The notes beneath the pieces were generated by a model, which saw nothing but the letters and a program-made list of their open reading frames with translations, made no database searches and was not told the origin of the DNA. DNA of 53,260 nucleotides, taken from IMG/VR virus record IMGVR_UViG_3300046163_000036, positions 1 through 53,260 of that record; one strand, given 5' to 3'. Made by a program: the position numbers and the translations under genes. Every line of letters begins with the position of its first letter. Within the stretch, counting starts at the first letter, position 1. Source of the DNA: a virus. This document shows, one piece after another, positions 1 through 53,260 of the stretch.

Positions 1-3000
1 AGCAAAGCCCTCAAGTATATGATGTGGTAGCTACACTTAGCACAACTACTGAATCTACGGTTGATATAGACTACTCTTCTATACCCTTATCCGTTTCTTC
101 GGACTCAAAAGTTTTTGTAAACTTTTTTTTAGATACGAATGCAATAACTATAAAAAATATATCAAGCGCTGCGCTTACATTTCCTAACGCCGCTGTATCG
201 TACTACGAAAGTGATTCATCGAGCAATTTCGCTTACAGTTCAGTCAATATAAATTCGGTAACAAACCCGGATACTTTTGGTTGTAAGTTTGATTCTTCTG
301 GTATACAGATTCAGGAATACATAGATATACCGTCTGGATATACACGTCAACAAATAATTGATGCCGTTAATGCGGTTCTTGATGGCGTGACCTATTCAAT
401 ACCCTTAAGAAAACCTGTAGACACTTCATCTATACAAACATTCAATACCGGTACGGGTAACTTAAAAGGAACCATCGAGTATTTATCGGTTCTTGCTTCT
501 TCTCCACCCGGAGGGACAACAGCTACTATACAGTACAGACCTGTATCTGCAGAGCTTACCGTTAGTGAATATTATAAGTCAGGGGTTAAAATGAATATCG
601 CTTCATCAGACACGATCAGTTTATACCTATACGCAAGTAGCGTATATACGGTGTTTAGCTCTGGCGCTGAATTAAGTGTGGGTAGTTTTTTCTTAGCTGA
701 CTTTAGATCAGAGACAAAAACATTTAAGTCTGGATCTTCGCATAAATTAGGTATTGTTTACTACGATAGCAGAAATCGAAGCAGCGGTGTTCAAGAGTTA
801 GGGGATGTATATATAAATTCCCTTAACGATAGATCAAATGAAAACGATCTGTACGGGGCGGCATCTATTGTTATGAGGCTTCCTGAATCAGCTCCTTCTT
901 GGGCTAGTAGATGGTCTCCAGTATATACAGGTAGAGGCGGCACAATTAGCAAATTTATATATGGTGTTGGTGGTGCATTTATTCCCTTTAGAACATCAGA
1001 AACGATTAGATCTTTTTCGGCTTCGGATGTAATTTATGTATCTCTTAATACTCTAACAGGTAAGGAGAACAGTTACGACAGTTCAACTGGTGCTCTACTG
1101 GGATATACGTTTGAAAAGGGCGATAAGCTTCGTATCATAAGTTATAGCGGCGGATATGAGACTTCAGAATTCAATGTTATAGGATATGGAATATTAGACG
1201 ACAGCGACAATAACCCAATATTAGATAGTTCTTCAGTCTCGTCAATAGATGCGACCACTGGTAATTTTTTAATCGTAGAGGAGAACACGGAGGCTGTAAA
1301 CTTTACTATGTCTAAAATAAACAAGAAGGCTAGTAAGTGGTTTGAGGATTGTGTTGTAGAGGTCTATAATAAAAAGCCGGAAGAAGGGGACAATATATAT
1401 TACGAAGTAGGAAAAAGTTACGAGGTAGTTAATGGTGTACACGAGGATGAGAGAACAGCTACCACGTTCACAGCAACTGTTGCCGCTGATTCAATATCTA
1501 GTAGTACAAAATTCTTTAAAGGGGATGTTCTACAAACATCTGGGCAACCAGATATCACGATATTAAATACTTGGCAATCTGGAAATACTTATTATGGCAA
1601 GTATAAAACTGGACCTTCTTTTGTCCTTGGGTCTTACTTCTTTACTGTTTCGAACCCAGAGAAGGTTATTGATCTGTCCAATGGAGATGCGTATTTCCGA
1701 CCAAGATCTATATTTGTAGCAAACGAACAGCTTGAGTCAGACAACTACAGAATATACCTGAGAACAGTTGGTATTACTAAATATATAGATGATTATAGTG
1801 TAAGTGATTTTTTCTCTTCTAAGAGCTCATCTATAGGTAGGCCATTGTCACACATCCCTGATGCAAAAACAGTTAAGCGTAGCGGCTCTATAACGTATTC
1901 AGAGCCGTACCTACACGAAGGTACCTTTAACGGATTGTCATCATTTAACCTGTCCCTAAGTAATTTTATGGACTTGGATTATGAGTATGGCTCAGTAAAA
2001 GGTCTGGAAGGATATAACCAAAGGCTGTATTTCATACAGGAAAACAGAGCTGGTGTTATAGCTGTAAACAGAAATGTAATACAGGCTAGCAGCGGAGATA
2101 ACCTTGTAGCGCTATCTAATAACGTACTTCAATCAGAACAATATTATGTCGGAGAATACGGAACCTCACACTCAGAAAGCGTCTCTTCAAGAGATGGTAT
2201 GGTATATTTTGCTGATGTTAAAAAGGGTAGGGTACTACGAATCGATTCACAAGGAATCACGATAATTAGCGATGCTAATATGTCTTCATACTTTGATGCT
2301 AAGTTTGGCGTGCTTACTAAGTATTCACCCACTAAAGTTGTCGGAGGTATAGATGTAGACAACAATGAGTATATAGTATCATCCGATACCATTACAAAGG
2401 CTCAAGTAGCTATCAATACGGATGAATACATCTATAGCGCACAGTTAGACAGTAGCGGAACCAAAGTCCTTGCTCCTGTAACTGTAAACGATGTAGCTGT
2501 ATTTAGTTTTAATACAGAGGAAAGAACTTTTAACAGCATATGTGACGAGTTTCAGGATAGCCTTCAGGCAATTGTATATATGGACGACATTGCAGATGGC
2601 GGGTCTATATTTATTGATTCCGCTGAAACGGAAACTGTAACTAGATACGGTGTAGCAACAAACTCAAACTTTAACTTCTTTGCTGCAATAACTGTAAATA
2701 CAGATGAACAAACCTTTGTATTTGATAATGATTATTGTACATCTGACGATACAGGTACCATAACTTCAGATGCTGTAGCACTAGCCGCATTTACCATAGC
2801 TTACGGAACAAATGACAAGGCTTGGACCACAAGATATTCGTTTACTCCGGAATCTATTGTATCTTTAAACAGCGATATGTATACATTCAAGTCAGGAAAG
2901 ATATACAAGCATAGTGAAGATGCTGATAGAAACACCTACTACGGTGGAGCTGTTGCAGAGTCTATTGTTGAGTCTGTGTCTAACCGTGCACCTTCCGCTA

Positions 3001-3581
3001 TCAAGAGTTTTGAATCCCTATCTCTAGAGGGAGATGCTACTTGGCAGGTGGTCGCTACAACGACCAACCAAACAGCTACCCTAGCAGGAACTGTATACGA
3101 TCCAGACACAGCGCCTAGCGGGGTATGGACCGAAAAAGAAGGCTTCTATTACGCCTCTATTCACGGAGACACTACATCTCACGGATCATCTATAACCTCT
3201 GTCACCAGTACTAGCGAGATATTTCCATTAGGTAATGTAGCTTCAGATGTTGTTGGAGGCAACAGTATTACCTTTGACAGCCCTATAAACACGATGTCAT
3301 TCCCATTAGGATCTACCGCTACGGTATACAAATTAAACGGCTCACAATTAGACAGCCTAAGTGTCTACCCGCTGTCTATAACAGCGGAGAAGACACTGAC
3401 GCTAAGCGGCAATGTCACGGTATCTGATGGAGATTTATTAGTGGTTGTTGGTAACAGCTCTATCGAAGGAGATCAAATCAGAGACTATTACATACAGCTA
3501 AAACTCACAAAAACAACCTCATCACCAATTGAGTTGTTTGCTATTAACACAGTATTTGCAGACTCTAAGCTGCATAATTAA
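1..3581 (+). CDS. Tail stabilisation/muzzle-like protein, C-terminal part (continues from window end)
   Basis: The frame is open from base 3 back through the left edge. The single base left over at 53260 plus bases 1-2 make an AAG codon, so this is the rest of the gene that starts at 52210, about 1,543 aa when joined. The segment is Ser/Thr/Asp-rich, beta-strand-like and lacks membrane segments, as expected for a large virion tail protein. Position directly after two connector-type proteins and before internal virion proteins matches the tail stabilisation or muzzle protein of crAss-like and related podoviruses; that assignment is by context and general resemblance, not by a catalytic motif. 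A GTG at 24 could be called as a start if the window is treated as linear, but the joined frame argues against it. Confidence 0.65.
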   Translation, partial: QSPQVYDVVATLSTTTESTVDIDYSSIPLSVSSDSKVFVNFFLDTNAITIKNISSAALTFPNAAVSYYESDSSSNFAYSSVNINSVTNPDTFGCKFDSSGIQIQEYIDIPSGYTRQQIIDAVNAVLDGVTYSIPLRKPVDTSSIQTFNTGTGNLKGTIEYLSVLASSPPGGTTATIQYRPVSAELTVSEYYKSGVKMNIASSDTISLYLYASSVYTVFSSGAELSVGSFFLADFRSETKTFKSGSSHKLGIVYYDSRNRSSGVQELGDVYINSLNDRSNENDLYGAASIVMRLPESAPSWASRWSPVYTGRGGTISKFIYGVGGAFIPFRTSETIRSFSASDVIYVSLNTLTGKENSYDSSTGALLGYTFEKGDKLRIISYSGGYETSEFNVIGYGILDDSDNNPILDSSSVSSIDATTGNFLIVEENTEAVNFTMSKINKKASKWFEDCVVEVYNKKPEEGDNIYYEVGKSYEVVNGVHEDERTATTFTATVAADSISSSTKFFKGDVLQTSGQPDITILNTWQSGNTYYGKYKTGPSFVLGSYFFTVSNPEKVIDLSNGDAYFRPRSIFVANEQLESDNYRIYLRTVGITKYIDDYSVSDFFSSKSSSIGRPLSHIPDAKTVKRSGSITYSEPYLHEGTFNGLSSFNLSLSNFMDLDYEYGSVKGLEGYNQRLYFIQENRAGVIAVNRNVIQASSGDNLVALSNNVLQSEQYYVGEYGTSHSESVSSRDGMVYFADVKKGRVLRIDSQGITIISDANMSSYFDAKFGVLTKYSPTKVVGGIDVDNNEYIVSSDTITKAQVAINTDEYIYSAQLDSSGTKVLAPVTVNDVAVFSFNTEERTFNSICDEFQDSLQAIVYMDDIADGGSIFIDSAETETVTRYGVATNSNFNFFAAITVNTDEQTFVFDNDYCTSDDTGTITSDAVALAAFTIAYGTNDKAWTTRYSFTPESIVSLNSDMYTFKSGKIYKHSEDADRNTYYGGAVAESIVESVSNRAPSAIKSFESLSLEGDATWQVVATTTNQTATLAGTVYDPDTAPSGVWTEKEGFYYASIHGDTTSHGSSITSVTSTSEIFPLGNVASDVVGGNSITFDSPINTMSFPLGSTATVYKLNGSQLDSLSVYPLSITAEKTLTLSGNVTVSDGDLLVVVGNSSIEGDQIRDYYIQLKLTKTTSSPIELFAINTVFADSKLHN

Positions 3582-3587
3582 AATTAG

Positions 3588-3595
3588 TATTTTTG
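3588..3595 (+). promoter_or_regulatory. Bacteroidota-type -7 promoter element TATTTTTG
   Basis: Exact match to TAnnTTTG, ending 4 nt before the ATG at 3600. Transcription would begin at or next to the start codon, so the mRNA is probably leaderless or nearly so. Confidence 0.6.
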
Positions 3596-3599
3596 CACT

Positions 3600-4559
3600 A
3601 TGGATCCAGTAACAATGTCATTACTAGCGCTACAGGGCGCTGCCGGTGTAGGCAAGGCTGTTTACGGCGCATCACAAAGAGCGAGAGGTAAAAGAGCTTT
3701 ATCAGAAGCCTATGTAGCTCCAACGGGGAGACCCAAAGAATATGCCGAGATGCTTGCTCAGGCTAGACAGAGCGATGTAAGACAGCGACAGCTAGACGAG
3801 ATAAACAAGTCTATGGCTACCTCTACAGAAGCTTTGCAGCGTGCAGGGTCACGAGGGGTAATCGGAGGTATTGGAGCTGTTACAGAAGCTGGTATCAAAG
3901 GTCGTACTGGGGTCTTGGGTCAGCAGCAAGCAGATATAATGGCTGCGATGCGTGCTAACATTCAAGGTGCTGAGAACCAACGCACTAGAGATATAGCAAG
4001 AGAGACTAGAGAACGTGGAGAAGCGACATCTGCTATTACAGCTGGAACACAAAATATTGTTGGCGGTCTTACAGATATCGGTAAGACAGCTGTAACAGGT
4101 ATGGGAGCTATGGATACTGGCGGAGAGGATAAAAGAGCCGCTAGAAGAAACGCTCAAAAACTTACAGAAGAAGCTCAAGACGAGCTGTTCAAAGAAGTCT
4201 CAACTATACCGTCTGGTGGTAAATCTTTCCAGACCCCTACTTTATCTGAGTTCAAAAAACTTGCAGAGGGCGTAGGCAAACTTAATGTAACTGAAACCCA
4301 ACTAGAAGAGATTCCAGAAGAATACGACGATGGCGAAGAATTCGACGATGGCGGGGTACAGAAGACACCGGGTGATTTTTCACATAAAACGAACCCTATA
4401 GATATTATCAAGGATGGCGCTAAGATCGGTGAAATGACTGGCGGCGAATACATATTCAATCCTAGTCAAGCTAAAAAACTAAAACAGCTATCATCTTCTG
4501 GCAACTCAAAATTGCATAAATTTGTAAGCTCTTTGCTGAATAAACCACAATTTAAGTAA
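3600..4559 (+). CDS. Putative internal virion protein (319 aa)
   Basis: The N-terminal 20 residues are Ala/Gly-rich and hydrophobic, followed by a long Gln/Arg/Glu-rich helical middle (about residues 45-200), an acidic stretch near 235-255 and a C-terminal GGEYIFNPSQ motif that I recall from virion-associated proteins of Bacteroidota phages. It sits between the tail stabilisation-like protein and two further internal proteins, and its stop overlaps the next start (TAATG). Position and composition suggest an ejected core protein comparable in role to T7 gp14; no homology is claimed. Confidence 0.5.
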   Translation: MDPVTMSLLALQGAAGVGKAVYGASQRARGKRALSEAYVAPTGRPKEYAEMLAQARQSDVRQRQLDEINKSMATSTEALQRAGSRGVIGGIGAVTEAGIKGRTGVLGQQQADIMAAMRANIQGAENQRTRDIARETRERGEATSAITAGTQNIVGGLTDIGKTAVTGMGAMDTGGEDKRAARRNAQKLTEEAQDELFKEVSTIPSGGKSFQTPTLSEFKKLAEGVGKLNVTETQLEEIPEEYDDGEEFDDGGVQKTPGDFSHKTNPIDIIKDGAKIGEMTGGEYIFNPSQAKKLKQLSSSGNSKLHKFVSSLLNKPQFK

Positions 4560-5836
4560 TGTCAGATTTCGTACCAGCAAATATAATTGAGACTCCAGAT
4601 TTCGCTGGACTCGCTCAACAGCGCATCAATCAGAAGAGACAGGATGAAGCTGCTACAAATTCCTACTTAGATAAATTCGTAGAGGAGAAGAATCTGTACT
4701 TAGACGGTGATAAGGAATCTGTTCAAACAGCTTGGGACAAGGTGCAGGGTGCTATGGATATAGTTGCAGAGAATGACAATCCTGAATCCAGAAACAACTT
4801 AAAGAGCGCATACGCAGACTATACACAGATAGCAGGTACCGCTCAGGTGCTTGCTAAAGAGCACCGCAAGCAGGTAGCTGCTTTTAACGCAGACCCTACT
4901 AAGTTTGCTATGAGTGGTTCGGAGTTTCTTGATTGGGATCGAGGCTTCAGAACACAGAAGCGAGATCTTGCAGATATGGTAACCGCCCTAGAGAATCCAA
5001 ACGCATTACCTTCAGCAGGATCCTATGCCTTATTGAATCCTTACGATCAAGCTAGAATCCTACAGAAAGAGACCTCTAATGTGGTTTCTACATTCTATGA
5101 CAGAAGAGGTAACCTAGATGTAGATGCATTAAGAGAACGCATTACAGACATCGCCACTAAGAAGATGTCTGGTTCACCAGAATCTTTAGAGCGTGCCGCT
5201 ATATGGGGGGCAACAACAGCTAACAACCCTCAGTCTGGTTTTGCCGGTGACGGTGACGGAAGAATCAACAGTTTAGAAGAGCTTGAGCTGGTTAGAAACT
5301 CGGAGAACAAACAAGAGTATATCGACTTCTACGTAAATTCTTTGGTTGATAATTACATCGATCTTTTACCACTTAAGGTGGCTCGACCATCTCGACCAAG
5401 TGGTGGCGGATCAGGCGGTTCTGGAAGATTGAAGAAGATGAGCGAAATGACACAGGAGGTCTACACTGGAGATGTTGATGGTCCGTTCGCAGAAAGTGAT
5501 CGCAGGGATGGCAGTAAATATGTTGAGATTAACTTCTTGACACTACCCACTAAGGTAGATGGTGTTTCTCAAATAGGTATGGGCGCTGACGGAAACGTAT
5601 ATGTAAATGTAGAAGAAGAGGTCGAAGTTACAGTACCAGCAGAAAATGAGTACGAAGACCCAACAACAAAGAAAGAAAAGAGAATGGTCTACAGACCGGC
5701 AACAGCTCTAGAGATAGGTGGGATTCAAACTAAATATCAATACACTTACGACTTGCAACCCTTGACTCAGAAACCCGGATCTAATCAATCTGGTGAAGGA
5801 GCCTCGCAACAGGGCGGAAGAGGCGAACTAGATTAA
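4559..5836 (+). CDS. Putative internal virion protein with EF-hand-like loop (425 aa)
   Basis: Starts on the stop of the preceding gene. The N-terminal 280 residues are predicted mostly helical and rich in Gln, Lys and Glu. A segment GDGDGRINSLEELE near residue 225 looks like a calcium-binding EF-hand loop. A Gly/Ser linker near residue 280 leads to a beta-rich C-terminal domain and a Gln/Gly-rich tail. It lies just upstream of the 2.9 kaa polyvalent protein and is probably ejected or core-associated with it. Function is inferred from context. Confidence 0.5.
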   Translation: MSDFVPANIIETPDFAGLAQQRINQKRQDEAATNSYLDKFVEEKNLYLDGDKESVQTAWDKVQGAMDIVAENDNPESRNNLKSAYADYTQIAGTAQVLAKEHRKQVAAFNADPTKFAMSGSEFLDWDRGFRTQKRDLADMVTALENPNALPSAGSYALLNPYDQARILQKETSNVVSTFYDRRGNLDVDALRERITDIATKKMSGSPESLERAAIWGATTANNPQSGFAGDGDGRINSLEELELVRNSENKQEYIDFYVNSLVDNYIDLLPLKVARPSRPSGGGSGGSGRLKKMSEMTQEVYTGDVDGPFAESDRRDGSKYVEINFLTLPTKVDGVSQIGMGADGNVYVNVEEEVEVTVPAENEYEDPTTKKEKRMVYRPATALEIGGIQTKYQYTYDLQPLTQKPGSNQSGEGASQQGGRGELD

Positions 5837-5845
5837 TACTAAGGT

Positions 5846-8800
5846 ATGGACGACGAATTAGTAAAACTTTATGACCTTCTTGTAAGAGAAGGTTACTATA
5901 CTAAAACTTGGGAAGAGTTTGCTTTCAAGTATCTAGAAGAACCGGAATACAAAGAAAAGGTTTTCGATGTTGTTAGCAGAGATGGTTTCTATACCAAGAG
6001 TAAGGAAGAGTTCCTTAATCAGTATAAGTTCCCTGAGCCTACAGTAAAAAAAAAAGACGCCGCTATTCCTTCAGTATCTTTGGATGGCGATTCGACATAT
6101 ACAGAACAACCTGAGGATGCGTTCTTCCCTCAAGATACAGTAGATAGTGAAGCTATAAACGATTACTCACTTGACTTTTCTAAACAGCAAAACATTATTC
6201 GCAGCCAAGAAGACGTAGAAAAGGCATCGAATATATTCAATGAGGAAACCAAGAAGTATAAAGAAGATATAGATTCTTGGACCGCCCGTGCTCAAGAGAT
6301 TAAGGTTGAATACAACGATAAATTTGGAGGCCTCACAGAAGAGCAGATCAACATCAATCCATCTCTTAAGTTAGAATACGACGAATTCAAAGAGAGGGAT
6401 ATAGCACTACAGCAAGAATATGCAGATCTTGTTGAGAGAGAGAAGTACTTCAAGGAACAAGGTACCCGTCTAGATAAGATGGTGGGTGATTTCGTTGACG
6501 TGCAGTCTCAGAAAGGTAACTGGGCTGGAGGTATCTGGAACAGCGTTTTATCAGGCGTGGGTTCTATTTCTGCAGGTCAGATGAGTATGATCACAGACTT
6601 TATGGTAGAATACTTCCCAACACCAGCGATGGGAGAGAAGGGCTATAGAGAAACATTTATAAGCGCTGCAGAGCAGTTAGGATATTCAGACCTTCTTCCT
6701 GAAGGTTATGAAGATATGACTGTAGCTGAGATTAAGGAGCAAATGAAATACAGTGTTCCAGAGGAGCCTGCAGAAACAACTGAAGATTTCGGAGCGGAGT
6801 TTGGTCCAGTTAGCTTTCAGCAATATGGTACTCGCTCAGCTGGGAAAACCCTTGGACAGATTATAGATGAGAAGGCTAAAGACAACGCTAAGAAAGGCGT
6901 AAAGTTTGGGGAGGGGTACTTCAGAAACCCATATTCATTTGTAGCTGCAAATACAGATCCAGAGATGGGTATTGTAGACGCTACACGTGAAGGTGCTCGT
7001 GAGCTGTTTGGAGACAAGGGAACCACAGAGCAGTGGCGTGATATGCAGAAGGAAGGCTTCTGGGGCGGTGCTATTCTTGGACTTGCTGAATCATTACCTG
7101 CTATGGCTGGTGGTGCTGGTCCTATGGGTTGGGCTCAGCGTACTGCAAATATGTATGCCCTAACAACAGATCAGTTGAACCAAGAGATGGAGAGCAATCC
7201 AGAGTTTGACGATATATCTGAAAGTGAAAAGTACTACATTACAGCTCCAGTTGGTGTAACTGTCGCTGTGCTAGAAACATATGGTTTTAGAAACATCATA
7301 AACCAGAAGGGTCTACTCAATGGCTTAGTAGCGAGAGCTCTAGGCAGATCTACAAACTCAACGTCAGCTAAGGCATTTTCTCAGTTTATTAGAGAGGATG
7401 TTGAGAATATGATGGCTCGTGGTATCCTTACTGTGGGTGCCGGTGGTCTTGCAGAATTTGAAACAGGTGCAGCGCAACAGGCTGCTGAAATCAGCATAAA
7501 GGAAATATACAATATCTCCAAGGATAAGGATATGTTCCAGACCCCTAACACTTGGATTGAATTTGCTGGTGAGGTTTTAAAGGGCGGTGCTCAAGAAGCT
7601 GTAGGTGGTTTTGTGCTATCTACTCCGGGAGCTGTGGTCAATGCAGTGAATAACAAGGAGATGAGCTTAATAGACGATGATGCGTTTAATATGCTTAAGG
7701 ATATGTCTACCGACTCTGAGTTTACCACTATGTATGGTCAAAGCCTAAGACAAAAAGTCTCTGCTGGTGAGATGACGGAAGCTGAGGCTAAGCAAAATTT
7801 TGATGAGTTTAACAGAATCATTGGCGTAACCACACAGATCCCAACCGACTTAAACACTGCCGATCAAAAGAAAGCTCTTGAGCTACTTGTCGAAAAGCAA
7901 ACCCTTGACGAACAGATACAAGGCAAAGATAAAAACCTTGTAAAGGATAAGACCGACAGGATAAAAGAAATAGATGCTGAGCTAGTTAATATGGCTGAGC
8001 GAAGAAATGCTACATATCTTCGTGATGGTAAGTTCCTCAGTAGAGAACAATTTATAGAACAGCTAGAGGCAGCCACTCCTGAAGAGATTACCCAAGGCTC
8101 TTGGGAAGCTACAAATGATTCAGAGGTAACAGATCTATTAGCTGATAAGTTTTCTGTAGTAGAACAGGAAGCTCCTGTAGAAGAAGCTGTTGCTGAAGAG
8201 CCTGTAGTCGAGGAGCCGATGGTTGCAGAACCTACGGTTGAAGAAGTGGTAGTAGAAGAGGCTCCAATAGCTGAAGCTCCTGCGGAGTTCTCAGCGGAAG
8301 ACCAAGCCGATATATCAGATATCAATACAGAAATACGTGAGTTGTCTAGACAGTTCGGTGTAGCCGAAACTGTCGAAGAAAAGCAAGAGGCTAGATCCAA
8401 ACTTGTAGATGCCAGAAGCAGAAAGACAGCGATCGAAAGTAAATACTTAGAAGATGTTAGTCAAGAAGAAGCAGGGGTACCAAGTCCTGTCGAAGAAGGG
8501 CAAGCCGTTGTCGAAGGCGAACCTATCGAAGAAGCAGGCGTTGAAGAGGTTGCGGCAGATAGAGATGTTCAAGCACCTGAAGAAGTAACAGCTGAAGAAG
8601 CTGTTACAGAAGAAGTACCAGTAGAAGAAGCAGTAGTAGAAGAAGCTGTTGCAGAAGATCCTACTACAGGGCGAAGAATATTCCCTGAAGAGGAAATGAC
8701 CTACGCCACAGAAGAAGAGGCAATGGCAGCAGTGGAAGCCCTTCAGGAAAGATTGTCTGTGGAGGATCCAAGCCTACTTGTATTATCTACCGAAACAACT

Positions 8801-11800
8801 GGTAGAAGAGGCAAGAAAACATATGGTGTTGAAGTAATGGTTGATCAGGCTGCAGTGGAAGAAGCAGCTGTCGCTGAAGAACCAAGCGCTGATAGACAAC
8901 AGCTAGAAACTGCTTCTGTGGATGCTATCAATCTTAGTGATAAGGCACCACAGATGATTGAGAGTTTCAATAGTGCGTTATCGTCTATTGGTGCTGCTCC
9001 TGTAAATGTATATGTAGTTAGCGATGCTGATATGCAGAACGTTACAGGGTCTTCGTCAAGAGCTCAATTCAGAACACTTGAGGATGGCACATCTGCTGTA
9101 GTAGTAAATGCAGACAAAGCTAGCCTAGGCAGCTTGTCTCACGAGATGATGCACGCTTATGTTAAAGCTGTTGATCTAAACTCAAAACAGATTGTGCGAT
9201 TCACTAATGAGGTGAGATTACAATTGAGTAAAGGTACCAAGGTAGAGAAAGCGTTAGCCAATAAGCTAACAGCTTTCCAAAAAGAATACCTCAACAGAGA
9301 GGTGTACGGCAAGGGTCTAACTCTTGAGGATGCAGTGATTGCCGAGGAGTTCTTAGCTGAGTTTGTTGCAGAGGTCAAGGACGGCATTGATGTACAGAAG
9401 ATGTCTCTGTCAACTATTGAGCGAATCAGAAAAGCTGTTGTTAGAATACTTAACGATGTACTAGGACTCAAGATAGACGACACAGCTATTAAGTCTAAGG
9501 AGGAAGCGTTTGACTTTGTCAATGGATTCTTAGATGCACTTGAAGGACGTACCGAGCTAACAGTTGAGATAAACCCAGAGGCAGCAGCTGTTGTGAACAG
9601 CAAGAATCCTTATGAGGCTTCTAGGTTACAGTTAGACGTTCCGGTAGGTTCTAGAATAGCCAATGAACCACTCAAGGATGCACGCACTATAGCTATCGCT
9701 TATATGGAGTCTAAGGGGCTCAAACACACAGATGGTAATCTGATTAGAAAGATTGACAAAAAGCTCGCAAAAAGGATCTCTGACGCCTATACAGCGATGA
9801 AGAACAACCCTACCAGTCCAGAGGTTGCTGCTGCATATAAGGCTATGGCTGATGAAACTATAGAGCAGTACGAGGCTATTATTAAGGGTGGATACAAAGT
9901 AGAGGTAAATAATAACGAGCCGTACAACAACAGTAATGAGTTGATCGAAGATCTTCGCAAGAACAAGAATATGCGAATCTTCAGTACAGACTCAGGGTTC
10001 GGTGATGCAGGCATCACAGCTGATCAAAGAAAAGACAACCCGCTTCTAGCAGAGACAAAATACAAAGATGTAAATGGTCGAACACTATTATTAAATGATG
10101 TCTTTAGATTTGTACACGACTTCTTTGGACACGCAGAGAGAGGTAACGGTTTCGGTCCTATCGGAGAGGAGAACGCCTGGGATGTACACTCTAGAATGTA
10201 CAGCCCACTAGCACGTAAAGCATTGACAGCTGAGACTAGAGGTCAGAACAGCTATGTAAACTTCTCTGGAGTTAACGACGAAGCATTTAAACTCAGAGAC
10301 AAAGGTAGAGCCCTTCGTAAGGAAGGGAAGCTTGAAGAGGCACAGGAGTTTACAGACAAGGCTTACGCTACAATGAAATTTGCCCCTCAGAAAGTAGGCT
10401 TGTTGCCTGATGAGTTTGTTGCAAACCCATACCTACAAGAGAAGGAAATTCAGATTGAAGAGCAGGGCGAATCTGGAGAGGTAGGCACTATTTCCATACC
10501 TAAAGAACAGATAGAGGTCATCGACGCTCCTAAAGCGTCTGATGACGCTAGAGGATTCGTCAACAAGTTTGTTACTGACATAGACATCAATGAGCTAGAA
10601 GGTAGAAACTTCGTTACCAATATGTATGATTATACTAGTGCGGGTACAACCGAACTAGGTAATGGTATTTCTATTGAGCTGTTGGGTGGTAGAAACTATG
10701 TGCCCCTAATGCTTGAGCGCAATGGTAAAGAACTCGGCGAGGTTTCCAACCTAGCTGCGTTCAACTCTAAGTCACAGGCAGAAGGGTTTATCAGAAACGC
10801 CAAAGAAGGTAATGCTGATCTGTTTGCCCCACACTCAGGAACCTTGACAGATTCTTGGCAGTTCCAGCACCATATCTTTGAGGAGCTGGTAAAGGCAGTG
10901 CTTGATAACAAGATTATGAGCAAAGCTAGATTGATGGAAGTGTTCAACGAAGCCATCAAGTCTAAAGAAGGTTCCAAAGCATTCAAGGCGTTCAACGAAA
11001 AGAATAACTCTAGACTTAAAAATCTAAACTCGTTTAAGAAGAACCCTATGAAACTAGTGGAGCTTCTTGACGCTGAGAACAACTATTCTCCTAACTTACG
11101 TAAAGCTCTTAACCAGAAGATCGCTGCGAGTAAAGAATTCCAAAATGCTATCGGTATTAAGAACTTGAATCAGTTCTACAATCTTATTGCAGACCCTCTT
11201 AATCAAGGTGTTGAAGGTGGTGAGATTATGAGCTTTGTAGAGTTTGATCCTAATACCTTTGAGGTATCTAAGACTAAGCCGGGAGATCCAGATCACCACC
11301 CATCATTCGGATGGACTGTTAAAGCTGTAATCAAAAGTATCTTACAGCCAAACAAATACTACAAGTCTTATGACCTGACTAACGAGTACACTAAGTACAA
11401 TATGTCTGGTCCAGAGGTATCCACTAAAGCCGATCCTAAATTTGCTGTATCTAATGTTACGTCAAGTGCTGGAGCTATTCCAAAGGTAGCTAAGGTTGAA
11501 CCTATGGAGCTTCAGGAGTACAAGAACTCTAAGGGGGAAACGGTACGATTCCAGATTGAAGACCAAGTAAAACAAGAAGAGAACGCTAAGGAAACATACT
11601 CTGCCATTGAGGACAATAAAGAAGGTGTGTTTAGATCTCAGATAGACAATAAGGTGGATCAAGATGTTGCCGCCTCAGATACTTGGAAGTCAAGAGAAAG
11701 AAATGCTTTTGAGCGTTTCGTAGATCTTACTAGACGTAGAATACAAGACAGCTACAGAGACATCATTGTCATCCAAGAAGATATTGAGTACGCTACAGGT

Positions 11801-14572
11801 AAGCCTGTTGGTCTAGACCAAGACTTCCGTAATGCGGAAGTATTGATGCACGGTAAAGCTAAGAGCGAGCTAGACAAAACAGAAGACAGAATAAAAGACA
11901 TCACTAGCAAGATCAAGAAGTCTGGTCTGTCAGTAGACGATGTTAACGAGTTGCTGTATGCTATGCACGCTCAGGAGCGAAACAGATATCTTCGCACTAT
12001 CTCTACAGATATTGGCAAGAACTTATCTAGAATGAGAAAGACAAGCGGTATGACACCGACAGATGTCGCTCAGCTACTAGGCATCTCTAAAGAACAGTAC
12101 CTAGAGATTGAAGCCAACAAGAGAGATCTGAAGTCGTCTGACTTGACTGACCTTCTATTGATCTATGGATCAACACCTTACAGATTCTTCTATGACAATG
12201 CGTTAGTGAAGGATGGTTCTGGTATGACTGATGTAGAAGCTAGAAAGATATTGGCTAAGTACGATCTCAATCTAACATCTCCAGATGTGTCTCAGCTGTC
12301 TCCGAAGATTCGCACAGCAGTAACAGCTATCAGAGAGTTGATAGCAGATACTAGAAATAGATTGGTTGAGTCTGGTCTAGAATCTCAGGGCACTATAGAT
12401 GCATTTAACGCTACGTATAAAAACTACGTACCGCTTAGAGGTTTCGCAGATGAGCAGTTCGGCTCAGAGTTTATTGAAGGCGGTGGCAAACTAGAGGTAC
12501 GTGCCAGAGAGAGAAGAGCTAAGGGACGTCAAAGAAAAGCAGACTCTCCTTTGACTCAGGCTATCATCTCTAACACCACTACAATTATTAGAGGTGCTAA
12601 GAACGACGTTATGAAAAGGTTCTATGAACTCGCTAAGAACAACCCGAACAAAGATATTTACGAAATTGTAGATCCAGAAACGTCTAAAGATTATAAGACC
12701 TCAATGCGTGATGGTAAGGTGATAGCAGTTGCTAAATCTGTTTCCGATTATCTTCTTGACGAGAGTATGGTATCTGTCCGTATTGATGGTGACTACAAGT
12801 TTGTCAGATTTAAGGATGCTGATCTAGCTAATGTTCTTAGAGGAGCTAATGTAGTTAAGGCTGAATGGTTCACTAAATATATAGGTGGGTTCAACAGAAT
12901 GCTTAGTAGCTTGATTACCACATACGATCCTGATTTCGTATTCCGTAACTTCTCTAGAGATATTCAGACAGCTGTATTGAACTTGTATGCTGAACAGGAT
13001 CTAGACGATGGACTTATAAAAGATAAGAACATTGTAGGCAAGACAGTTAAAGATGTGTACCCTGCACTTAAAACTATATTCGCTGTTGAGGGTGGATGGA
13101 CTGGCAAGAAGGAAGCCTCCAGAAACAAGGATATGGATCAGTACTACAAGGAGTTCTTGGAGGACGGCGCTAAGACTGAATGGTTCTATAGTAAGCCTGC
13201 AGATCAAATAAACAAGGACATTGAGAAGTTGATAAGAGGTAAAGGAGATAATGCAATCAAAGCTGCAGCTAACTTAGTTGAGCGTGTAAACTCTTCTGTA
13301 GAGAATGCAGTTCGTTTATCAGCATATGTCAATGCTCGGAAGGCTGGCACCCCTAGAGCCAAAGCCGCCGAGCTCGGAAAGAACTTGACAGTTAACTTTA
13401 ACAAAACTGGTTCATTAGGACAGATGGGTAACACCCTATATCTGTTCTTCAATGCCTCTGTTCAGGGTAGCTCTAGATTGTTACGTAGCTTAAAGCCTGC
13501 ATACAAAATAGACAGCGAGGGGAATAGAAAGTATCACCTTACCAGAGCGCAGAAGATGGCTGTAGGTTTGTTTGTTATGGGCGGTGTTATGTCGGTATTC
13601 AATGAATGGATGAGCGATGAAGATGAGGATGAAGAATCTTTCTTCTCTAAGATACCGGAATTCGAAAAAGAAAGAAACATAATCATTATGAAGCCTAACG
13701 GCAAGGACTATTGGAAGATACCTTTGCCATATGGGTCGAACGTATTCTATGTAGCAGGTTCTTACATATCTGAAGGATTGAATGGAACTAAGACTCCGGG
13801 AGAAGTAGCATCGGCAATAGGGCAGACTGCGATAGGTTCTTTCTCCCCGATTAACTTTCCTACCAGTAAAGATGCTTCTTCATTCTTTATTAAATTTATT
13901 TTGCCTACTGCTACTCAGATCCCAGTGGCTATAGGTCTTAACGAAGATTATTTTGGACAGAAGATATATAACGAGAATTTCATATACGACCCTGCACCAA
14001 AGCCGGAGTCTCAATTAGGAAAAGAAAGTGGTTACAGATGGACACAGTCAATCGCTAAATGGTTGAACGAAGTTACTGGAGGGTCTGCGTATAGATCAGG
14101 ATACATAGATGTAAATCCAGATAAGGCTGATTTTGTAGTTGAAACTATTACTGGTGGTGCGGGTAAGTTTGTGACAAGATCTGCAAATGTTATAGATAAG
14201 ATTTTGACTGGTAACTGGGACGAGCTAGAATCTAGACAGATTCCTTTTGTACGTACCTTCAACGGACAGCCATACGAGTATTCAAATATAAACAGCTTCT
14301 ATGAAAGAACTGTTGATGTTAACCAAAAGTTCAAGGAAGTAAAGGCAGGCATAATCGAAGGGGCAGATGCCAAGAAGATATATAAAATGCATAAGATGGG
14401 TAAGGATTACAAATCTCGTTTGAAAAAAATTAGTAAGCTTGAGGACGAGGCGGCAGGCATCAAGGATCCACTAAAGCAAGAAGCTAGACTGGACCAGCTT
14501 GAAAAGGCTAGATACAAATTGGTTGCCGATTTCAACAAGCAATACATACAGCTAAAGATTGAAGATATATAA
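5846..14572 (+). CDS. Giant polyvalent virion protein (2,908 aa) with metallopeptidase motif
   Basis: Largest gene in the window. Residues 1-65 hold two copies of a repeat (LYDLLVREGYYTKTWEEF, then VFDVVSRDGFYTKSKEEF). A hydrophobic Gly/Ala-rich zone spans about 405-500, and a Glu/Val/Ala low-complexity region about 770-950. Residues near 1098 carry SHEMMH, an HExxH zinc-metallopeptidase signature. Around 1420-1465 a conserved phage module has VHDFFGHAERG and TETRGQNSYVNF. Around 2060 is a helix-turn-helix-like segment (TPTDVAQLLGISKEQYLEIE). From about 2360, DPDFVFRNFSRD and LYLFFNASVQG resemble the large polyvalent protein-associated domains, followed by a hydrophobic segment near 2570. Such proteins are thought to be injected with the DNA and act early in infection; that role is inferred here. 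Confidence 0.8.
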   Translation: MDDELVKLYDLLVREGYYTKTWEEFAFKYLEEPEYKEKVFDVVSRDGFYTKSKEEFLNQYKFPEPTVKKKDAAIPSVSLDGDSTYTEQPEDAFFPQDTVDSEAINDYSLDFSKQQNIIRSQEDVEKASNIFNEETKKYKEDIDSWTARAQEIKVEYNDKFGGLTEEQININPSLKLEYDEFKERDIALQQEYADLVEREKYFKEQGTRLDKMVGDFVDVQSQKGNWAGGIWNSVLSGVGSISAGQMSMITDFMVEYFPTPAMGEKGYRETFISAAEQLGYSDLLPEGYEDMTVAEIKEQMKYSVPEEPAETTEDFGAEFGPVSFQQYGTRSAGKTLGQIIDEKAKDNAKKGVKFGEGYFRNPYSFVAANTDPEMGIVDATREGARELFGDKGTTEQWRDMQKEGFWGGAILGLAESLPAMAGGAGPMGWAQRTANMYALTTDQLNQEMESNPEFDDISESEKYYITAPVGVTVAVLETYGFRNIINQKGLLNGLVARALGRSTNSTSAKAFSQFIREDVENMMARGILTVGAGGLAEFETGAAQQAAEISIKEIYNISKDKDMFQTPNTWIEFAGEVLKGGAQEAVGGFVLSTPGAVVNAVNNKEMSLIDDDAFNMLKDMSTDSEFTTMYGQSLRQKVSAGEMTEAEAKQNFDEFNRIIGVTTQIPTDLNTADQKKALELLVEKQTLDEQIQGKDKNLVKDKTDRIKEIDAELVNMAERRNATYLRDGKFLSREQFIEQLEAATPEEITQGSWEATNDSEVTDLLADKFSVVEQEAPVEEAVAEEPVVEEPMVAEPTVEEVVVEEAPIAEAPAEFSAEDQADISDINTEIRELSRQFGVAETVEEKQEARSKLVDARSRKTAIESKYLEDVSQEEAGVPSPVEEGQAVVEGEPIEEAGVEEVAADRDVQAPEEVTAEEAVTEEVPVEEAVVEEAVAEDPTTGRRIFPEEEMTYATEEEAMAAVEALQERLSVEDPSLLVLSTETTGRRGKKTYGVEVMVDQAAVEEAAVAEEPSADRQQLETASVDAINLSDKAPQMIESFNSALSSIGAAPVNVYVVSDADMQNVTGSSSRAQFRTLEDGTSAVVVNADKASLGSLSHEMMHAYVKAVDLNSKQIVRFTNEVRLQLSKGTKVEKALANKLTAFQKEYLNREVYGKGLTLEDAVIAEEFLAEFVAEVKDGIDVQKMSLSTIERIRKAVVRILNDVLGLKIDDTAIKSKEEAFDFVNGFLDALEGRTELTVEINPEAAAVVNSKNPYEASRLQLDVPVGSRIANEPLKDARTIAIAYMESKGLKHTDGNLIRKIDKKLAKRISDAYTAMKNNPTSPEVAAAYKAMADETIEQYEAIIKGGYKVEVNNNEPYNNSNELIEDLRKNKNMRIFSTDSGFGDAGITADQRKDNPLLAETKYKDVNGRTLLLNDVFRFVHDFFGHAERGNGFGPIGEENAWDVHSRMYSPLARKALTAETRGQNSYVNFSGVNDEAFKLRDKGRALRKEGKLEEAQEFTDKAYATMKFAPQKVGLLPDEFVANPYLQEKEIQIEEQGESGEVGTISIPKEQIEVIDAPKASDDARGFVNKFVTDIDINELEGRNFVTNMYDYTSAGTTELGNGISIELLGGRNYVPLMLERNGKELGEVSNLAAFNSKSQAEGFIRNAKEGNADLFAPHSGTLTDSWQFQHHIFEELVKAVLDNKIMSKARLMEVFNEAIKSKEGSKAFKAFNEKNNSRLKNLNSFKKNPMKLVELLDAENNYSPNLRKALNQKIAASKEFQNAIGIKNLNQFYNLIADPLNQGVEGGEIMSFVEFDPNTFEVSKTKPGDPDHHPSFGWTVKAVIKSILQPNKYYKSYDLTNEYTKYNMSGPEVSTKADPKFAVSNVTSSAGAIPKVAKVEPMELQEYKNSKGETVRFQIEDQVKQEENAKETYSAIEDNKEGVFRSQIDNKVDQDVAASDTWKSRERNAFERFVDLTRRRIQDSYRDIIVIQEDIEYATGKPVGLDQDFRNAEVLMHGKAKSELDKTEDRIKDITSKIKKSGLSVDDVNELLYAMHAQERNRYLRTISTDIGKNLSRMRKTSGMTPTDVAQLLGISKEQYLEIEANKRDLKSSDLTDLLLIYGSTPYRFFYDNALVKDGSGMTDVEARKILAKYDLNLTSPDVSQLSPKIRTAVTAIRELIADTRNRLVESGLESQGTIDAFNATYKNYVPLRGFADEQFGSEFIEGGGKLEVRARERRAKGRQRKADSPLTQAIISNTTTIIRGAKNDVMKRFYELAKNNPNKDIYEIVDPETSKDYKTSMRDGKVIAVAKSVSDYLLDESMVSVRIDGDYKFVRFKDADLANVLRGANVVKAEWFTKYIGGFNRMLSSLITTYDPDFVFRNFSRDIQTAVLNLYAEQDLDDGLIKDKNIVGKTVKDVYPALKTIFAVEGGWTGKKEASRNKDMDQYYKEFLEDGAKTEWFYSKPADQINKDIEKLIRGKGDNAIKAAANLVERVNSSVENAVRLSAYVNARKAGTPRAKAAELGKNLTVNFNKTGSLGQMGNTLYLFFNASVQGSSRLLRSLKPAYKIDSEGNRKYHLTRAQKMAVGLFVMGGVMSVFNEWMSDEDEDEESFFSKIPEFEKERNIIIMKPNGKDYWKIPLPYGSNVFYVAGSYISEGLNGTKTPGEVASAIGQTAIGSFSPINFPTSKDASSFFIKFILPTATQIPVAIGLNEDYFGQKIYNENFIYDPAPKPESQLGKESGYRWTQSIAKWLNEVTGGSAYRSGYIDVNPDKADFVVETITGGAGKFVTRSANVIDKILTGNWDELESRQIPFVRTFNGQPYEYSNINSFYERTVDVNQKFKEVKAGIIEGADAKKIYKMHKMGKDYKSRLKKISKLEDEAAGIKDPLKQEARLDQLEKARYKLVADFNKQYIQLKIEDI

Positions 14573-14796
14573 TGAAGTTCACAGATATATTTAAGGACGA
14601 CAACAATTGGAACGAGAAAACCATTATAGGTTTTCTCTCCTTTGCTGTAATGGTACTAGTGATGCTTGCCGATGTGATCACTGGTGCGTTTGGGAAAGAC
14701 CTACACATCAACGAGTTTACATATAACAGCTTTGTTATAGTGACCCTTGGATCATTAGGTGTTTCTGGATTAGAAAAATTTGCTAAACAAAAATAA
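14572..14796 (+). CDS. Holin-like small membrane protein (74 aa)
   Basis: Two hydrophobic segments (about residues 17-40 and 52-66) separated by a short polar loop, with a short charged C-terminus ending in KFAKQK. The start overlaps the stop of the giant gene (TAATG), and the amidase gene follows 3 nt after its stop. Size, topology and position directly before an endolysin fit a class II-type holin that opens the inner membrane at lysis. No sequence motif defines holins, so the call rests on context. Confidence 0.6.
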   Translation: MKFTDIFKDDNNWNEKTIIGFLSFAVMVLVMLADVITGAFGKDLHINEFTYNSFVIVTLGSLGVSGLEKFAKQK

Positions 14797-14799
14797 ATT

Positions 14800-15477
14800 A
14801 TGTCACACGATTTCCTAAAGGACATTATTCAGGTGCCGCTACCAGACGGTGAGTATGTAAAAGAAGAGCACCCTAAGAAACAGATTTACTTGCACCACAC
14901 TGCGGGTAACTCCAGCGGTGTAAACACAATTAAGCACTGGGGTAGAGACAGCCGAGGCAGGATCGCCACTTGCGTCTGTATCTCAAATACAGGCGCCAAA
15001 GAAGGCGACGGTGTAATCGCTCAGGCATTCAGTAGTAGATACTGGGCTTATCACTTAGGTATAAAGAGAAGTACATTCCAAGCATACGACATCCCTTATC
15101 AGAGGCTAGACAAGATTGCTATCGGTGTAGAGATCAACGCTTGGGGATGGCTCGAAGAAAAGAACGGTAAGTTCTACAACTACGTTGACAGAACAGTGCC
15201 GAAGGAAGAGGTGTGTGAACTAGAGACTCCGTACAAAGGACACAGATTCTACCACAGATATTCTGACGAACAGATACGCAGTGTAGAAAATCTGTTGAGA
15301 TACTGGAACGAGATCTACGGCATCCCGTTAGACTACAGCGAAGAAGATATGTGGAGCGTATCTAAGAAGGCATTGCGTGGCGAGGCTGGACTGTACACCC
15401 ACAACTCTGTGCGTAAGGACAAGACAGATATCTTCCCTCAACCTGAAATGATTGAAATGATTAAATCACTATCTTGA
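14800..15477 (+). CDS. N-acetylmuramoyl-L-alanine amidase endolysin
   Basis: Amidase_2 fold (PGRP/T7 lysozyme family), 225 aa, which cuts the bond between N-acetylmuramate and L-alanine in peptidoglycan. Visible family features are YLHHTAG at residues 30-36 with a zinc-binding histidine, GVEINAWGWL in the core with the conserved glutamate, and near residue 200 a C-terminal THNSVRKDKTDIFPQP segment supplying the second histidine and the aspartate or cysteine-position ligand. There is no signal peptide, so export depends on a holin, which is the gene just upstream. The stop overlaps the spanin start. Confidence 0.9.
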   Translation: MSHDFLKDIIQVPLPDGEYVKEEHPKKQIYLHHTAGNSSGVNTIKHWGRDSRGRIATCVCISNTGAKEGDGVIAQAFSSRYWAYHLGIKRSTFQAYDIPYQRLDKIAIGVEINAWGWLEEKNGKFYNYVDRTVPKEEVCELETPYKGHRFYHRYSDEQIRSVENLLRYWNEIYGIPLDYSEEDMWSVSKKALRGEAGLYTHNSVRKDKTDIFPQPEMIEMIKSLS

Positions 15478-15908
15478 TGAAATGGCTGGTACAGTTAATT
15501 ATAATAAGCTCATTGATGAGCTGCAGCGCTCAATGGCACCTAAAGCGAGCGGTGAAAAAAGATCCTATGATTCTGGAAAAAGACACGCTGGTTGTGACGG
15601 ACACGGTTGTAGTGCCGCCTGTGGTTACCACGGATACTGTGATTACGAAGCAACAAGATACTATAGTGGTAGAGAAGGAAAGGCTGAAAGTGAAAGTAAT
15701 AAGGAATGTGGACACACTTATTATAGACGCCAAATGCGACTCGGATACGATAGTGAAACAGATTGAAGTACCATTTGAAAAAGTTGTATATGTTGAACAA
15801 AAAACATTCTTGCAAAAGATACAGGGATTAGTTTTTTACTTTGCGCTAATACTGTTAGCACTGGCAATAGGAAAAAGACTAATCGATAAGTATCTGTTTA
15901 ATGAGTAA
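15477..15908 (+). CDS. Putative unimolecular spanin (u-spanin)
   Basis: 143 aa starting MKWLVQLIIISSLMSCSAQ, a signal peptide with a lipobox ending at Cys16, so the N-terminus would be lipid-anchored in the outer membrane. A Val/Thr/Lys-rich periplasmic stretch follows, and residues about 115-135 (IQGLVFYFALILLALAIG) form a transmembrane helix that would sit in the inner membrane. Lipobox plus C-terminal membrane helix in one chain is the defining topology of u-spanins such as T1 gp11. It directly follows the amidase (TGATG overlap). The ATG at 15477 is preferred over a TTG one codon upstream. Confidence 0.8.
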   Translation: MKWLVQLIIISSLMSCSAQWHLKRAVKKDPMILEKDTLVVTDTVVVPPVVTTDTVITKQQDTIVVEKERLKVKVIRNVDTLIIDAKCDSDTIVKQIEVPFEKVVYVEQKTFLQKIQGLVFYFALILLALAIGKRLIDKYLFNE

Positions 15909-16020
15909 GAGAAAGAGAGACAATACCCCTAGAAAGATTGAGTATTGTGAAATAGAGCCAAAGGAGTGTGACGGGCAATGCTGTTACGCTAAGGCTAAAA
16001 AAAAGAAGGGTTCCCGTTAA
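15901..16020 (+). CDS. Cys-rich, Lys-rich microprotein (39 aa)
   Basis: Overlaps the spanin end by 8 nt. The sequence has CEIEPKECDGQCCYAK with four cysteines within 15 residues, followed by a run of lysines. The spacing suggests a small metal-binding or disulfide-bonded knuckle. The coding end lies inside the 10-bp terminator stem that serves the opposite strand. I recognise no family. Confidence 0.55.
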   Translation: MSKRKRDNTPRKIEYCEIEPKECDGQCCYAKAKKKKGSR

Positions 16021-16030
16021 GGAACCCTTC
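15997..16030 (-). terminator. Intrinsic terminator of the leftward operon
   Basis: Perfect 10-bp inverted repeat GAAGGGTTCC / GGAACCCTTC with a 6-nt loop (16005-16030). On the minus strand it is followed by eight T residues (15997-16004), a classical intrinsic terminator. On the plus strand no T-run follows, so it mainly stops leftward transcription where the two transcription directions converge. Confidence 0.85.
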
Positions 16031-16090
16031 GCTGCTTAGAGATGACTATGAGAAAAGCAGGATAAGAATCAGGTCAAAGATACGCAAAGG

Positions 16091-16567
16091 TTAGTCTTCC
16101 TCCACATATTCTGGTGCGAAAGTTCTTAACACATCTATTAAGACGTCTCCTACTTCTTCTTTGAGTATAAGCGAATCTGTGATGCCATCACTAATAACAG
16201 CTGTTATTCTATTCTTTATTGTGTTTGTTGTGTCCTCAGCATCGGATACCTCTATGTCGTTCCTCTTGAAGATGCGCCTCCAGTTCTCCAGCGATTTAAC
16301 GTACTGTGCATTCCTAACAGCTATCTGTTCCTCCGCCTTCTTGTTTCCGTAGAGTATGTTGGCGTGGTCGCATCCTATCAGGGAGCTGATATCTGTAGCC
16401 CCCATATGAAATTCATCCTGCAGGATCAGACCTAGGCAGTGCCTACTGATTACGTTCTCCCTCTTTCTGGTGGCTTCTAATGGATTAAGTTTATATCGGC
16501 GCTTATATTCTCTAGTTATTTTTTTAAACAGCTTAGGTGGCATTTTAATTTTTGAGTGAGTACCCAT
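16091..16567 (-). CDS. DnaA domain IV-like DNA-binding protein A
   Basis: 158 aa. Residues about 38-78 match the DnaA C-terminal helix-turn-helix pattern: NVISRHCLGLIL, then GATDISSLIGCDHANILYG, where GCDH occupies the place of the GRDHSTV signature that contacts the DnaA box. No AAA+ ATPase domain is present, so it cannot act as a full initiator and is more likely a DnaA-box-binding regulator or decoy. The remaining C-terminal 80 residues are polar and unassigned. It is a paralogue of the adjacent upstream gene, 17 nt away, and is the last gene of the leftward operon. Confidence 0.7.
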   Translation of the reverse strand: MGTHSKIKMPPKLFKKITREYKRRYKLNPLEATRKRENVISRHCLGLILQDEFHMGATDISSLIGCDHANILYGNKKAEEQIAVRNAQYVKSLENWRRIFKRNDIEVSDAEDTTNTIKNRITAVISDGITDSLILKEEVGDVLIDVLRTFAPEYVEED

Positions 16568-16584
16568 AGTATTTAATTTAATTG

Positions 16585-17133
16585 TTAGAGTAGATTCTTT
16601 AATCTAGATAATTCTTTATTAAGCCTTTGGTTTTTAGCTTGAAGTTCGGCGATATGCTTCTTGTATACCTCTACCTTATTGATCTCAACCTTGTAGCTGT
16701 TGACTGTATTGATAGATCTTCTTAACTTCTTTGAAAGATCTAGAAACTTGAAGTGTACATCCCTGACATCGTTACCATCGGCTATGGTCTTGGGGACCAC
16801 GCCGTTCTCTAGAAGCATATGCTGTATCTCTTGGTTGATGTTGTCGTATACAATCCTGTAATCAGAGTCGAACCTATAGTTCATCTCGTGATTCTTGCAT
16901 CCCCATATAACTGTTGCGTGATCACGCCCAATGATCTTACCAATTTTCTGCAGGGACATTCTAGCATTCTCCCTTACTGCGTGGCAGAATGCGTGTCGGT
17001 GTATTACGTTTTCGTGTAGTCTGCTGCTAGTGACGTTGTTCTTTCTTGAGTACCTGTCCCAGTAATCCTCTAGCTGCATAAAGGATAGACGTACCTGCAG
17101 CACGTCCTCGATTTCTCGTTGTGTTTTATTCAT
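16585..17133 (-). CDS. DnaA domain IV-like DNA-binding protein B with coiled coil
   Basis: 182 aa from the ATG at 17133; a TTG at 17139 would add two residues but the ATG is typical here. Residues about 40-80 read NVIHRHAFCHAVRENARMSL, then GKIIGRDHATVIWG, a close match to the DnaA box-recognition helix-turn-helix (GRDHATV). The C-terminal 50 residues (KVEVYKKHIAELQAKNQRLN onward) form a coiled coil, suggesting dimerisation. As in the neighbouring paralogue there is no ATPase domain. Confidence 0.75.
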   Translation of the reverse strand: MNKTQREIEDVLQVRLSFMQLEDYWDRYSRKNNVTSSRLHENVIHRHAFCHAVRENARMSLQKIGKIIGRDHATVIWGCKNHEMNYRFDSDYRIVYDNINQEIQHMLLENGVVPKTIADGNDVRDVHFKFLDLSKKLRRSINTVNSYKVEINKVEVYKKHIAELQAKNQRLNKELSRLKNLL

Positions 17134-17153
17134 AGTCAATTAAATTAAGTGGC

Positions 17154-17178
17154 GAGAGGGGTTGTAAAGACCCCTCTC
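17154..17178 (-). other. Intergenic hairpin
   Basis: 9-bp inverted repeat GAGAGGGGT / ACCCCTCTC with a 7-nt loop between the Cys-rich gene and DnaA-like gene B. It lacks a T-run on either strand, so it is a transcript-stabilising or attenuating hairpin rather than a clear terminator. Confidence 0.6.
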
Positions 17179-17196
17179 TTGAATTACATTCTTCGC

Positions 17197-17319
17197 TTAG
17201 CTCCCACAGCCTTCGCATTCTGGGTTGTCGATTGAACACGCATTGCTATTCTTTTCGCTGGTTGCTAGTTCGTTTACGAAGTCTGCGAAGTCTTCGCTGA
17301 GGTTGATATCTTCAGCCAT
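17197..17319 (-). CDS. Small acidic protein with Cys-rich tail (40 aa)
   Basis: Acidic N-terminus (MAEDINLSEDFADFVNELA) and a C-terminal ACSIDNPECEGCGS with three cysteines. I recall similar short ORFs with a C-x-I-D-N-P-x-C tail in related phages, but function is unknown. It lies between the nuclease-like gene and the DnaA-like pair on the same strand. Confidence 0.6.
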   Translation of the reverse strand: MAEDINLSEDFADFVNELATSEKNSNACSIDNPECEGCGS

Positions 17320-17381
17320 ATCATAATGTATTTTACAGGGTTAAACAAAGGAGATGCAAGGTACAAAATATAACCTGACGG

Positions 17382-17786
17382 TTATTTAATTTTGTCCGTA
17401 ATCTCCACCCCTAAATCAATATGATAATAGCCTACAATCTTATCGATAAACTGGCGTTGTGAAAACTCTGAGGTCTTTGGCATCCCCCTTGTTTCCCAAG
17501 AGGGTTCGCCTATCTCAAGTATCCTGAACGCCCATACACCAATGGGTGTTGAATTGATATACACTGGCGACGAGCCAAAGGTAACAGCTCTCAATACGAG
17601 TGCATCGTACTTCTTCTTTTCAATCAGTAAATCGTCGTAGTGTTTCTTCCTGCACTTGAGTTCTATGTCTAGGTTGTGAGACTTAGAGTAGCAGTCATAC
17701 CTTGCCATCTTCTTATGGCTTGGCGTTAGGTCTGGTATGAAGCTGTTCTTTAAGGCTTCGAACAGCTCTTGTTCTTTGATAAACAT
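17382..17786 (-). CDS. PD-(D/E)XK nuclease-like protein (134 aa)
   Basis: Residues 29-49 (RYDCYSKSHNLDIELKCRKK) contain an Asp (31) followed by an E-x-K triad (Glu42, Lys44) on a predicted beta strand, the layout of restriction-like PD-(D/E)XK nucleases. The size fits a Holliday-junction-resolvase or VRR-NUC-like single domain. It ends one nucleotide before the glycosyltransferase gene on the same strand. Family membership is a motif-level inference. Confidence 0.5.
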   Translation of the reverse strand: MFIKEQELFEALKNSFIPDLTPSHKKMARYDCYSKSHNLDIELKCRKKHYDDLLIEKKKYDALVLRAVTFGSSPVYINSTPIGVWAFRILEIGEPSWETRGMPKTSEFSQRQFIDKIVGYYHIDLGVEITDKIK

Positions 17787-17787
17787 A

Positions 17788-18756
17788 TTAAAGTCCTAGA
17801 GAGTCTGTTCGTATTTTATTCAACTTGTCCAAGTCGTAGTGCTTCTTGATGTGCTTGTTCAGATTACCTGACAGCTCACGATGCTTCTCCTTGGTCATAG
17901 ATTCAATGGCGTGCTTCCAGTCCCTTGGTGTAGAGCACAGCAAGCCTGTTACGTTGTTCTCTATGCTCTCCTTGTAGGGGGTGGTGTTGGAGGCTATGAT
18001 AGAGCTTCTTGTGTACCCTGCCTCAACAACCTTAAGATCACTCTTAGATTTGTTGAAGGTGCCGCCTTGAAGCGGCGCCAGAGAAACATCAAAGTTCTCG
18101 TACATCTTTCCGTAGTCTCCAATGGTTCCCGGTTGCATTATGTGTGAAGCCTTGAACCTCGCTGGGTAGTCCTCTATATTCACGCAGTGCATTTGCTTTC
18201 CGGTGAAGTCATAAGATATCAGGTTGATGTCCTTGCCGTGGTTCTTCGCACCAAGGTATCCGAACCTTACCTCCTTGCTAGGCTTCTTCTTCTGCTGCCA
18301 TTGGCTGTGGGTAAGGTCCAGTGTATTGGGTATGATGTGAACCTCTGCCTTTGGATTAACCTTTGACATACGATTGCCTAGATATCTAGACGGTGTCCAG
18401 ATTATGTCACACATCTTTATAGACTCCAGAATCTCAATAGACTTATGCTTCTTATAAAAGTCGTGTGCCGCATTATGCTTTGGCAGTTCCCAGTAGTCAT
18501 CGAGATCAAGCACCAGCTTGATGTCGTTAGCCTTGAGCCATTCACTGAATGCCTTGTAATTGTTTACGGTACATCTTCTAGACACTACGATGTGAGAGAT
18601 AACATCAGTATTGAATGTCTTCAGCTCATCAAAGTCCTTGAAGAAATGTACACGCATACCTCTAGACATCAGCCTCAAGAATGGTGTCTGCAATCTGTGG
18701 AAGTTTACACCTTGCAATGCATCCAAAAATACTAGTACTATCTTATCTTGACTCAT
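17788..18756 (-). CDS. GT-B fold glycosyltransferase (group 1-like)
   Basis: 322 aa. The middle contains DLDDYWELP, and a conserved C-terminal half shows LAPLQGGTFNKSKSDLKVVE followed by IASNTTPYKESIENNVTGLL, the E-x7-E-like donor-nucleotide region of GT4/group 1 enzymes. It would transfer a sugar from a nucleotide-sugar donor. Acceptor candidates are modified phage DNA bases or host surface glycans; its position among early DNA-metabolism genes makes DNA glycosylation possible but unproven. Its start overlaps the preceding small gene by 14 nt. Confidence 0.75.
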   Translation of the reverse strand: MSQDKIVLVFLDALQGVNFHRLQTPFLRLMSRGMRVHFFKDFDELKTFNTDVISHIVVSRRCTVNNYKAFSEWLKANDIKLVLDLDDYWELPKHNAAHDFYKKHKSIEILESIKMCDIIWTPSRYLGNRMSKVNPKAEVHIIPNTLDLTHSQWQQKKKPSKEVRFGYLGAKNHGKDINLISYDFTGKQMHCVNIEDYPARFKASHIMQPGTIGDYGKMYENFDVSLAPLQGGTFNKSKSDLKVVEAGYTRSSIIASNTTPYKESIENNVTGLLCSTPRDWKHAIESMTKEKHRELSGNLNKHIKKHYDLDKLNKIRTDSLGL

Positions 18757-18958
18757 TGTACTGTGCTGCTGCAGATTTAATCATATCTAGTTCCCCACGA
18801 ACGACCTTCTTGTACTGCTGTATCAGCTGGTATAAGAACTCTTCGTCTAGAATAGGATTGCCTTTCTCATCGTGAATGGATTCGTAAAGGTCTGTTGTTA
18901 AATCGTGCACCATATAAAGAGCCGTGTAGTAGGATTTACTCACGGCTTTTATATCCAT
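18743..18958 (-). CDS. Small helical protein (71 aa), unknown
   Basis: Start chosen at the ATG at 18958 (MDIKAVSKSYYTAL), which has the AT-rich leader AATTAAATGCT also seen before other genes of this operon; a longer frame from 18985 is possible. It overlaps both the RusA gene (23 nt) and the glycosyltransferase (14 nt), showing translational coupling. The sequence is helical and polar and resembles no family I know. Confidence 0.65.
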   Translation of the reverse strand: MDIKAVSKSYYTALYMVHDLTTDLYESIHDEKGNPILDEEFLYQLIQQYKKVVRGELDMIKSAAAQYNESR

Positions 18959-19313
18959 AGCATTTAATTTTTGCTCTGAACTCATCTTTCTTTAATTCTG
19001 GGTTATATGTTGTTGACTGTGAAGTGAAAAACTTAGGGTTGTCATCTTCAACATATCCCTCAGCACGCAAGTAGTCTGCAAGAAACTTGGCACAAGTGAT
19101 GGCATTGTCTACATCGTAGCGACAGTTATAGGTTACGTCAATCACGAAACGATCCATACAAAATGGATCGATCGTATCTAGCTGTTCCTTTATGTGCTTA
19201 GTGTAGCTTTCCTTCTGGCTCTTTCTTATAGACCAGTGCTTGCCTGAATACCACTTGTTGAGGCTTGGTGGCTTAGGGAGGATGATTATGACTTCGTTAT
19301 AATCTACGTACAT
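18936..19313 (-). CDS. rusA: RusA-like Holliday junction resolvase
   Basis: 125 aa, the usual RusA length. N-terminal PKPPSLNKWYSGKHWSIRK matches the RusA DNA-binding start (P-P-S-x-N-x-x-y/W). The catalytic core has YDVDNAITCAKFLAD with the conserved D-x-D-N (Asp67, Asp69) and then VEDDNP. RusA cuts four-way junctions made during replication and recombination, consistent with the RecE/ERF system upstream. A TAGATTTG promoter element lies 4 nt before its ATG. Confidence 0.85.
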   Translation of the reverse strand: MYVDYNEVIIILPKPPSLNKWYSGKHWSIRKSQKESYTKHIKEQLDTIDPFCMDRFVIDVTYNCRYDVDNAITCAKFLADYLRAEGYVEDDNPKFFTSQSTTYNPELKKDEFRAKIKCYGYKSRE

Positions 19314-19317
19314 ATAA

Positions 19318-19325
19318 CAAATCTA
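19318..19325 (-). promoter_or_regulatory. -7 promoter element TAGATTTG for the RusA transcript
   Basis: Matches TAnnTTTG on the minus strand, 4 nt before the RusA ATG. It suggests an internal start giving a nearly leaderless transcript for RusA, the glycosyltransferase and the genes beyond. Confidence 0.45.
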
Positions 19326-19336
19326 ATCAATAGCAA

Positions 19337-21160
19337 TCAGATTTCAAAGTAAGTTTGCTCATTTTTTATCACCAATGGCTCAAATAATCTCCTATGAGTA
19401 TCAAGTGTCTCGAATCCAGTGCGCTCTATGTTCATTCTGAATAGGAATGGCTCATCCAATGGAGTAGGTTCACCACCAGTTTCTTGTGAGCGTACCTTAC
19501 GAACGTGGAACTCCATAGTTCTACGTTCATCAGAGGTAGGTGCTTGGACCCGTCTGTGAAACGTCAGAAAAGAATCGCTGCGGTTCACGAACTTACCGCC
19601 TCCTTCAGTCTGCTCTGCGAACGGAGCGACAGGCAATCCGTCTGGACCCTTCTGTCTCTGCGCCTCAGTCACTGAGTGTGCGTTAAGCCACATAGCCATA
19701 TCGTGTCTATTGGTGAAGGTCAACAGCTCACTAGCCGCTTCGTAATGGTAGTCGTGTGTAGACAGTGCTGACCCCTGACCCATCTGTATCTTCAAGCTGT
19801 TGTAAGGATCTACGAAGAAGCCTTGGTAGTTACCCTCGTACTGGATGAGCTTCTCAGCAAAGATGATCAGGTCCATATAGCTGTATACATCTGAGTTCGA
19901 TATCACCTTGAAGTGTTCAGATACCCAGCTGAATGCAGCTGTGCGCTCAGCATAGGTCATCATATTGATAGGGATATCTAGTATGAACTCCATCAGGCGC
20001 ATCTTGATAGCGGCTGTCTTATTCTCAGAGCTGTATACAATCCATCTCCATCCGTGACGTATGGATGAATTCACCATCAGGTACAGTGCCATCGTAGTCT
20101 TACCCACGTTAGAGTGTCCATTGATAATAACAAACTCAGGCTTGTATCTGAAGTACTGGTCTAGCCTTGCGTTGCCAGTGTCGAGACCTTTGGGGATCTC
20201 TCCAATGGCAAACTTGTGTATCCATTGGTAGTCTGAATCGGAGTCGGAAATAAAAGACATATCCCCATCGTTGATGAGCATCTCTCTTTTAATTCTGTTC
20301 TCATTGTCAACCACGTCCTGTACAGGCATAGTCTTTCCACGCTCAATACCTTCTCGTATGGTATTTATAGCTGCTTCCTCGCTATCGACATCTCTTTTGA
20401 GTATCTCTTTGATGAGCAGACGCTTAGCCTCGTCTTCCTCTACACGTCCTGCGGCAATGAAACCTCCTGCAAGATTCGCCGCCTTCAGCAGCTCTTGGTG
20501 TTTGGCTCCGTCTTCTGCCCTACGAATCATAGCAGCAAGAACAGCTAACTTGTTGTAGTCTGTGTTGGGTGCGGACTGTGCGGTTTGGTTTTCACTGCGC
20601 TCTGAAAGAAGCGAAGAGAAAACCTTAGCATCCTCGTTAACGATTATCTCCGGGTCGTATGACTCGAAGCATAGGCGAGCTTCATTCTGTCCCGTAGGGT
20701 CTACCTCTAGCCCGTACTGACGTTCCATATAAGAAGATATGGCACGGAAGTGATCACGGTGTTTGCTAGGTGTAGATACTTTAACCAAAGCTTTAAGTCC
20801 GTCTCCACTTGGAGACACCCAACAGGCAAGTACGTAGTCATCTGTAGCTAGAACACGCTTGGATTCATCTACGTTTATGTGGTCAAAGTCTAATACGATG
20901 ACACTGCTGTGCTCTTCTAAGTCATTGTCTTTACGTCCGGAGAACTTCCCGCTGTACATCACTACAGGAAGCTCAAGCTTAGCTTCTTTGTCAGGAATCG
21001 GATTCCCGTTCTGGTCCACGCTGTGTACTCCACGTACCCTCTCTATCAAGGATTTCTGTTTGCCACTCTTGATACGCTCCAGTGAGATTTGTATGGTAGT
21101 GTGTTGTGGGTCGGTCGTATCCCTGACGTTCTTGAACATCGTTATGGTTTTCTCTAGCAT
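19337..21160 (-). CDS. Primase-helicase (VirE-N/BT4734-like primase plus RecA-fold helicase)
   Basis: 607 aa with two parts. Residues 20-185 resemble the VirE N-terminal/BT4734-like primase domain: VIVLDFDH with metal-binding Asp91 and Asp93, and WVSPSGDGLKALVKV near 115-127. Residues 330-600 form a DnaB/RepA-type ATPase: Walker A INGHSNVGKTT (348-356), Walker B GFFVDPYNS (Asp451), and a later HSVTEAQR motif. It would prime and unwind the phage fork. The first 170 nt overlap the end of the DUF1599-like gene in another frame. Confidence 0.85.
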   Translation of the reverse strand: MLEKTITMFKNVRDTTDPQHTTIQISLERIKSGKQKSLIERVRGVHSVDQNGNPIPDKEAKLELPVVMYSGKFSGRKDNDLEEHSSVIVLDFDHINVDESKRVLATDDYVLACWVSPSGDGLKALVKVSTPSKHRDHFRAISSYMERQYGLEVDPTGQNEARLCFESYDPEIIVNEDAKVFSSLLSERSENQTAQSAPNTDYNKLAVLAAMIRRAEDGAKHQELLKAANLAGGFIAAGRVEEDEAKRLLIKEILKRDVDSEEAAINTIREGIERGKTMPVQDVVDNENRIKREMLINDGDMSFISDSDSDYQWIHKFAIGEIPKGLDTGNARLDQYFRYKPEFVIINGHSNVGKTTMALYLMVNSSIRHGWRWIVYSSENKTAAIKMRLMEFILDIPINMMTYAERTAAFSWVSEHFKVISNSDVYSYMDLIIFAEKLIQYEGNYQGFFVDPYNSLKIQMGQGSALSTHDYHYEAASELLTFTNRHDMAMWLNAHSVTEAQRQKGPDGLPVAPFAEQTEGGGKFVNRSDSFLTFHRRVQAPTSDERRTMEFHVRKVRSQETGGEPTPLDEPFLFRMNIERTGFETLDTHRRLFEPLVIKNEQTYFEI

Positions 21161-21479
21161 CTGAAATTAATTTTGTTGTATTACTATCGTCATCACATAC
21201 AGAATCTAAGCTGTTTAGGTTTTCTTTTCTTTCGATTGCGATAATAAGTAAAGTTATGTATCCGTGTAGGTCGTACAAAGTATCTATCGATTCTTTGCCT
21301 ATGCCAAGACCCTTCAGGCGCATCAGCTTGTCATCCATCCTAGCCCCTAGAGACACGACGGCATCTCCATTTCCGAAGATGCCTAGTGGATTGAGTGCGC
21401 TGTCGCCGTATGCCTCGTTCTTTTTTACTAAGAGATTCTTTGTGTTGTCACAAACTCTTTTGATATCATCCTTAGTCAT
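20991..21479 (-). CDS. DUF1599-like (nucleotide modification-associated) protein
   Basis: 162 aa. Residues 15-85 fit DUF1599/Nmad1: KKNEAYGDSALNPLGIFG, then GARMDDKLMRLKGLG and SIDTLYDLHGYITLLIIAIE. The family is associated with modified-nucleotide metabolism in phages. The C-terminal 75 residues look unrelated and run 170 nt into the primase-helicase gene in a different frame, an unusually long overlap, so the functional protein may effectively be the first 90 residues. Start at 21479 overlaps the previous small gene by 8 nt. Confidence 0.65.
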   Translation of the reverse strand: MTKDDIKRVCDNTKNLLVKKNEAYGDSALNPLGIFGNGDAVVSLGARMDDKLMRLKGLGIGKESIDTLYDLHGYITLLIIAIERKENLNSLDSVCDDDSNTTKLISDARENHNDVQERQGYDRPTTHYHTNLTGAYQEWQTEILDREGTWSTQRGPERESDS

Positions 21480-21678
21480 CGAGTGAGTCTTTAACTAGCC
21501 TACCTATTTTCTCAGGATCTAAATCCATTATCCTACGTAGCTTCCTACGTTCTTCAAGCTTTGCTTTTTCATAGTCTGCCTTGGGGCAGTCCTCGCCTAA
21601 GTTCTGGAACAGCTTTGCGTTCTGTTCGAGTACGCAGTCGATAATCTTCTTGTGTTCTTTGTTGTCTAAATATGCCAT
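21472..21678 (-). CDS. Small charged protein (68 aa), unknown
   Basis: Highly charged and helical (ADYEKAKLEERRKLRRIMDL). It is packed between a nuclease-like gene (2-nt gap) and the DUF1599-like gene (8-nt overlap). No motif recognised. Confidence 0.7.
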   Translation of the reverse strand: MAYLDNKEHKKIIDCVLEQNAKLFQNLGEDCPKADYEKAKLEERRKLRRIMDLDPEKIGRLVKDSLDD

Positions 21679-21680
21679 AT

Positions 21681-22127
21681 CTATAAATTAAAAAATCCGC
21701 ATTTACTTACTGGAACTCTATACATTTTATCATTACCAGTTCTATTGTTCGAATTAACATCCACATACTCTATGTGATCGTCGTCATAAATAATATCAGA
21801 AGTGCAATACAGTGCTGCTGAAGTTTCTTTGCAAATTATAACATAGAAAAAAGGCTTGATATCGTGAAGCCTTTTCTTCCTGCCTAAGAAACTAACAGTG
21901 TCAAATCTATAATCTTGATCAGATGTGAATGGATATCCTACCTTAACCTCTAGCTCAAAGTAATACAGCTGATTATATCTCTTTGTTACTAGATCGTGAT
22001 TGTAATCCTCTTCACCGCTAATAATGTAATGACCTCTAGACTCTAAAAAAACTGATGCAATATCCTTAGCCCAACTGTCATACTTATCGTATTCTCTTGA
22101 GTTAAATTTTCTAGCTGAGTAAATCAT
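21681..22127 (-). CDS. PD-(D/E)XK-like nuclease or restriction-like protein (148 aa)
   Basis: Contains YNHDLVTKRY followed by YYFELEVKVGYPF, giving an Asp then E-x-K (ELEVK) arrangement typical of restriction-like nuclease folds, then several predicted beta strands. It might process DNA ends or act on host DNA. It forms a compact same-strand block with the GIY-YIG gene upstream, 2 nt away. Confidence 0.5.
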   Translation of the reverse strand: MIYSARKFNSREYDKYDSWAKDIASVFLESRGHYIISGEEDYNHDLVTKRYNQLYYFELEVKVGYPFTSDQDYRFDTVSFLGRKKRLHDIKPFFYVIICKETSAALYCTSDIIYDDDHIEYVDVNSNNRTGNDKMYRVPVSKCGFFNL

Positions 22128-22129
22128 AT

Positions 22130-22477
22130 CTATTTCTTTTTACTTCCTTTATAATAGAACCCAAAGTATCCCATAGTATGCAGCGTAGTTTCAACGAGAT
22201 GTGCATCTACAGCTCTTTCATAGGTGCCTATTACTTCATAGCCGTCTACTATCTTTCCTTTCGTTTTGTGTTCTTGCATTCTATATTTAATAGAATTAGT
22301 CATACCTACGTAATGATGTTCAGGAATGTAGTACACTGAAAAGAAAGGATCTCTATCTCTTTTTCTCTTGGAGTCTATTATAGATTTGCAGGACTTGCAT
22401 TCTGTTCTATGACCATTACCTCTTCTGTGGAAGTTGTCTATCGTCTTTAGCTCTTTACAAATACTGCATTCCCTCAT
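22130..22477 (-). CDS. Zinc-finger plus GIY-YIG endonuclease (115 aa)
   Basis: N-terminal zinc knuckle with CSICKELKTIDNFHRRG and CKSC (two C-x2-C pairs, residues 4-30), followed by a GIY-YIG nuclease core: SVYYIPEHHYVGMTNSIKYRMQEH (residues about 46-70), where VYY and YVG occupy the GIY and YIG positions and an Arg follows. The late DAHLVETTLH carries the expected glutamate. Such genes are often homing endonucleases, but this one sits between genes and not inside one. Confidence 0.7.
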   Translation of the reverse strand: MRECSICKELKTIDNFHRRGNGHRTECKSCKSIIDSKRKRDRDPFFSVYYIPEHHYVGMTNSIKYRMQEHKTKGKIVDGYEVIGTYERAVDAHLVETTLHTMGYFGFYYKGSKKK

Positions 22478-22662
22478 TACATCTTGATTAGCCTGAGTCG
22501 GCGTTGATACTTTCTAATTAGCAGTGCTGAGTTTGACAGCTGGTGCTGTATCTGATCACTCCATCCAAACCTACTAGCATATATGCTGAGGTTTACTTGG
22601 TCCAGCATAAGCATATCTAAATACTTCTGAACCTCTTTAACGTGCTTTCTTTTTCTTGTCAT
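22477..22662 (-). CDS. Small basic protein (61 aa), unknown
   Basis: Lys/Arg-rich ends (MTRKRKHVKEV and YQRRLRLIKM) around a short helical core. One-nucleotide overlap with the GIY-YIG gene and 26-nt overlap with the upstream 34-aa membrane protein. No family recognised. Confidence 0.6.
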   Translation of the reverse strand: MTRKRKHVKEVQKYLDMLMLDQVNLSIYASRFGWSDQIQHQLSNSALLIRKYQRRLRLIKM

Positions 22663-22741
22663 CTCTATTCATTCTATAAATTAAGTACCCATTCCATAGA
22701 GCAATTACAACAACAGCTAAAATAACATCAGGAGCTGTCAT
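22637..22741 (-). CDS. 34-aa single-pass membrane microprotein
   Basis: MTAPDVILAVVVIALWNGYL forms one hydrophobic helix and is followed by a strongly basic tail (RMNRDDKKKKAR), giving N-out/C-in topology. It is translationally coupled: its ATG overlaps the stop of the 87-aa gene upstream. It is one of three tiny membrane proteins in this operon. Confidence 0.6.
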   Translation of the reverse strand: MTAPDVILAVVVIALWNGYLIYRMNRDDKKKKAR

Positions 22742-23004
22742 CAGTACCACCCAAAGTCATCTATCCACAATGGAGTCTTTTTCCCCACGTATGCATTGAA
22801 TGTGTTGTACTCAAGGTGGTCAATGGCTTCCTCTTCACTCATATCTTCACAGAGTATAGAGATGCATATGCTACGTGAGTATACAACCTTCCAGTTGTTT
22901 GGGTCAAACCCAACAATTGCATTGTCAAGACCGTCAGCGAATAATATGTCATCACTATCAGCGTATCTTTCTATGATAGCATCTTTAATCTTGTTCGATT
23001 CCAT
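22741..23004 (-). CDS. Conserved phage protein of unknown function (87 aa)
   Basis: Start set at the ATG at 23004 (MESNKIKDAIIERYADSDD), preceded by GACT as in several genes here; longer frames exist. The sequence ends in LWIDDFGWY. The pattern ILFADGLDNAIVGFD ... EAIDHLEYNTFNAYVG is one I associate with small unknown phage proteins. No function assigned. Confidence 0.65.
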   Translation of the reverse strand: MESNKIKDAIIERYADSDDILFADGLDNAIVGFDPNNWKVVYSRSICISILCEDMSEEEAIDHLEYNTFNAYVGKKTPLWIDDFGWY

Positions 23005-23158
23005 AGTCATTGATATCACGCATACACGCATCGATAATCTTTGCGTACTGCTCTGATTTATTTTTAGTTCTCATCATATTCTTACTAGCGTAGCGAGCAA
23101 TCCTAATGATTGTCTCACGAGCTTCAGCTGTTCTACTTGTCTTGTAGTTTGTCTTCAT
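22985..23158 (-). CDS. Small basic helical protein (57 aa), unknown
   Basis: Frame from ATG 23158, MKTNYKTSRTAEARETIIRI, rich in Arg and Lys, ending CMRDINDYGIEQD. It overlaps the next gene's start by 20 nt and the upstream Fis-type HTH gene by 26 nt, in keeping with the tight packing of this stretch. Confidence 0.55.
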   Translation of the reverse strand: MKTNYKTSRTAEARETIIRIARYASKNMMRTKNKSEQYAKIIDACMRDINDYGIEQD

Positions 23159-23300
23159 AGTACTCTCTTTTTTTCCTGATTAAATGTCTAGTGCTACAAC
23201 CAAGGGCATCTGCCGCTTCTTGTTGTGTATCAAATTTTTTCAAGGCATATAGGATCATCCTCTTATGCCACCACTCAATGTTCAAGTTCTCTTCTTTCAT
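23133..23300 (-). CDS. Fis/HTH_8-type small DNA-binding protein (55 aa)
   Basis: LKKFDTQQEAADALGCSTRHLIRKKREY fits the Fis-family (HTH_8) helix-turn-helix: a helix beginning TQQEAADALG, a turn, then the recognition helix STRHLIRKKRE. Start chosen at 23300 because AATAGAGATG is the recurring translation-start context in this operon; an upstream ATG at 23324 would add 8 residues. Likely a minimal transcription factor. Confidence 0.6.
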   Translation of the reverse strand: MKEENLNIEWWHKRMILYALKKFDTQQEAADALGCSTRHLIRKKREYYEDKLQDK

Positions 23301-23313
23301 CTCTATTGCGTTA

Positions 23314-23400
23314 TTAATTATCATCCTTTCCTGTGAGGTATATGAATATCATACTCAATGCTATAGTCAAAAAAACCACAAACCATTTTAGCTCTATCAT
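23314..23400 (-). CDS. 28-aa membrane microprotein
   Basis: MIELKWFVVFLTIALSMIFI is a single hydrophobic helix followed by YLTGKDDN. The context AAAGAGAAATG precedes the start, and its end overlaps the longer start of the HTH gene. The gene is small, but context and composition support expression. Confidence 0.5.
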   Translation of the reverse strand: MIELKWFVVFLTIALSMIFIYLTGKDDN

Positions 23401-23422
23401 TTCTCTTTGGTGTTAAAGGTTT
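23398..23422 (-). repeat. 25-bp direct repeat, copy 1 (gene leader)
   Basis: Identical 25-bp sequence to 23480-23504. On the minus strand it forms the leader and ATG of the 28-aa membrane protein. Confidence 0.85.
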
Positions 23423-23479
23423 TGTAAGGTTATAACTTGACTCAATTCAATTTCCGTGAGGTTATACCCTTACTTTTTT

Positions 23480-23504
23480 CATTTCTCTTTGGTGTTAAAG
23501 GTTT
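23480..23504 (-). repeat. 25-bp direct repeat, copy 2 (vestigial leader)
   Basis: Exact second copy, immediately after the HNH endonuclease stop. Its ATG opens only a 5-codon frame, so it looks like a duplicated or orphaned leader left next to a mobile endonuclease gene. Confidence 0.8.
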
Positions 23505-23507
23505 CTA

Positions 23508-24062
23508 CTATTCGATAGACAAACTTTTTTGATGCTCCTCTTTAAACTTCAAAACTTTTTGTAGATCTATAGACGATTTAAGAACACGCTGCTTTTTGTT
23601 AATGACAGGTATGTAACAATACATCAACTTACTCCTGTCGTAGTGGTAAGGACAAGCTGTAATGTACTTAGGTAAGTTGTACTTGTTTGCTCTCCCCTTC
23701 ATAACATTTTCCCATTGCGAAACAAATTGAAGGTTATCTAATCTATTGTCTAAAGGGTCACCGTTAATATGATCTACTACATATTTATAGCCACTCAGCT
23801 CACCCTTGTTAAAGGAGCAGTATACTAACTGATGGACGTTATATACTTTATTTTTCCCATCAATGGTGACATTCACTTTAAGGTAGCCAGTTTTACATAG
23901 GCTTAACTTCTTTAGTCTTCCTTTATAAAGCCTTCCGTCAGTGGTAAGCCTGTCTAGACTCCGCACCCTTCCTAGGTTACTAACTTCGTAGTTATCCGAA
24001 CAGTAAGTAGCTGTCCATTTTTCTTTCTTTTCCCTGGTGAATAATCGTTTTAGCCAATTCAT
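23508..24062 (-). CDS. NUMOD4/HNH homing endonuclease
   Basis: 184 aa from the ATG at 24062 (CAAAAGAGAGATG context). N-terminal KWTATYCSDNYEVSNLGRVR is a NUMOD4 motif. The centre has VVDHINGDPLDNRLDNLQFV, the HNH_3 core with the D-H and the two Asn residues, followed by the WENVMKG helix. These are free-standing mobile endonucleases that cut related genomes and spread by repair. The adjacent 25-bp duplication may mark its arrival. Confidence 0.85.
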   Translation of the reverse strand: MNWLKRLFTREKKEKWTATYCSDNYEVSNLGRVRSLDRLTTDGRLYKGRLKKLSLCKTGYLKVNVTIDGKNKVYNVHQLVYCSFNKGELSGYKYVVDHINGDPLDNRLDNLQFVSQWENVMKGRANKYNLPKYITACPYHYDRSKLMYCYIPVINKKQRVLKSSIDLQKVLKFKEEHQKSLSIE

Positions 24063-24086
24063 CTCTCTTTTGTTTTGAAGGTTACT

Positions 24087-24107
24087 CGTGTACCACTTTG
24101 GTACACG
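24087..24107 (-). other. Perfect 9-bp hairpin in the HNH leader
   Basis: CGTGTACCA / TGGTACACG with a 3-nt loop, 25-45 nt upstream of the HNH ATG. A GGGGAGG / CCTCCCC long-range pair flanks further upstream (24135-24178). Such hairpins are known to limit early translation of phage homing endonuclease genes; the role here is inferred. Confidence 0.55.
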
Positions 24108-24197
24108 TTTAGTCAGGTAAATGTGGGGAGGCGCCTTCACCACGAAGGCAAATGTCAAACCAAAAAATACTCCTCCCCGACATTATGTTATACCTCG

Positions 24198-24311
24198 TTA
24201 AAGCATTGATATGAATTCAGCGAAAGCCACCTTGAGCCTAACGATAATACGTTTGCGCCAAGGCAGCGACTTGAATTCTTTGCTGTCTAATATTGGATGT
24301 GTTTCTCTCAT
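24198..24311 (-). CDS. Small basic protein (37 aa), unknown
   Basis: Frame from ATG 24311: MRETHPILDSKEFKSLPWRK then hydrophobic/basic KVAFAEFISML. Fills most of the gap between the HNH leader and the next gene. Supported only by position and a plausible start. Confidence 0.45.
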   Translation of the reverse strand: MRETHPILDSKEFKSLPWRKRIIVRLKVAFAEFISML

Positions 24312-24335
24312 TGTTCCCAGTAGATAAATATCTGA

Positions 24336-24542
24336 TCACCAGTTGGTGTATCCGATTCTTTTTTTGCTGATGACTCTGTCGATTCTGAGCCCTCTCTGTC
24401 CTTTGAATTTTGACCCGTAGAATTCATCGTTGAGTCTGGAGTTTGTTTTGAAATCATCCTTAAGTATTCTGTCTTTGTCTTCCACGAAGGTGACCACCCA
24501 CGTGTTCATCTTTCTCCAAGCTTTTGTCTTGAAGTAAGCCAT
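24336..24542 (-). CDS. Small basic protein (68 aa), unknown
   Basis: Start placed at ATG 24542 (MAYFKTKAWRKMNTW) after the GTAGAGATG context; the frame is open further upstream but that part overlaps the SSB-like gene out of frame. Lys/Arg-rich, beta-prone, no recognised domain. Confidence 0.6.
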   Translation of the reverse strand: MAYFKTKAWRKMNTWVVTFVEDKDRILKDDFKTNSRLNDEFYGSKFKGQRGLRIDRVISKKRIGYTNW

Positions 24543-24609
24543 CTCTACCTCTAGGTAATAAATAGGAAGGCGGAGCCTCTCAGCTCCGCCCCTATCACTG
24601 ATAACCTGT

Positions 24610-24873
24610 TTAGAACGGAAGGTCACCGCTTGGTGTTGTTGGGTTGTGTGTCGCCTTAGCGCCGCCTTTCGGCTCCCAAGTGTCAAGTTCTAGGTAATAG
24701 TTACCATTCTTTGCTTGCTTGACGTCAAGGTTGACCCAACCGTTCTTTTGATGCTTGTTCAGAAAGCTGATAGCATCGTCAACCTTGATTGATTGATTCC
24801 CGATAACAAAATCAGGAGCGTTCTCTCTTCTCTTGAAAGAGAATCCGTTTGCAAAAATTTTCTCTTCTGCCAT
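24610..24873 (-). CDS. SSB-like protein with DLPF C-terminal tip
   Basis: 87 aa. FSFKRRENAPDFVIGNQSIK and GWVNLDVKQAKNGNYYLELD form a compact beta-rich body, then a flexible Pro/Thr tail ends in GDLPF. A terminal D-[L/I]-P-F is the partner-recruiting tip of bacterial and phage single-strand binding proteins. It sits next to RecE-like and ERF genes, so it is probably the phage ssDNA-binding or single-strand repair accessory protein. A TACATTTG promoter element lies 25 nt upstream. Confidence 0.65.
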   Translation of the reverse strand: MAEEKIFANGFSFKRRENAPDFVIGNQSIKVDDAISFLNKHQKNGWVNLDVKQAKNGNYYLELDTWEPKGGAKATHNPTTPSGDLPF

Positions 24874-24898
24874 AACTAATTAAATTTAAGTTGTGAGA

Positions 24899-24906
24899 CA
24901 AATGTA
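24899..24906 (-). promoter_or_regulatory. -7 promoter element TACATTTG
   Basis: Exact TAnnTTTG match on the minus strand, with a 25-nt AT-rich leader (AATTTAATTAG) before the SSB-like ATG. Confidence 0.5.
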
Positions 24907-24939
24907 TGTTGTCTCGGATTAATAAACAAATTTATACAC

Positions 24940-25749
24940 TCATATCTCTTGGTAGATAGCAAATGTCTCCGTGCCCTTTGATGGGTCTCGGAGCCATCTC
25001 TCAATGTTTCTAACGCCGGACCAAAACTTACGCTCCCCAGAAGCAATAATCTGCGGAGAAGCTTTGTAAACAGCTGTTAGATAGGGCTTAGACTTGCCTT
25101 GAGCTACCCAATAGAAGGTATCTGTCTTCGCTACCTGAGTGTAGATGTAGGCTTGGATGTCATAGTCAAAAGACTTGACATCGTACTTGAAGCCATATAC
25201 GTTTCTTGTGGACTTGCTGTCCGTTACGAAGCCGTCACCCAATACATCGAAGAAACCTCGTACCGGTATCTCTTCTATCCAAGTATTGAATTCAACCTGA
25301 GCTTGTCCCTGAAGGAAGTTGCGTACCGGGATCATCTCCCCGGTCTCAGGGTCCACAATCTCGGAGCTGTCCAAACGATTAATCATATCGACAGCCATCT
25401 GCCAATCCTCCTCATTCACCTGAGTGCGCCCATCCGATTCTTGTGACGCCTTCCATTCCTTGTAGGCTTTCGAGGCTCTGGGGTTCTTGTATTCGTCTTT
25501 TAGTTCAGCGATGATTTCGCTGTCGTCAAGAACGTAGAAGCTCTCATTAACCTTCTCCGGTTCGAGTAGCATCATATCGTATAAGCTACCGAAGGTTAGC
25601 GCTGGGCTATCCTTCTTCAGTAACCCCCGCACATAGAGTTCAAACAGCTTCATATCCTGCTGTTTCCCACCATCTGCGGCGTATTTTAGGGCGGAGTAGG
25701 ACAGGTATGGTTTACCCGTCCGCTCCACCAATAACTTAGCAAACTCCAT
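24940..25749 (-). CDS. RecE-like PD-(D/E)XK exonuclease
   Basis: 269 aa. Conserved blocks are LTFGSLYDMMLLEPEKV (residues about 52-68), VEFNTWIEEIPVRGFFDVLG, then GFVTDSKSTRNVYGF, where D-x-K supplies the catalytic pair after the upstream glutamate and aspartate, and FDYDIQAYIYTQ. This is the layout of exonuclease VIII/DUF3799 family enzymes that resect dsDNA 5' ends. It is paired with the ERF annealing protein through a 1-nt start-stop overlap, forming a two-component recombination system. Confidence 0.8.
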   Translation of the reverse strand: MEFAKLLVERTGKPYLSYSALKYAADGGKQQDMKLFELYVRGLLKKDSPALTFGSLYDMMLLEPEKVNESFYVLDDSEIIAELKDEYKNPRASKAYKEWKASQESDGRTQVNEEDWQMAVDMINRLDSSEIVDPETGEMIPVRNFLQGQAQVEFNTWIEEIPVRGFFDVLGDGFVTDSKSTRNVYGFKYDVKSFDYDIQAYIYTQVAKTDTFYWVAQGKSKPYLTAVYKASPQIIASGERKFWSGVRNIERWLRDPSKGTETFAIYQEI

Positions 25750-26330
25750 TAGACAAACTTTCTAAGTGCGGCTACTTGTTTCTCAGAAAACTTGTTGCCG
25801 TATTTGTCTAAAATCATCTGCAGTACAGCTCCCTTCTTGTCGTCTGGAGTAGACTTCAAGTAATCGATAGACTGCTGGAAGCTGTCATCCTTCTTCGCAG
25901 GGGCTTTGCTCGGAGCTGCGGAGTTGCCGTGGCTGTTCGTAGCATCTGCATCTGCGGTGTCATCGATCAATAATAGGTTTCCAAGTGCGTACTTCTTCCC
26001 ATAAGAAGAAGCACTACCGAATGCTTGTGGTATTTGCATCCCCTTCTGCGCTAGGTCAACACCCACAATGGCTGTTGCCGAGACTGATGCATCGCTTTCG
26101 ATATCGTGTATCGTAGCCTTAGAGACCATCACCGGAGTTGTCGCACCGATGAAAGAGGTCGTTACCTCTTCCTTAACCACAAAGTATACCTTGTACTTCT
26201 TGTTGAAGGGCTTCAGTCCTTCTAAGATGTCTTCAGCTGAACGGAAGTTGTACTTACCGAAGCTGTTGTAACGGCTCTTTTGAGCCTTGAATTCTTGCTG
26301 TATCAAAGACAGCTTTTCTCCTAAAGTCAT
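25749..26330 (-). CDS. ERF-family single-strand annealing protein
   Basis: 193 aa. FGKYNFRSAEDILEGLKPF at residues 24-42 and QIPQAFGSASSYGKKYALGN followed by LLLIDDTADADA at about 100-132 are the ERF superfamily signature blocks. A linker rich in Ala and Pro precedes a helical C-terminal tail. It anneals complementary single strands produced by the RecE-like exonuclease encoded directly downstream. Confidence 0.85.
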   Translation of the reverse strand: MTLGEKLSLIQQEFKAQKSRYNSFGKYNFRSAEDILEGLKPFNKKYKVYFVVKEEVTTSFIGATTPVMVSKATIHDIESDASVSATAIVGVDLAQKGMQIPQAFGSASSYGKKYALGNLLLIDDTADADATNSHGNSAAPSKAPAKKDDSFQQSIDYLKSTPDDKKGAVLQMILDKYGNKFSEKQVAALRKFV

Positions 26331-26352
26331 ATAGTTAATTTAATTTAGTTAC

Positions 26353-26553
26353 TTATTCAGTCTTAGCTAGAATCTCGTAGTTTTCTAGTAGACATTCGAT
26401 GCGTGATGCATCTAACAGATTCAGAGCATCGTAATCTGCTTCAGCTCTGTTTTTCATCCTTTCGATTACTGAGTAGAGCTCATCCATCATCTGACCCTTG
26501 GTCATAAGGTTGGTGCTCTCATTCATCTTCTTGATTGTTTCTTCTTTTGTCAT
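26353..26553 (-). CDS. Small acidic helical protein (66 aa), unknown
   Basis: Mostly helix-forming (KKMNESTNLMTKGQMMDEL). AAAAGAGATG start context. Located between a 45-aa membrane protein and the ERF gene on the same strand. No recognised domain. Confidence 0.65.
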   Translation of the reverse strand: MTKEETIKKMNESTNLMTKGQMMDELYSVIERMKNRAEADYDALNLLDASRIECLLENYEILAKTE

Positions 26554-26564
26554 CTCTTTTGTTT

Positions 26565-26702
26565 TTATCTGGTGAATAAACCAAACAGCTTTTGAATAGC
26601 TGTCGTTAAAACGTAACCTATAGCCATTGGTAATAGCATTACGATTACAAATATGGTAACGATATTCATATCCTTGAATATCTCCATCAAGTCTTCTTTC
26701 AT
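26565..26702 (-). CDS. 45-aa single-pass membrane protein
   Basis: MKEDLMEIFKDMNIV leads into TIFVIVMLLPMAIGYVLTTA, one long hydrophobic helix, then a short basic tail. It begins GACTATG like its neighbours. Confidence 0.6.
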   Translation of the reverse strand: MKEDLMEIFKDMNIVTIFVIVMLLPMAIGYVLTTAIQKLFGLFTR

Positions 26703-26713
26703 AGTCTTATCTT

Positions 26714-26917
26714 TTACTCCATCCCCTTTTCACGTACCTTTTTAAGTACGCTATAAAGTACTTCTAAGACCTCCCTTGAGGTCTGCACAGCTTCATCCAT
26801 CCGTGACTCTTCGTAGTGCTTAAGCTCTTCGGTTATGTCATCCAATAGGAATCTCAAACCAAGCTCAACCGCTTTTAATTCAGCCTTGCTTAAGGTCTGC
26901 ATAAATTCAGTTTCCAT
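26714..26917 (-). CDS. Small helical protein (67 aa), unknown
   Basis: Start at ATG 26917 (METEFMQTLSKAELKAVELG); a TTG two codons upstream is less likely. Leu/Glu-rich amphipathic helices suggest a coiled coil. Overlaps the next upstream gene's end by 11 nt. Confidence 0.6.
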   Translation of the reverse strand: METEFMQTLSKAELKAVELGLRFLLDDITEELKHYEESRMDEAVQTSREVLEVLYSVLKKVREKGME

Positions 26918-27170
26918 AGTCAAATCTACTGTTTAATTGGTTAACGTGCAAGCTTTTACTCTCCTCGTACTTATCGATCAGGTTTTCTAGCTGTGCCTCT
27001 GTTAGGTGCTGGTAGTGTTTTATCTTCGACCACGTGCCCTCTATGAAGGTTATCCCTATGATGCTAGTGTAGTGTATTGTTACACCATCCACGTTCGTTG
27101 TGCATCTATAAGATGTCCCCATAGGAGTTTGTGTGTACACTACTCCGGTTACTTCTAAATCGTATTTCAT
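26907..27170 (-). CDS. Small protein (87 aa), first gene downstream of cleavage site 1
   Basis: ATG at 27170 chosen because it lies 10 nt from the conserved 17-mer, matching the 10-12 nt spacing before other genes; an ATG two codons upstream is possible. The N-terminal half is beta-rich (KYDLEVTGVVYTQTPMGTSY), the C-terminal half helical. It heads the part of the operon that carries recombination and replication genes. Confidence 0.65.
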   Translation of the reverse strand: MKYDLEVTGVVYTQTPMGTSYRCTTNVDGVTIHYTSIIGITFIEGTWSKIKHYQHLTEAQLENLIDKYEESKSLHVNQLNSRFDYGN

Positions 27171-27180
27171 AGTCATTTAA

Positions 27181-27213
27181 TTAAGTTATCAGTAACCAGA
27201 GGGCAATGCCCTC
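27181..27213 (-). promoter_or_regulatory. Hairpin plus 17-mer, putative ribozyme cleavage site 1
   Basis: Minus strand: hairpin GAGGGC-ATT-GCCCTC, one U, then GGTTACTGATAACTTAA. Predicted cut between 27194 and 27193. The last of 14 sites in transcription order; it separates the small-gene array from the replication genes. Confidence 0.85.
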
Positions 27214-27222
27214 CTTAATTTT

Positions 27223-27690
27223 CTACCAAGAAGCTTGGTAAGAAAGGTCAGTTCTAACGCTATTCCAACTTTTCATCTCCCGAATCAAGGCACTTGTTAT
27301 ATTCCAAGTGTCTAACACTGATTCAAAGTAGTACTCGTCGTACTCTACGCCCCCAAAGAAGAAACCACTAGCTGTAGGTAACAGCTCTTCAGCTAAAGAA
27401 TTGTCATCCAAGACCTTCTTACAAGCTTTGTTAAGCGACTTAACGTGCTCTTCGGTGAGGTAGTATTCACCGCAGTCATCTTCGCCATTCTGAACGTTCT
27501 CAACAAACCAATTGTGTATGTGGTTTGCCTTTCTCCAATAGGCTATTTGCTCGGTAATCTCCGATACTCTAGCGCCTACGATGTGTTTTGATTCAGCACC
27601 CTTTACGGACACGTGATTTCTTTCGGACTCTTTCATATGGTCCCAATTACGCACAAATGTTTTCTTGTGCAAGTACATATCTAATCCCAT
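27223..27690 (-). CDS. Conserved phage protein MGLDMYL family (155 aa)
   Basis: Begins MGLDMYLHKKTFV and contains IAYWRKANHIHNWFVENVQ followed by GEDDCGEYYL. I recognise this as a widespread family of small proteins in phages and some bacteria; its biochemical function is not known to me. The conserved His, Cys and Trp residues suggest a binding or catalytic site. Confidence 0.75.
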   Translation of the reverse strand: MGLDMYLHKKTFVRNWDHMKESERNHVSVKGAESKHIVGARVSEITEQIAYWRKANHIHNWFVENVQNGEDDCGEYYLTEEHVKSLNKACKKVLDDNSLAEELLPTASGFFFGGVEYDEYYFESVLDTWNITSALIREMKSWNSVRTDLSYQASW

Positions 27691-27702
27691 AAGATTATAA
27701 AT

Positions 27703-27736
27703 TTAAGTTATCAGTAACCGCCCCTCAGCGAGGGGC
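27703..27736 (-). promoter_or_regulatory. Hairpin plus 17-mer, putative cleavage site 2
   Basis: Hairpin of GCCCCTC / GAGGGGC with a 3-nt loop abuts the 17-mer directly. Predicted cut between 27716 and 27715. The MGLDMYL gene starts 12 nt after the 17-mer. Confidence 0.85.
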
Positions 27737-27748
27737 TTTGTTTAGTTT

Positions 27749-28045
27749 TTACTCCTTAGTCACAAGGTTGCACATCTCGAATACATTGTATGGATGGTTA
27801 TGCTTTTTGCTGAGAATCCTACCATACTTAATCACCTTGCCAAATACATAGGTTCGTTTCCCAACTTTATCTTTGGGTATTGATTTAAAATACTCCACAT
27901 ACCCATCAAAGATGTATTCATCTCGCTGTGTTCCTTTTAACGATGTCTTTGCTACATCACCATATAGGTTGATTCTTGCCTGGTCAAAGAAAGGCTTAAC
28001 CTCTCTTTCAATCTCATAAAAAATGGTCATTGTGTCTTTTGTCAT
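27749..28045 (-). CDS. Small protein (98 aa), unknown
   Basis: Aromatic-rich (FDGYVEYFKSIPKDKVGKRT) and basic in the centre. Its ATG lies 11 nt after the 17-mer of site 3, and a hairpin lies 13 nt past its stop. No family recognised. Confidence 0.65.
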   Translation of the reverse strand: MTKDTMTIFYEIEREVKPFFDQARINLYGDVAKTSLKGTQRDEYIFDGYVEYFKSIPKDKVGKRTYVFGKVIKYGRILSKKHNHPYNVFEMCNLVTKE

Positions 28046-28056
28046 AAAACATTAAT

Positions 28057-28090
28057 TTAAGTTATCAGTAACCGCTAGACTTAGCCTAGC
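28057..28090 (-). promoter_or_regulatory. Hairpin plus 17-mer, putative cleavage site 3
   Basis: Hairpin GCTAG / CTAGC, which contains the stop codon of the upstream gene, then the 17-mer. Predicted cut between 28070 and 28069. Confidence 0.85.
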
Positions 28091-28434
28091 TTGATGATGT
28101 CGGTCTGGCGTAGGAATTCCGTGCGGTATCCGTCGCTGAATTTAACCTCCATAAATCCGTTCGGACTCTTATCGATTAAGTGCCCCATACGACCAGTGTT
28201 ACGGCACATTACCTTGGGCATAGTGCGTTCGGCTTTCACCGGGATAACGATTCTAGCCTCAGGTACTTTGCTGTAGGTTTCGTAGAGGGCATCACCCTCT
28301 ACGCCAAGCTCCTTTCTAGCCTTGTTGATGGCTTCACGTTGAGCCTGACCTCGTTTGTACTTGCTGGGGTCATCGCTGTACTGGTAGGTCCAGTCGTGCG
28401 CTTGTAACAGCTGTATAAAATCTACTTTGTTCAT
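28081..28434 (-). CDS. Conserved phage protein with DWTYQYSDD motif (117 aa)
   Basis: LLQAHDWTYQYSDDPSKYKRG is a motif I associate with unknown phage proteins (D-W-x-Y-x-x-S-D-D). The C-terminal half (MGHLIDKSPNGFMEVKFSDG) is beta-rich. Its start is one nucleotide after the stop of the preceding gene, and it is the only gene in the array without its own 17-mer, so it should share a transcript with the 53-aa gene. Confidence 0.65.
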   Translation of the reverse strand: MNKVDFIQLLQAHDWTYQYSDDPSKYKRGQAQREAINKARKELGVEGDALYETYSKVPEARIVIPVKAERTMPKVMCRNTGRMGHLIDKSPNGFMEVKFSDGYRTEFLRQTDIIKLG

Positions 28435-28435
28435 A

Positions 28436-28597
28436 TCAAAATTCTGTTTGTAACAATCCAGAAAGGATTAGTTGGTTATTAATTGATGGTTGCTTCTTGT
28501 CCTTCTTCAGGAGCTCAACAACACGTTTGTTCTCTAGCGCCACAAACGCAGATACCTCAGCGTTGGCGCAGATAGATGCAAAATCATTCGCAGTCAT
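28436..28597 (-). CDS. Small helical protein (53 aa), unknown
   Basis: Start at ATG 28597 (MTANDFASICANAEVSAFVA). The frame stays open upstream, but that extension would merely translate the conserved 17-mer (as VTDNL), and the 11-nt spacing to the 17-mer supports this ATG. Followed directly by the 117-aa gene. Confidence 0.6.
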   Translation of the reverse strand: MTANDFASICANAEVSAFVALENKRVVELLKKDKKQPSINNQLILSGLLQTEF

Positions 28598-28608
28598 AAT
28601 ACATTTGT

Positions 28609-28642
28609 TTAAGTTATCAGTAACCATCCCTCAACGAGGGAT
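28609..28642 (-). promoter_or_regulatory. Hairpin plus 17-mer, putative cleavage site 4
   Basis: Hairpin ATCCCTC / GAGGGAT, 3-nt loop, containing the upstream gene's TGA stop; then the 17-mer. Predicted cut between 28622 and 28621. A T-run after the hairpin on the plus strand reflects Lys codons on the minus strand. Confidence 0.85.
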
Positions 28643-28897
28643 TTTTTTAGCACTAGCCTCAACAGCCTCTGCAAGTTCATCAAATGTGATGTTGCGAGAT
28701 TCTGCCTCTTCACGTGTTTTGAAGTACACTTTGTTTGGGTCTTCATCGTGCATCTCTTCGCTCACGAAGTCCCAAGTGCTCTCTACCACTGTGAAGATTT
28801 GTGGGTTCTCTCCATTGCTGTTTAACAGCTGAAGCTCTTCGAAGGTTATTCCTTCTAGGGTGAAGTAAGTATCACCCTCTTTGAATGGGTAGTCCAT
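28631..28897 (-). CDS. Small acidic protein (88 aa), unknown
   Basis: Start at ATG 28897 (MDYPFKEGDTYFTLEGITFE), 11 nt after the 17-mer of site 5. Acidic, with TWDFVSEEMHDEDPN and a helical end. The TGA lies within the hairpin of site 4. Confidence 0.65.
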   Translation of the reverse strand: MDYPFKEGDTYFTLEGITFEELQLLNSNGENPQIFTVVESTWDFVSEEMHDEDPNKVYFKTREEAESRNITFDELAEAVEASAKKIPR

Positions 28898-28908
28898 AAT
28901 ACGTTTAA

Positions 28909-28942
28909 TTAAGTTATCAGTAACCAAGGGGCAACAGCCCCT
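28909..28942 (-). promoter_or_regulatory. Hairpin plus 17-mer, putative cleavage site 5
   Basis: Hairpin AGGGGC / GCCCCT with a 4-nt loop, one U, then the 17-mer. Predicted cut between 28922 and 28921. Confidence 0.85.
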
Positions 28943-28948
28943 CTTAGA

Positions 28949-29317
28949 CTACTCGTAGTGGTTATTCAAGTCGTACAACAAGTACGTAGTAACACACGTT
29001 GAGTCGGCATTAATTAGTGAGAGTTCGAATGGCTCACCTTCTTCATTATTGCCCTCTTTGAAGTCCACTACACTCAAGTAATCGAATGATTGAGTCACCA
29101 CCAATTTGTTGTCCTGACCTACAGCCTCCATAAGGAAGATGCTGTCGTTGGTCATTTTGATATCGGTGCGGACAAAATCTCTAGTAGATGAGTAGACCTC
29201 GATAGGTCCTTCGTTCGGCTTAGTTACCACGCTGGTAACCTCGTATAAATCTCCGTAGACATTTGGAGCGCAAGACCCAAAGGTCAGCGCTACAATAACA
29301 GCTAATAAAGTTTTCAT
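28949..29317 (-). CDS. Early-region lipoprotein (122 aa)
   Basis: From ATG 29317: MKTLLAVIVALTFGSCAPNV, a signal peptide with lipobox F-G-S-C, so Cys16 should be lipidated and the protein displayed on a membrane. The mature part is beta-rich (LYEVTSVVTKPNEGPIEVYS). Phage lipoproteins expressed early are often superinfection-exclusion factors; that role is an inference. The 17-mer lies 10 nt upstream of this ATG. Confidence 0.75.
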   Translation of the reverse strand: MKTLLAVIVALTFGSCAPNVYGDLYEVTSVVTKPNEGPIEVYSSTRDFVRTDIKMTNDSIFLMEAVGQDNKLVVTQSFDYLSVVDFKEGNNEEGEPFELSLINADSTCVTTYLLYDLNNHYE

Positions 29318-29327
29318 AGTCATCAAT

Positions 29328-29360
29328 TTAAGTTATCAGTAACCGCCACCCGAAGGTGGC
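29328..29360 (-). promoter_or_regulatory. Hairpin plus 17-mer, putative cleavage site 6
   Basis: Hairpin GCCACC-TTCG-GGTGGC (stable UUCG loop) abuts the 17-mer. Predicted cut between 29341 and 29340. Confidence 0.85.
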
Positions 29361-29365
29361 TTTTG

Positions 29366-29587
29366 CTATTCGTACACCACTTGAAATCTGGTTGGCGTTG
29401 CACGTTCAATCAGGTGCTTGATGTAGTCTCTAAATCGTGGTGAATCATCACAATCGAAAGGCGATACAATGACCTTGCAATCATCGATGTTGGCATCGAT
29501 TTCGTAGTAGTAGGTGTCCTCGTAATTATCTCCTGAGATAATGTACGTTATGGTATTTCCTAGTTGGTAGTACATTGCGTAAAGCAT
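29366..29587 (-). CDS. Small acidic protein (73 aa), unknown
   Basis: Tyr/Asp-rich (YIISGDNYEDTYYYEIDANI) and beta-prone, ending RATPTRFQVVYE. ATG is 12 nt after the 17-mer of site 7. No family recognised. Confidence 0.65.
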   Translation of the reverse strand: MLYAMYYQLGNTITYIISGDNYEDTYYYEIDANIDDCKVIVSPFDCDDSPRFRDYIKHLIERATPTRFQVVYE

Positions 29588-29599
29588 AGTTCAATAAAA

Positions 29600-29633
29600 T
29601 TAAGTTATCAGTAACCGAGAGGCTTAGCCTCTC
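29600..29633 (-). promoter_or_regulatory. Hairpin plus 17-mer, putative cleavage site 7
   Basis: Hairpin GAGAGGC-TAA-GCCTCTC followed directly by the 17-mer. Predicted cut between 29613 and 29612. Confidence 0.85.
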
Positions 29634-29637
29634 TTAA

Positions 29638-29937
29638 TCACAAGTAGTCATTGCATATCTTATCGTGTGCAAGGTTCTCAATGTAGTCATCCGAGAAACC
29701 TTCCTTGGTTTCTCTTTCCCAAAATCCTCTACGCTCTCTCGCAGTAGACTTTAGAAACTTTTGAATCAGCTCGGACTCAAAAATATCTCCAGCAACAGAT
29801 ACGATACAGTCGCAAGACTCGATATTGTCGTAAGGCATTTCTTTATGTTCTCGGTCTACCCTTATACGCTCCCAAGTTCTAGCTGTGTGTATCAATACAT
29901 CGTTAAAGACCATAGTCTCATTAGCATTAATCATCAT
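29638..29937 (-). CDS. Small protein (99 aa), unknown
   Basis: Start at ATG 29937 (MMINANETMVFNDVLIHTAR), 11 nt after the 17-mer of site 8. Charged, with KSTARERRGFWERETKEGF in the C-terminal half. No domain recognised. Confidence 0.65.
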   Translation of the reverse strand: MMINANETMVFNDVLIHTARTWERIRVDREHKEMPYDNIESCDCIVSVAGDIFESELIQKFLKSTARERRGFWERETKEGFSDDYIENLAHDKICNDYL

Positions 29938-29948
29938 AATACATTTGT

Positions 29949-29981
29949 TTAAGTTATCAGTAACCCCCTCCATCAGGAGGG
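29949..29981 (-). promoter_or_regulatory. Hairpin plus 17-mer, putative cleavage site 8
   Basis: Hairpin CCCTCC-TGAT-GGAGGG followed by the 17-mer. Predicted cut between 29962 and 29961. Confidence 0.85.
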
Positions 29982-29988
29982 TTGCTCA

Positions 29989-30183
29989 TTAAAAATCGAT
30001 GAGCTTGTCCAAATCAATAAAGGAGTTCCCACTCACCTCTTCAGCACATTCAAAGTGTCTCACAATCTCAATCTCTACTTGGTAGAATTTGTTGGTTTCG
30101 GGATCTTGGTACACCTCGAATTCAACGCCATCTCCATCTACGTATTCTAGGCGTTCGATGATTTCGTTTGTTAGCTTTTCCAT
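29989..30183 (-). CDS. Small acidic protein (64 aa), unknown
   Basis: Acidic and beta-rich (LEYVDGDGVEFEVYQDPETN). ATG 11 nt after the 17-mer of site 9. No family recognised. Confidence 0.65.
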   Translation of the reverse strand: MEKLTNEIIERLEYVDGDGVEFEVYQDPETNKFYQVEIEIVRHFECAEEVSGNSFIDLDKLIDF

Positions 30184-30194
30184 TGTAAAAGGTT

Positions 30195-30228
30195 TTAAGT
30201 TATCAGTAACCGAAGGGCGTTGCCCTTC
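30195..30228 (-). promoter_or_regulatory. Hairpin plus 17-mer, putative cleavage site 9
   Basis: Hairpin GAAGGGC-AAC-GCCCTTC followed directly by the 17-mer. Predicted cut between 30208 and 30207. Confidence 0.85.
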
Positions 30229-30238
30229 TTGAATCTTG

Positions 30239-30487
30239 TTATTTTACCCTAACAATTACAGAGTACCAAGATGCATCTCTGCTAGTTAGAAAGGGCATAG
30301 ATTGACCTACACTCAATCTCATTACTCTATCAAAGTAGTTATCTTGTAAAGAGTAAATAAATTCAAAGTCCTCACCCTCTTCTTTACCTGAATTGAATAT
30401 CCGATTTGCAGACATTTCTTCAATCCTCGTTGAAGTGTATTCAGCAAGTAAGATGTGAAATTTAATTTCTTCGAAATGATTTTTCAT
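30239..30487 (-). CDS. Small protein (82 aa), unknown
   Basis: Start at ATG 30487 (MKNHFEEIKFHILLAEYTST); the frame is open upstream but only through the 17-mer. Helical N-terminus, then LRMLSVGQSMPF-like beta segment and a basic end (VIVRVK). No family recognised. Confidence 0.6.
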   Translation of the reverse strand: MKNHFEEIKFHILLAEYTSTRIEEMSANRIFNSGKEEGEDFEFIYSLQDNYFDRVMRLSVGQSMPFLTSRDASWYSVIVRVK

Positions 30488-30498
30488 AAAGCATTTAA

Positions 30499-30532
30499 TT
30501 AAGTTATCAGTGACCGAGGTGCATTGCACCTC
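30499..30532 (-). promoter_or_regulatory. Hairpin plus 17-mer (C variant), putative cleavage site 10
   Basis: Hairpin GAGGTGC-AAT-GCACCTC followed by GGTCACTGATAACTTAA. The T-to-C change is exactly at the position preceding the predicted cut (30512/30511) and gives the triplet GUC. Confidence 0.85.
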
Positions 30533-30537
30533 TTAGT

Positions 30538-30783
30538 TTATAGGATGATTTCGTTGTCCTCCCATCTTAGTTCGTATCCCTTGATTTTTCCCTCTAGGTA
30601 AGCTACGGCTGTATCTAGATTCATATAGGCTGTAGACCATCCACAGCTATGAGATTCTACTACCCATTCGCCTTCTGCGATACGGCACAATTCTTTTGTG
30701 GATTTAAGTATACCATTGCTGAATGTGATTTCTTGGTAGATACCAATCTCCATTGACAGCAATTGCTCTTTTACGTTGTCCAT
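30538..30783 (-). CDS. Small protein (81 aa), unknown
   Basis: Mixed alpha/beta (EITFSNGILKSTKELCRIAE, then EGEWVVESHSCGWSTAYMNL). Two cysteines and conserved-looking W-S-T-A-Y. ATG 11 nt after the 17-mer of site 11. Confidence 0.65.
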   Translation of the reverse strand: MDNVKEQLLSMEIGIYQEITFSNGILKSTKELCRIAEGEWVVESHSCGWSTAYMNLDTAVAYLEGKIKGYELRWEDNEIIL

Positions 30784-30794
30784 AATTCGTTTGT

Positions 30795-30827
30795 TTAAGT
30801 TATCAGTAACCGCCTCCCGAAGGAGGC
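30795..30827 (-). promoter_or_regulatory. Hairpin plus 17-mer, putative cleavage site 11
   Basis: Hairpin GCCTCC-TTCG-GGAGGC with a UUCG loop, directly followed by the 17-mer. Predicted cut between 30808 and 30807. Confidence 0.85.
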
Positions 30828-30834
30828 TTAATCG

Positions 30835-31032
30835 TTATTCCGATTTAGTTGTCAGTACTATGGTTTCTAGTACGCTGTTTGTCTCTTGGTCGTATAAATC
30901 TTCGAACAAGAAATTAACATCTTCGATATCGGAATCAAAATCAAATCGGTAGTAAACATCAATGTTCTCTAGTGCTACACCATTAGACTTTGCTAGATGA
31001 GTGAGTTGCTCAATTAATTCTTTTGCGTTCAT
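30835..31032 (-). CDS. Small acidic protein (65 aa), unknown
   Basis: Helical N-terminus MNAKELIEQLTHLAKSN and acidic centre (YYRFDFDSDIEDVNFLFEDL). ATG 12 nt after the 17-mer of site 12. No family recognised. Confidence 0.65.
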   Translation of the reverse strand: MNAKELIEQLTHLAKSNGVALENIDVYYRFDFDSDIEDVNFLFEDLYDQETNSVLETIVLTTKSE

Positions 31033-31044
31033 AAGGCAATAGTT

Positions 31045-31077
31045 TTAAGTTATCAGTAACCGCCCCCCATCGGGGGC
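31045..31077 (-). promoter_or_regulatory. Hairpin plus 17-mer, putative cleavage site 12
   Basis: Hairpin GCCCCC-GATG-GGGGGC directly followed by the 17-mer. Predicted cut between 31058 and 31057. Confidence 0.85.
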
Positions 31078-31086
31078 TTGGGTCAA

Positions 31087-31257
31087 TCAAGAAAGTCCCT
31101 CAAGGGCTTTCTGTGCTTTCTTCAGGTACTTGTGGGTAGCCTGAGCAGATTGAAAGTGTGCGTAGCTTTCGCCCAATCCAATAAGGGTATCGAGGTCTCT
31201 GCGGATGCAATCGAGTAATTCGTTAGCTTGTTTCGGGGTGATTTGTTGCGTTGTCAT
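31087..31257 (-). CDS. Small helical protein (56 aa), unknown
   Basis: MTTQQITPKQANELLDCIRR begins a mostly helical chain ending KKAQKALEGLS. The ATG at 31257 is 12 nt after the 17-mer of site 13 and the stop is 9 nt before the hairpin of site 12, so the cassette spacing itself supports this short gene. Confidence 0.65.
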   Translation of the reverse strand: MTTQQITPKQANELLDCIRRDLDTLIGLGESYAHFQSAQATHKYLKKAQKALEGLS

Positions 31258-31269
31258 AAAGCAATCAAT

Positions 31270-31303
31270 TTAAGTTATCAGTGACCGAAGGGCAGTGCCC
31301 TTC
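31270..31303 (-). promoter_or_regulatory. Hairpin plus 17-mer (C variant), putative cleavage site 13
   Basis: Hairpin GAAGGGC-ACT-GCCCTTC followed by GGTCACTGATAACTTAA, the second site with GUC before the predicted cut (31283/31282). Confidence 0.85.
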
Positions 31304-31314
31304 TTTAATCTATC

Positions 31315-31497
31315 CTAATCTGTCAGATGCATCACGCATCGAATCAGAGTATTTGCCGTGTTGTAATCACAAGCTGAGTAATCTACAATATCACCGCTCA
31401 AGTCGGTGGTTATCTCAATGTCGAAATCGAAGGTAAATACCTTTCCGATTATATCACCTCGGAATACGAATGGCTTGACATCTAGTGGATTCTTCAT
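31315..31497 (-). CDS. Small acidic protein (60 aa), first gene of the leftward operon
   Basis: Beta-rich (VFTFDFDIEITTDLSGDIVD). ATG 12 nt after the 17-mer of site 14, which separates it from the ribozyme-like leader. No family recognised. Confidence 0.6.
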   Translation of the reverse strand: MKNPLDVKPFVFRGDIIGKVFTFDFDIEITTDLSGDIVDYSACDYNTANTLIRCVMHLTD

Positions 31498-31509
31498 AAG
31501 ACATATAGT

Positions 31510-31550
31510 TTAAGTTATCAGTAACCAACGGAAGCACCGAAGCGCTTCCG
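31510..31550 (-). promoter_or_regulatory. Hairpin plus 17-mer, putative cleavage site 14 (leader-proximal)
   Basis: Hairpin CGGAAGC / GCTTCCG with an 8-nt loop, two U residues, then the 17-mer. Predicted cut between 31523 and 31522. It is the only site within about 150 nt of the ribozyme-like core, so it could be cut in cis. Confidence 0.85.
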
Positions 31551-31580
31551 CTGTTATTAGTTGATATGCTCCCCATATCC

Positions 31581-31665
31581 CGTGGTTTCGCCCCATCTCA
31601 GGGGTCGAGTGCCGAAGCACTCAGGGTAGTAGATTGCTACCCCTCATCAGACTGATTATAACTTA
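31581..31665 (-). ncRNA. Hammerhead-ribozyme-like element, putative trans-acting
   Basis: Minus-strand RNA reads UAAGUUAUAAUCAGU (31665-31651), then CUGAUGA (31650-31644), G10.1 (31643), three hairpins, C11.1 (31590), GAA (31589-31587) and ACCACG. In hammerhead numbering the CUGANGA and GAA core blocks, the G10.1-C11.1 pair and A15.1 are all present. The arms fit the repeated 17-mer: ACC with GGU forms stem III (A15.1-U16.1), and the 15-nt arm pairs ACUGAU and AACUUA of the target as stem I with a 3-nt bulge, leaving U or C17 unpaired for cleavage. In place of an ordinary stem II loop are hairpins at 31624-31642, 31607-31622 (UUCG loop) and 31591-31604. Activity is inferred. Confidence 0.75.
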
Positions 31666-31777
31666 GTATCCAATAAGTAAAGAACGTCACTAGACCTAAC
31701 TAGTCGGATTCAGCGTTACGGCGCTTTGTCCCTTTCAACAATACAATGGTACGACAGCTATTTGGATTGCACAAGGG

Positions 31778-31786
31778 TTATACACA
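31778..31786 (+). promoter_or_regulatory. DnaA-box-like sequence TTATACACA
   Basis: Matches the TTATNCACA consensus. One or two such matches are expected by chance in a sequence this long, so on its own it is weak. It gains interest because it lies in the divergent non-coding region of a phage that encodes two DnaA-domain-IV proteins. Confidence 0.35.
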
Positions 31787-32668
31787 CTTTTTTTCACAAT
31801 TGAGTATAAATACCTAGGCATCTAAATCTTGCCATAGTATGACCTATGCGCACGTGAGGGACTGCCCCAACCTTGGTATCCATCAGCCCTGAGAAACGGC
31901 AGGAGCGTGGATGTGTGAGCGTGTGAGAGTGTGTTGGGTTGAGGTGTATGGTGGGGTGGGGATTGTTCCGCCTATGGACAGAACACCATCGGCAACTAGT
32001 CTGTTCTCCCTGATCAGCTAGCCGTCTGTAAACCAGATAGTTACATAGCTATAGCTGAACCAGTACTGTAGATAGCAAACGCTAAAAGTTTTGACAATCA
32101 ATGCTTTATCTGTAGGGGGTGGGGTTTGCGATTTCACTTCGGATTGCGTGCGCCAACGTTCTATACTATATATAATCCCCCACCTAAACATTACTCATCC
32201 CTTTTTTAAGGGTGTATATGAGCTGTTTAGAGCGCTTTTGAATGGACATAAAGCTGTTAAGTAGGATCAAGCCAGTCGGGGGAGGTTTTCGTGCAGGAGA
32301 AAGGAGGATACTGGCAGGAGCAAACAGCTATTAAAAGCTGTGCGAACTGACAGGATCTGGGGGTGTTTACTGTAGGGATAGTTCTTGCCGCTCTCACAAA
32401 GTAGCTGAGCGGGTCTCTGCTTGGGGCGACGACCCTACAGCTACAGGGTGAGTAATTAGATAAAGCAAGAAGGATTCAAGAGGAAAGAATCCTGATTGCG
32501 TGAGGAATCTAGAGCGAAGTTACAACTTTTTTCGGAGAAAGTCAAATTAATATTTACTGGGGTTACAGAAGGTTTAGCTCAAACTAAACCTTCCATTCCT
32601 TCTAGTTTAGGCAAGCCTAACAATATAACAGCTAAATATACCTCTCTCTATATATGTGTTCAATTCTG

Positions 32669-32676
32669 TACCTTTG
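32669..32676 (+). promoter_or_regulatory. -7 promoter element TACCTTTG
   Basis: TAnnTTTG match 4 nt before the ATG at 32681, supporting a nearly leaderless transcript and that start rather than an upstream one at 32654. Confidence 0.6.
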
Positions 32677-32680
32677 TACT

Positions 32681-33376
32681 ATGATAATAAAGAAGAAGAC
32701 AAACAACAATCCCGTCAAGACCAAAAAGAATAATGGTAGTGGGTACGATGCTATGATGAATCACCTGATCTCTAAGAAAGGTGGAACACCCCAGCAGTAC
32801 GAACAGCTAATGGATATCATTGCGTATCACGAAACAGGTCCACGTCAGCGTATGAAATCTAATGCTGTACAGTTGATAGAAGATGCCGAGGGGAACTTAG
32901 TACCTCAAGGTGTGGGCAAGGGGCTGTTTATGTTTGAGGCTGGTGAGAAAGCCGACGGCATAACCTCAGTAAATAGAACCTACAGAGAGCTCAAGGATAA
33001 TAACATACCTATTCCTGATTGGCTAGAAGAAGCCTACAAGCAAAAAACACTAGACGCTTCTAAACTAACAGCTGAACAGCAGAAGGTATTGTTTATTGGA
33101 AAGTACCTGCAGCATCCTAGTGCAGACCTCGGCAAGTATGCCAGCGGTGACATCACCGCTAAAGACTTCTGGGGTAAGTACCACCACGCAGGTGGTACGT
33201 CTACAAACTACGATCTGTTTGAAGATTCCACGTCGGCTTTTATGGAGAGCGATTACTATAAGGGTGATACAGCTAAGAAGAAAGCGGATAAGGTTAGTGA
33301 CGTTATGGATGAAGATTTTTTCTCAGGCGTTTCTCGTGTAGCGCAGATGGCTGTGAAGGCAGCCATAAAGAAATAA
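32681..33376 (+). CDS. Putative virion protein, possibly lysozyme/transglycosylase-like (231 aa)
   Basis: Lys/Asn-rich N-terminus, then LMDIIAYHETGPRQRMKSNA at about residues 45-65 and GVGKGLFMFEAGEKADGITS, with a GGTSTNYD motif later. The HETG block and following Gly/Phe-rich segment recall a lysozyme-like active-site region with a catalytic glutamate, and similar proteins occur in structural modules of Bacteroidota phages. It could be a virion-associated wall-degrading or internal protein. Start at 32681 fits the promoter position. Confidence 0.45.
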   Translation: MIIKKKTNNNPVKTKKNNGSGYDAMMNHLISKKGGTPQQYEQLMDIIAYHETGPRQRMKSNAVQLIEDAEGNLVPQGVGKGLFMFEAGEKADGITSVNRTYRELKDNNIPIPDWLEEAYKQKTLDASKLTAEQQKVLFIGKYLQHPSADLGKYASGDITAKDFWGKYHHAGGTSTNYDLFEDSTSAFMESDYYKGDTAKKKADKVSDVMDEDFFSGVSRVAQMAVKAAIKK

Positions 33377-33393
33377 TCAATACAATAAATAAC

Positions 33394-33401
33394 TATCTTT
33401 G
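33394..33401 (+). promoter_or_regulatory. -7 promoter element TATCTTTG
   Basis: TAnnTTTG match about 50 nt upstream of the 33451 gene. Confidence 0.55.
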
Positions 33402-33450
33402 CATCTACAAGTGTAAAACTAATACTCAAGTATATACAATAAAGAGAAGT

Positions 33451-34401
33451 ATGAAGACAAAAAAGAAATCGTTGTACGCTGAATATGGCGCATTGGTTAA
33501 AGCAATGAAACGCTACGAGAATGGAGGAGAAACAGATCCACCAAAGAAAGGTGGAACATTCGATACAGTAACTGTTGTTGACGACAAGGCTACAGACAAG
33601 GAAGGATTAGTTAAAACTTTCCAATGGAAAGGCAACTCCTTGAACAAAGCTATGGGCAAAGTAGATAAGATTATTGACTACAATATCAGAAAAGGAGGAT
33701 TTGACTCAAAAGAAGAAGGAGAAGAGTTTAGAGAGAAAGCTCACAGACAATTAGCTAGAGGTAATATGGGTAACCTTCAGAGATTATTAGCCGGTGAAAC
33801 AAAATTGTTCAACCCTGGAGGAGGTATCAGGTTCGACGTTAAAGATTTTGAGAATCTAAGACTTGGAACAGGATTGGTAGAGGTTGAGCCTTCTATGATA
33901 TCAGAAACTGATGAAGGCGTCACTATGGAGCAATTAACTCCTGAGCAAGACGCAGAGGTAAAACGTATGCAGAAAGAGACTGGTGATCCTAAAAGAGGTT
34001 TTAAAGAAAAATCTAAAACTGTTTTGTTGCCTGACGGTACATCTGCAGGTCAATTCTCTGATGAAATGCTATCACAGTTCGGTGAGCTAGGAGCTCCAAA
34101 AGATCGTAGTGCCGCAAAGCCTAAGAAGGAATTCCAGCCTAGCCCTGAGTACAATTCAGGTGTGAAAGCTTTCCAAGCGGACCTTAAAGCAGCTAACGAA
34201 ACACTCAAGAACTTACGTTATGAGTATGGTCAGCTAGGAAGTCTTGGTAAAAACAGCAAGAAGGGTCAGGCTCTTCAAGCTGAGATCGATGCGATTACTA
34301 GCGACCGCAAGAAGTTGCGTCGCCTAGGTAGTGATTTAACTGACTCTAAAGGCTTCGCAGATTACGAGAGCAAGAGAAATGAGATTGAGTTTGAATACTA
34401 A
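33451..34401 (+). CDS. Putative structural protein, Lys/Glu-rich (316 aa)
   Basis: Begins MKTKKKSLYAEYGALVKAMKRYENGGE, a basic, Gly-Gly-containing start common in small virion-associated proteins of this phage group. The middle is charged, and the C-terminus is a long helix (AFQADLKAANETLKNLRYEY). Own promoter and a strong terminator make it a single-gene unit. No domain recognised. Confidence 0.5.
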   Translation: MKTKKKSLYAEYGALVKAMKRYENGGETDPPKKGGTFDTVTVVDDKATDKEGLVKTFQWKGNSLNKAMGKVDKIIDYNIRKGGFDSKEEGEEFREKAHRQLARGNMGNLQRLLAGETKLFNPGGGIRFDVKDFENLRLGTGLVEVEPSMISETDEGVTMEQLTPEQDAEVKRMQKETGDPKRGFKEKSKTVLLPDGTSAGQFSDEMLSQFGELGAPKDRSAAKPKKEFQPSPEYNSGVKAFQADLKAANETLKNLRYEYGQLGSLGKNSKKGQALQAEIDAITSDRKKLRRLGSDLTDSKGFADYESKRNEIEFEY

Positions 34402-34420
34402 ATCTAAACTCCACTGAAAT

Positions 34421-34455
34421 AAAAAAGCCCCCTCAAACGAGGGGGCTTTCTTTTT
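34421..34455. terminator. Bidirectional intrinsic terminator
   Basis: AAAGCCCCCTC / GAGGGGGCTTT, 11-bp perfect stem with a 4-nt loop, with A-run before and T-rich run after. It ends both the rightward 33451 gene and the leftward 34454 gene. Confidence 0.9.
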
Positions 34456-34795
34456 ATAGCTCTTCAGGATGCCTTGTGTAGATGATCGCTAATCGATCGA
34501 CGTATTTATTGATACACACTATGCCTCTTAGTCCGGGGCGTTCGAATTTAAATACCTCTTCATCATCTGTCTCGAATGCCAATGGAGCTCCAATTGTAGA
34601 CATATCCGCTACGATATCGTAAATAGCGTAGATGCTGTCGATGTGTCCGTAGAATTCGTAGCATTCGTGTAGTCCGAATTTTGTTTCTTTGACGTGGTCT
34701 AACTCAATGCCAAATCCTTGAAGTTCTTCCGGTAGTTGCTGTGCAATTGCTTGACTCCCCAAGCACATTGCCAAAATGATCATTAATTTTCTCAT
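34454..34795 (-). CDS. Secreted protein on the opposite strand (113 aa), moron-like
   Basis: From ATG 34795: MRKLMIILAMCLGSQAIAQQ is a signal peptide with an A-x-A-type cleavage before QQLPEELQG. The mature 95 residues (GFGIELDHVKETKFGLHECY) are alpha/beta with two cysteines. It is a lone leftward gene within the rightward virion module and ends at a shared terminator, typical of a moron gene that alters the host envelope. Longer TTG-started forms are unlikely. Confidence 0.65.
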   Translation of the reverse strand: MRKLMIILAMCLGSQAIAQQLPEELQGFGIELDHVKETKFGLHECYEFYGHIDSIYAIYDIVADMSTIGAPLAFETDDEEVFKFERPGLRGIVCINKYVDRLAIIYTRHPEEL

Positions 34796-34874
34796 AGTAT
34801 TAAAGTTTGATTCTGATACAATGATAAACAAATAAAATTATACCAACCAAAAAAAATGTGAAAAAAAATTACAG

Positions 34875-34882
34875 TATATTTG
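34875..34882 (+). promoter_or_regulatory. -7 promoter element TATATTTG
   Basis: TAnnTTTG match 22 nt upstream of the 34905 gene. Confidence 0.55.
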
Positions 34883-34904
34883 TAACTTATTCTATATCAG
34901 CATT

Positions 34905-35123
34905 ATGAGAGCTAAAAAAAATTCCTACGCATCTTCTAAAAAGAAGCAGTACAAGGAAGGCGGCAAGTCAGACAAGAAGGTTATGATCGACGCCCCAAAG
35001 GGATACCACTGGATGGATGTAAAGGGTCGTTTCTATCTTATGCCTCACGAGGGGAAATTCGTTCCCCACGAAGGAGCTTCACTAAAAGCTCCGTTCAAAG
35101 TGATCACCCAGCATAGTAAGTAA
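34905..35123 (+). CDS. Small basic protein (72 aa), unknown
   Basis: MRAKKNSYASSKKKQYKEGG start with Lys-rich, GG-containing segment, then WMDVKGRFYLMPHEGKFVPH. Its stop directly abuts the end of the convergent winged-helix gene. Similar small basic proteins recur in the structural region of these phages; function unknown. Confidence 0.6.
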   Translation: MRAKKNSYASSKKKQYKEGGKSDKKVMIDAPKGYHWMDVKGRFYLMPHEGKFVPHEGASLKAPFKVITQHSK

Positions 35124-35600
35124 TTACAGCTTGGTGCCTCCTTTGGCTCTGGGATCTACAGGTACGTTTATTTGCTCCTCCCCAGCCATCTTTCTATAGA
35201 ACTTGCTGACCATCAGCCTGCCGTTCTGCGATAGCGCATACCTGATACGGTAGCTGTACTTTGTTTCTTCACGAAACATATATTCCTCCATAGTCCCGGA
35301 TCCAGACAGCCTGTCGAAGTGCTTATATATGTAGCCCTTCGCCTTGAGGGGTTGGATGAGACGCTGCCACATCTTCCGCTTACTATAGAAGTAAGCCTTC
35401 GATGCGTAGTCGATGGTGAAGAACTCTAGATCATATATGAATACCATAAACCGGATCTCCGCCTCGGATATGTTGTAGTTCTTAGCCATATCACGTAGGG
35501 CTAGATTCAGGTACTTCAGGTCGTTGGATTTTATGTATCTGTCTTTGATAACGGAGAAGTCTCGATACATCTTCTTCCTAGACACCTCGCTCTTAGGCAT
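35124..35600 (-). CDS. MarR-like winged-helix DNA-binding protein (158 aa)
   Basis: Start at ATG 35600 (MPKSEVSRKKMYRDFSVIKD). The segment NISEAEIRFMVFIYDLEFFT, then KRKMWQRLIQPLKAKGYIYK, followed by a beta-wing (YRIRYALSQNGRLMVSKFYR) has the order of a MarR-type winged helix. It is the only regulator-like gene inside the virion block and is transcribed divergently from 35639 through overlapping -7 elements (minus TAATTTTG at 35632-35625), suggesting it may control that divergent promoter or late genes. Confidence 0.65.
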   Translation of the reverse strand: MPKSEVSRKKMYRDFSVIKDRYIKSNDLKYLNLALRDMAKNYNISEAEIRFMVFIYDLEFFTIDYASKAYFYSKRKMWQRLIQPLKAKGYIYKHFDRLSGSGTMEEYMFREETKYSYRIRYALSQNGRLMVSKFYRKMAGEEQINVPVDPRAKGGTKL

Positions 35601-35614
35601 AACATTGAATTTAA

Positions 35615-35632
35615 TATCTTTGTACAAAATTA
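35615..35632. promoter_or_regulatory. Divergent pair of -7 elements
   Basis: Plus strand TATCTTTG (35615-35622) and minus strand TAATTTTG (35632-35625) lie 2 bp apart. They serve the C1q-like protein gene (right) and the winged-helix regulator (left). Confidence 0.6.
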
Positions 35633-35638
35633 ATATTT

Positions 35639-36346
35639 ATGAGCACGCTCTCAGGACAAAAGATAAAAGATAAGTTCGGGAACCTCCTTCACGTGGAAGG
35701 TGGGCTTACCTCAACCACTAAAGATGTAGAGGATGGAACTGGCGACGCATCAGCACTGAAGCTGTCAACAACTACGGTAGAGGTAGACGGAACACTAAAC
35801 TTTACCTCAGCCCCTTCAACAGATAACTCTGAGCAGACAGCGTTGTTTATCAACGGTTCTGACAATGTGGTAAAACGTGAGCTAGGTACATCTGCATTTA
35901 AAGACGAGCCACCTAGAATCATTGCAAGACAAGCTGCTAATAATGCCCTTACAGCTGGTACCAATGCGGATATGGTTTTCGCAACAGTCGATAACGCAGA
36001 TGTTAATGCATCATTTGCACAGGACGACGGCACTAACTACACCTTCGGAGGGGCGGGCACTAGAATAGCGGTTAATAACCCCGGCATATATAGAATTGAT
36101 GTAAGCCTTTCTTCTATAAACAATACCACAAACCCAAATATTACAATAGAGGTAAGGAAAAACGGGGCAGAGATTTGTAAATCGTACAGAAGCAAGGTTA
36201 CCGCTCAAGATGATATGACTTCATTCTTCTACGCTCAAAAGCTAGAAGCTGCAGATTACATCACGGTAAACGTTGCTACAGCTGGAGGTGGTACCACTAT
36301 AGAAGCTGGGTCTTGTGTAGAGTTACTACAGATAGCTACATCTTAA
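35639..36346 (+). CDS. C1q-like virion or decoration protein (235 aa)
   Basis: N-terminus SGQKIKDKFGNLLHVEGG and a Thr/Asp-rich linker lead to a C-terminal jelly-roll-like domain (about residues 90-235): NNPGIYRIDVSLSSINNTT, ITIEVRKNGAEICK and TSFFYAQKLEAADYITVNV follow the strand pattern of C1q/TNF-like domains. In phages such domains trimerise and bind receptors or decorate capsids. Own promoter; next gene 9 nt downstream. Confidence 0.65.
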   Translation: MSTLSGQKIKDKFGNLLHVEGGLTSTTKDVEDGTGDASALKLSTTTVEVDGTLNFTSAPSTDNSEQTALFINGSDNVVKRELGTSAFKDEPPRIIARQAANNALTAGTNADMVFATVDNADVNASFAQDDGTNYTFGGAGTRIAVNNPGIYRIDVSLSSINNTTNPNITIEVRKNGAEICKSYRSKVTAQDDMTSFFYAQKLEAADYITVNVATAGGGTTIEAGSCVELLQIATS

Positions 36347-36355
36347 ACATACATT

Positions 36356-36682
36356 ATGAAAGAGAGTCATAGAGACTGCATCGAGGAGATTCAGGAGCTG
36401 ATGCTCCAGATCCTTGAGGTGGTTAAAAAATACGAACTAGAGGACGAGGTTCTTGTGGCTATGGCTGTGGGGTTCTTGAATATGGACACTGCTGAATTTG
36501 CCGACGATGGCGAGGGGGTAGAAGTAAATATGAATCTATTATCTTCAATATCCGTGGATAGCGAAGAGGAGCTAGATGACCTACTATCATACTTGGTAGA
36601 GTCATACAGGATAGAACAGCGAGACAGCCCCGGTAACATTAATTACTGGATCAACCGTATGGGCGGTAACGAATTAAATTAA
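36356..36682 (+). CDS. Small acidic protein (108 aa), unknown
   Basis: Helical and acidic (IEEIQELMLQILEVVKKYEL; DSEEELDDLLSYLVESYRIE). Part of a tight rightward block with the C1q-like and GroES-like genes. No family recognised. Confidence 0.65.
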   Translation: MKESHRDCIEEIQELMLQILEVVKKYELEDEVLVAMAVGFLNMDTAEFADDGEGVEVNMNLLSSISVDSEEELDDLLSYLVESYRIEQRDSPGNINYWINRMGGNELN

Positions 36683-36687
36683 ACGAA

Positions 36688-36918
36688 ATGATACGTAAAA
36701 TAATCATTGGGGTAGACCCCCTGAAAGCTATGGCTTACTATGTAGGTCAGAAGGCTGGAGACTCCAAGGTAGACGCCATCATCCTAGACGATGCCTACCT
36801 ACACAAATACAAAGAAAAAAGATACCTAGTATATATAAAGCATCCTAAGAATGGTGTGATGCTTTGGAAGAGCGTGGAGAACGTTCCCGTACTTATTGAG
36901 TACGACCTAGAGTTTTAA
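36688..36918 (+). CDS. Small protein with VDPLKAMAYYVGQ motif (76 aa)
   Basis: IGVDPLKAMAYYVGQKAG is a pattern I associate with unknown proteins in Bacteroidota phages. Mixed alpha/beta with a WKSVENVPVLIEYDL end. 5-nt gap from the previous gene. Confidence 0.6.
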   Translation: MIRKIIIGVDPLKAMAYYVGQKAGDSKVDAIILDDAYLHKYKEKRYLVYIKHPKNGVMLWKSVENVPVLIEYDLEF

Positions 36919-36938
36919 GGAAACTAAATTTAATTCAT

Positions 36939-37526
36939 ATGCGTAGTATATACGACTTCTTTGTGCGCCTCCCAAAGGCGTTCAATGACGAGATACAGAT
37001 GGGCGACACCAGCCTATATCTCGACCCAAAATTCAACGAGTTTAAGAACAGGAAGATGGAGGCTGAAGTAGTAGCCATCCCAGAGAAGTATGAGACCAAT
37101 GTGAAGGTTGGCGATACCCTCTACTTCCACCATCACGTAGTGATCGCTGGTAACGGGCGTGGACAGATCGTGCAGGACGACATCTACTACATACGTTTCA
37201 ACCCTAATAACGGTCACGCCTGCCAAGCCTACGCCTTTAAGTGTCAGGACACTGGTGAGGTAGAGCTTATCTCAGATTGGATCTTCCTAACTCCAGAAGA
37301 GCAGAAGGACGAGGAGGTCACAGAATCAGGCATCGTAGTATCTACAAAGAAGCCTAAGTACAACCAGTTCGGGTATGTGCTGTATGATTCCCCACGTGTG
37401 CAGGAGCTAGGGCTGAAATCCGGCGACAAGGTTATGATAATGAAGAACACCGACTACGAAATGGAGGTAGACGGACAGATACTCTACCGTGTACATATGG
37501 ATGATATCTACGCCACTGGATTCTAA
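36939..37526 (+). CDS. GroES-like co-chaperonin protein (195 aa)
   Basis: Two segments resemble GroES/Cpn10 strands: YETNVKVGDTLYFHHHVVIA (residues about 50-70) and FGYVLYDSPRVQELGLKSGD ... VDGQILYRVHMDDIYA near the C-terminus. VKVGD-x-V/L-x-F and the closing YR-x-x-x-x-D-I-x-A strand are typical Cpn10 features. It precedes terminase and portal genes, fitting a phage-encoded cap for host GroEL that aids capsid folding, as T4 gp31 does. Ends in a TAATG overlap with the next gene. Confidence 0.6.
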   Translation: MRSIYDFFVRLPKAFNDEIQMGDTSLYLDPKFNEFKNRKMEAEVVAIPEKYETNVKVGDTLYFHHHVVIAGNGRGQIVQDDIYYIRFNPNNGHACQAYAFKCQDTGEVELISDWIFLTPEEQKDEEVTESGIVVSTKKPKYNQFGYVLYDSPRVQELGLKSGDKVMIMKNTDYEMEVDGQILYRVHMDDIYATGF

Positions 37527-37822
37527 TGGGACGCAAGAAAATGTTCAGCAGTGTAAGGGCTGGTGAGGATCTACTGGATGCTATGGCTCAAGCCATACAC
37601 AACATCACCGAAGAGATCAAAAAGCCCGTAGACTCGGACCTCACAGGGTCCGGTCGTAGGGCGGAACTCAAGAGCATAAAAGAGTCAGCTCTAGATGCTA
37701 AAGAGTTGATCACAGAATACCAGAAGCTCGAAACAATGATTAAGGAGCTTAAGGAGACTGGAGGGATTGAGGATGCCAGAGATTTCTCTGGCGGGTTAGC
37801 AGAAAGGTATGCTCAGCGTTAG
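37526..37822 (+). CDS. Candidate small terminase subunit (98 aa)
   Basis: Helical, charged protein (SIKESALDAKELITEYQKLE coiled coil) encoded directly before the large terminase. Size and position are right for TerS, but the helix-turn-helix is not evident, so the assignment is tentative. Confidence 0.4.
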   Translation: MGRKKMFSSVRAGEDLLDAMAQAIHNITEEIKKPVDSDLTGSGRRAELKSIKESALDAKELITEYQKLETMIKELKETGGIEDARDFSGGLAERYAQR

Positions 37823-37947
37823 TATACGTGGTGGTGAACAGCTGCAATCTCGCAGTCTGCTTTCACACAATTTGTATATACGTGGGAGCCTGTTGCACAG
37901 GACGTAAGCATTAACATACCGATGATAACTAGAATAATTTTCTTCAT
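37819..37947 (-). CDS. Small lipoprotein on the opposite strand (42 aa)
   Basis: MKKIILVIIGMLMLTSCATG is a signal peptide with a canonical lipobox L-T-S-C, then a short Cys/His-containing tail (CVKADCEIAAVHHHVY). Its stop overlaps the end of the 37526 gene on the other strand. A lone reverse gene between terminase genes looks like a moron, perhaps for superinfection exclusion. Confidence 0.6.
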   Translation of the reverse strand: MKKIILVIIGMLMLTSCATGSHVYTNCVKADCEIAAVHHHVY

Positions 37948-37991
37948 AGTCGCAATGTTAATTTAATGTAAAGCTACAAAATATAATTTAA

Positions 37992-40115
37992 ATGGCAGGT
38001 CTAAAAGACATAGAAGGTTACGATGAGAAGGTGATCAACATCTGTCCAGACGATACATCTGGTGAGGTGATAGAGCTCTCTGACCTGTTTATACAGCTCC
38101 CTAAAGTACCACCAAAGAACAAGATCCTATACCACGATAAGCCTAAGAGTGAGCAGCGATGGGAGCGTCAGGAGATGCCCACCGAGCTGTCCAGAATACG
38201 CAGTATGGATGAGTGGTACGATATGCCCAAAGAGTTCAAGAAGAAGTACGAGCCCTACATCGATCAGGAATTTGAAAGACGTAAAAAGGGGCTGTGGTTT
38301 TTTAATAACGGTGAGCCCACATATATAACGGGTTCCCATTATATGATGCTCCAGTGGAGTAAGATCGACGCCAGCTTCTACGGGTATTATATGCGATTTC
38401 AGAGAGATATCTCCTACCATATGGAAGCGTGCATCGTAGATCCTAGATGCGCTGGACAGCTGTATACCAAGTGTCGTCGTTCTGGATACACTAACATCGC
38501 TGCCAGCAAGGTTGACGACGTAGGTACGTCAACCTATGATGTTACCATAGGGATTATGTCAAAGACTGGTAAGGACGCACAGGAGAACATCTTTATGAAG
38601 AAGGTGGTGGGGATGTACCGACAGTACCCATTTTTTTTCAAGCCTATTCAGGACGGTACCACAAACCCTAGAACGGAGCTCGCCTTCCGTGAGCCTAGTA
38701 AGCGTATCACCAAGAACAACAAGACCAGCTTCAAGGGGCAGGCTCTGAACACAATAGTAAACTGGCGCAACACCACATCCAATGCATACGATGGTGAGAA
38801 ACTAAAGCTGTTGTTCATCGATGAGGGCGGTAAGTTTGAGAAGCCCGAAGACATTCTAGAGGTCTGGCGTATCCAGCGTACCTGTCTTATGGTAGGTCGT
38901 AAATTTGTCGGCAAGGCGATCATCGGATCAACAGTTAACCCACTGGATAAGGGCGGTAGAAACTACCGTGACCTGTGGGATATGTCTAACCCCAACGACC
39001 GAAACTCTAACGGCAGAACCAAGAGTATGCTATACCGTATATTCGTCCCCGCCTACGAAGCCTTGGAAGGCTTCTTTGATATCTATGGTAATCCCGTTGT
39101 TGATGACCCTGAAGAACCTGTAATGGGTGTGGATGGGGAACAGATAGATATAGGGTCTAAAACCTATCTCAAGAATGAACGCAAAGGATTGTCAGGTGAT
39201 AGCAATGAGCTTAACGAAAGCATACGCCAGTTCCCTTTTACGGCAGAGGAAGCCTTCAGAGACTCCACTAAGTCTAGCCTCTTTAATATCTCAAAGATCT
39301 ACGAGCAAATAGAATACAACCAAGACCTCTACCCACAACCTGTAGTCAGGGGTAACTTCGTATGGGTAGACGGGAAACAAGATAGTAGCGTAATTTTCAA
39401 GCCGGATGTCAACGGTAGGTTCCGAGTATCTTGGATGCCGCCTATGGGTATGCGTAACAATGTATCTATGGACCACGGCAAAAAGTCTCCGGGTAACGAT
39501 TGGCTAGGCGTGGGAGGTGTGGATAGCTATGACCTCGACGCTACGGTCGATGGAAGAGGCTCTAAGGGAGCCTTCCATCTCTACAACAAGTTTAATATGG
39601 AGTACCCCTCTAATATGTTTGTAGTGGAGTATGCATCACGTCCGCCATTGGCTAGGATCTTCTACGAGGATGTGCTGATGGCTGCGGTATTCTATGGGTA
39701 TAAAATACTAATAGAGAACAACAAGTACGGTATAGCACGCTACTTCGAGATGCGGGGCTACGACGAGTACTTGATGGACCGCCCTGAACATCTGAAGTCA
39801 ACAGCTAGAGTTACGGTAAAGACCAAGGGAATCCCGTCGAATTCACAGGATGTGATACAGGCACACGCACAGGCGATAGAGTCCTATATCCACGAGTATG
39901 TAGGTATGGACGATAACGGAAATTACCAGCCTATGTACTTCAACAGAACGTTGGAAGACTGGATCAATTTTCGCATAGATAACCGTACGCAATATGACCT
40001 TACTATATCTTCTGGTTTAGCGCTTCTGGCAGCACAAAGAGTTAAGAAAAAGAAAGTTAAAAAAGACAATACAGACAAGACGTTCTTCAGAAAGGGCAAG
40101 ATTATCCAGCGTTGA
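37992..40115 (+). CDS. terL: Terminase large subunit
   Basis: 707 aa ATPase-nuclease that packages DNA into the procapsid. WFFNNGEPTYITGSHYMMLQ near residues 98-117 and TKCRRSGYTNIA near 159-170 (degenerate Walker A) match TerL of crAss-like and related phages. Walker B LLFIDEGG is near 274-281 and the coupling motif STVNP near 312. The RNase H-like nuclease begins at GVGGVDSYDLD (about 505-515). It starts after an AT-rich stretch without a clear -7 match. Confidence 0.95.
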   Translation: MAGLKDIEGYDEKVINICPDDTSGEVIELSDLFIQLPKVPPKNKILYHDKPKSEQRWERQEMPTELSRIRSMDEWYDMPKEFKKKYEPYIDQEFERRKKGLWFFNNGEPTYITGSHYMMLQWSKIDASFYGYYMRFQRDISYHMEACIVDPRCAGQLYTKCRRSGYTNIAASKVDDVGTSTYDVTIGIMSKTGKDAQENIFMKKVVGMYRQYPFFFKPIQDGTTNPRTELAFREPSKRITKNNKTSFKGQALNTIVNWRNTTSNAYDGEKLKLLFIDEGGKFEKPEDILEVWRIQRTCLMVGRKFVGKAIIGSTVNPLDKGGRNYRDLWDMSNPNDRNSNGRTKSMLYRIFVPAYEALEGFFDIYGNPVVDDPEEPVMGVDGEQIDIGSKTYLKNERKGLSGDSNELNESIRQFPFTAEEAFRDSTKSSLFNISKIYEQIEYNQDLYPQPVVRGNFVWVDGKQDSSVIFKPDVNGRFRVSWMPPMGMRNNVSMDHGKKSPGNDWLGVGGVDSYDLDATVDGRGSKGAFHLYNKFNMEYPSNMFVVEYASRPPLARIFYEDVLMAAVFYGYKILIENNKYGIARYFEMRGYDEYLMDRPEHLKSTARVTVKTKGIPSNSQDVIQAHAQAIESYIHEYVGMDDNGNYQPMYFNRTLEDWINFRIDNRTQYDLTISSGLALLAAQRVKKKKVKKDNTDKTFFRKGKIIQR

Positions 40116-40124
40116 TAAAATGGT

Positions 40125-40132
40125 TATATTTG
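40125..40132 (+). promoter_or_regulatory. -7 promoter element TATATTTG
   Basis: TAnnTTTG match 25 nt upstream of the portal ATG. Confidence 0.55.
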
Positions 40133-40157
40133 CAGTTGATAAAGATTCAGCGAAACG

Positions 40158-42566
40158 ATGAATAATCAAAATAAGTATACTTTTCCGGATCCTCTAGCGC
40201 CCACGGAAGAGAAAATGAGTAAGGCATACGGGCTAGCGTATGCGAAGTCATTGATGGCTCAATGGGGCGGCATAGATACCGAGGGCAGCCTCTATAAGCG
40301 CAGATACAAGGAGTTCGAAACTTCTAGGTCTTACGCTAACGGTACCCAAGACACCACGATATATAAACAGATTCTAAACTCGCTGGATCCAAATAATGGT
40401 GACGGTACTATGATGACACTGGACTGGACTCCAGTTCCCATCGTCCCCAAGTTCGCTAAAATCGTTGTCAATAAAATCATCTCCTCATACAGATACCCAC
40501 AGGTAGAAGCTATCGACCCACTCTCTAGATCAGAGAAGGACGTCAAAAAGAAAAAGATAGCACTACGTATCGAGAACAAGGAGATGTTCGAAGAGGCAAA
40601 AAAATCTGGATTGAATGTTGACGTAGATCCTGAATCATTGCCAGAAACACCAGAAGAAGTAGAAATCTTCTTAGATACAAATATTAAGACTGATGCAGAG
40701 ATCGCTGCACAGCTAGCTACCAATATGACGCTGAGTTGGAACAACTTCGACGAGCGTGTATACCGCAGATGTGTGGAGGATTTGGTAAGCTGTGGTATGG
40801 CAGTGACCAAGCGCAGCAACGACCCGAACTACGGGATCAACGAAGAGTATGTAGACCCGGCGTTCTTTGTACACAGCTACACTGACGACCCTACATTCTC
40901 AGACATCGTATACGCAGGACACATCAAGCGCATCTCTATCCAAGAGCTGAAGCGTCTTTGTGGCGACCAGCTCTCTGAAGAGGAGTACCAGAAGATTGCT
41001 AAGACAGTAATGAACAAGTACGGTAATAATGCTTCTCGCTTTATGGAGAACTATTACGACCAGCGCCTCAGCCGTTACACTTACGGCTACGATGAGTTCA
41101 CCCTAGAGGTATTAGACTTCGAGTTCTTATCTGTCGATTCTATGATCTACGAGAAGAAGAAGTCTAGATTCGGAAACATTGGATTCTACTACAAGGGGAA
41201 TACCTACGAAACACCAAAGAACAGTGTATACGATAGAGAGCCTGTACAGATGAATAACGCCACCGTGTACGGAGGTATGTACATCATCGGCACAGAGCAC
41301 ATCTTGAACTACGGACAAAAGAACAACGTCCCTAAGAATATCCACGACATCACCCGTGCGCAGATGTCCTACTCTGTGGTAGCGACAAACATTAGGAATA
41401 TGGTTCCTAAGAGCCTTGTCTCTAGCGTCATTGGTTTTGCGGATCAACTACAGCTGTCTCACCTGAAGATCCAGCAAGCTATTGCCAAGGCAAAGCCTGA
41501 CGGTATCATCATCGATGTTGAAGGTCTAGAGAATGTAGACCTCGGTCGTGGTGGAGACCTGCAACCCCTAGAGATTCAGGACATCTACGAGCAAACTGGT
41601 GTGTTCTACTACCGCAGTAAGAACCCAGAGGGCGGTTTCCAAAACCCGCCCGTTCGTCAGATCGACAACAGCATCAGAAACATCAACGAGCTTATCGCTC
41701 TGTATAACCACTACCTACGTATGATCCGTGATGCTACGGGTATCAACGAGGTGGTAGACGGTTCTACGCCAAAAGGTGAAGCCTTAGTAGGGGTGAACCA
41801 GATGGCTATGGCGGCAGCAAACAATGCGCTGTACGATGTGACTAATGCTAGTATGATATTATATAGGAAGGTCTGTGAAGACATTCTAAAATGTCTACAG
41901 ATCCTTCCTTCACAATCTGTCTTATACAACGTGTACGAGAAGGCTATTGGTAAGACCAATATGGAGGTACTGAATAGCTTTAAGGATCTACCGATGTACA
42001 ACTTCGGCATCCGTGTATTGTCAGACCTCAGCGATAGAGATCGCCAGTACTTGGAGCAGAATATTCAGATCGCACTAGGTCAGAGAGAGATCGATCTTGA
42101 AGACGCCATCGCCATTAGAAACATCAAGGATGTTGATCAGGCAGAGCGTCTATTGATCATCCGCCGTAAGAAGCGTATTGCTAAGCAACAGGAGATGCAG
42201 CAGATGAATATCCAAGCGCAAGCTCAGGCTAACGCTCAGGCATCTCAGGTAGCTGCACAGGCTGAGGTTCAGAAGCAGCAGGCACTGGTACAGCTTGAGA
42301 TGCAGAAGAAGCAGATGGAATACCAGCTCAAGTCTCAGCTAGCACAGCTAGAACACCAGATGCGTATGGAGCTTGAGAAAATGAAGGGCGAGTTTGGTGT
42401 GATGGAGCAGCAGATTGAAAGCCGAGTAGCCTCTGATAAAGAAGCTATGAAGGAAGACCGTAAAGACGGGCGTGTTAAGAAGCAGGCTGTAGAGCAGTCT
42501 AAGCTTATAAGCCAGCGCAAGGGTTACCGAGGCGAGCTCCCTGATGAATCAGATATGTTTTCATAA
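40158..42566 (+). CDS. Portal protein
   Basis: 802 aa. VEDLVSCGMAVTKRSNDPNY and EYVDPAFFVHSYTDDPTFSD near residues 205-255, then DIVYAGHIKRISIQEL, are portal signatures shared with crAss-like phages. The C-terminal 130 residues are a Gln/Ala-rich coiled coil (QQMNIQAQAQANAQASQVAA), which probably forms the barrel or its crown inside the capsid. Encoded directly after TerL. Confidence 0.9.
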   Translation: MNNQNKYTFPDPLAPTEEKMSKAYGLAYAKSLMAQWGGIDTEGSLYKRRYKEFETSRSYANGTQDTTIYKQILNSLDPNNGDGTMMTLDWTPVPIVPKFAKIVVNKIISSYRYPQVEAIDPLSRSEKDVKKKKIALRIENKEMFEEAKKSGLNVDVDPESLPETPEEVEIFLDTNIKTDAEIAAQLATNMTLSWNNFDERVYRRCVEDLVSCGMAVTKRSNDPNYGINEEYVDPAFFVHSYTDDPTFSDIVYAGHIKRISIQELKRLCGDQLSEEEYQKIAKTVMNKYGNNASRFMENYYDQRLSRYTYGYDEFTLEVLDFEFLSVDSMIYEKKKSRFGNIGFYYKGNTYETPKNSVYDREPVQMNNATVYGGMYIIGTEHILNYGQKNNVPKNIHDITRAQMSYSVVATNIRNMVPKSLVSSVIGFADQLQLSHLKIQQAIAKAKPDGIIIDVEGLENVDLGRGGDLQPLEIQDIYEQTGVFYYRSKNPEGGFQNPPVRQIDNSIRNINELIALYNHYLRMIRDATGINEVVDGSTPKGEALVGVNQMAMAAANNALYDVTNASMILYRKVCEDILKCLQILPSQSVLYNVYEKAIGKTNMEVLNSFKDLPMYNFGIRVLSDLSDRDRQYLEQNIQIALGQREIDLEDAIAIRNIKDVDQAERLLIIRRKKRIAKQQEMQQMNIQAQAQANAQASQVAAQAEVQKQQALVQLEMQKKQMEYQLKSQLAQLEHQMRMELEKMKGEFGVMEQQIESRVASDKEAMKEDRKDGRVKKQAVEQSKLISQRKGYRGELPDESDMFS

Positions 42567-42572
42567 AAACAC

Positions 42573-42580
42573 TAACTTTG
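42573..42580 (+). promoter_or_regulatory. -7 promoter element TAACTTTG
   Basis: TAnnTTTG match 16 nt upstream of the 42597 gene. Confidence 0.6.
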
Positions 42581-42596
42581 CAAAAAACAAATAATA

Positions 42597-42863
42597 ATGG
42601 CTCAAAAATTACAGAGAGACGCTAACTTCAATCTTCAGGCTTTTGGTCAGGCTGGATTCGATTTGGTGGGTGCATCGGAAACGGTGAACTCTCACAACTA
42701 TATCGCTATCACAGCTTTGGAAGACGCCCAGATTGATGCTACTGCAACAGAGGGCGACAGCGTTACAGACACAACAATACCAAAGGGTCTTACAATCTTC
42801 GGAAGGTTCACTTCTGTTACTTGTGACTCAGGTAAAATATTAGCATACAGAGAAGTACTATAA
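42597..42863 (+). CDS. Small beta-rich virion protein (88 aa)
   Basis: MAQKLQRDANFNLQAFGQAG start, then beta strands (NYIAITALEDAQIDATATEG; GLTIFGRFTSVTCDSGKILA). Resembles small structural or decoration proteins next to fibre genes; function inferred from location. Confidence 0.55.
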   Translation: MAQKLQRDANFNLQAFGQAGFDLVGASETVNSHNYIAITALEDAQIDATATEGDSVTDTTIPKGLTIFGRFTSVTCDSGKILAYREVL

Positions 42864-43000
42864 TGTTAATATTAGGAATAAATATCCTCAAAACACCTTC
42901 TGTTTCAGATGATGATCCTACACCATTCTTTGAGATATTGGCGGAGGATGATTCTTATATGGTAGCGGAGAATGGCGACTTTTTAATCATAGAATCATAA
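42863..43000 (+). CDS. Small acidic protein (45 aa)
   Basis: ATG overlaps the preceding stop (TAATG). SDDDPTPFFEILAEDDSYMV and ENGDFLIIES: the last part resembles repeated E-N/D-G-x-F-L-x-x-E motifs found in small phage structural proteins. Ends 6 nt before the fibre gene. Confidence 0.6.
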   Translation: MLILGINILKTPSVSDDDPTPFFEILAEDDSYMVAENGDFLIIES

Positions 43001-43006
43001 GATAAA

Positions 43007-44659
43007 ATGGCAAATAAAAAATTTAGTGACTTTACATTAAAGACAGACCCAGCAAACGTAGATTTCTTGGTGGGTTACTTAGGCTCCGATAACGTAAGAA
43101 TAGATCCAGATAACATCGTTGCTGACGACTCAATCGGTCCTGACCAGCTAGCCGACACAGCTGTAACAGCAGGCAGTTATACAACAGCTGATATCACTGT
43201 TGATGCACAAGGTCGTATTACGGCAGCGGCAAACGGTTCTGGTGGCGGTGGCGGTGTATCGCCTATTAGTGGTCAAACAGATAGTTACACGATAGGTACA
43301 GATGCATTAGGTAATATCGACACATCTGCTGAAAGATACAGCATTGCTTTTGGTACGGATGCATTGGCAGCAATGACTACAGGAGTAAGAAACATTGCAA
43401 TTGGCAGTAAAGCCCTTGAGGATATTACTAGTGCAGTTGACAATGTCGCTATTGGATATAATGCAATGAGCACTACCAACGCTACAAGCACATCTGAAAA
43501 TGTGGCTGTTGGAGCTTATAGTTTACTTGAAGCAAGCTCTACTCGCTCTATAGGTATTGGATTTAGAGCTGGTCAAAAAATTACTACAGGTAGGGGTATC
43601 GCCATTGGTGATTATGCCCTAGGTGGTGGTGCAGGTATGACTGGTAATTTTCAAGTTGCGATAGGTACATCCGCACTTCAAAATCAAACTAGCGGGCAAA
43701 GAAATACAGCAATAGGTTATCAAGCTGCACGTACTCAATCAACAGGTGCTCAAAACGTAGCTGTAGGTGCGTGGGCTTTAGAAATGAATACCACCGGTTC
43801 AAATAACGTTGCTATAGGGGTAGATGCAATGGAGCAAAATACAACAGCATCAACGAATACTGCTGTTGGGTATAAGGCTCTTGAAGACAATACTACTGGC
43901 GGTACGTCAGTTGCCGTTGGCGCATACGCCATAAACAATCCAACAGGAGGTGACAATACTGCAGTGGGGTACTTCGCATTGGGTGGCGCAAGCGGCTCTA
44001 GCGCTAATAGAAATGTTGCAATTGGTAGTTATGCTGGAAACTCAATAACTTCAGGGGCTAGGAATGTTCTCATTGGACAACAAGGGGCAGGTCAAAGACT
44101 AACAACAGCCACCAAAAATGTTATGATAGGCTATCAAGCAGGCTATTGGCAAACAACATCTAGCTTCAATGTACTTATAGGTAATGAAGCCGGGAGGGTT
44201 ACTTCTGGCGGTTCAAACGTCACAGCTTTAACGGATTGTGTTTTTATAGGAAATGAAACTCATCCTTCAGCAGTCACTGTAACAAATGAAATAGCCATTG
44301 GTAACGATGCTATTGGGCAAGGTGGTAATACAGTGATGCTTGGTGATTCCAACATCACGGATTTATATTGTTACGGTACTTTAAGCAGTCCTTCAGATAT
44401 CAAGTTAAAGAAAAATGTTGAAGACCTTCCTTACGGACTTGATGATGTTGCTCAGATGCGCCCCGTAGAGTATGATTTAAAAGCAGACGGCAGACACGAT
44501 ATTGGTTTTATCGCTCAGGAAATGAAGCAAGTTGTGCCAGATGTTGTTAAAGAAATGGGAGATGGAACGCTATCTATACAATATTCTAAATTAGTCCCTG
44601 TACTTGTTAACGCTATTAAAGAGCTTCAAGCAGAAGTTGAATTACTAAAGTCAAAATAA
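43007..44659 (+). CDS. Tail fibre with YadA-like head repeats and Peptidase_S74 chaperone
   Basis: 550 aa. Residues about 90-450 consist of many repeats of the form N-x-A-I/V-G-x-x-A-L (e.g. RNIAIGSKALEDITSAVDNV, QRNTAIGYQAARTQSTGAQN), the left-handed beta-roll of trimeric autotransporter adhesin heads. Residues about 460-550 are an S74 intramolecular chaperone: SPSDIKLKKNVEDLPYGLDD, then HDIGFIAQEMKQVVPDVV. The Ser-Asp dyad in SPSD is the self-cleavage site of that family. It should form a trimeric receptor-binding fibre matured by autoproteolysis. Confidence 0.9.
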   Translation: MANKKFSDFTLKTDPANVDFLVGYLGSDNVRIDPDNIVADDSIGPDQLADTAVTAGSYTTADITVDAQGRITAAANGSGGGGGVSPISGQTDSYTIGTDALGNIDTSAERYSIAFGTDALAAMTTGVRNIAIGSKALEDITSAVDNVAIGYNAMSTTNATSTSENVAVGAYSLLEASSTRSIGIGFRAGQKITTGRGIAIGDYALGGGAGMTGNFQVAIGTSALQNQTSGQRNTAIGYQAARTQSTGAQNVAVGAWALEMNTTGSNNVAIGVDAMEQNTTASTNTAVGYKALEDNTTGGTSVAVGAYAINNPTGGDNTAVGYFALGGASGSSANRNVAIGSYAGNSITSGARNVLIGQQGAGQRLTTATKNVMIGYQAGYWQTTSSFNVLIGNEAGRVTSGGSNVTALTDCVFIGNETHPSAVTVTNEIAIGNDAIGQGGNTVMLGDSNITDLYCYGTLSSPSDIKLKKNVEDLPYGLDDVAQMRPVEYDLKADGRHDIGFIAQEMKQVVPDVVKEMGDGTLSIQYSKLVPVLVNAIKELQAEVELLKSK

Positions 44660-44660
44660 A

Positions 44661-44864
44661 ATGAGTGAATTCGAACAAGAAGTAAAAGACCATTACCTAA
44701 GCACTTGGCAAGATTCTGTTGACGCTATCAATGATGCTGATGCTTCTGAAACAGATATCATCCAGGCAAATAAAGACCACTTAACAATGTTAATTTCTTT
44801 TACTTGGTTTACTGACGCTATTACAGGCACCGAGCTAGATGAAATTGAAGCGGTCTTAGCGTAA
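44661..44864 (+). CDS. Small acidic protein after fibre (67 aa), possible fibre-associated
   Basis: Contains KDHLTMLISFTWFTDAITGT, a pattern found in small unknown proteins next to tail-fibre genes. One-nucleotide gap after the fibre stop. It may assist or accompany the fibre; inference only. Confidence 0.6.
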   Translation: MSEFEQEVKDHYLSTWQDSVDAINDADASETDIIQANKDHLTMLISFTWFTDAITGTELDEIEAVLA

Positions 44865-44889
44865 CTTATACTTAAATAAATTTAATACA

Positions 44890-45111
44890 ATGGAAAAGGT
44901 AACAGACGAAGAGCTACAGGCTCTTAAGGATATTGTGGCTAAAGTCAATCAGGTCCACATAGACATCGCCTCATTTGAGATGAGAAAGCTAGAAGCTGTA
45001 GAAACAGCTAAAGAACTAATAGCTGAGCTACAGTCGCAACAGACTTCTTTAGGCGAGAAGTATGGTGTAAACGAGATTGACTTAAACACTGGTGAAATTA
45101 AAGAGGCTTAA
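44890..45111 (+). CDS. Small coiled-coil protein (73 aa)
   Basis: EELQALKDIVAKVNQVHIDI begins a long amphipathic helix, and the C-terminus reads LGEKYGVNEIDLNTGEIKEA. This pattern is common in marine phages; function unknown. Confidence 0.65.
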   Translation: MEKVTDEELQALKDIVAKVNQVHIDIASFEMRKLEAVETAKELIAELQSQQTSLGEKYGVNEIDLNTGEIKEA

Positions 45112-45138
45112 CAGCTTAAAAATCAATAGATTATCAGT

Positions 45139-45170
45139 AGAGGGGTTGCAGAAATGCGACCTCTTTTTTT
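45139..45170 (+). terminator. Rightward intrinsic terminator
   Basis: Stem AGAGG(G)GTTGC / GCGACCTCT with a 6-nt loop followed by a run of T. The next promoter element overlaps its end (45172). Confidence 0.8.
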
Positions 45171-45171
45171 A

Positions 45172-45179
45172 TACCTTTG
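45172..45179 (+). promoter_or_regulatory. -7 promoter element TACCTTTG
   Basis: TAnnTTTG match 5 nt before the ATG at 45185; the transcript is probably nearly leaderless. Confidence 0.6.
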
Positions 45180-45184
45180 CTGTT

Positions 45185-45478
45185 ATGAAAGTAAAGAAGA
45201 GAGATTCAAGACTTGAACGGGCGGGTGTGAGCGGCTATAACAAGCCGAAGCGAACACCAGATCACCCTAAGAAATCTCATATTGTTGTCGCTAAAGTAGG
45301 CGATAATATTAAGACGATCCGCTTTGGTGAGCAGGGGGCTAAGACCGCTGGGAAGCCAAAGGCAGGGGAGTCAGAAAAGATGAAGAAGAAACGTGCTTCT
45401 TTTAAAGCACGTCACAGAAAGAATATTGCCAAGGGTAAGCTGTCCGCTGCTTATTGGGCGGATAAAGTTAAATGGTGA
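45185..45478 (+). CDS. Basic phage protein (97 aa), conserved unknown
   Basis: Start at 45185 fits the promoter. SHIVVAKVGDNIKTIRFGEQ and FKARHRKNIAKGKLSAAYWA are blocks I recognise from small basic proteins in marine phages; probably virion-associated and nucleic-acid-binding by charge. Ends in an overlap (TGATG) with the membrane protein. Confidence 0.65.
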   Translation: MKVKKRDSRLERAGVSGYNKPKRTPDHPKKSHIVVAKVGDNIKTIRFGEQGAKTAGKPKAGESEKMKKKRASFKARHRKNIAKGKLSAAYWADKVKW

Positions 45479-45858
45479 TGAAGAAAAGAGGACTAGCGAA
45501 AGTTAAAGATCTATTCTGGTATAGTGATAGCGAGCCTAATGAGATACTTATCTCCTTCTGCCATTTGATTGCACTGCCCGCTAGTATTATTGTAGAGCAT
45601 CATAACCCTAGCTGGTTGTTAGTTGCTGGAGCGATAGCTGCAGGAGCATTTCAGATGTGGGCTGTCGTATGGAACGGTACATTACGTATGCGATTGTTAG
45701 CTGTTCAGATCGCTACGTTGATCGCCATAATGACTATTGTAAACTTATGTATGACGGGTCTAATGGAAGGCAGCCGTACGGGATGGATAGTTATTGGATT
45801 GTTCGCCTGTTGGAATACGATTAGAGTGTTTAAAGAAAAGATAGAGAAAGGTGTTTGA
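45478..45858 (+). CDS. Multi-pass membrane protein, paralogue 1 (126 aa)
   Basis: Short basic start, then FWYSDSEPNEILISFCHLIA and three further hydrophobic segments (WLLVAGAIAAGAFQMWAVVW; LAVQIATLIAIMTIVNLCM; TGWIVIGLFACWNTI). ATG chosen at the TGATG overlap; an upstream ATG at 45472 adds two residues. It is clearly related to the next protein. Confidence 0.65.
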   Translation: MKKRGLAKVKDLFWYSDSEPNEILISFCHLIALPASIIVEHHNPSWLLVAGAIAAGAFQMWAVVWNGTLRMRLLAVQIATLIAIMTIVNLCMTGLMEGSRTGWIVIGLFACWNTIRVFKEKIEKGV

Positions 45859-46216
45859 TAGACTACGTCAGTTGTGGAGATATAGTGATAGCCAGCCTAC
45901 AGAGATTACACTAGGCGCAGCTCTTATAGTGCTTGCGCCTATCGCCACTTTTGTAGAGCTTGGATTTATGCCTGTTTATCAGTTAGCTCTAATAGCTGTA
46001 GGAGTCTATCAGCTGTACTGCATATCTAAAGGCGATTTAAATTGCAGGGTTATTGCAGCGACATTAACCTTTGGATTGTACACCACAAGCTTGACTATGT
46101 ATTTAATGACCATAGGTCTACCTACGCCATCTCATTACGGGTGGTTAATATTGGTTATATCTTCTTTTGGAAACCTCAAGAGATTAAAAACAGAACAGCT
46201 ACACAGAAATGGATAA
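45851..46216 (+). CDS. Multi-pass membrane protein, paralogue 2 (121 aa)
   Basis: GTG start overlapping the previous gene by 8 nt. LWRYSDSQPTEITLGAALIV aligns with the start of paralogue 1 (YSDS-E/Q-P-x-E-I), and the four-helix topology is the same. A tandem duplication; role unknown, perhaps membrane conditioning or a second holin-like pair. Confidence 0.65.
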   Translation: MFDRLRQLWRYSDSQPTEITLGAALIVLAPIATFVELGFMPVYQLALIAVGVYQLYCISKGDLNCRVIAATLTFGLYTTSLTMYLMTIGLPTPSHYGWLILVISSFGNLKRLKTEQLHRNG

Positions 46217-46520
46217 CGTAACACAAATAATAATAACCATCGCTACAGTAGCTGGGTCTGCTGGTATATGGAAATTCTTTGAGGCTAGACTCAAAGTAAG
46301 GTCTGAAGAAAAAAAGTCTAAGTTAGAGAACAATGACGGAGTGCAATACAGAGACGATTTAAAGAACAGGGTAAGAAACTTAGAGTCTCTTCTTGCCACT
46401 AGTAGCGACGAGAAAGACGAACTGAGAAATCAGGTACTTGCACTAACCCAAGAGGTATCTGCCCTTAGAGTTAAGGTAGAGTTCCTCGAAAAAGAAAATG
46501 AAAGATTAAAAAACAAATAG
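46209..46520 (+). CDS. Membrane-anchored coiled-coil protein (103 aa)
   Basis: One N-terminal hydrophobic helix (QIIITIATVAGSAGIWKFFE), then a long coiled coil (DELRNQVLALTQEVSALRVK). The topology resembles inner-membrane spanin components, but a u-spanin is already encoded at 15.5 kb, so this may scaffold membrane-associated assembly instead. Confidence 0.6.
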   Translation: MDNVTQIIITIATVAGSAGIWKFFEARLKVRSEEKKSKLENNDGVQYRDDLKNRVRNLESLLATSSDEKDELRNQVLALTQEVSALRVKVEFLEKENERLKNK

Positions 46521-46521
46521 T

Positions 46522-46704
46522 ATGAAACACCTAAAAGTATTTTGGCTTTGGATCAAGGAAACTCACAAGCGCTTCTGGTGCTATTGGTTGGGATTCACCG
46601 ATCTAGATGAGAAAGCTCTAGCAGCATATGCTGAAGCACGTCGTAGATACTCCAATGTTAAAGAAGAGTTGAAGGATGCTGTAGATGCAGCTAAAGGAGA
46701 GTAA
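46522..46704 (+). CDS. Small amphipathic protein (60 aa)
   Basis: Aromatic, basic N-terminus (MKHLKVFWLWIKETHKRFWC) and helical, charged C-terminus (YSNVKEELKDAVDAAKGE). One-nucleotide gap after the coiled-coil gene. Confidence 0.6.
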   Translation: MKHLKVFWLWIKETHKRFWCYWLGFTDLDEKALAAYAEARRRYSNVKEELKDAVDAAKGE

Positions 46705-46709
46705 CAGCT

Positions 46710-46892
46710 ATGAAGGCTAAGAAGTCAAGAGTAAACGAAGCCGGCAACTATACTAAGCCAACGCTTAGAAAAAAGCTGTTTAAGCAAATTATGGCGGGCA
46801 GCCGTGGTGGTAACCCCGGACAGTGGTCTGCTCGTAAAGCACAGCAACTCGCTAAAGAGTATAAAGCTGCAGGAGGCGGCTATAAAAACTAA
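46710..46892 (+). CDS. Small basic RVNEAGNYTKP-type protein (60 aa)
   Basis: SRVNEAGNYTKPTLRKKLFK and GSRGGNPGQWSARKAQQLAK match a family common in marine phages, often directly before a DUF5872-like gene, as here (start-stop overlap). Function unknown; basic charge suggests DNA contact in the virion. Confidence 0.75.
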   Translation: MKAKKSRVNEAGNYTKPTLRKKLFKQIMAGSRGGNPGQWSARKAQQLAKEYKAAGGGYKN

Positions 46893-47134
46893 TGGCACTC
46901 AAGAAGTCACAGCAGTCCCTTAGAAATTGGACAAAACAGAAATGGAGTACAGCCAGCGGTAAAAAGAGCAAAGATACTGGAGAGGCGTACTTCCCAGCTA
47001 AAGCTGTCGCTGCACTGAAGAAGGCTGGGCTTTACAAAAAAGCCACAGCCCAAAAGAAAGCAGCGACTAATAAAGGGGAGCAGTTTGCTGAGTACTCTCC
47101 TGACATACAACGTATTGTAAAAAGATATCGTTAG
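46892..47134 (+). CDS. DUF5872-like small basic protein (80 aa)
   Basis: SLRNWTKQKWSTASGKKSKD, then AYFPAKAVAALKKAG and a late QRIVKRYR: the W-T-x-Q-x-W and S-G-K signatures fit this small family found in phages. Overlaps the preceding gene by one base. Confidence 0.7.
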   Translation: MALKKSQQSLRNWTKQKWSTASGKKSKDTGEAYFPAKAVAALKKAGLYKKATAQKKAATNKGEQFAEYSPDIQRIVKRYR

Positions 47135-47140
47135 AATCGT

Positions 47141-47148
47141 TAATTTTG
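47141..47148 (+). promoter_or_regulatory. -7 promoter element TAATTTTG for scaffold/capsid unit
   Basis: TAnnTTTG match with a 22-nt AT-rich leader before the scaffold-like gene; it should also drive the major capsid gene. Confidence 0.6.
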
Positions 47149-47170
47149 CAACATTAATTAAATATATATT

Positions 47171-48295
47171 ATGAGTTCAGTTGAAAATGATTTATTGGAA
47201 TCTATTGAAGATGCTGGTTTTGAGGTAAGCGATACACCAGAAGCAGTTCAAGAAGAGACCACAGCTCCAGCAGGAATCCCAGAAGGCGTAGCGCCTGATT
47301 TTGATTTTTCTGCAGGAGAAGAAAATACACAGCCTGTTCAAGAGCCAGTATCTAATGAGCAGACTGAAACGGTTGGGGGTTACGACCCACAACCAGACAG
47401 TTCTTTAAATACGGAAAATAACGTAGAGTCGTATGACAACGAAGATGTTGACGGGCTTGTTATGGGATATCTTAGCGAAAAGCTAGGGATGGACCTAAGC
47501 AGTCTTGAGGATCTTCGGAATCCTACAACTCCACGACAAGCAGAGATTGATGAGCGAATTAAGGTGATTGCTGATTTCGTTGAAGAAACAGGTCGATCTC
47601 CAGAAGACTGGTTCAGATACCAAGCTATGAACCCATCCGAAATGGATGACCTCACAGTGGTAAAGATGTCTATGACAGCTGAATATCCAGACTTAAATTC
47701 TGAGGAAATCGATATGTTAGTTGGAAACAAGTACAAGATCGATGAAGACCTATACACTGAAGACGAAATCAAGTTGTCTAAATTACAGCTTAAGATCGAT
47801 GCAAATAAATCTCGACAGTCTATTGAAGGTTTGCGTAGCAACTACACAATCCCTGAAGTAGAAAAAGAGACAGCTGTTCAAAGCCCTATTGACGAACAAT
47901 GGATCAGCTCTATGAAAAGAGAAACCAATGCTCTAGAAGCATTGAGTTTCGAGCTTCCCGGCGGGGAGTTCGAGTTTGGCATTAGTGAGGATTACAGAAG
48001 TCAGCTAATAGACAAGAACAGCAACATAGAAACCTTCTTTGATCAATATGTTGATCAGAATGGTCAGTGGGATTACGACACGTTTAACTCACACCGAGCC
48101 TTGGTGGATAATATAGATGCGATTGCAAAGAGTATTTATCAGCAAGGCTTAAGTGATGGACAGCGTAGAATCGTTGATCAAGCTGCAAATATATCGACAA
48201 AGAGCCCGAATGTTGGAACGGGTAATAATACCAATAATTTAGAGCAGCAAATACTTGATGCTCTGAATGTGGACAAAACATTAAGATTTTTATAA
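47171..48295 (+). CDS. Putative scaffolding protein (374 aa)
   Basis: Very acidic N-terminal 130 residues rich in Glu, Pro and Gln, followed by helical segments (ADFVEETGRSPEDWFRYQAM; IKLSKLQLKIDANKSRQSIE). Position directly before the major capsid gene and low-complexity acidic composition are typical of capsid scaffolds. Confidence 0.7.
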   Translation: MSSVENDLLESIEDAGFEVSDTPEAVQEETTAPAGIPEGVAPDFDFSAGEENTQPVQEPVSNEQTETVGGYDPQPDSSLNTENNVESYDNEDVDGLVMGYLSEKLGMDLSSLEDLRNPTTPRQAEIDERIKVIADFVEETGRSPEDWFRYQAMNPSEMDDLTVVKMSMTAEYPDLNSEEIDMLVGNKYKIDEDLYTEDEIKLSKLQLKIDANKSRQSIEGLRSNYTIPEVEKETAVQSPIDEQWISSMKRETNALEALSFELPGGEFEFGISEDYRSQLIDKNSNIETFFDQYVDQNGQWDYDTFNSHRALVDNIDAIAKSIYQQGLSDGQRRIVDQAANISTKSPNVGTGNNTNNLEQQILDALNVDKTLRFL

Positions 48296-48315
48296 AGCCT
48301 AAAAAATAAAATACT

Positions 48316-49725
48316 ATGGCATTAGGAACTCCTCCTGTTAACGGCGGCGGCGTCTCAGCAGGATTTAAATCACTAGACCCAGCGAAGTATACTTCATTGG
48401 GTGACTTCATTGATGAAGTAAACGCACCAGATAACCGTGACCTTTTGGTTAAAACTTACGGTAACCAAGGTATCACTGGTTTCTTGAAAATGACCGGAGC
48501 TGTAAAAGCTAGCGGTTCTAACGACGAAGTACAATACTGGGAAGAGTCTCGTCTTCACAGCAAAGCTACTGTAACTCCTTCAGGTACTGCAGACATCGCT
48601 TCTGGCGCTGCATCTTGTGAGATCGTAATCGCATCAGGTTCTACCTTCTTGCGTAACAATGACGTTGTATTGTTGAACGGATCTATCCGTGCGGTAATCG
48701 ACGGTATCTCTGATTCTGAAGGTATTGGTTCAGGAGCTGCTGCTGCATCTGCAACTGCTGTTGCCTTGACTGGATCATTCGGTGAGCTTATCGCAACAGG
48801 TACTGCTCAGGATGTGCCAATCGTTGGTAACTTGTTCGCTCAAGGTTCAGACCAGCCTTCTCAATTCATTGAGTCTAACGTAGTTAAGCGCACTAACCCA
48901 TATATGATCTTGAAAGAAACTTTCAAAGTTTCTGGTTCTCAAGCTACCAACATCGGTTGGATCAACTTGGGTAAAGGTGACTACCGCTGGTACGTTAAAG
49001 GCGAAATGGATACTCGTCAGCGCTTCCTAGACAAGCGTGAAATGATGATGTTGTTGGGTGAGAAAACTGCTACTGCAGGTCTCTCTATCAATGGAACAAG
49101 CGTTGTAGGTTCTGAAGGTTACTTCGCTGCTATCGAAGATCGTGGTATCGTAGCTTCTACTTCTGCAGACGGTGACTTCGCTACATTGTCTGACATCGAC
49201 GCTATCGTTAAAGAGTTGGATAAGCAAGGTGCTGCTCCAGAATACTGTATCTACGCAAACAGCGCTACTATGCTAGCATTGGATGATATGGTTGCTCAAG
49301 GTTTGGCTACTTCTGGTACCGGTGTAACTACAGGTGCTCAAGCTTTCGGTGCATTCTCTAACAGCCAGCAAGGTGCTATCGAGCTAGGATTCCAAAGCTT
49401 CCGTCGTGGTGGTTACACTTTCCACACTAAGTCTTGGAAATTGTTGAACGATCCAACATTGTTGGGTAGCTCTGACTACAACGGTGTTATGATTCCTTTG
49501 ACTACTGTAGTAGATCCTAAGAGCGGTAATCGTGCAGCTGCTTTGGAAATGAATTACAAAGCTGCTAACGGATACTCTCGTGAAATGGAGCACTGGATGA
49601 CAGGTTCTATCTTGGGTGTTACTAACGCTAACACTGATAGCCTACAGTTCAACTACCGTTCTGAGTGTAACTTGATTACTCGTGCTGCTAACCAACACGT
49701 ACTTATCAAGAACAACGGTCTTTAA
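48316..49725 (+). CDS. Major capsid protein (HK97-like fold, crAss-like type)
   Basis: 469 aa. YGNQGITGFLKMTGAVKASG in the N-terminal region and VKRTNPYMILKETFKVSGSQ, GWINLGKGDYRWYVKGEMDT and RFLDKREMMMLLGEK in the middle are blocks shared with crAss-like major capsid proteins. Codons are visibly biased to a small set (TTG for Leu, GCT, GGT, AAC), unlike neighbours, as expected for the most abundant virion protein. It is followed by a strong terminator. Confidence 0.9.
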   Translation: MALGTPPVNGGGVSAGFKSLDPAKYTSLGDFIDEVNAPDNRDLLVKTYGNQGITGFLKMTGAVKASGSNDEVQYWEESRLHSKATVTPSGTADIASGAASCEIVIASGSTFLRNNDVVLLNGSIRAVIDGISDSEGIGSGAAAASATAVALTGSFGELIATGTAQDVPIVGNLFAQGSDQPSQFIESNVVKRTNPYMILKETFKVSGSQATNIGWINLGKGDYRWYVKGEMDTRQRFLDKREMMMLLGEKTATAGLSINGTSVVGSEGYFAAIEDRGIVASTSADGDFATLSDIDAIVKELDKQGAAPEYCIYANSATMLALDDMVAQGLATSGTGVTTGAQAFGAFSNSQQGAIELGFQSFRRGGYTFHTKSWKLLNDPTLLGSSDYNGVMIPLTTVVDPKSGNRAAALEMNYKAANGYSREMEHWMTGSILGVTNANTDSLQFNYRSECNLITRAANQHVLIKNNGL

Positions 49726-49746
49726 TTAGACTATTGATATGAATAG

Positions 49747-49775
49747 AGGGGGGAGGCGAAACCTCCCCCTTATAT
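49747..49775 (+). terminator. Intrinsic terminator after the capsid gene
   Basis: GGGGGGAGG / CCTCCCCC stem closed by a CGAAA loop, followed by TTATATTCTTTTTG. A strong rightward terminator. Confidence 0.8.
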
Positions 49776-49811
49776 TCTTTTTGTTTTTAATTATATTTAA
49801 TACGAATACAA

Positions 49812-50633
49812 ATGGCAACAGCTAAAGCTAAAGCTAGCCCTAAAGCTAGCGTTTCAAAACCTGCACCAGTTGCAGCACCTCAAGAAGCTAAATCTAGCTT
49901 CAAGATCAAGCAATCATACAACCCCTCTACCACCACTGTTTACGAAGTAATCAAGGGCGGGGGTATCGTATGTAAAATCCCATCAGAAGTAACAATCTTT
50001 GACGAGGGCACAGGACGTGTTCGAGCCATCCGTTACTGTCCTAACGAGCCTTCTATCTTTAGAGACGAGCAAGGTGAGTTCGCACGCCGTGAACACATTA
50101 TGTTCCGTGACAAGATGTTGGCAGTACCTTATACAAAGCCAAACCTTAAGGAGTTCTTAGACAGACACCCCGGCAATGCGGCTAATGGTGGTAGCTCATT
50201 TAAGACTATCGACAAAACTGCAACAGCTGAAGAGATGCTAGAAAAAGAATTCTCTCAGCACGAAGCAGTTTCATTAGTGCGTGAGAAGCCGATTGACGAG
50301 CTTTTATCAGTGGCAATGTATCTGAACATAGATATCAACCAGAAAAACGCTGAGATCAAGCGTGAGCTACTTCTAGAGGCTAAAGGTGATCCATCTAAGT
50401 TCATTCAGTTGTTCGACAACCCACAAGTGAAGTGTCGTTCAGCTGTTGTTCAGGCTACCCAGTACCAGATTCTTAACGCTAGAAAAGACGGTATGTACTG
50501 GTACGACAGCAATCGTCTCATCGTAATTGCTCCAGCAGGAACAGATGTTATCGATGTGGCTACCAGATTCTTCTTGACAGACAAAGGAGCATCGGCTTAC
50601 GAAAGAGTATTGGACGAGTTGGAGAAAATCTAA
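49812..50633 (+). CDS. Capsid-adjacent structural protein (273 aa)
   Basis: The N-terminal 30 residues are Ala/Lys/Pro-rich (TAKAKASPKASVSKPAPVAA). The body has VYEVIKGGGIVCKIPSEVTI, MLAVPYTKPNLKEFLDRHPG and GMYWYDSNRLIVIAPAGTDV. It resembles MCP-adjacent proteins in Bacteroidota podoviruses; role as head-associated or cargo protein is inferred. Confidence 0.55.
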   Translation: MATAKAKASPKASVSKPAPVAAPQEAKSSFKIKQSYNPSTTTVYEVIKGGGIVCKIPSEVTIFDEGTGRVRAIRYCPNEPSIFRDEQGEFARREHIMFRDKMLAVPYTKPNLKEFLDRHPGNAANGGSSFKTIDKTATAEEMLEKEFSQHEAVSLVREKPIDELLSVAMYLNIDINQKNAEIKRELLLEAKGDPSKFIQLFDNPQVKCRSAVVQATQYQILNARKDGMYWYDSNRLIVIAPAGTDVIDVATRFFLTDKGASAYERVLDELEKI

Positions 50634-50659
50634 TTCTCTCATTTACATATACTTACAGA

Positions 50660-50690
50660 AAGGGGTTGCATTTTGCAGCCCCTTTTATTT
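50660..50690 (+). terminator. Rightward intrinsic terminator
   Basis: AAGGGGTTGCA / TGCAGCCCCTT stem with a 3-nt loop followed by TTATTTATT. Immediately precedes the next promoter element. Confidence 0.8.
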
Positions 50691-50692
50691 AT

Positions 50693-50700
50693 TATCTTTG
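50693..50700 (+). promoter_or_regulatory. -7 promoter element TATCTTTG
   Basis: TAnnTTTG match 21 nt upstream of the connector gene at 50722. Confidence 0.6.
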
Positions 50701-50721
50701 TCGTAGTAAAGCAATTCTATA

Positions 50722-51465
50722 ATGGCAAGTGTAAATCGAGTGTATAGCACCCTCAAAGGGATAGTAAACAAAGACCAGAAAGGCTTTGTCACTCCAGCTA
50801 TCTTTAATGAGTTTGCTTCAGTAGCACAGATGAATATATATAACAGGTTGTTCGATCAGTTTAGCAATGCGCTGCGTTTCAGACGTGCGACATTGGATGC
50901 AGGCAGAGACCTAAGTAAAGATAAACAAGTAAAGGAGGATCTTAGCATATTCGCTAAAACAGCCAGCTTAACAAAGTCTGGTGATGTTTTTTCAAAGCCT
51001 TCTGATCTAGGCAGAATCATCTCTATGAGAACAGCTGCTACATTTAGTGGTGGCTCATATTCTGGTAATCAGGTATCTATCCTTTATGATCAAGACGATA
51101 TAGACAGAGTGCTCTCTAGCGACCTTTCTAAACCGACATCAACAAACCCAGTGGCTTTGGTGTCTTCGGACATAGAGATATTCCCTACGGATGTCTCTAC
51201 AATGGTAATGAGATATTACAAACTACCGCAGGGATTGAATCCCACTTCAGGTGCTAAATCTGTAGACCAGCCTAAGTTTGGATATTCTACAGCTGTCGCT
51301 GGCGTAGAGCTATACTCTGCCAGCTCCAGTGTGGACTTTGAATTGCCTGAGCACTATTTTGTAGATTTAGTTGTAGAGGTAGCACAGCTAATAGGTATTA
51401 ACCTTCGTGATGCAGATGTTGTGAACTATGCAGCTAAAGAGATCACGGCAGAACAAGTTAAATAA
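50722..51465 (+). CDS. Head-tail connector/ring protein 1 (247 aa)
   Basis: MASVNRVYSTLKGIVNKDQK start and LPEHYFVDLVVEVAQLIGIN near the end. Gene order (capsid, ring 1, ring 2, stabilisation protein) matches crAss-like podoviruses, where such proteins stack under the portal. Overlaps the next start by one base. Confidence 0.65.
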   Translation: MASVNRVYSTLKGIVNKDQKGFVTPAIFNEFASVAQMNIYNRLFDQFSNALRFRRATLDAGRDLSKDKQVKEDLSIFAKTASLTKSGDVFSKPSDLGRIISMRTAATFSGGSYSGNQVSILYDQDDIDRVLSSDLSKPTSTNPVALVSSDIEIFPTDVSTMVMRYYKLPQGLNPTSGAKSVDQPKFGYSTAVAGVELYSASSSVDFELPEHYFVDLVVEVAQLIGINLRDADVVNYAAKEITAEQVK

Positions 51466-52208
51466 TGTCACAGGAATCAGTATCTGTAACCCAAATAATA
51501 AACGATTTCATCCTTACACAAGGCTCTGATGACTACGCATCAAACGCTAGCGATACAACGCTGCGTAATATTGCATTGCGTGGGATTAGAGAGATGGGCT
51601 TTGATCTTAATAAAAAGATCAAAACAGCCCAGCTCACCGTAGATACAGCCCTAGGGAAGGTAGACTTCCCATCAGACTTTGTTGCATTGACTAAGCTTGG
51701 GGTTCTAGGCACTGACGGTATACTATACAGCTTTGTAGAGAACCCGAATCTAAACCTATTGCCAAATGCAGCTCCAGATACATTGTCTGATTATATGGCT
51801 GGATTTGAGTCGTATGTTTATCGAAACTATATCAGTGACAGCTCACAAGGTCGTCTATATGGTCTAGGCGGTGGTCAAGGATCTGGCGAGTATAGAATCA
51901 ACTTTGAAGAGGGGCGTATTGAAGTAGCCTTGAACACCTCGGTTAATAAGGTTCTTATAGAGTATGTAGCAGACGAAGCTAGAGCAACAGACCCATCTGT
52001 ACACGTATTTGCTGAAGAGGCGCTTAGATCTTATATATACTACCGTATCATCGAACGTAAAAGCAATGTGCCTTACAACGAGAAGATGAGAGCGAGACAA
52101 GAATACTATAATGAAAGACGCAAGGCTAATGCCAGAATGAAGTCGTTCGGTAAGAATGACGCATTAGCGATGATAAGACGCAATAACAAACTATCGCCTA
52201 AGTACTAA
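51465..52208 (+). CDS. Head-tail adaptor/tubular-type ring protein 2 (247 aa)
   Basis: LRNIALRGIREMGFDLNKKI near residue 30, VLIEYVADEARATDPSVHVF near 165 and a basic helical end (RQEYYNERRKANARMKSFGK) match tail tubular/adaptor proteins of podoviruses of this group. Followed one nucleotide later by the stabilisation/muzzle-like gene. Confidence 0.65.
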   Translation: MSQESVSVTQIINDFILTQGSDDYASNASDTTLRNIALRGIREMGFDLNKKIKTAQLTVDTALGKVDFPSDFVALTKLGVLGTDGILYSFVENPNLNLLPNAAPDTLSDYMAGFESYVYRNYISDSSQGRLYGLGGGQGSGEYRINFEEGRIEVALNTSVNKVLIEYVADEARATDPSVHVFAEEALRSYIYYRIIERKSNVPYNEKMRARQEYYNERRKANARMKSFGKNDALAMIRRNNKLSPKY

Positions 52209-52209
52209 T

Positions 52210-53260
52210 ATGGCTCTACATAAGTTAACCCCAAGATACCTTAACAGTGACGATGATGTCCGCTTAGTTAAGAGTACAGAAATGACTGATGCTCTTAACG
52301 TGCGTATTTCGTCTGATGACGAAGGAGATGCCTTTGTCATTAAGAACGCATACGGTAATGACGAGATTACGTTAGACACCGCATTGCCTGCAGGTACCAA
52401 CAAGGTTATAGGTTCTGTAGCTAACGATCAAAAAAACTCCATATTCTATTTTGTATGGAACAGTAATGACGATCACTCTATATATAGATATTCAGCAACA
52501 AAAGATACAGCATATCAAGTATACAAAGATTCTGTTTTAGGTTTCACTGAAAACACCTTTGTGAAAGCAAACATAGTCACGTCTTTAGAGGGGGATGAGC
52601 TAGTTTACTTTAGCGCTGCAGACAGCTCTCCGAAGAAGATTAATGCATCAAAGGCATTGCGTGGCGGATACCCCGCTCAGTTTACCTCTGGTACAGATGA
52701 GGAAAAGCTGTTGTACTTAACAACAGCTAAACAGCCTCCCTTAGATCCGCCTACCTACAGCATTGTAAATAACGGAGATCTAAAGGAAAACAGAATAAGC
52801 GATAAGGTATTTCAGTTTGCCTATAGATACATATATCAGGACGGAGAGATATCGGCACTATCGCCATATTCCTCTTTGACTACTTCTGTAGCACAGCTAA
52901 GAGATGGATTCAACACCCAAGAAGCTAAGGACTTTTATAATCAGATTAACGTGTTTGTTAAAAACACGGTAGCTGATGTAGATAAGATTCAGGTGTTTGC
53001 CAGAGAGGGTAATGACGGTACATTTTATGATATCTCAGAAATCAATAACAGCTTTAATACTAACGCCGTTACAGTAAGATTTAGCAATCAGTTTAAGGGG
53101 AGTGCATTAAGCACTATAGATAAAAATAAGCTGTTTGACAATGTCCCTCAACTAGTGGATTCTCAAGAGATAGTTGATGGTAGATTAATGTATGGTGGGT
53201 ACAGTGAGGGGTATCCTAACTTTTTAGATGTTAACGATGTATCTCTTGTACCTAATTACA
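52210..53260 (+). CDS. Tail stabilisation/muzzle-like protein, N-terminal 350 aa (continues at position 1)
   Basis: ATG at 52210; the frame is open to the edge and joins base 1 in frame. MALHKLTPRYLNSDDDVRLV starts the protein, FAYRYIYQDGEISALSPYSS lies near residue 215, and LFDNVPQLVDSQEIVDGRLM with YGGYSEGYPN lies near the edge. The N-V-P ... Q-x-x-V-x-x-R-L-x-Y-G-x-Y block is typical of podovirus tail stabilisation proteins in this group. Confidence 0.65.
   Translation, partial: MALHKLTPRYLNSDDDVRLVKSTEMTDALNVRISSDDEGDAFVIKNAYGNDEITLDTALPAGTNKVIGSVANDQKNSIFYFVWNSNDDHSIYRYSATKDTAYQVYKDSVLGFTENTFVKANIVTSLEGDELVYFSAADSSPKKINASKALRGGYPAQFTSGTDEEKLLYLTTAKQPPLDPPTYSIVNNGDLKENRISDKVFQFAYRYIYQDGEISALSPYSSLTTSVAQLRDGFNTQEAKDFYNQINVFVKNTVADVDKIQVFAREGNDGTFYDISEINNSFNTNAVTVRFSNQFKGSALSTIDKNKLFDNVPQLVDSQEIVDGRLMYGGYSEGYPNFLDVNDVSLVPNY

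Follow-up and report, generated by a model that had tools for sequence, protein, structure and literature searches.

The locus described here raises the question of whether one hammerhead ribozyme, encoded once at the head of a phage gene array, could serve cut sites placed before almost every gene of that array. The whole stretch of DNA analyzed, called the window below, is a 53,260-base virus record. The terminase and the portal encoded in it have PHROG family matches, and one protein of 1185 aa exceeds the Pfam cut-offs for the crAss muzzle models. Among named phage records, the nearest terminase is that of a Caudoviricetes genome from a spring (47%), the next nearest are those of Flavobacterium phages (42%), and Cellulophaga phages follow lower down; we regard the window phage as related to the crAss-like group. 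Elsewhere in the window, positions 5846-14572 encode a 2908-aa protein with matches to LPD38, HTH-like domains and unknown PHROG families, and a long stretch without clear genes, 31900-32650, lies between divergent gene blocks; no Rfam match was obtained in 31650-32660 at E-values up to 1.

A first-pass annotation made from sequence alone had claimed that the minus strand carries the two core blocks of a hammerhead ribozyme, with arms complementary, in the hammerhead register, to a repeated 17-mer. This is confirmed. The minus strand reads CUGAUGAG...CGAAACC from 31650 to 31584, and no protein-coding ORF of at least 50 aa and no tRNA is listed over the core. The elements of the ribozyme are as follows, with counts referring to the window and the related contigs of family A, introduced below.

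31660..31665, minus strand: outer 5' arm UAAGUU, complementary to AACUUA in the sites; a 3-nt bulge (AUA) occupies 31657-31659
31651..31656, minus strand: inner 5' arm AUCAGU, ribozyme strand of hammerhead stem I, pairs with ACUGAU
31644..31650, minus strand: core block CUGAUGA (C3-A9), invariant in 9/9
31624..31642, minus strand: hairpin hp1, GGGUAG/CUACCC with a 7-nt loop; 6/6 pairs in all members, 5/6 with two-sided changes
31607..31622, minus strand: hairpin hp2, GAGUGC-UUCG-GCACUC; four different stem sequences, all complementary
31591..31604, minus strand: hairpin P3, CCCC-UGAGAU-GGGG; becomes CUCC/GGAG in L004
31584..31590, minus strand: core block C11.1-GAA-A15.1 plus CC (3' arm ACC, stem III), invariant in 9/9
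31563..31579, minus strand: hairpin P4, GAUAUG-GGGAG-CAUAUC; 4 pairs with two-sided changes

AUCAGU before the core faces ACUGAU after the cut, and ACC after GAA faces GGU before it, with H17 left unpaired; the claimed stem III (GGU/ACC), stem I (ACUGAU/AUCAGU), outer pairing (AACUUA/UAAGUU) and single unpaired base all held. The bulge between the outer and inner pairing sits on the ribozyme side. The outer arm is present in the window, L001, L012, L018 and L020 and absent from L005, L010, L004 and L041. At the nearest site, the inner 5' arm is paired in 8/8 distinct sequences (one G-U), and both the 6-bp stem I and the 3-bp stem III form in 8/8 distinct rows of the alignment. The GGUU at the 3' end of the core itself is a potential competitor for the ACC arm.

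The 17-mer, GGTYACTGATAACTTAA, is present in 14 copies on the minus strand, from 31526 to 27181, with none on the other strand. A search allowing up to 3 mismatches returns the same number of matches, 12 of them exact and the other 2 carrying T->C at position 4 (H17); 100 shuffles gave a mean of 0.28 matches and at most 2. Every site has a GC-rich hairpin on its 5' side, directly adjoining or within 2 nt, and an ATG on its 3' side; by the rule of our script, which allows G-U pairs, a hairpin ends at or beside the site in 14/14. These hairpins had gone unmentioned in the first-pass annotation and are added here.

31529..31550, minus strand: hairpin 5' of the cis site, separated from it by 2 nt or extending to it through A-U/G-U pairs
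31510..31526, minus strand: cis site GGUU^ACUGAUAACUUAA, predicted cut between 31523 and 31522
31270..31286, minus strand: distant site 1 (GGUC^ACUGAU), hairpin immediately 5'
31045..31061, minus strand: distant site 2, 17-mer match
30795..30811, minus strand: distant site 3, 17-mer match
30499..30515, minus strand: distant site 4 (GGUC), 17-mer match
30195..30211, minus strand: distant site 5, 17-mer match
29949..29965, minus strand: distant site 6, 17-mer match
29600..29616, minus strand: distant site 7, 17-mer match
29328..29344, minus strand: distant site 8, 17-mer match
28909..28925, minus strand: distant site 9, 17-mer match
28609..28625, minus strand: distant site 10, 17-mer match
28057..28073, minus strand: distant site 11, 17-mer match
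27703..27719, minus strand: distant site 12, stem III missing from the cofold minimum
27181..27197, minus strand: distant site 13, the array's last, 17-mer match

The nearest site lies 59 nt past the core and forms with it a cis, type-I-like hammerhead, the hairpin before it closing via A-U and G-U pairs. The claimed count of 14, before almost every gene, therefore held, but only 13 sites are distant, because the first is the ribozyme's own cis site. The layout is that of a single hammerhead core at the head of a gene array: CTGANGA and GAAA can be combined in 40 ways in the window, the arms fit in only one combination, and the 13 distant sites have no core of their own. That one match is entirely Watson-Crick. 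In 150 Markov resamples the arms fitted in 2 of 2993 combinations with G-U allowed, or about 0.03 expected for 40, and together with the site shuffles this leads us to reject chance as the origin of the match between core and sites. Two other readings of the sites were also rejected. A local hairpin within the 17-mer, GUUA-CUGA-UAAC, does not account for its conservation, because it is disrupted in the C variants and lacking in family B (by eye); and the hairpins beside the sites do not look like intrinsic terminators, no U run following them (by eye).

Relatives were gathered by means of the site word, terminase neighbors and core patterns, which yielded 13 further uncultivated phage contigs with such a core and matching sites. 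Twelve of them show two or more sites, and the contig of the remaining one, L041, ends after its first. The word search of IMG/VR returned 31 stretches, 10 of which, from seven contigs, have hairpin-adjacent sites; the other 21 have a single match in another context without a hairpin (by eye) and were not counted. The contigs fall into two families. Family A consists of the window and eight contigs (L001/L035, L005, L010/L047, L012/L033, L018, L020, L004 and L041), with arms AUCAGU/ACC and sites GGU-H-ACUGAU; the arm AUCGGU of L020 still pairs through G-U. Family B consists of five contigs (L107, L115, L116, L165 and L166), with arms GGUUAA/ACC and sites GGU-H-UUAACC before ATG. The hammerhead core, C3UGANGA9 and G12AA14 with A15.1, is found in 9/9 members of family A and 5/5 contigs of family B, an invariance that is not independent evidence because the members were found partly via the core blocks.

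The arms and the sites change together, since family B has new arms and correspondingly different sites. Before ATG, the nine contigs with ATCAGT/ACC arms have 62 matching sites; they also have a single stray match to the family B arms, without a hairpin. The five with GGTTAA/ACC arms have 53 matches of the B type before ATG and 0 to the ATCAGT/ACC arms before ATG. A few of the family B matches, located 5' of the ribozyme, seem to be chance hits. These counts are restricted to contigs with a recognized core, and the tally merges G-U matches and the few 5' chance matches. L163, L164 and L167 were left out, here and in the tallies of position 17, of mismatches and of site placement, as second copies of L116, L107 and L115, respectively, L033 represents a contig also present in pieces L012/L014, and L035 represents L001/L027/L031; L115 and L165, with near-identical cores and the same site spacing, were both counted here and in the position-17 tallies. 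The case set beforehand as refuting the ribozyme, a 17-mer that changes without a matching change of the arms, was thus not met. In a terminase tree of five family A and three family B contigs the families form two separate clades, and because the relation of these clades to one another is unresolved, the tree does not distinguish a single origin from two.

When the window and loci of at least 4 kb (162 in total, many contigs being fragments) were searched de novo for repeats that lie beside a hairpin and before an ATG, only these two families were recovered. L008, L017 and L050, flagged by an arm search, were judged to be chance and were not borne out by the de novo search; a single match in a Novosphingobium genome was likewise attributed to chance, with no matching site in the 4 kb examined. 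No such array was present in the 42-50 kb parts of five named phage records (L168-L172) that we searched. On the minus strand of L027, at reverse-complement offsets 319 and 399, two sites lie 80 nt apart with no gene between them (by eye).

If the distant sites are used as substrates, they should carry the footprint of the hammerhead, and they do. Position 17 was tallied only in exact sites that precede an ORF of at least 30 codons; all 103 of them obey the cut-site rule NUH, with 0 G at that position: U 50, C 8 and A 1 in the 59 sites of family A, and C 22, U 17 and A 5 in the 44 of family B. With L020's own arm and G-U allowed, G17 occurs in 1/8 matches before ATG, and that match has no hairpin. 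Variation is almost absent from the nine paired positions but present at position 17, and conservation drops past position 1.6. Unique hairpin-adjacent sites in family A number 51 exact, 0 with one mismatch over the nine paired positions and 8 with two, the last being scattered, one of them with G17, and judged to be chance; family B has 21 exact and 3 with one mismatch. In L005, L010, L004 and L041, from which the outer arm is absent, many sites drift past position 1.6 and the inner nine positions are kept. This footprint is hard to explain otherwise, and we therefore infer that the distant sites are used, and selected, as hammerhead substrates; the inference is from sequence, without cleavage data. 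Contigs and sites share descent, so that the counts are not independent and no P value is given. In 44/59 family A sites, the first ATG of an open frame lies 24-25 nt past the cut.

The structure of the ribozyme RNA departs from that of the standard hammerhead. The G10.1-C11.1 pair and A15.1 noted at the outset held, but the region between the core blocks consists of three hairpins, not a plain stem II. In family A the order is G, hp1, U, hp2, GA, P3, C, with P4 following the ACC arm; G10.1 and C11.1 are invariant, yet they enclose hp1, hp2 and P3 instead of one helix, and only this pair stands where stem II belongs. The three hairpins are fully complementary in 9/9 sequences despite differing stem sequences. 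The P4 loop, GRRAG, is conserved, and the outermost P4 pair is missing in 4/8 distinct rows. Two-sided changes affect 14/32 pairs of the alignment, whose structure includes the cis site (hp1 5, P3 1, P4 4 and outer arm 4, those of the outer arm partly chance). Pairing holds in 93% of alignment cells vs 81% in shuffles, and the covariation score is 0.382 vs 0.161; 0/500 shuffles were as high on pairing, two-sided changes or covariation score, and slid versions of the structure had at most 3 pairs with two-sided changes. A further measure, of additional pair types, was not above shuffles (18 vs 19.5; 465/500 as high). Within family A, stems I and III are constant except for one G-U, so that covariation of the recognition arms rests on the comparison of families A and B. 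In family B (by eye), CUGAUGA is followed by two hairpins and then a longer insert; GGCU/AGCC is a possible stem II, but the two hairpins precede it and the minimum-energy fold differs. Within this insert, a helix CCACG/CGUGG becomes CCACA/UGUGG in L165 and is broken by one mismatch in L115.

In the minimum-energy folds of the window, L005, L020 and L010, CUGAUGA stays single-stranded between stem I and hp1 (the inner helices of L010 differ); those of L004 and four family B members do not show the hammerhead core free. A bulge in stem I (window and L020) and conserved loops of hp1 and P4 exist; a tertiary contact between stems I and II is not shown. Two checks that the first-pass annotation had proposed gave mixed results. 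In a scan with the Rfam hammerhead models no gathering score was reached at the window ribozyme, the best being Hammerhead_3 at 12.3 bits (E 8.8, gathering 48.5), and RAGATH-1 (RF03152) gave no match in 31480-31720 at E-values up to 10. In cofolds of a short ribozyme with the 13 distant sites, stem I (5/6 pairs), the outer arm and stem III were in register in 12/13; with the long self-cleaved product, four sites were tried and two had this register as the minimum, and the pairing energies, -9.5 to -10.6, are unexceptional against 200 random 51-mers (mean -6.0, sd 2.8, best -16.4). Ribozyme activity is not a given, because the literature examined contained no natural hammerhead in which several hairpins take the place of stem II in this way. 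Upstream of the ribozyme, a separate hairpin with the loop UUAGGU (about 31689-31704, minus strand) is conserved in the window, L001, L012, L018, L020 and L004 with differing stem sequences and is absent from L005, L010 and L041 (all by eye).

The genomic surroundings of the array contain other ribozymes. Relatives place Hammerhead_1-like cis ribozymes and pistol ribozymes directly before a similar leader and ATG. Cis hammerheads stand at upstream genes in L020, L010, L004, L041 and L035, joined by pistol ribozymes in L020 and L010, and in these five contigs the order is cis elements, array ribozyme, array sites. The L010 cis hammerhead scores 29.7 bits with Hammerhead_1 (E 9e-6), just below the gathering score of 34. 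L001/L035 has a cis hammerhead on the strand of the core, about 140 nt to its 5' side, and the arm region is therefore probably transcribed through. For most such elements of the array-bearing lineage and its near relatives, the message left by a cut would open with a similar short leader, which often reads ...AACUUAA...GCUUUAUG (by eye). Since AACUUAA is thus part of a leader common to cis-ribozyme genes, the view of the outer word as purely a ribozyme target had to be corrected. Since the leaders after cis elements and array sites are similar, the array looks like a cheaper substitute for cis ribozymes, with 14 sites for one core. Gene order within the array is shuffled between contigs: in 9/14 (A) and 3/9 (B) clusters of downstream genes, at least one member has a 45-nt 5' flank with no 7-mer in common with the first member's.

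Several side observations concern these elements. The pistol ribozymes that score above Rfam gathering (L049:532-596; L020:5072-5136, minus; L010:11167-11231, plus) sit just before early-region genes and are followed by a leader resembling that of the hammerhead sites. Where cassettes are shuffled (window 27181-31526 and relatives), there are several cases in which the hairpin has remained beside the gene upstream, the junction coinciding with the cut-site word. Genes with a cis hammerhead before them also occur in the cultured Flavobacterium phages elemoE and elemoC, between which stem II is changed on both sides, and in Cellulophaga phage phi18:3; the canonical examples in cultured phages are located as follows.

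L169 near 16355, minus strand: canonical cis hammerhead
L172 near 27500, minus strand: canonical cis hammerhead
L171 near 21950, minus strand: canonical cis hammerhead

On the basis of these data, we consider it likely that a single ribozyme processes a polycistronic early transcript into single-gene mRNAs, both the transcript and its cleavage being inferred without biochemical or RNA data. The support within the sequences is clear: a conserved core, covarying helices, a match of arms and sites in two families, a non-G footprint, adjoining hairpins and the array layout. In the proposed scheme, the type-I-like hammerhead RNA at the head of the array would cut its own 3' cis site first and then the 13 later sites, its fixed arms pairing with GGU-H-ACUGAU and cleavage falling after H17. 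Each cut would free a single-gene mRNA whose start codon follows a short leader with a 5'-OH and whose 3' hairpin carries a terminal cyclic phosphate. Such ends, the 3' one protected by the hairpin, may resist host decay, single-gene messages may free each gene from its neighbors, and modular punctuation by cut sites would allow gene order to be shuffled. That the array is one early transcript, that it is cleaved and in what order, and that mRNA stability or translation is affected are all inferences.

Exact sites were located relative to the ribozyme in 11 of the 14 contigs, and all 102 lie 3' of it, within 4.6 kb, a placement that fits both action on the nascent transcript and a diffusing ribozyme. 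Cutting of later sites after the cis cut would be truly trans, because the ribozyme would no longer be joined to them. The bolder reading, a natural multiple-turnover trans-acting hammerhead whose 5' RNA diffuses to the 13 sites and also to other copies of the transcript, remains tentative, and we would lean slightly against it. The initial inference of a trans-acting (or long-range cis) ribozyme that processes an early polycistronic mRNA is thus supported, with cleavage and intermolecular action unproven.

The alternative that survives best, still an unlikely one, is that the ribozyme acts only in cis. The first site would be cut, and the 13 copies would have spread by cassette recombination through a common leader, recombination holding every leader identical to the substrate strand of the ribozyme itself. 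In its favor are the shuffled gene order (flank differences in 9/14 A and 3/9 B clusters), the AACUUAA part of the leader common to cis-ribozyme genes and the Erf-like annealing protein that the window phage encodes. Against it, copying would not yield sharp edges at the nine paired positions around a free, non-G position 17; the cis sites of family B have U17 in 5/5, yet C17 occurs in 22/44 B sites; and without the outer arm, sites drift past position 1.6 but retain the inner nine positions. We consider it less probable still that the sites are targets of a protein (a processing endonuclease or a translation factor) or promoters or operators, the complementarity to the core being incidental. 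A hairpin and a conserved 17-mer before each start codon would be a plausible target, and the virion RNA polymerase of phage N4 uses hairpin promoters. This reading leaves unexplained the agreement of arms and sites in two families, the lack of G17 and the presence of cis ribozymes at the equivalent place in relatives. Hairpin promoters for a virion RNA polymerase are in particular a weak reading; no phage RNA polymerase was recognized by motif, because the sole six-frame match to DFDxD/DxDGD falls in a 65-aa ORF, a weak test. Finally, the ribozyme RNA might be a non-cutting antisense regulator of translation, as 9-15 bp of pairing just before start codons could suggest, a very improbable role that gives no reason for the invariant CUGAUGA and GAAA blocks or for the exclusion of G at an unpaired position.

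Should the processing model be correct, it would provide a one-enzyme, many-substrate route from a phage polycistron to single-gene mRNAs, used in two lineages with different recognition words. One hammerhead serving 14 sites would show that nature reached the split format of engineers, and the array would supply a genetically readable recognition code, with two words so far. If the ribozyme also proved to act in trans with multiple turnover, it would be the second natural trans-acting RNA-cutting ribozyme after RNase P. The question why phages place ribozymes between genes would become open to direct testing, by a cheap assay on a short pair of RNAs. In open-licence PMC papers, which leave subscription papers and most preprints uncovered, we found no earlier report of a natural trans-acting or one-to-many hammerhead, in keeping with the claim that no equivalent had been described, and none of hammerheads in crAss-like phages. 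We see the novelty of the system in its one-to-many layout; the catalyst alone would be a variant hammerhead.

Most natural hammerheads self-cleave (PMC6412130), and Perreault et al. (2011, PMC3088659) proposed that clustered cis hammerheads may divide the transcripts of phages into single-gene mRNAs. The type I and clustered prophage cis hammerheads of that study are like the window ribozyme in core blocks, register and site rule. They differ in that the prophage elements have their own core at each cut site, whereas the window has one core for 14 sites, 13 of them without a nearby core, and in that several hairpins replace stem II in the window. The pseudoknot hammerhead RAGATH-1 (RF03152; PMC11300833) also combines a hammerhead core with a non-standard element at the place of stem II, but it has no match at the window ribozyme, and the cis hammerheads of relatives match it weakly (elemoE 27.8 and L010 23.3 bits, threshold 56.3). 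The pistol ribozyme (RF02679), which in three relatives precedes a similar leader and ATG, belongs to a different class and acts in cis, and none reaches gathering in the window. In the discontinuous hammerhead of mammalian Clec2 mRNAs (PMC6155905), ribozyme and substrate parts likewise lie far apart in one mRNA; unlike the window array, it has only one cut site, and a very large helix I makes the connection. RNase P has been called the sole trans-acting ribozyme in nature (PMC13254310). It would be comparable in its logic, with one natural ribozyme cutting many RNAs, but its RNA and chemistry are unrelated, and it recognizes tRNA shape rather than complementarity to arms. The trans hammerheads treated in the relevant parts of a review are artificial (PMC6155905). 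These engineered trans-cleaving hammerheads (PMC6155905, PMC6412130) likewise have two fixed arms, a separate substrate strand and the same site rule, but they are man-made, whereas the enzyme and substrate array of the window co-occur in genomes.
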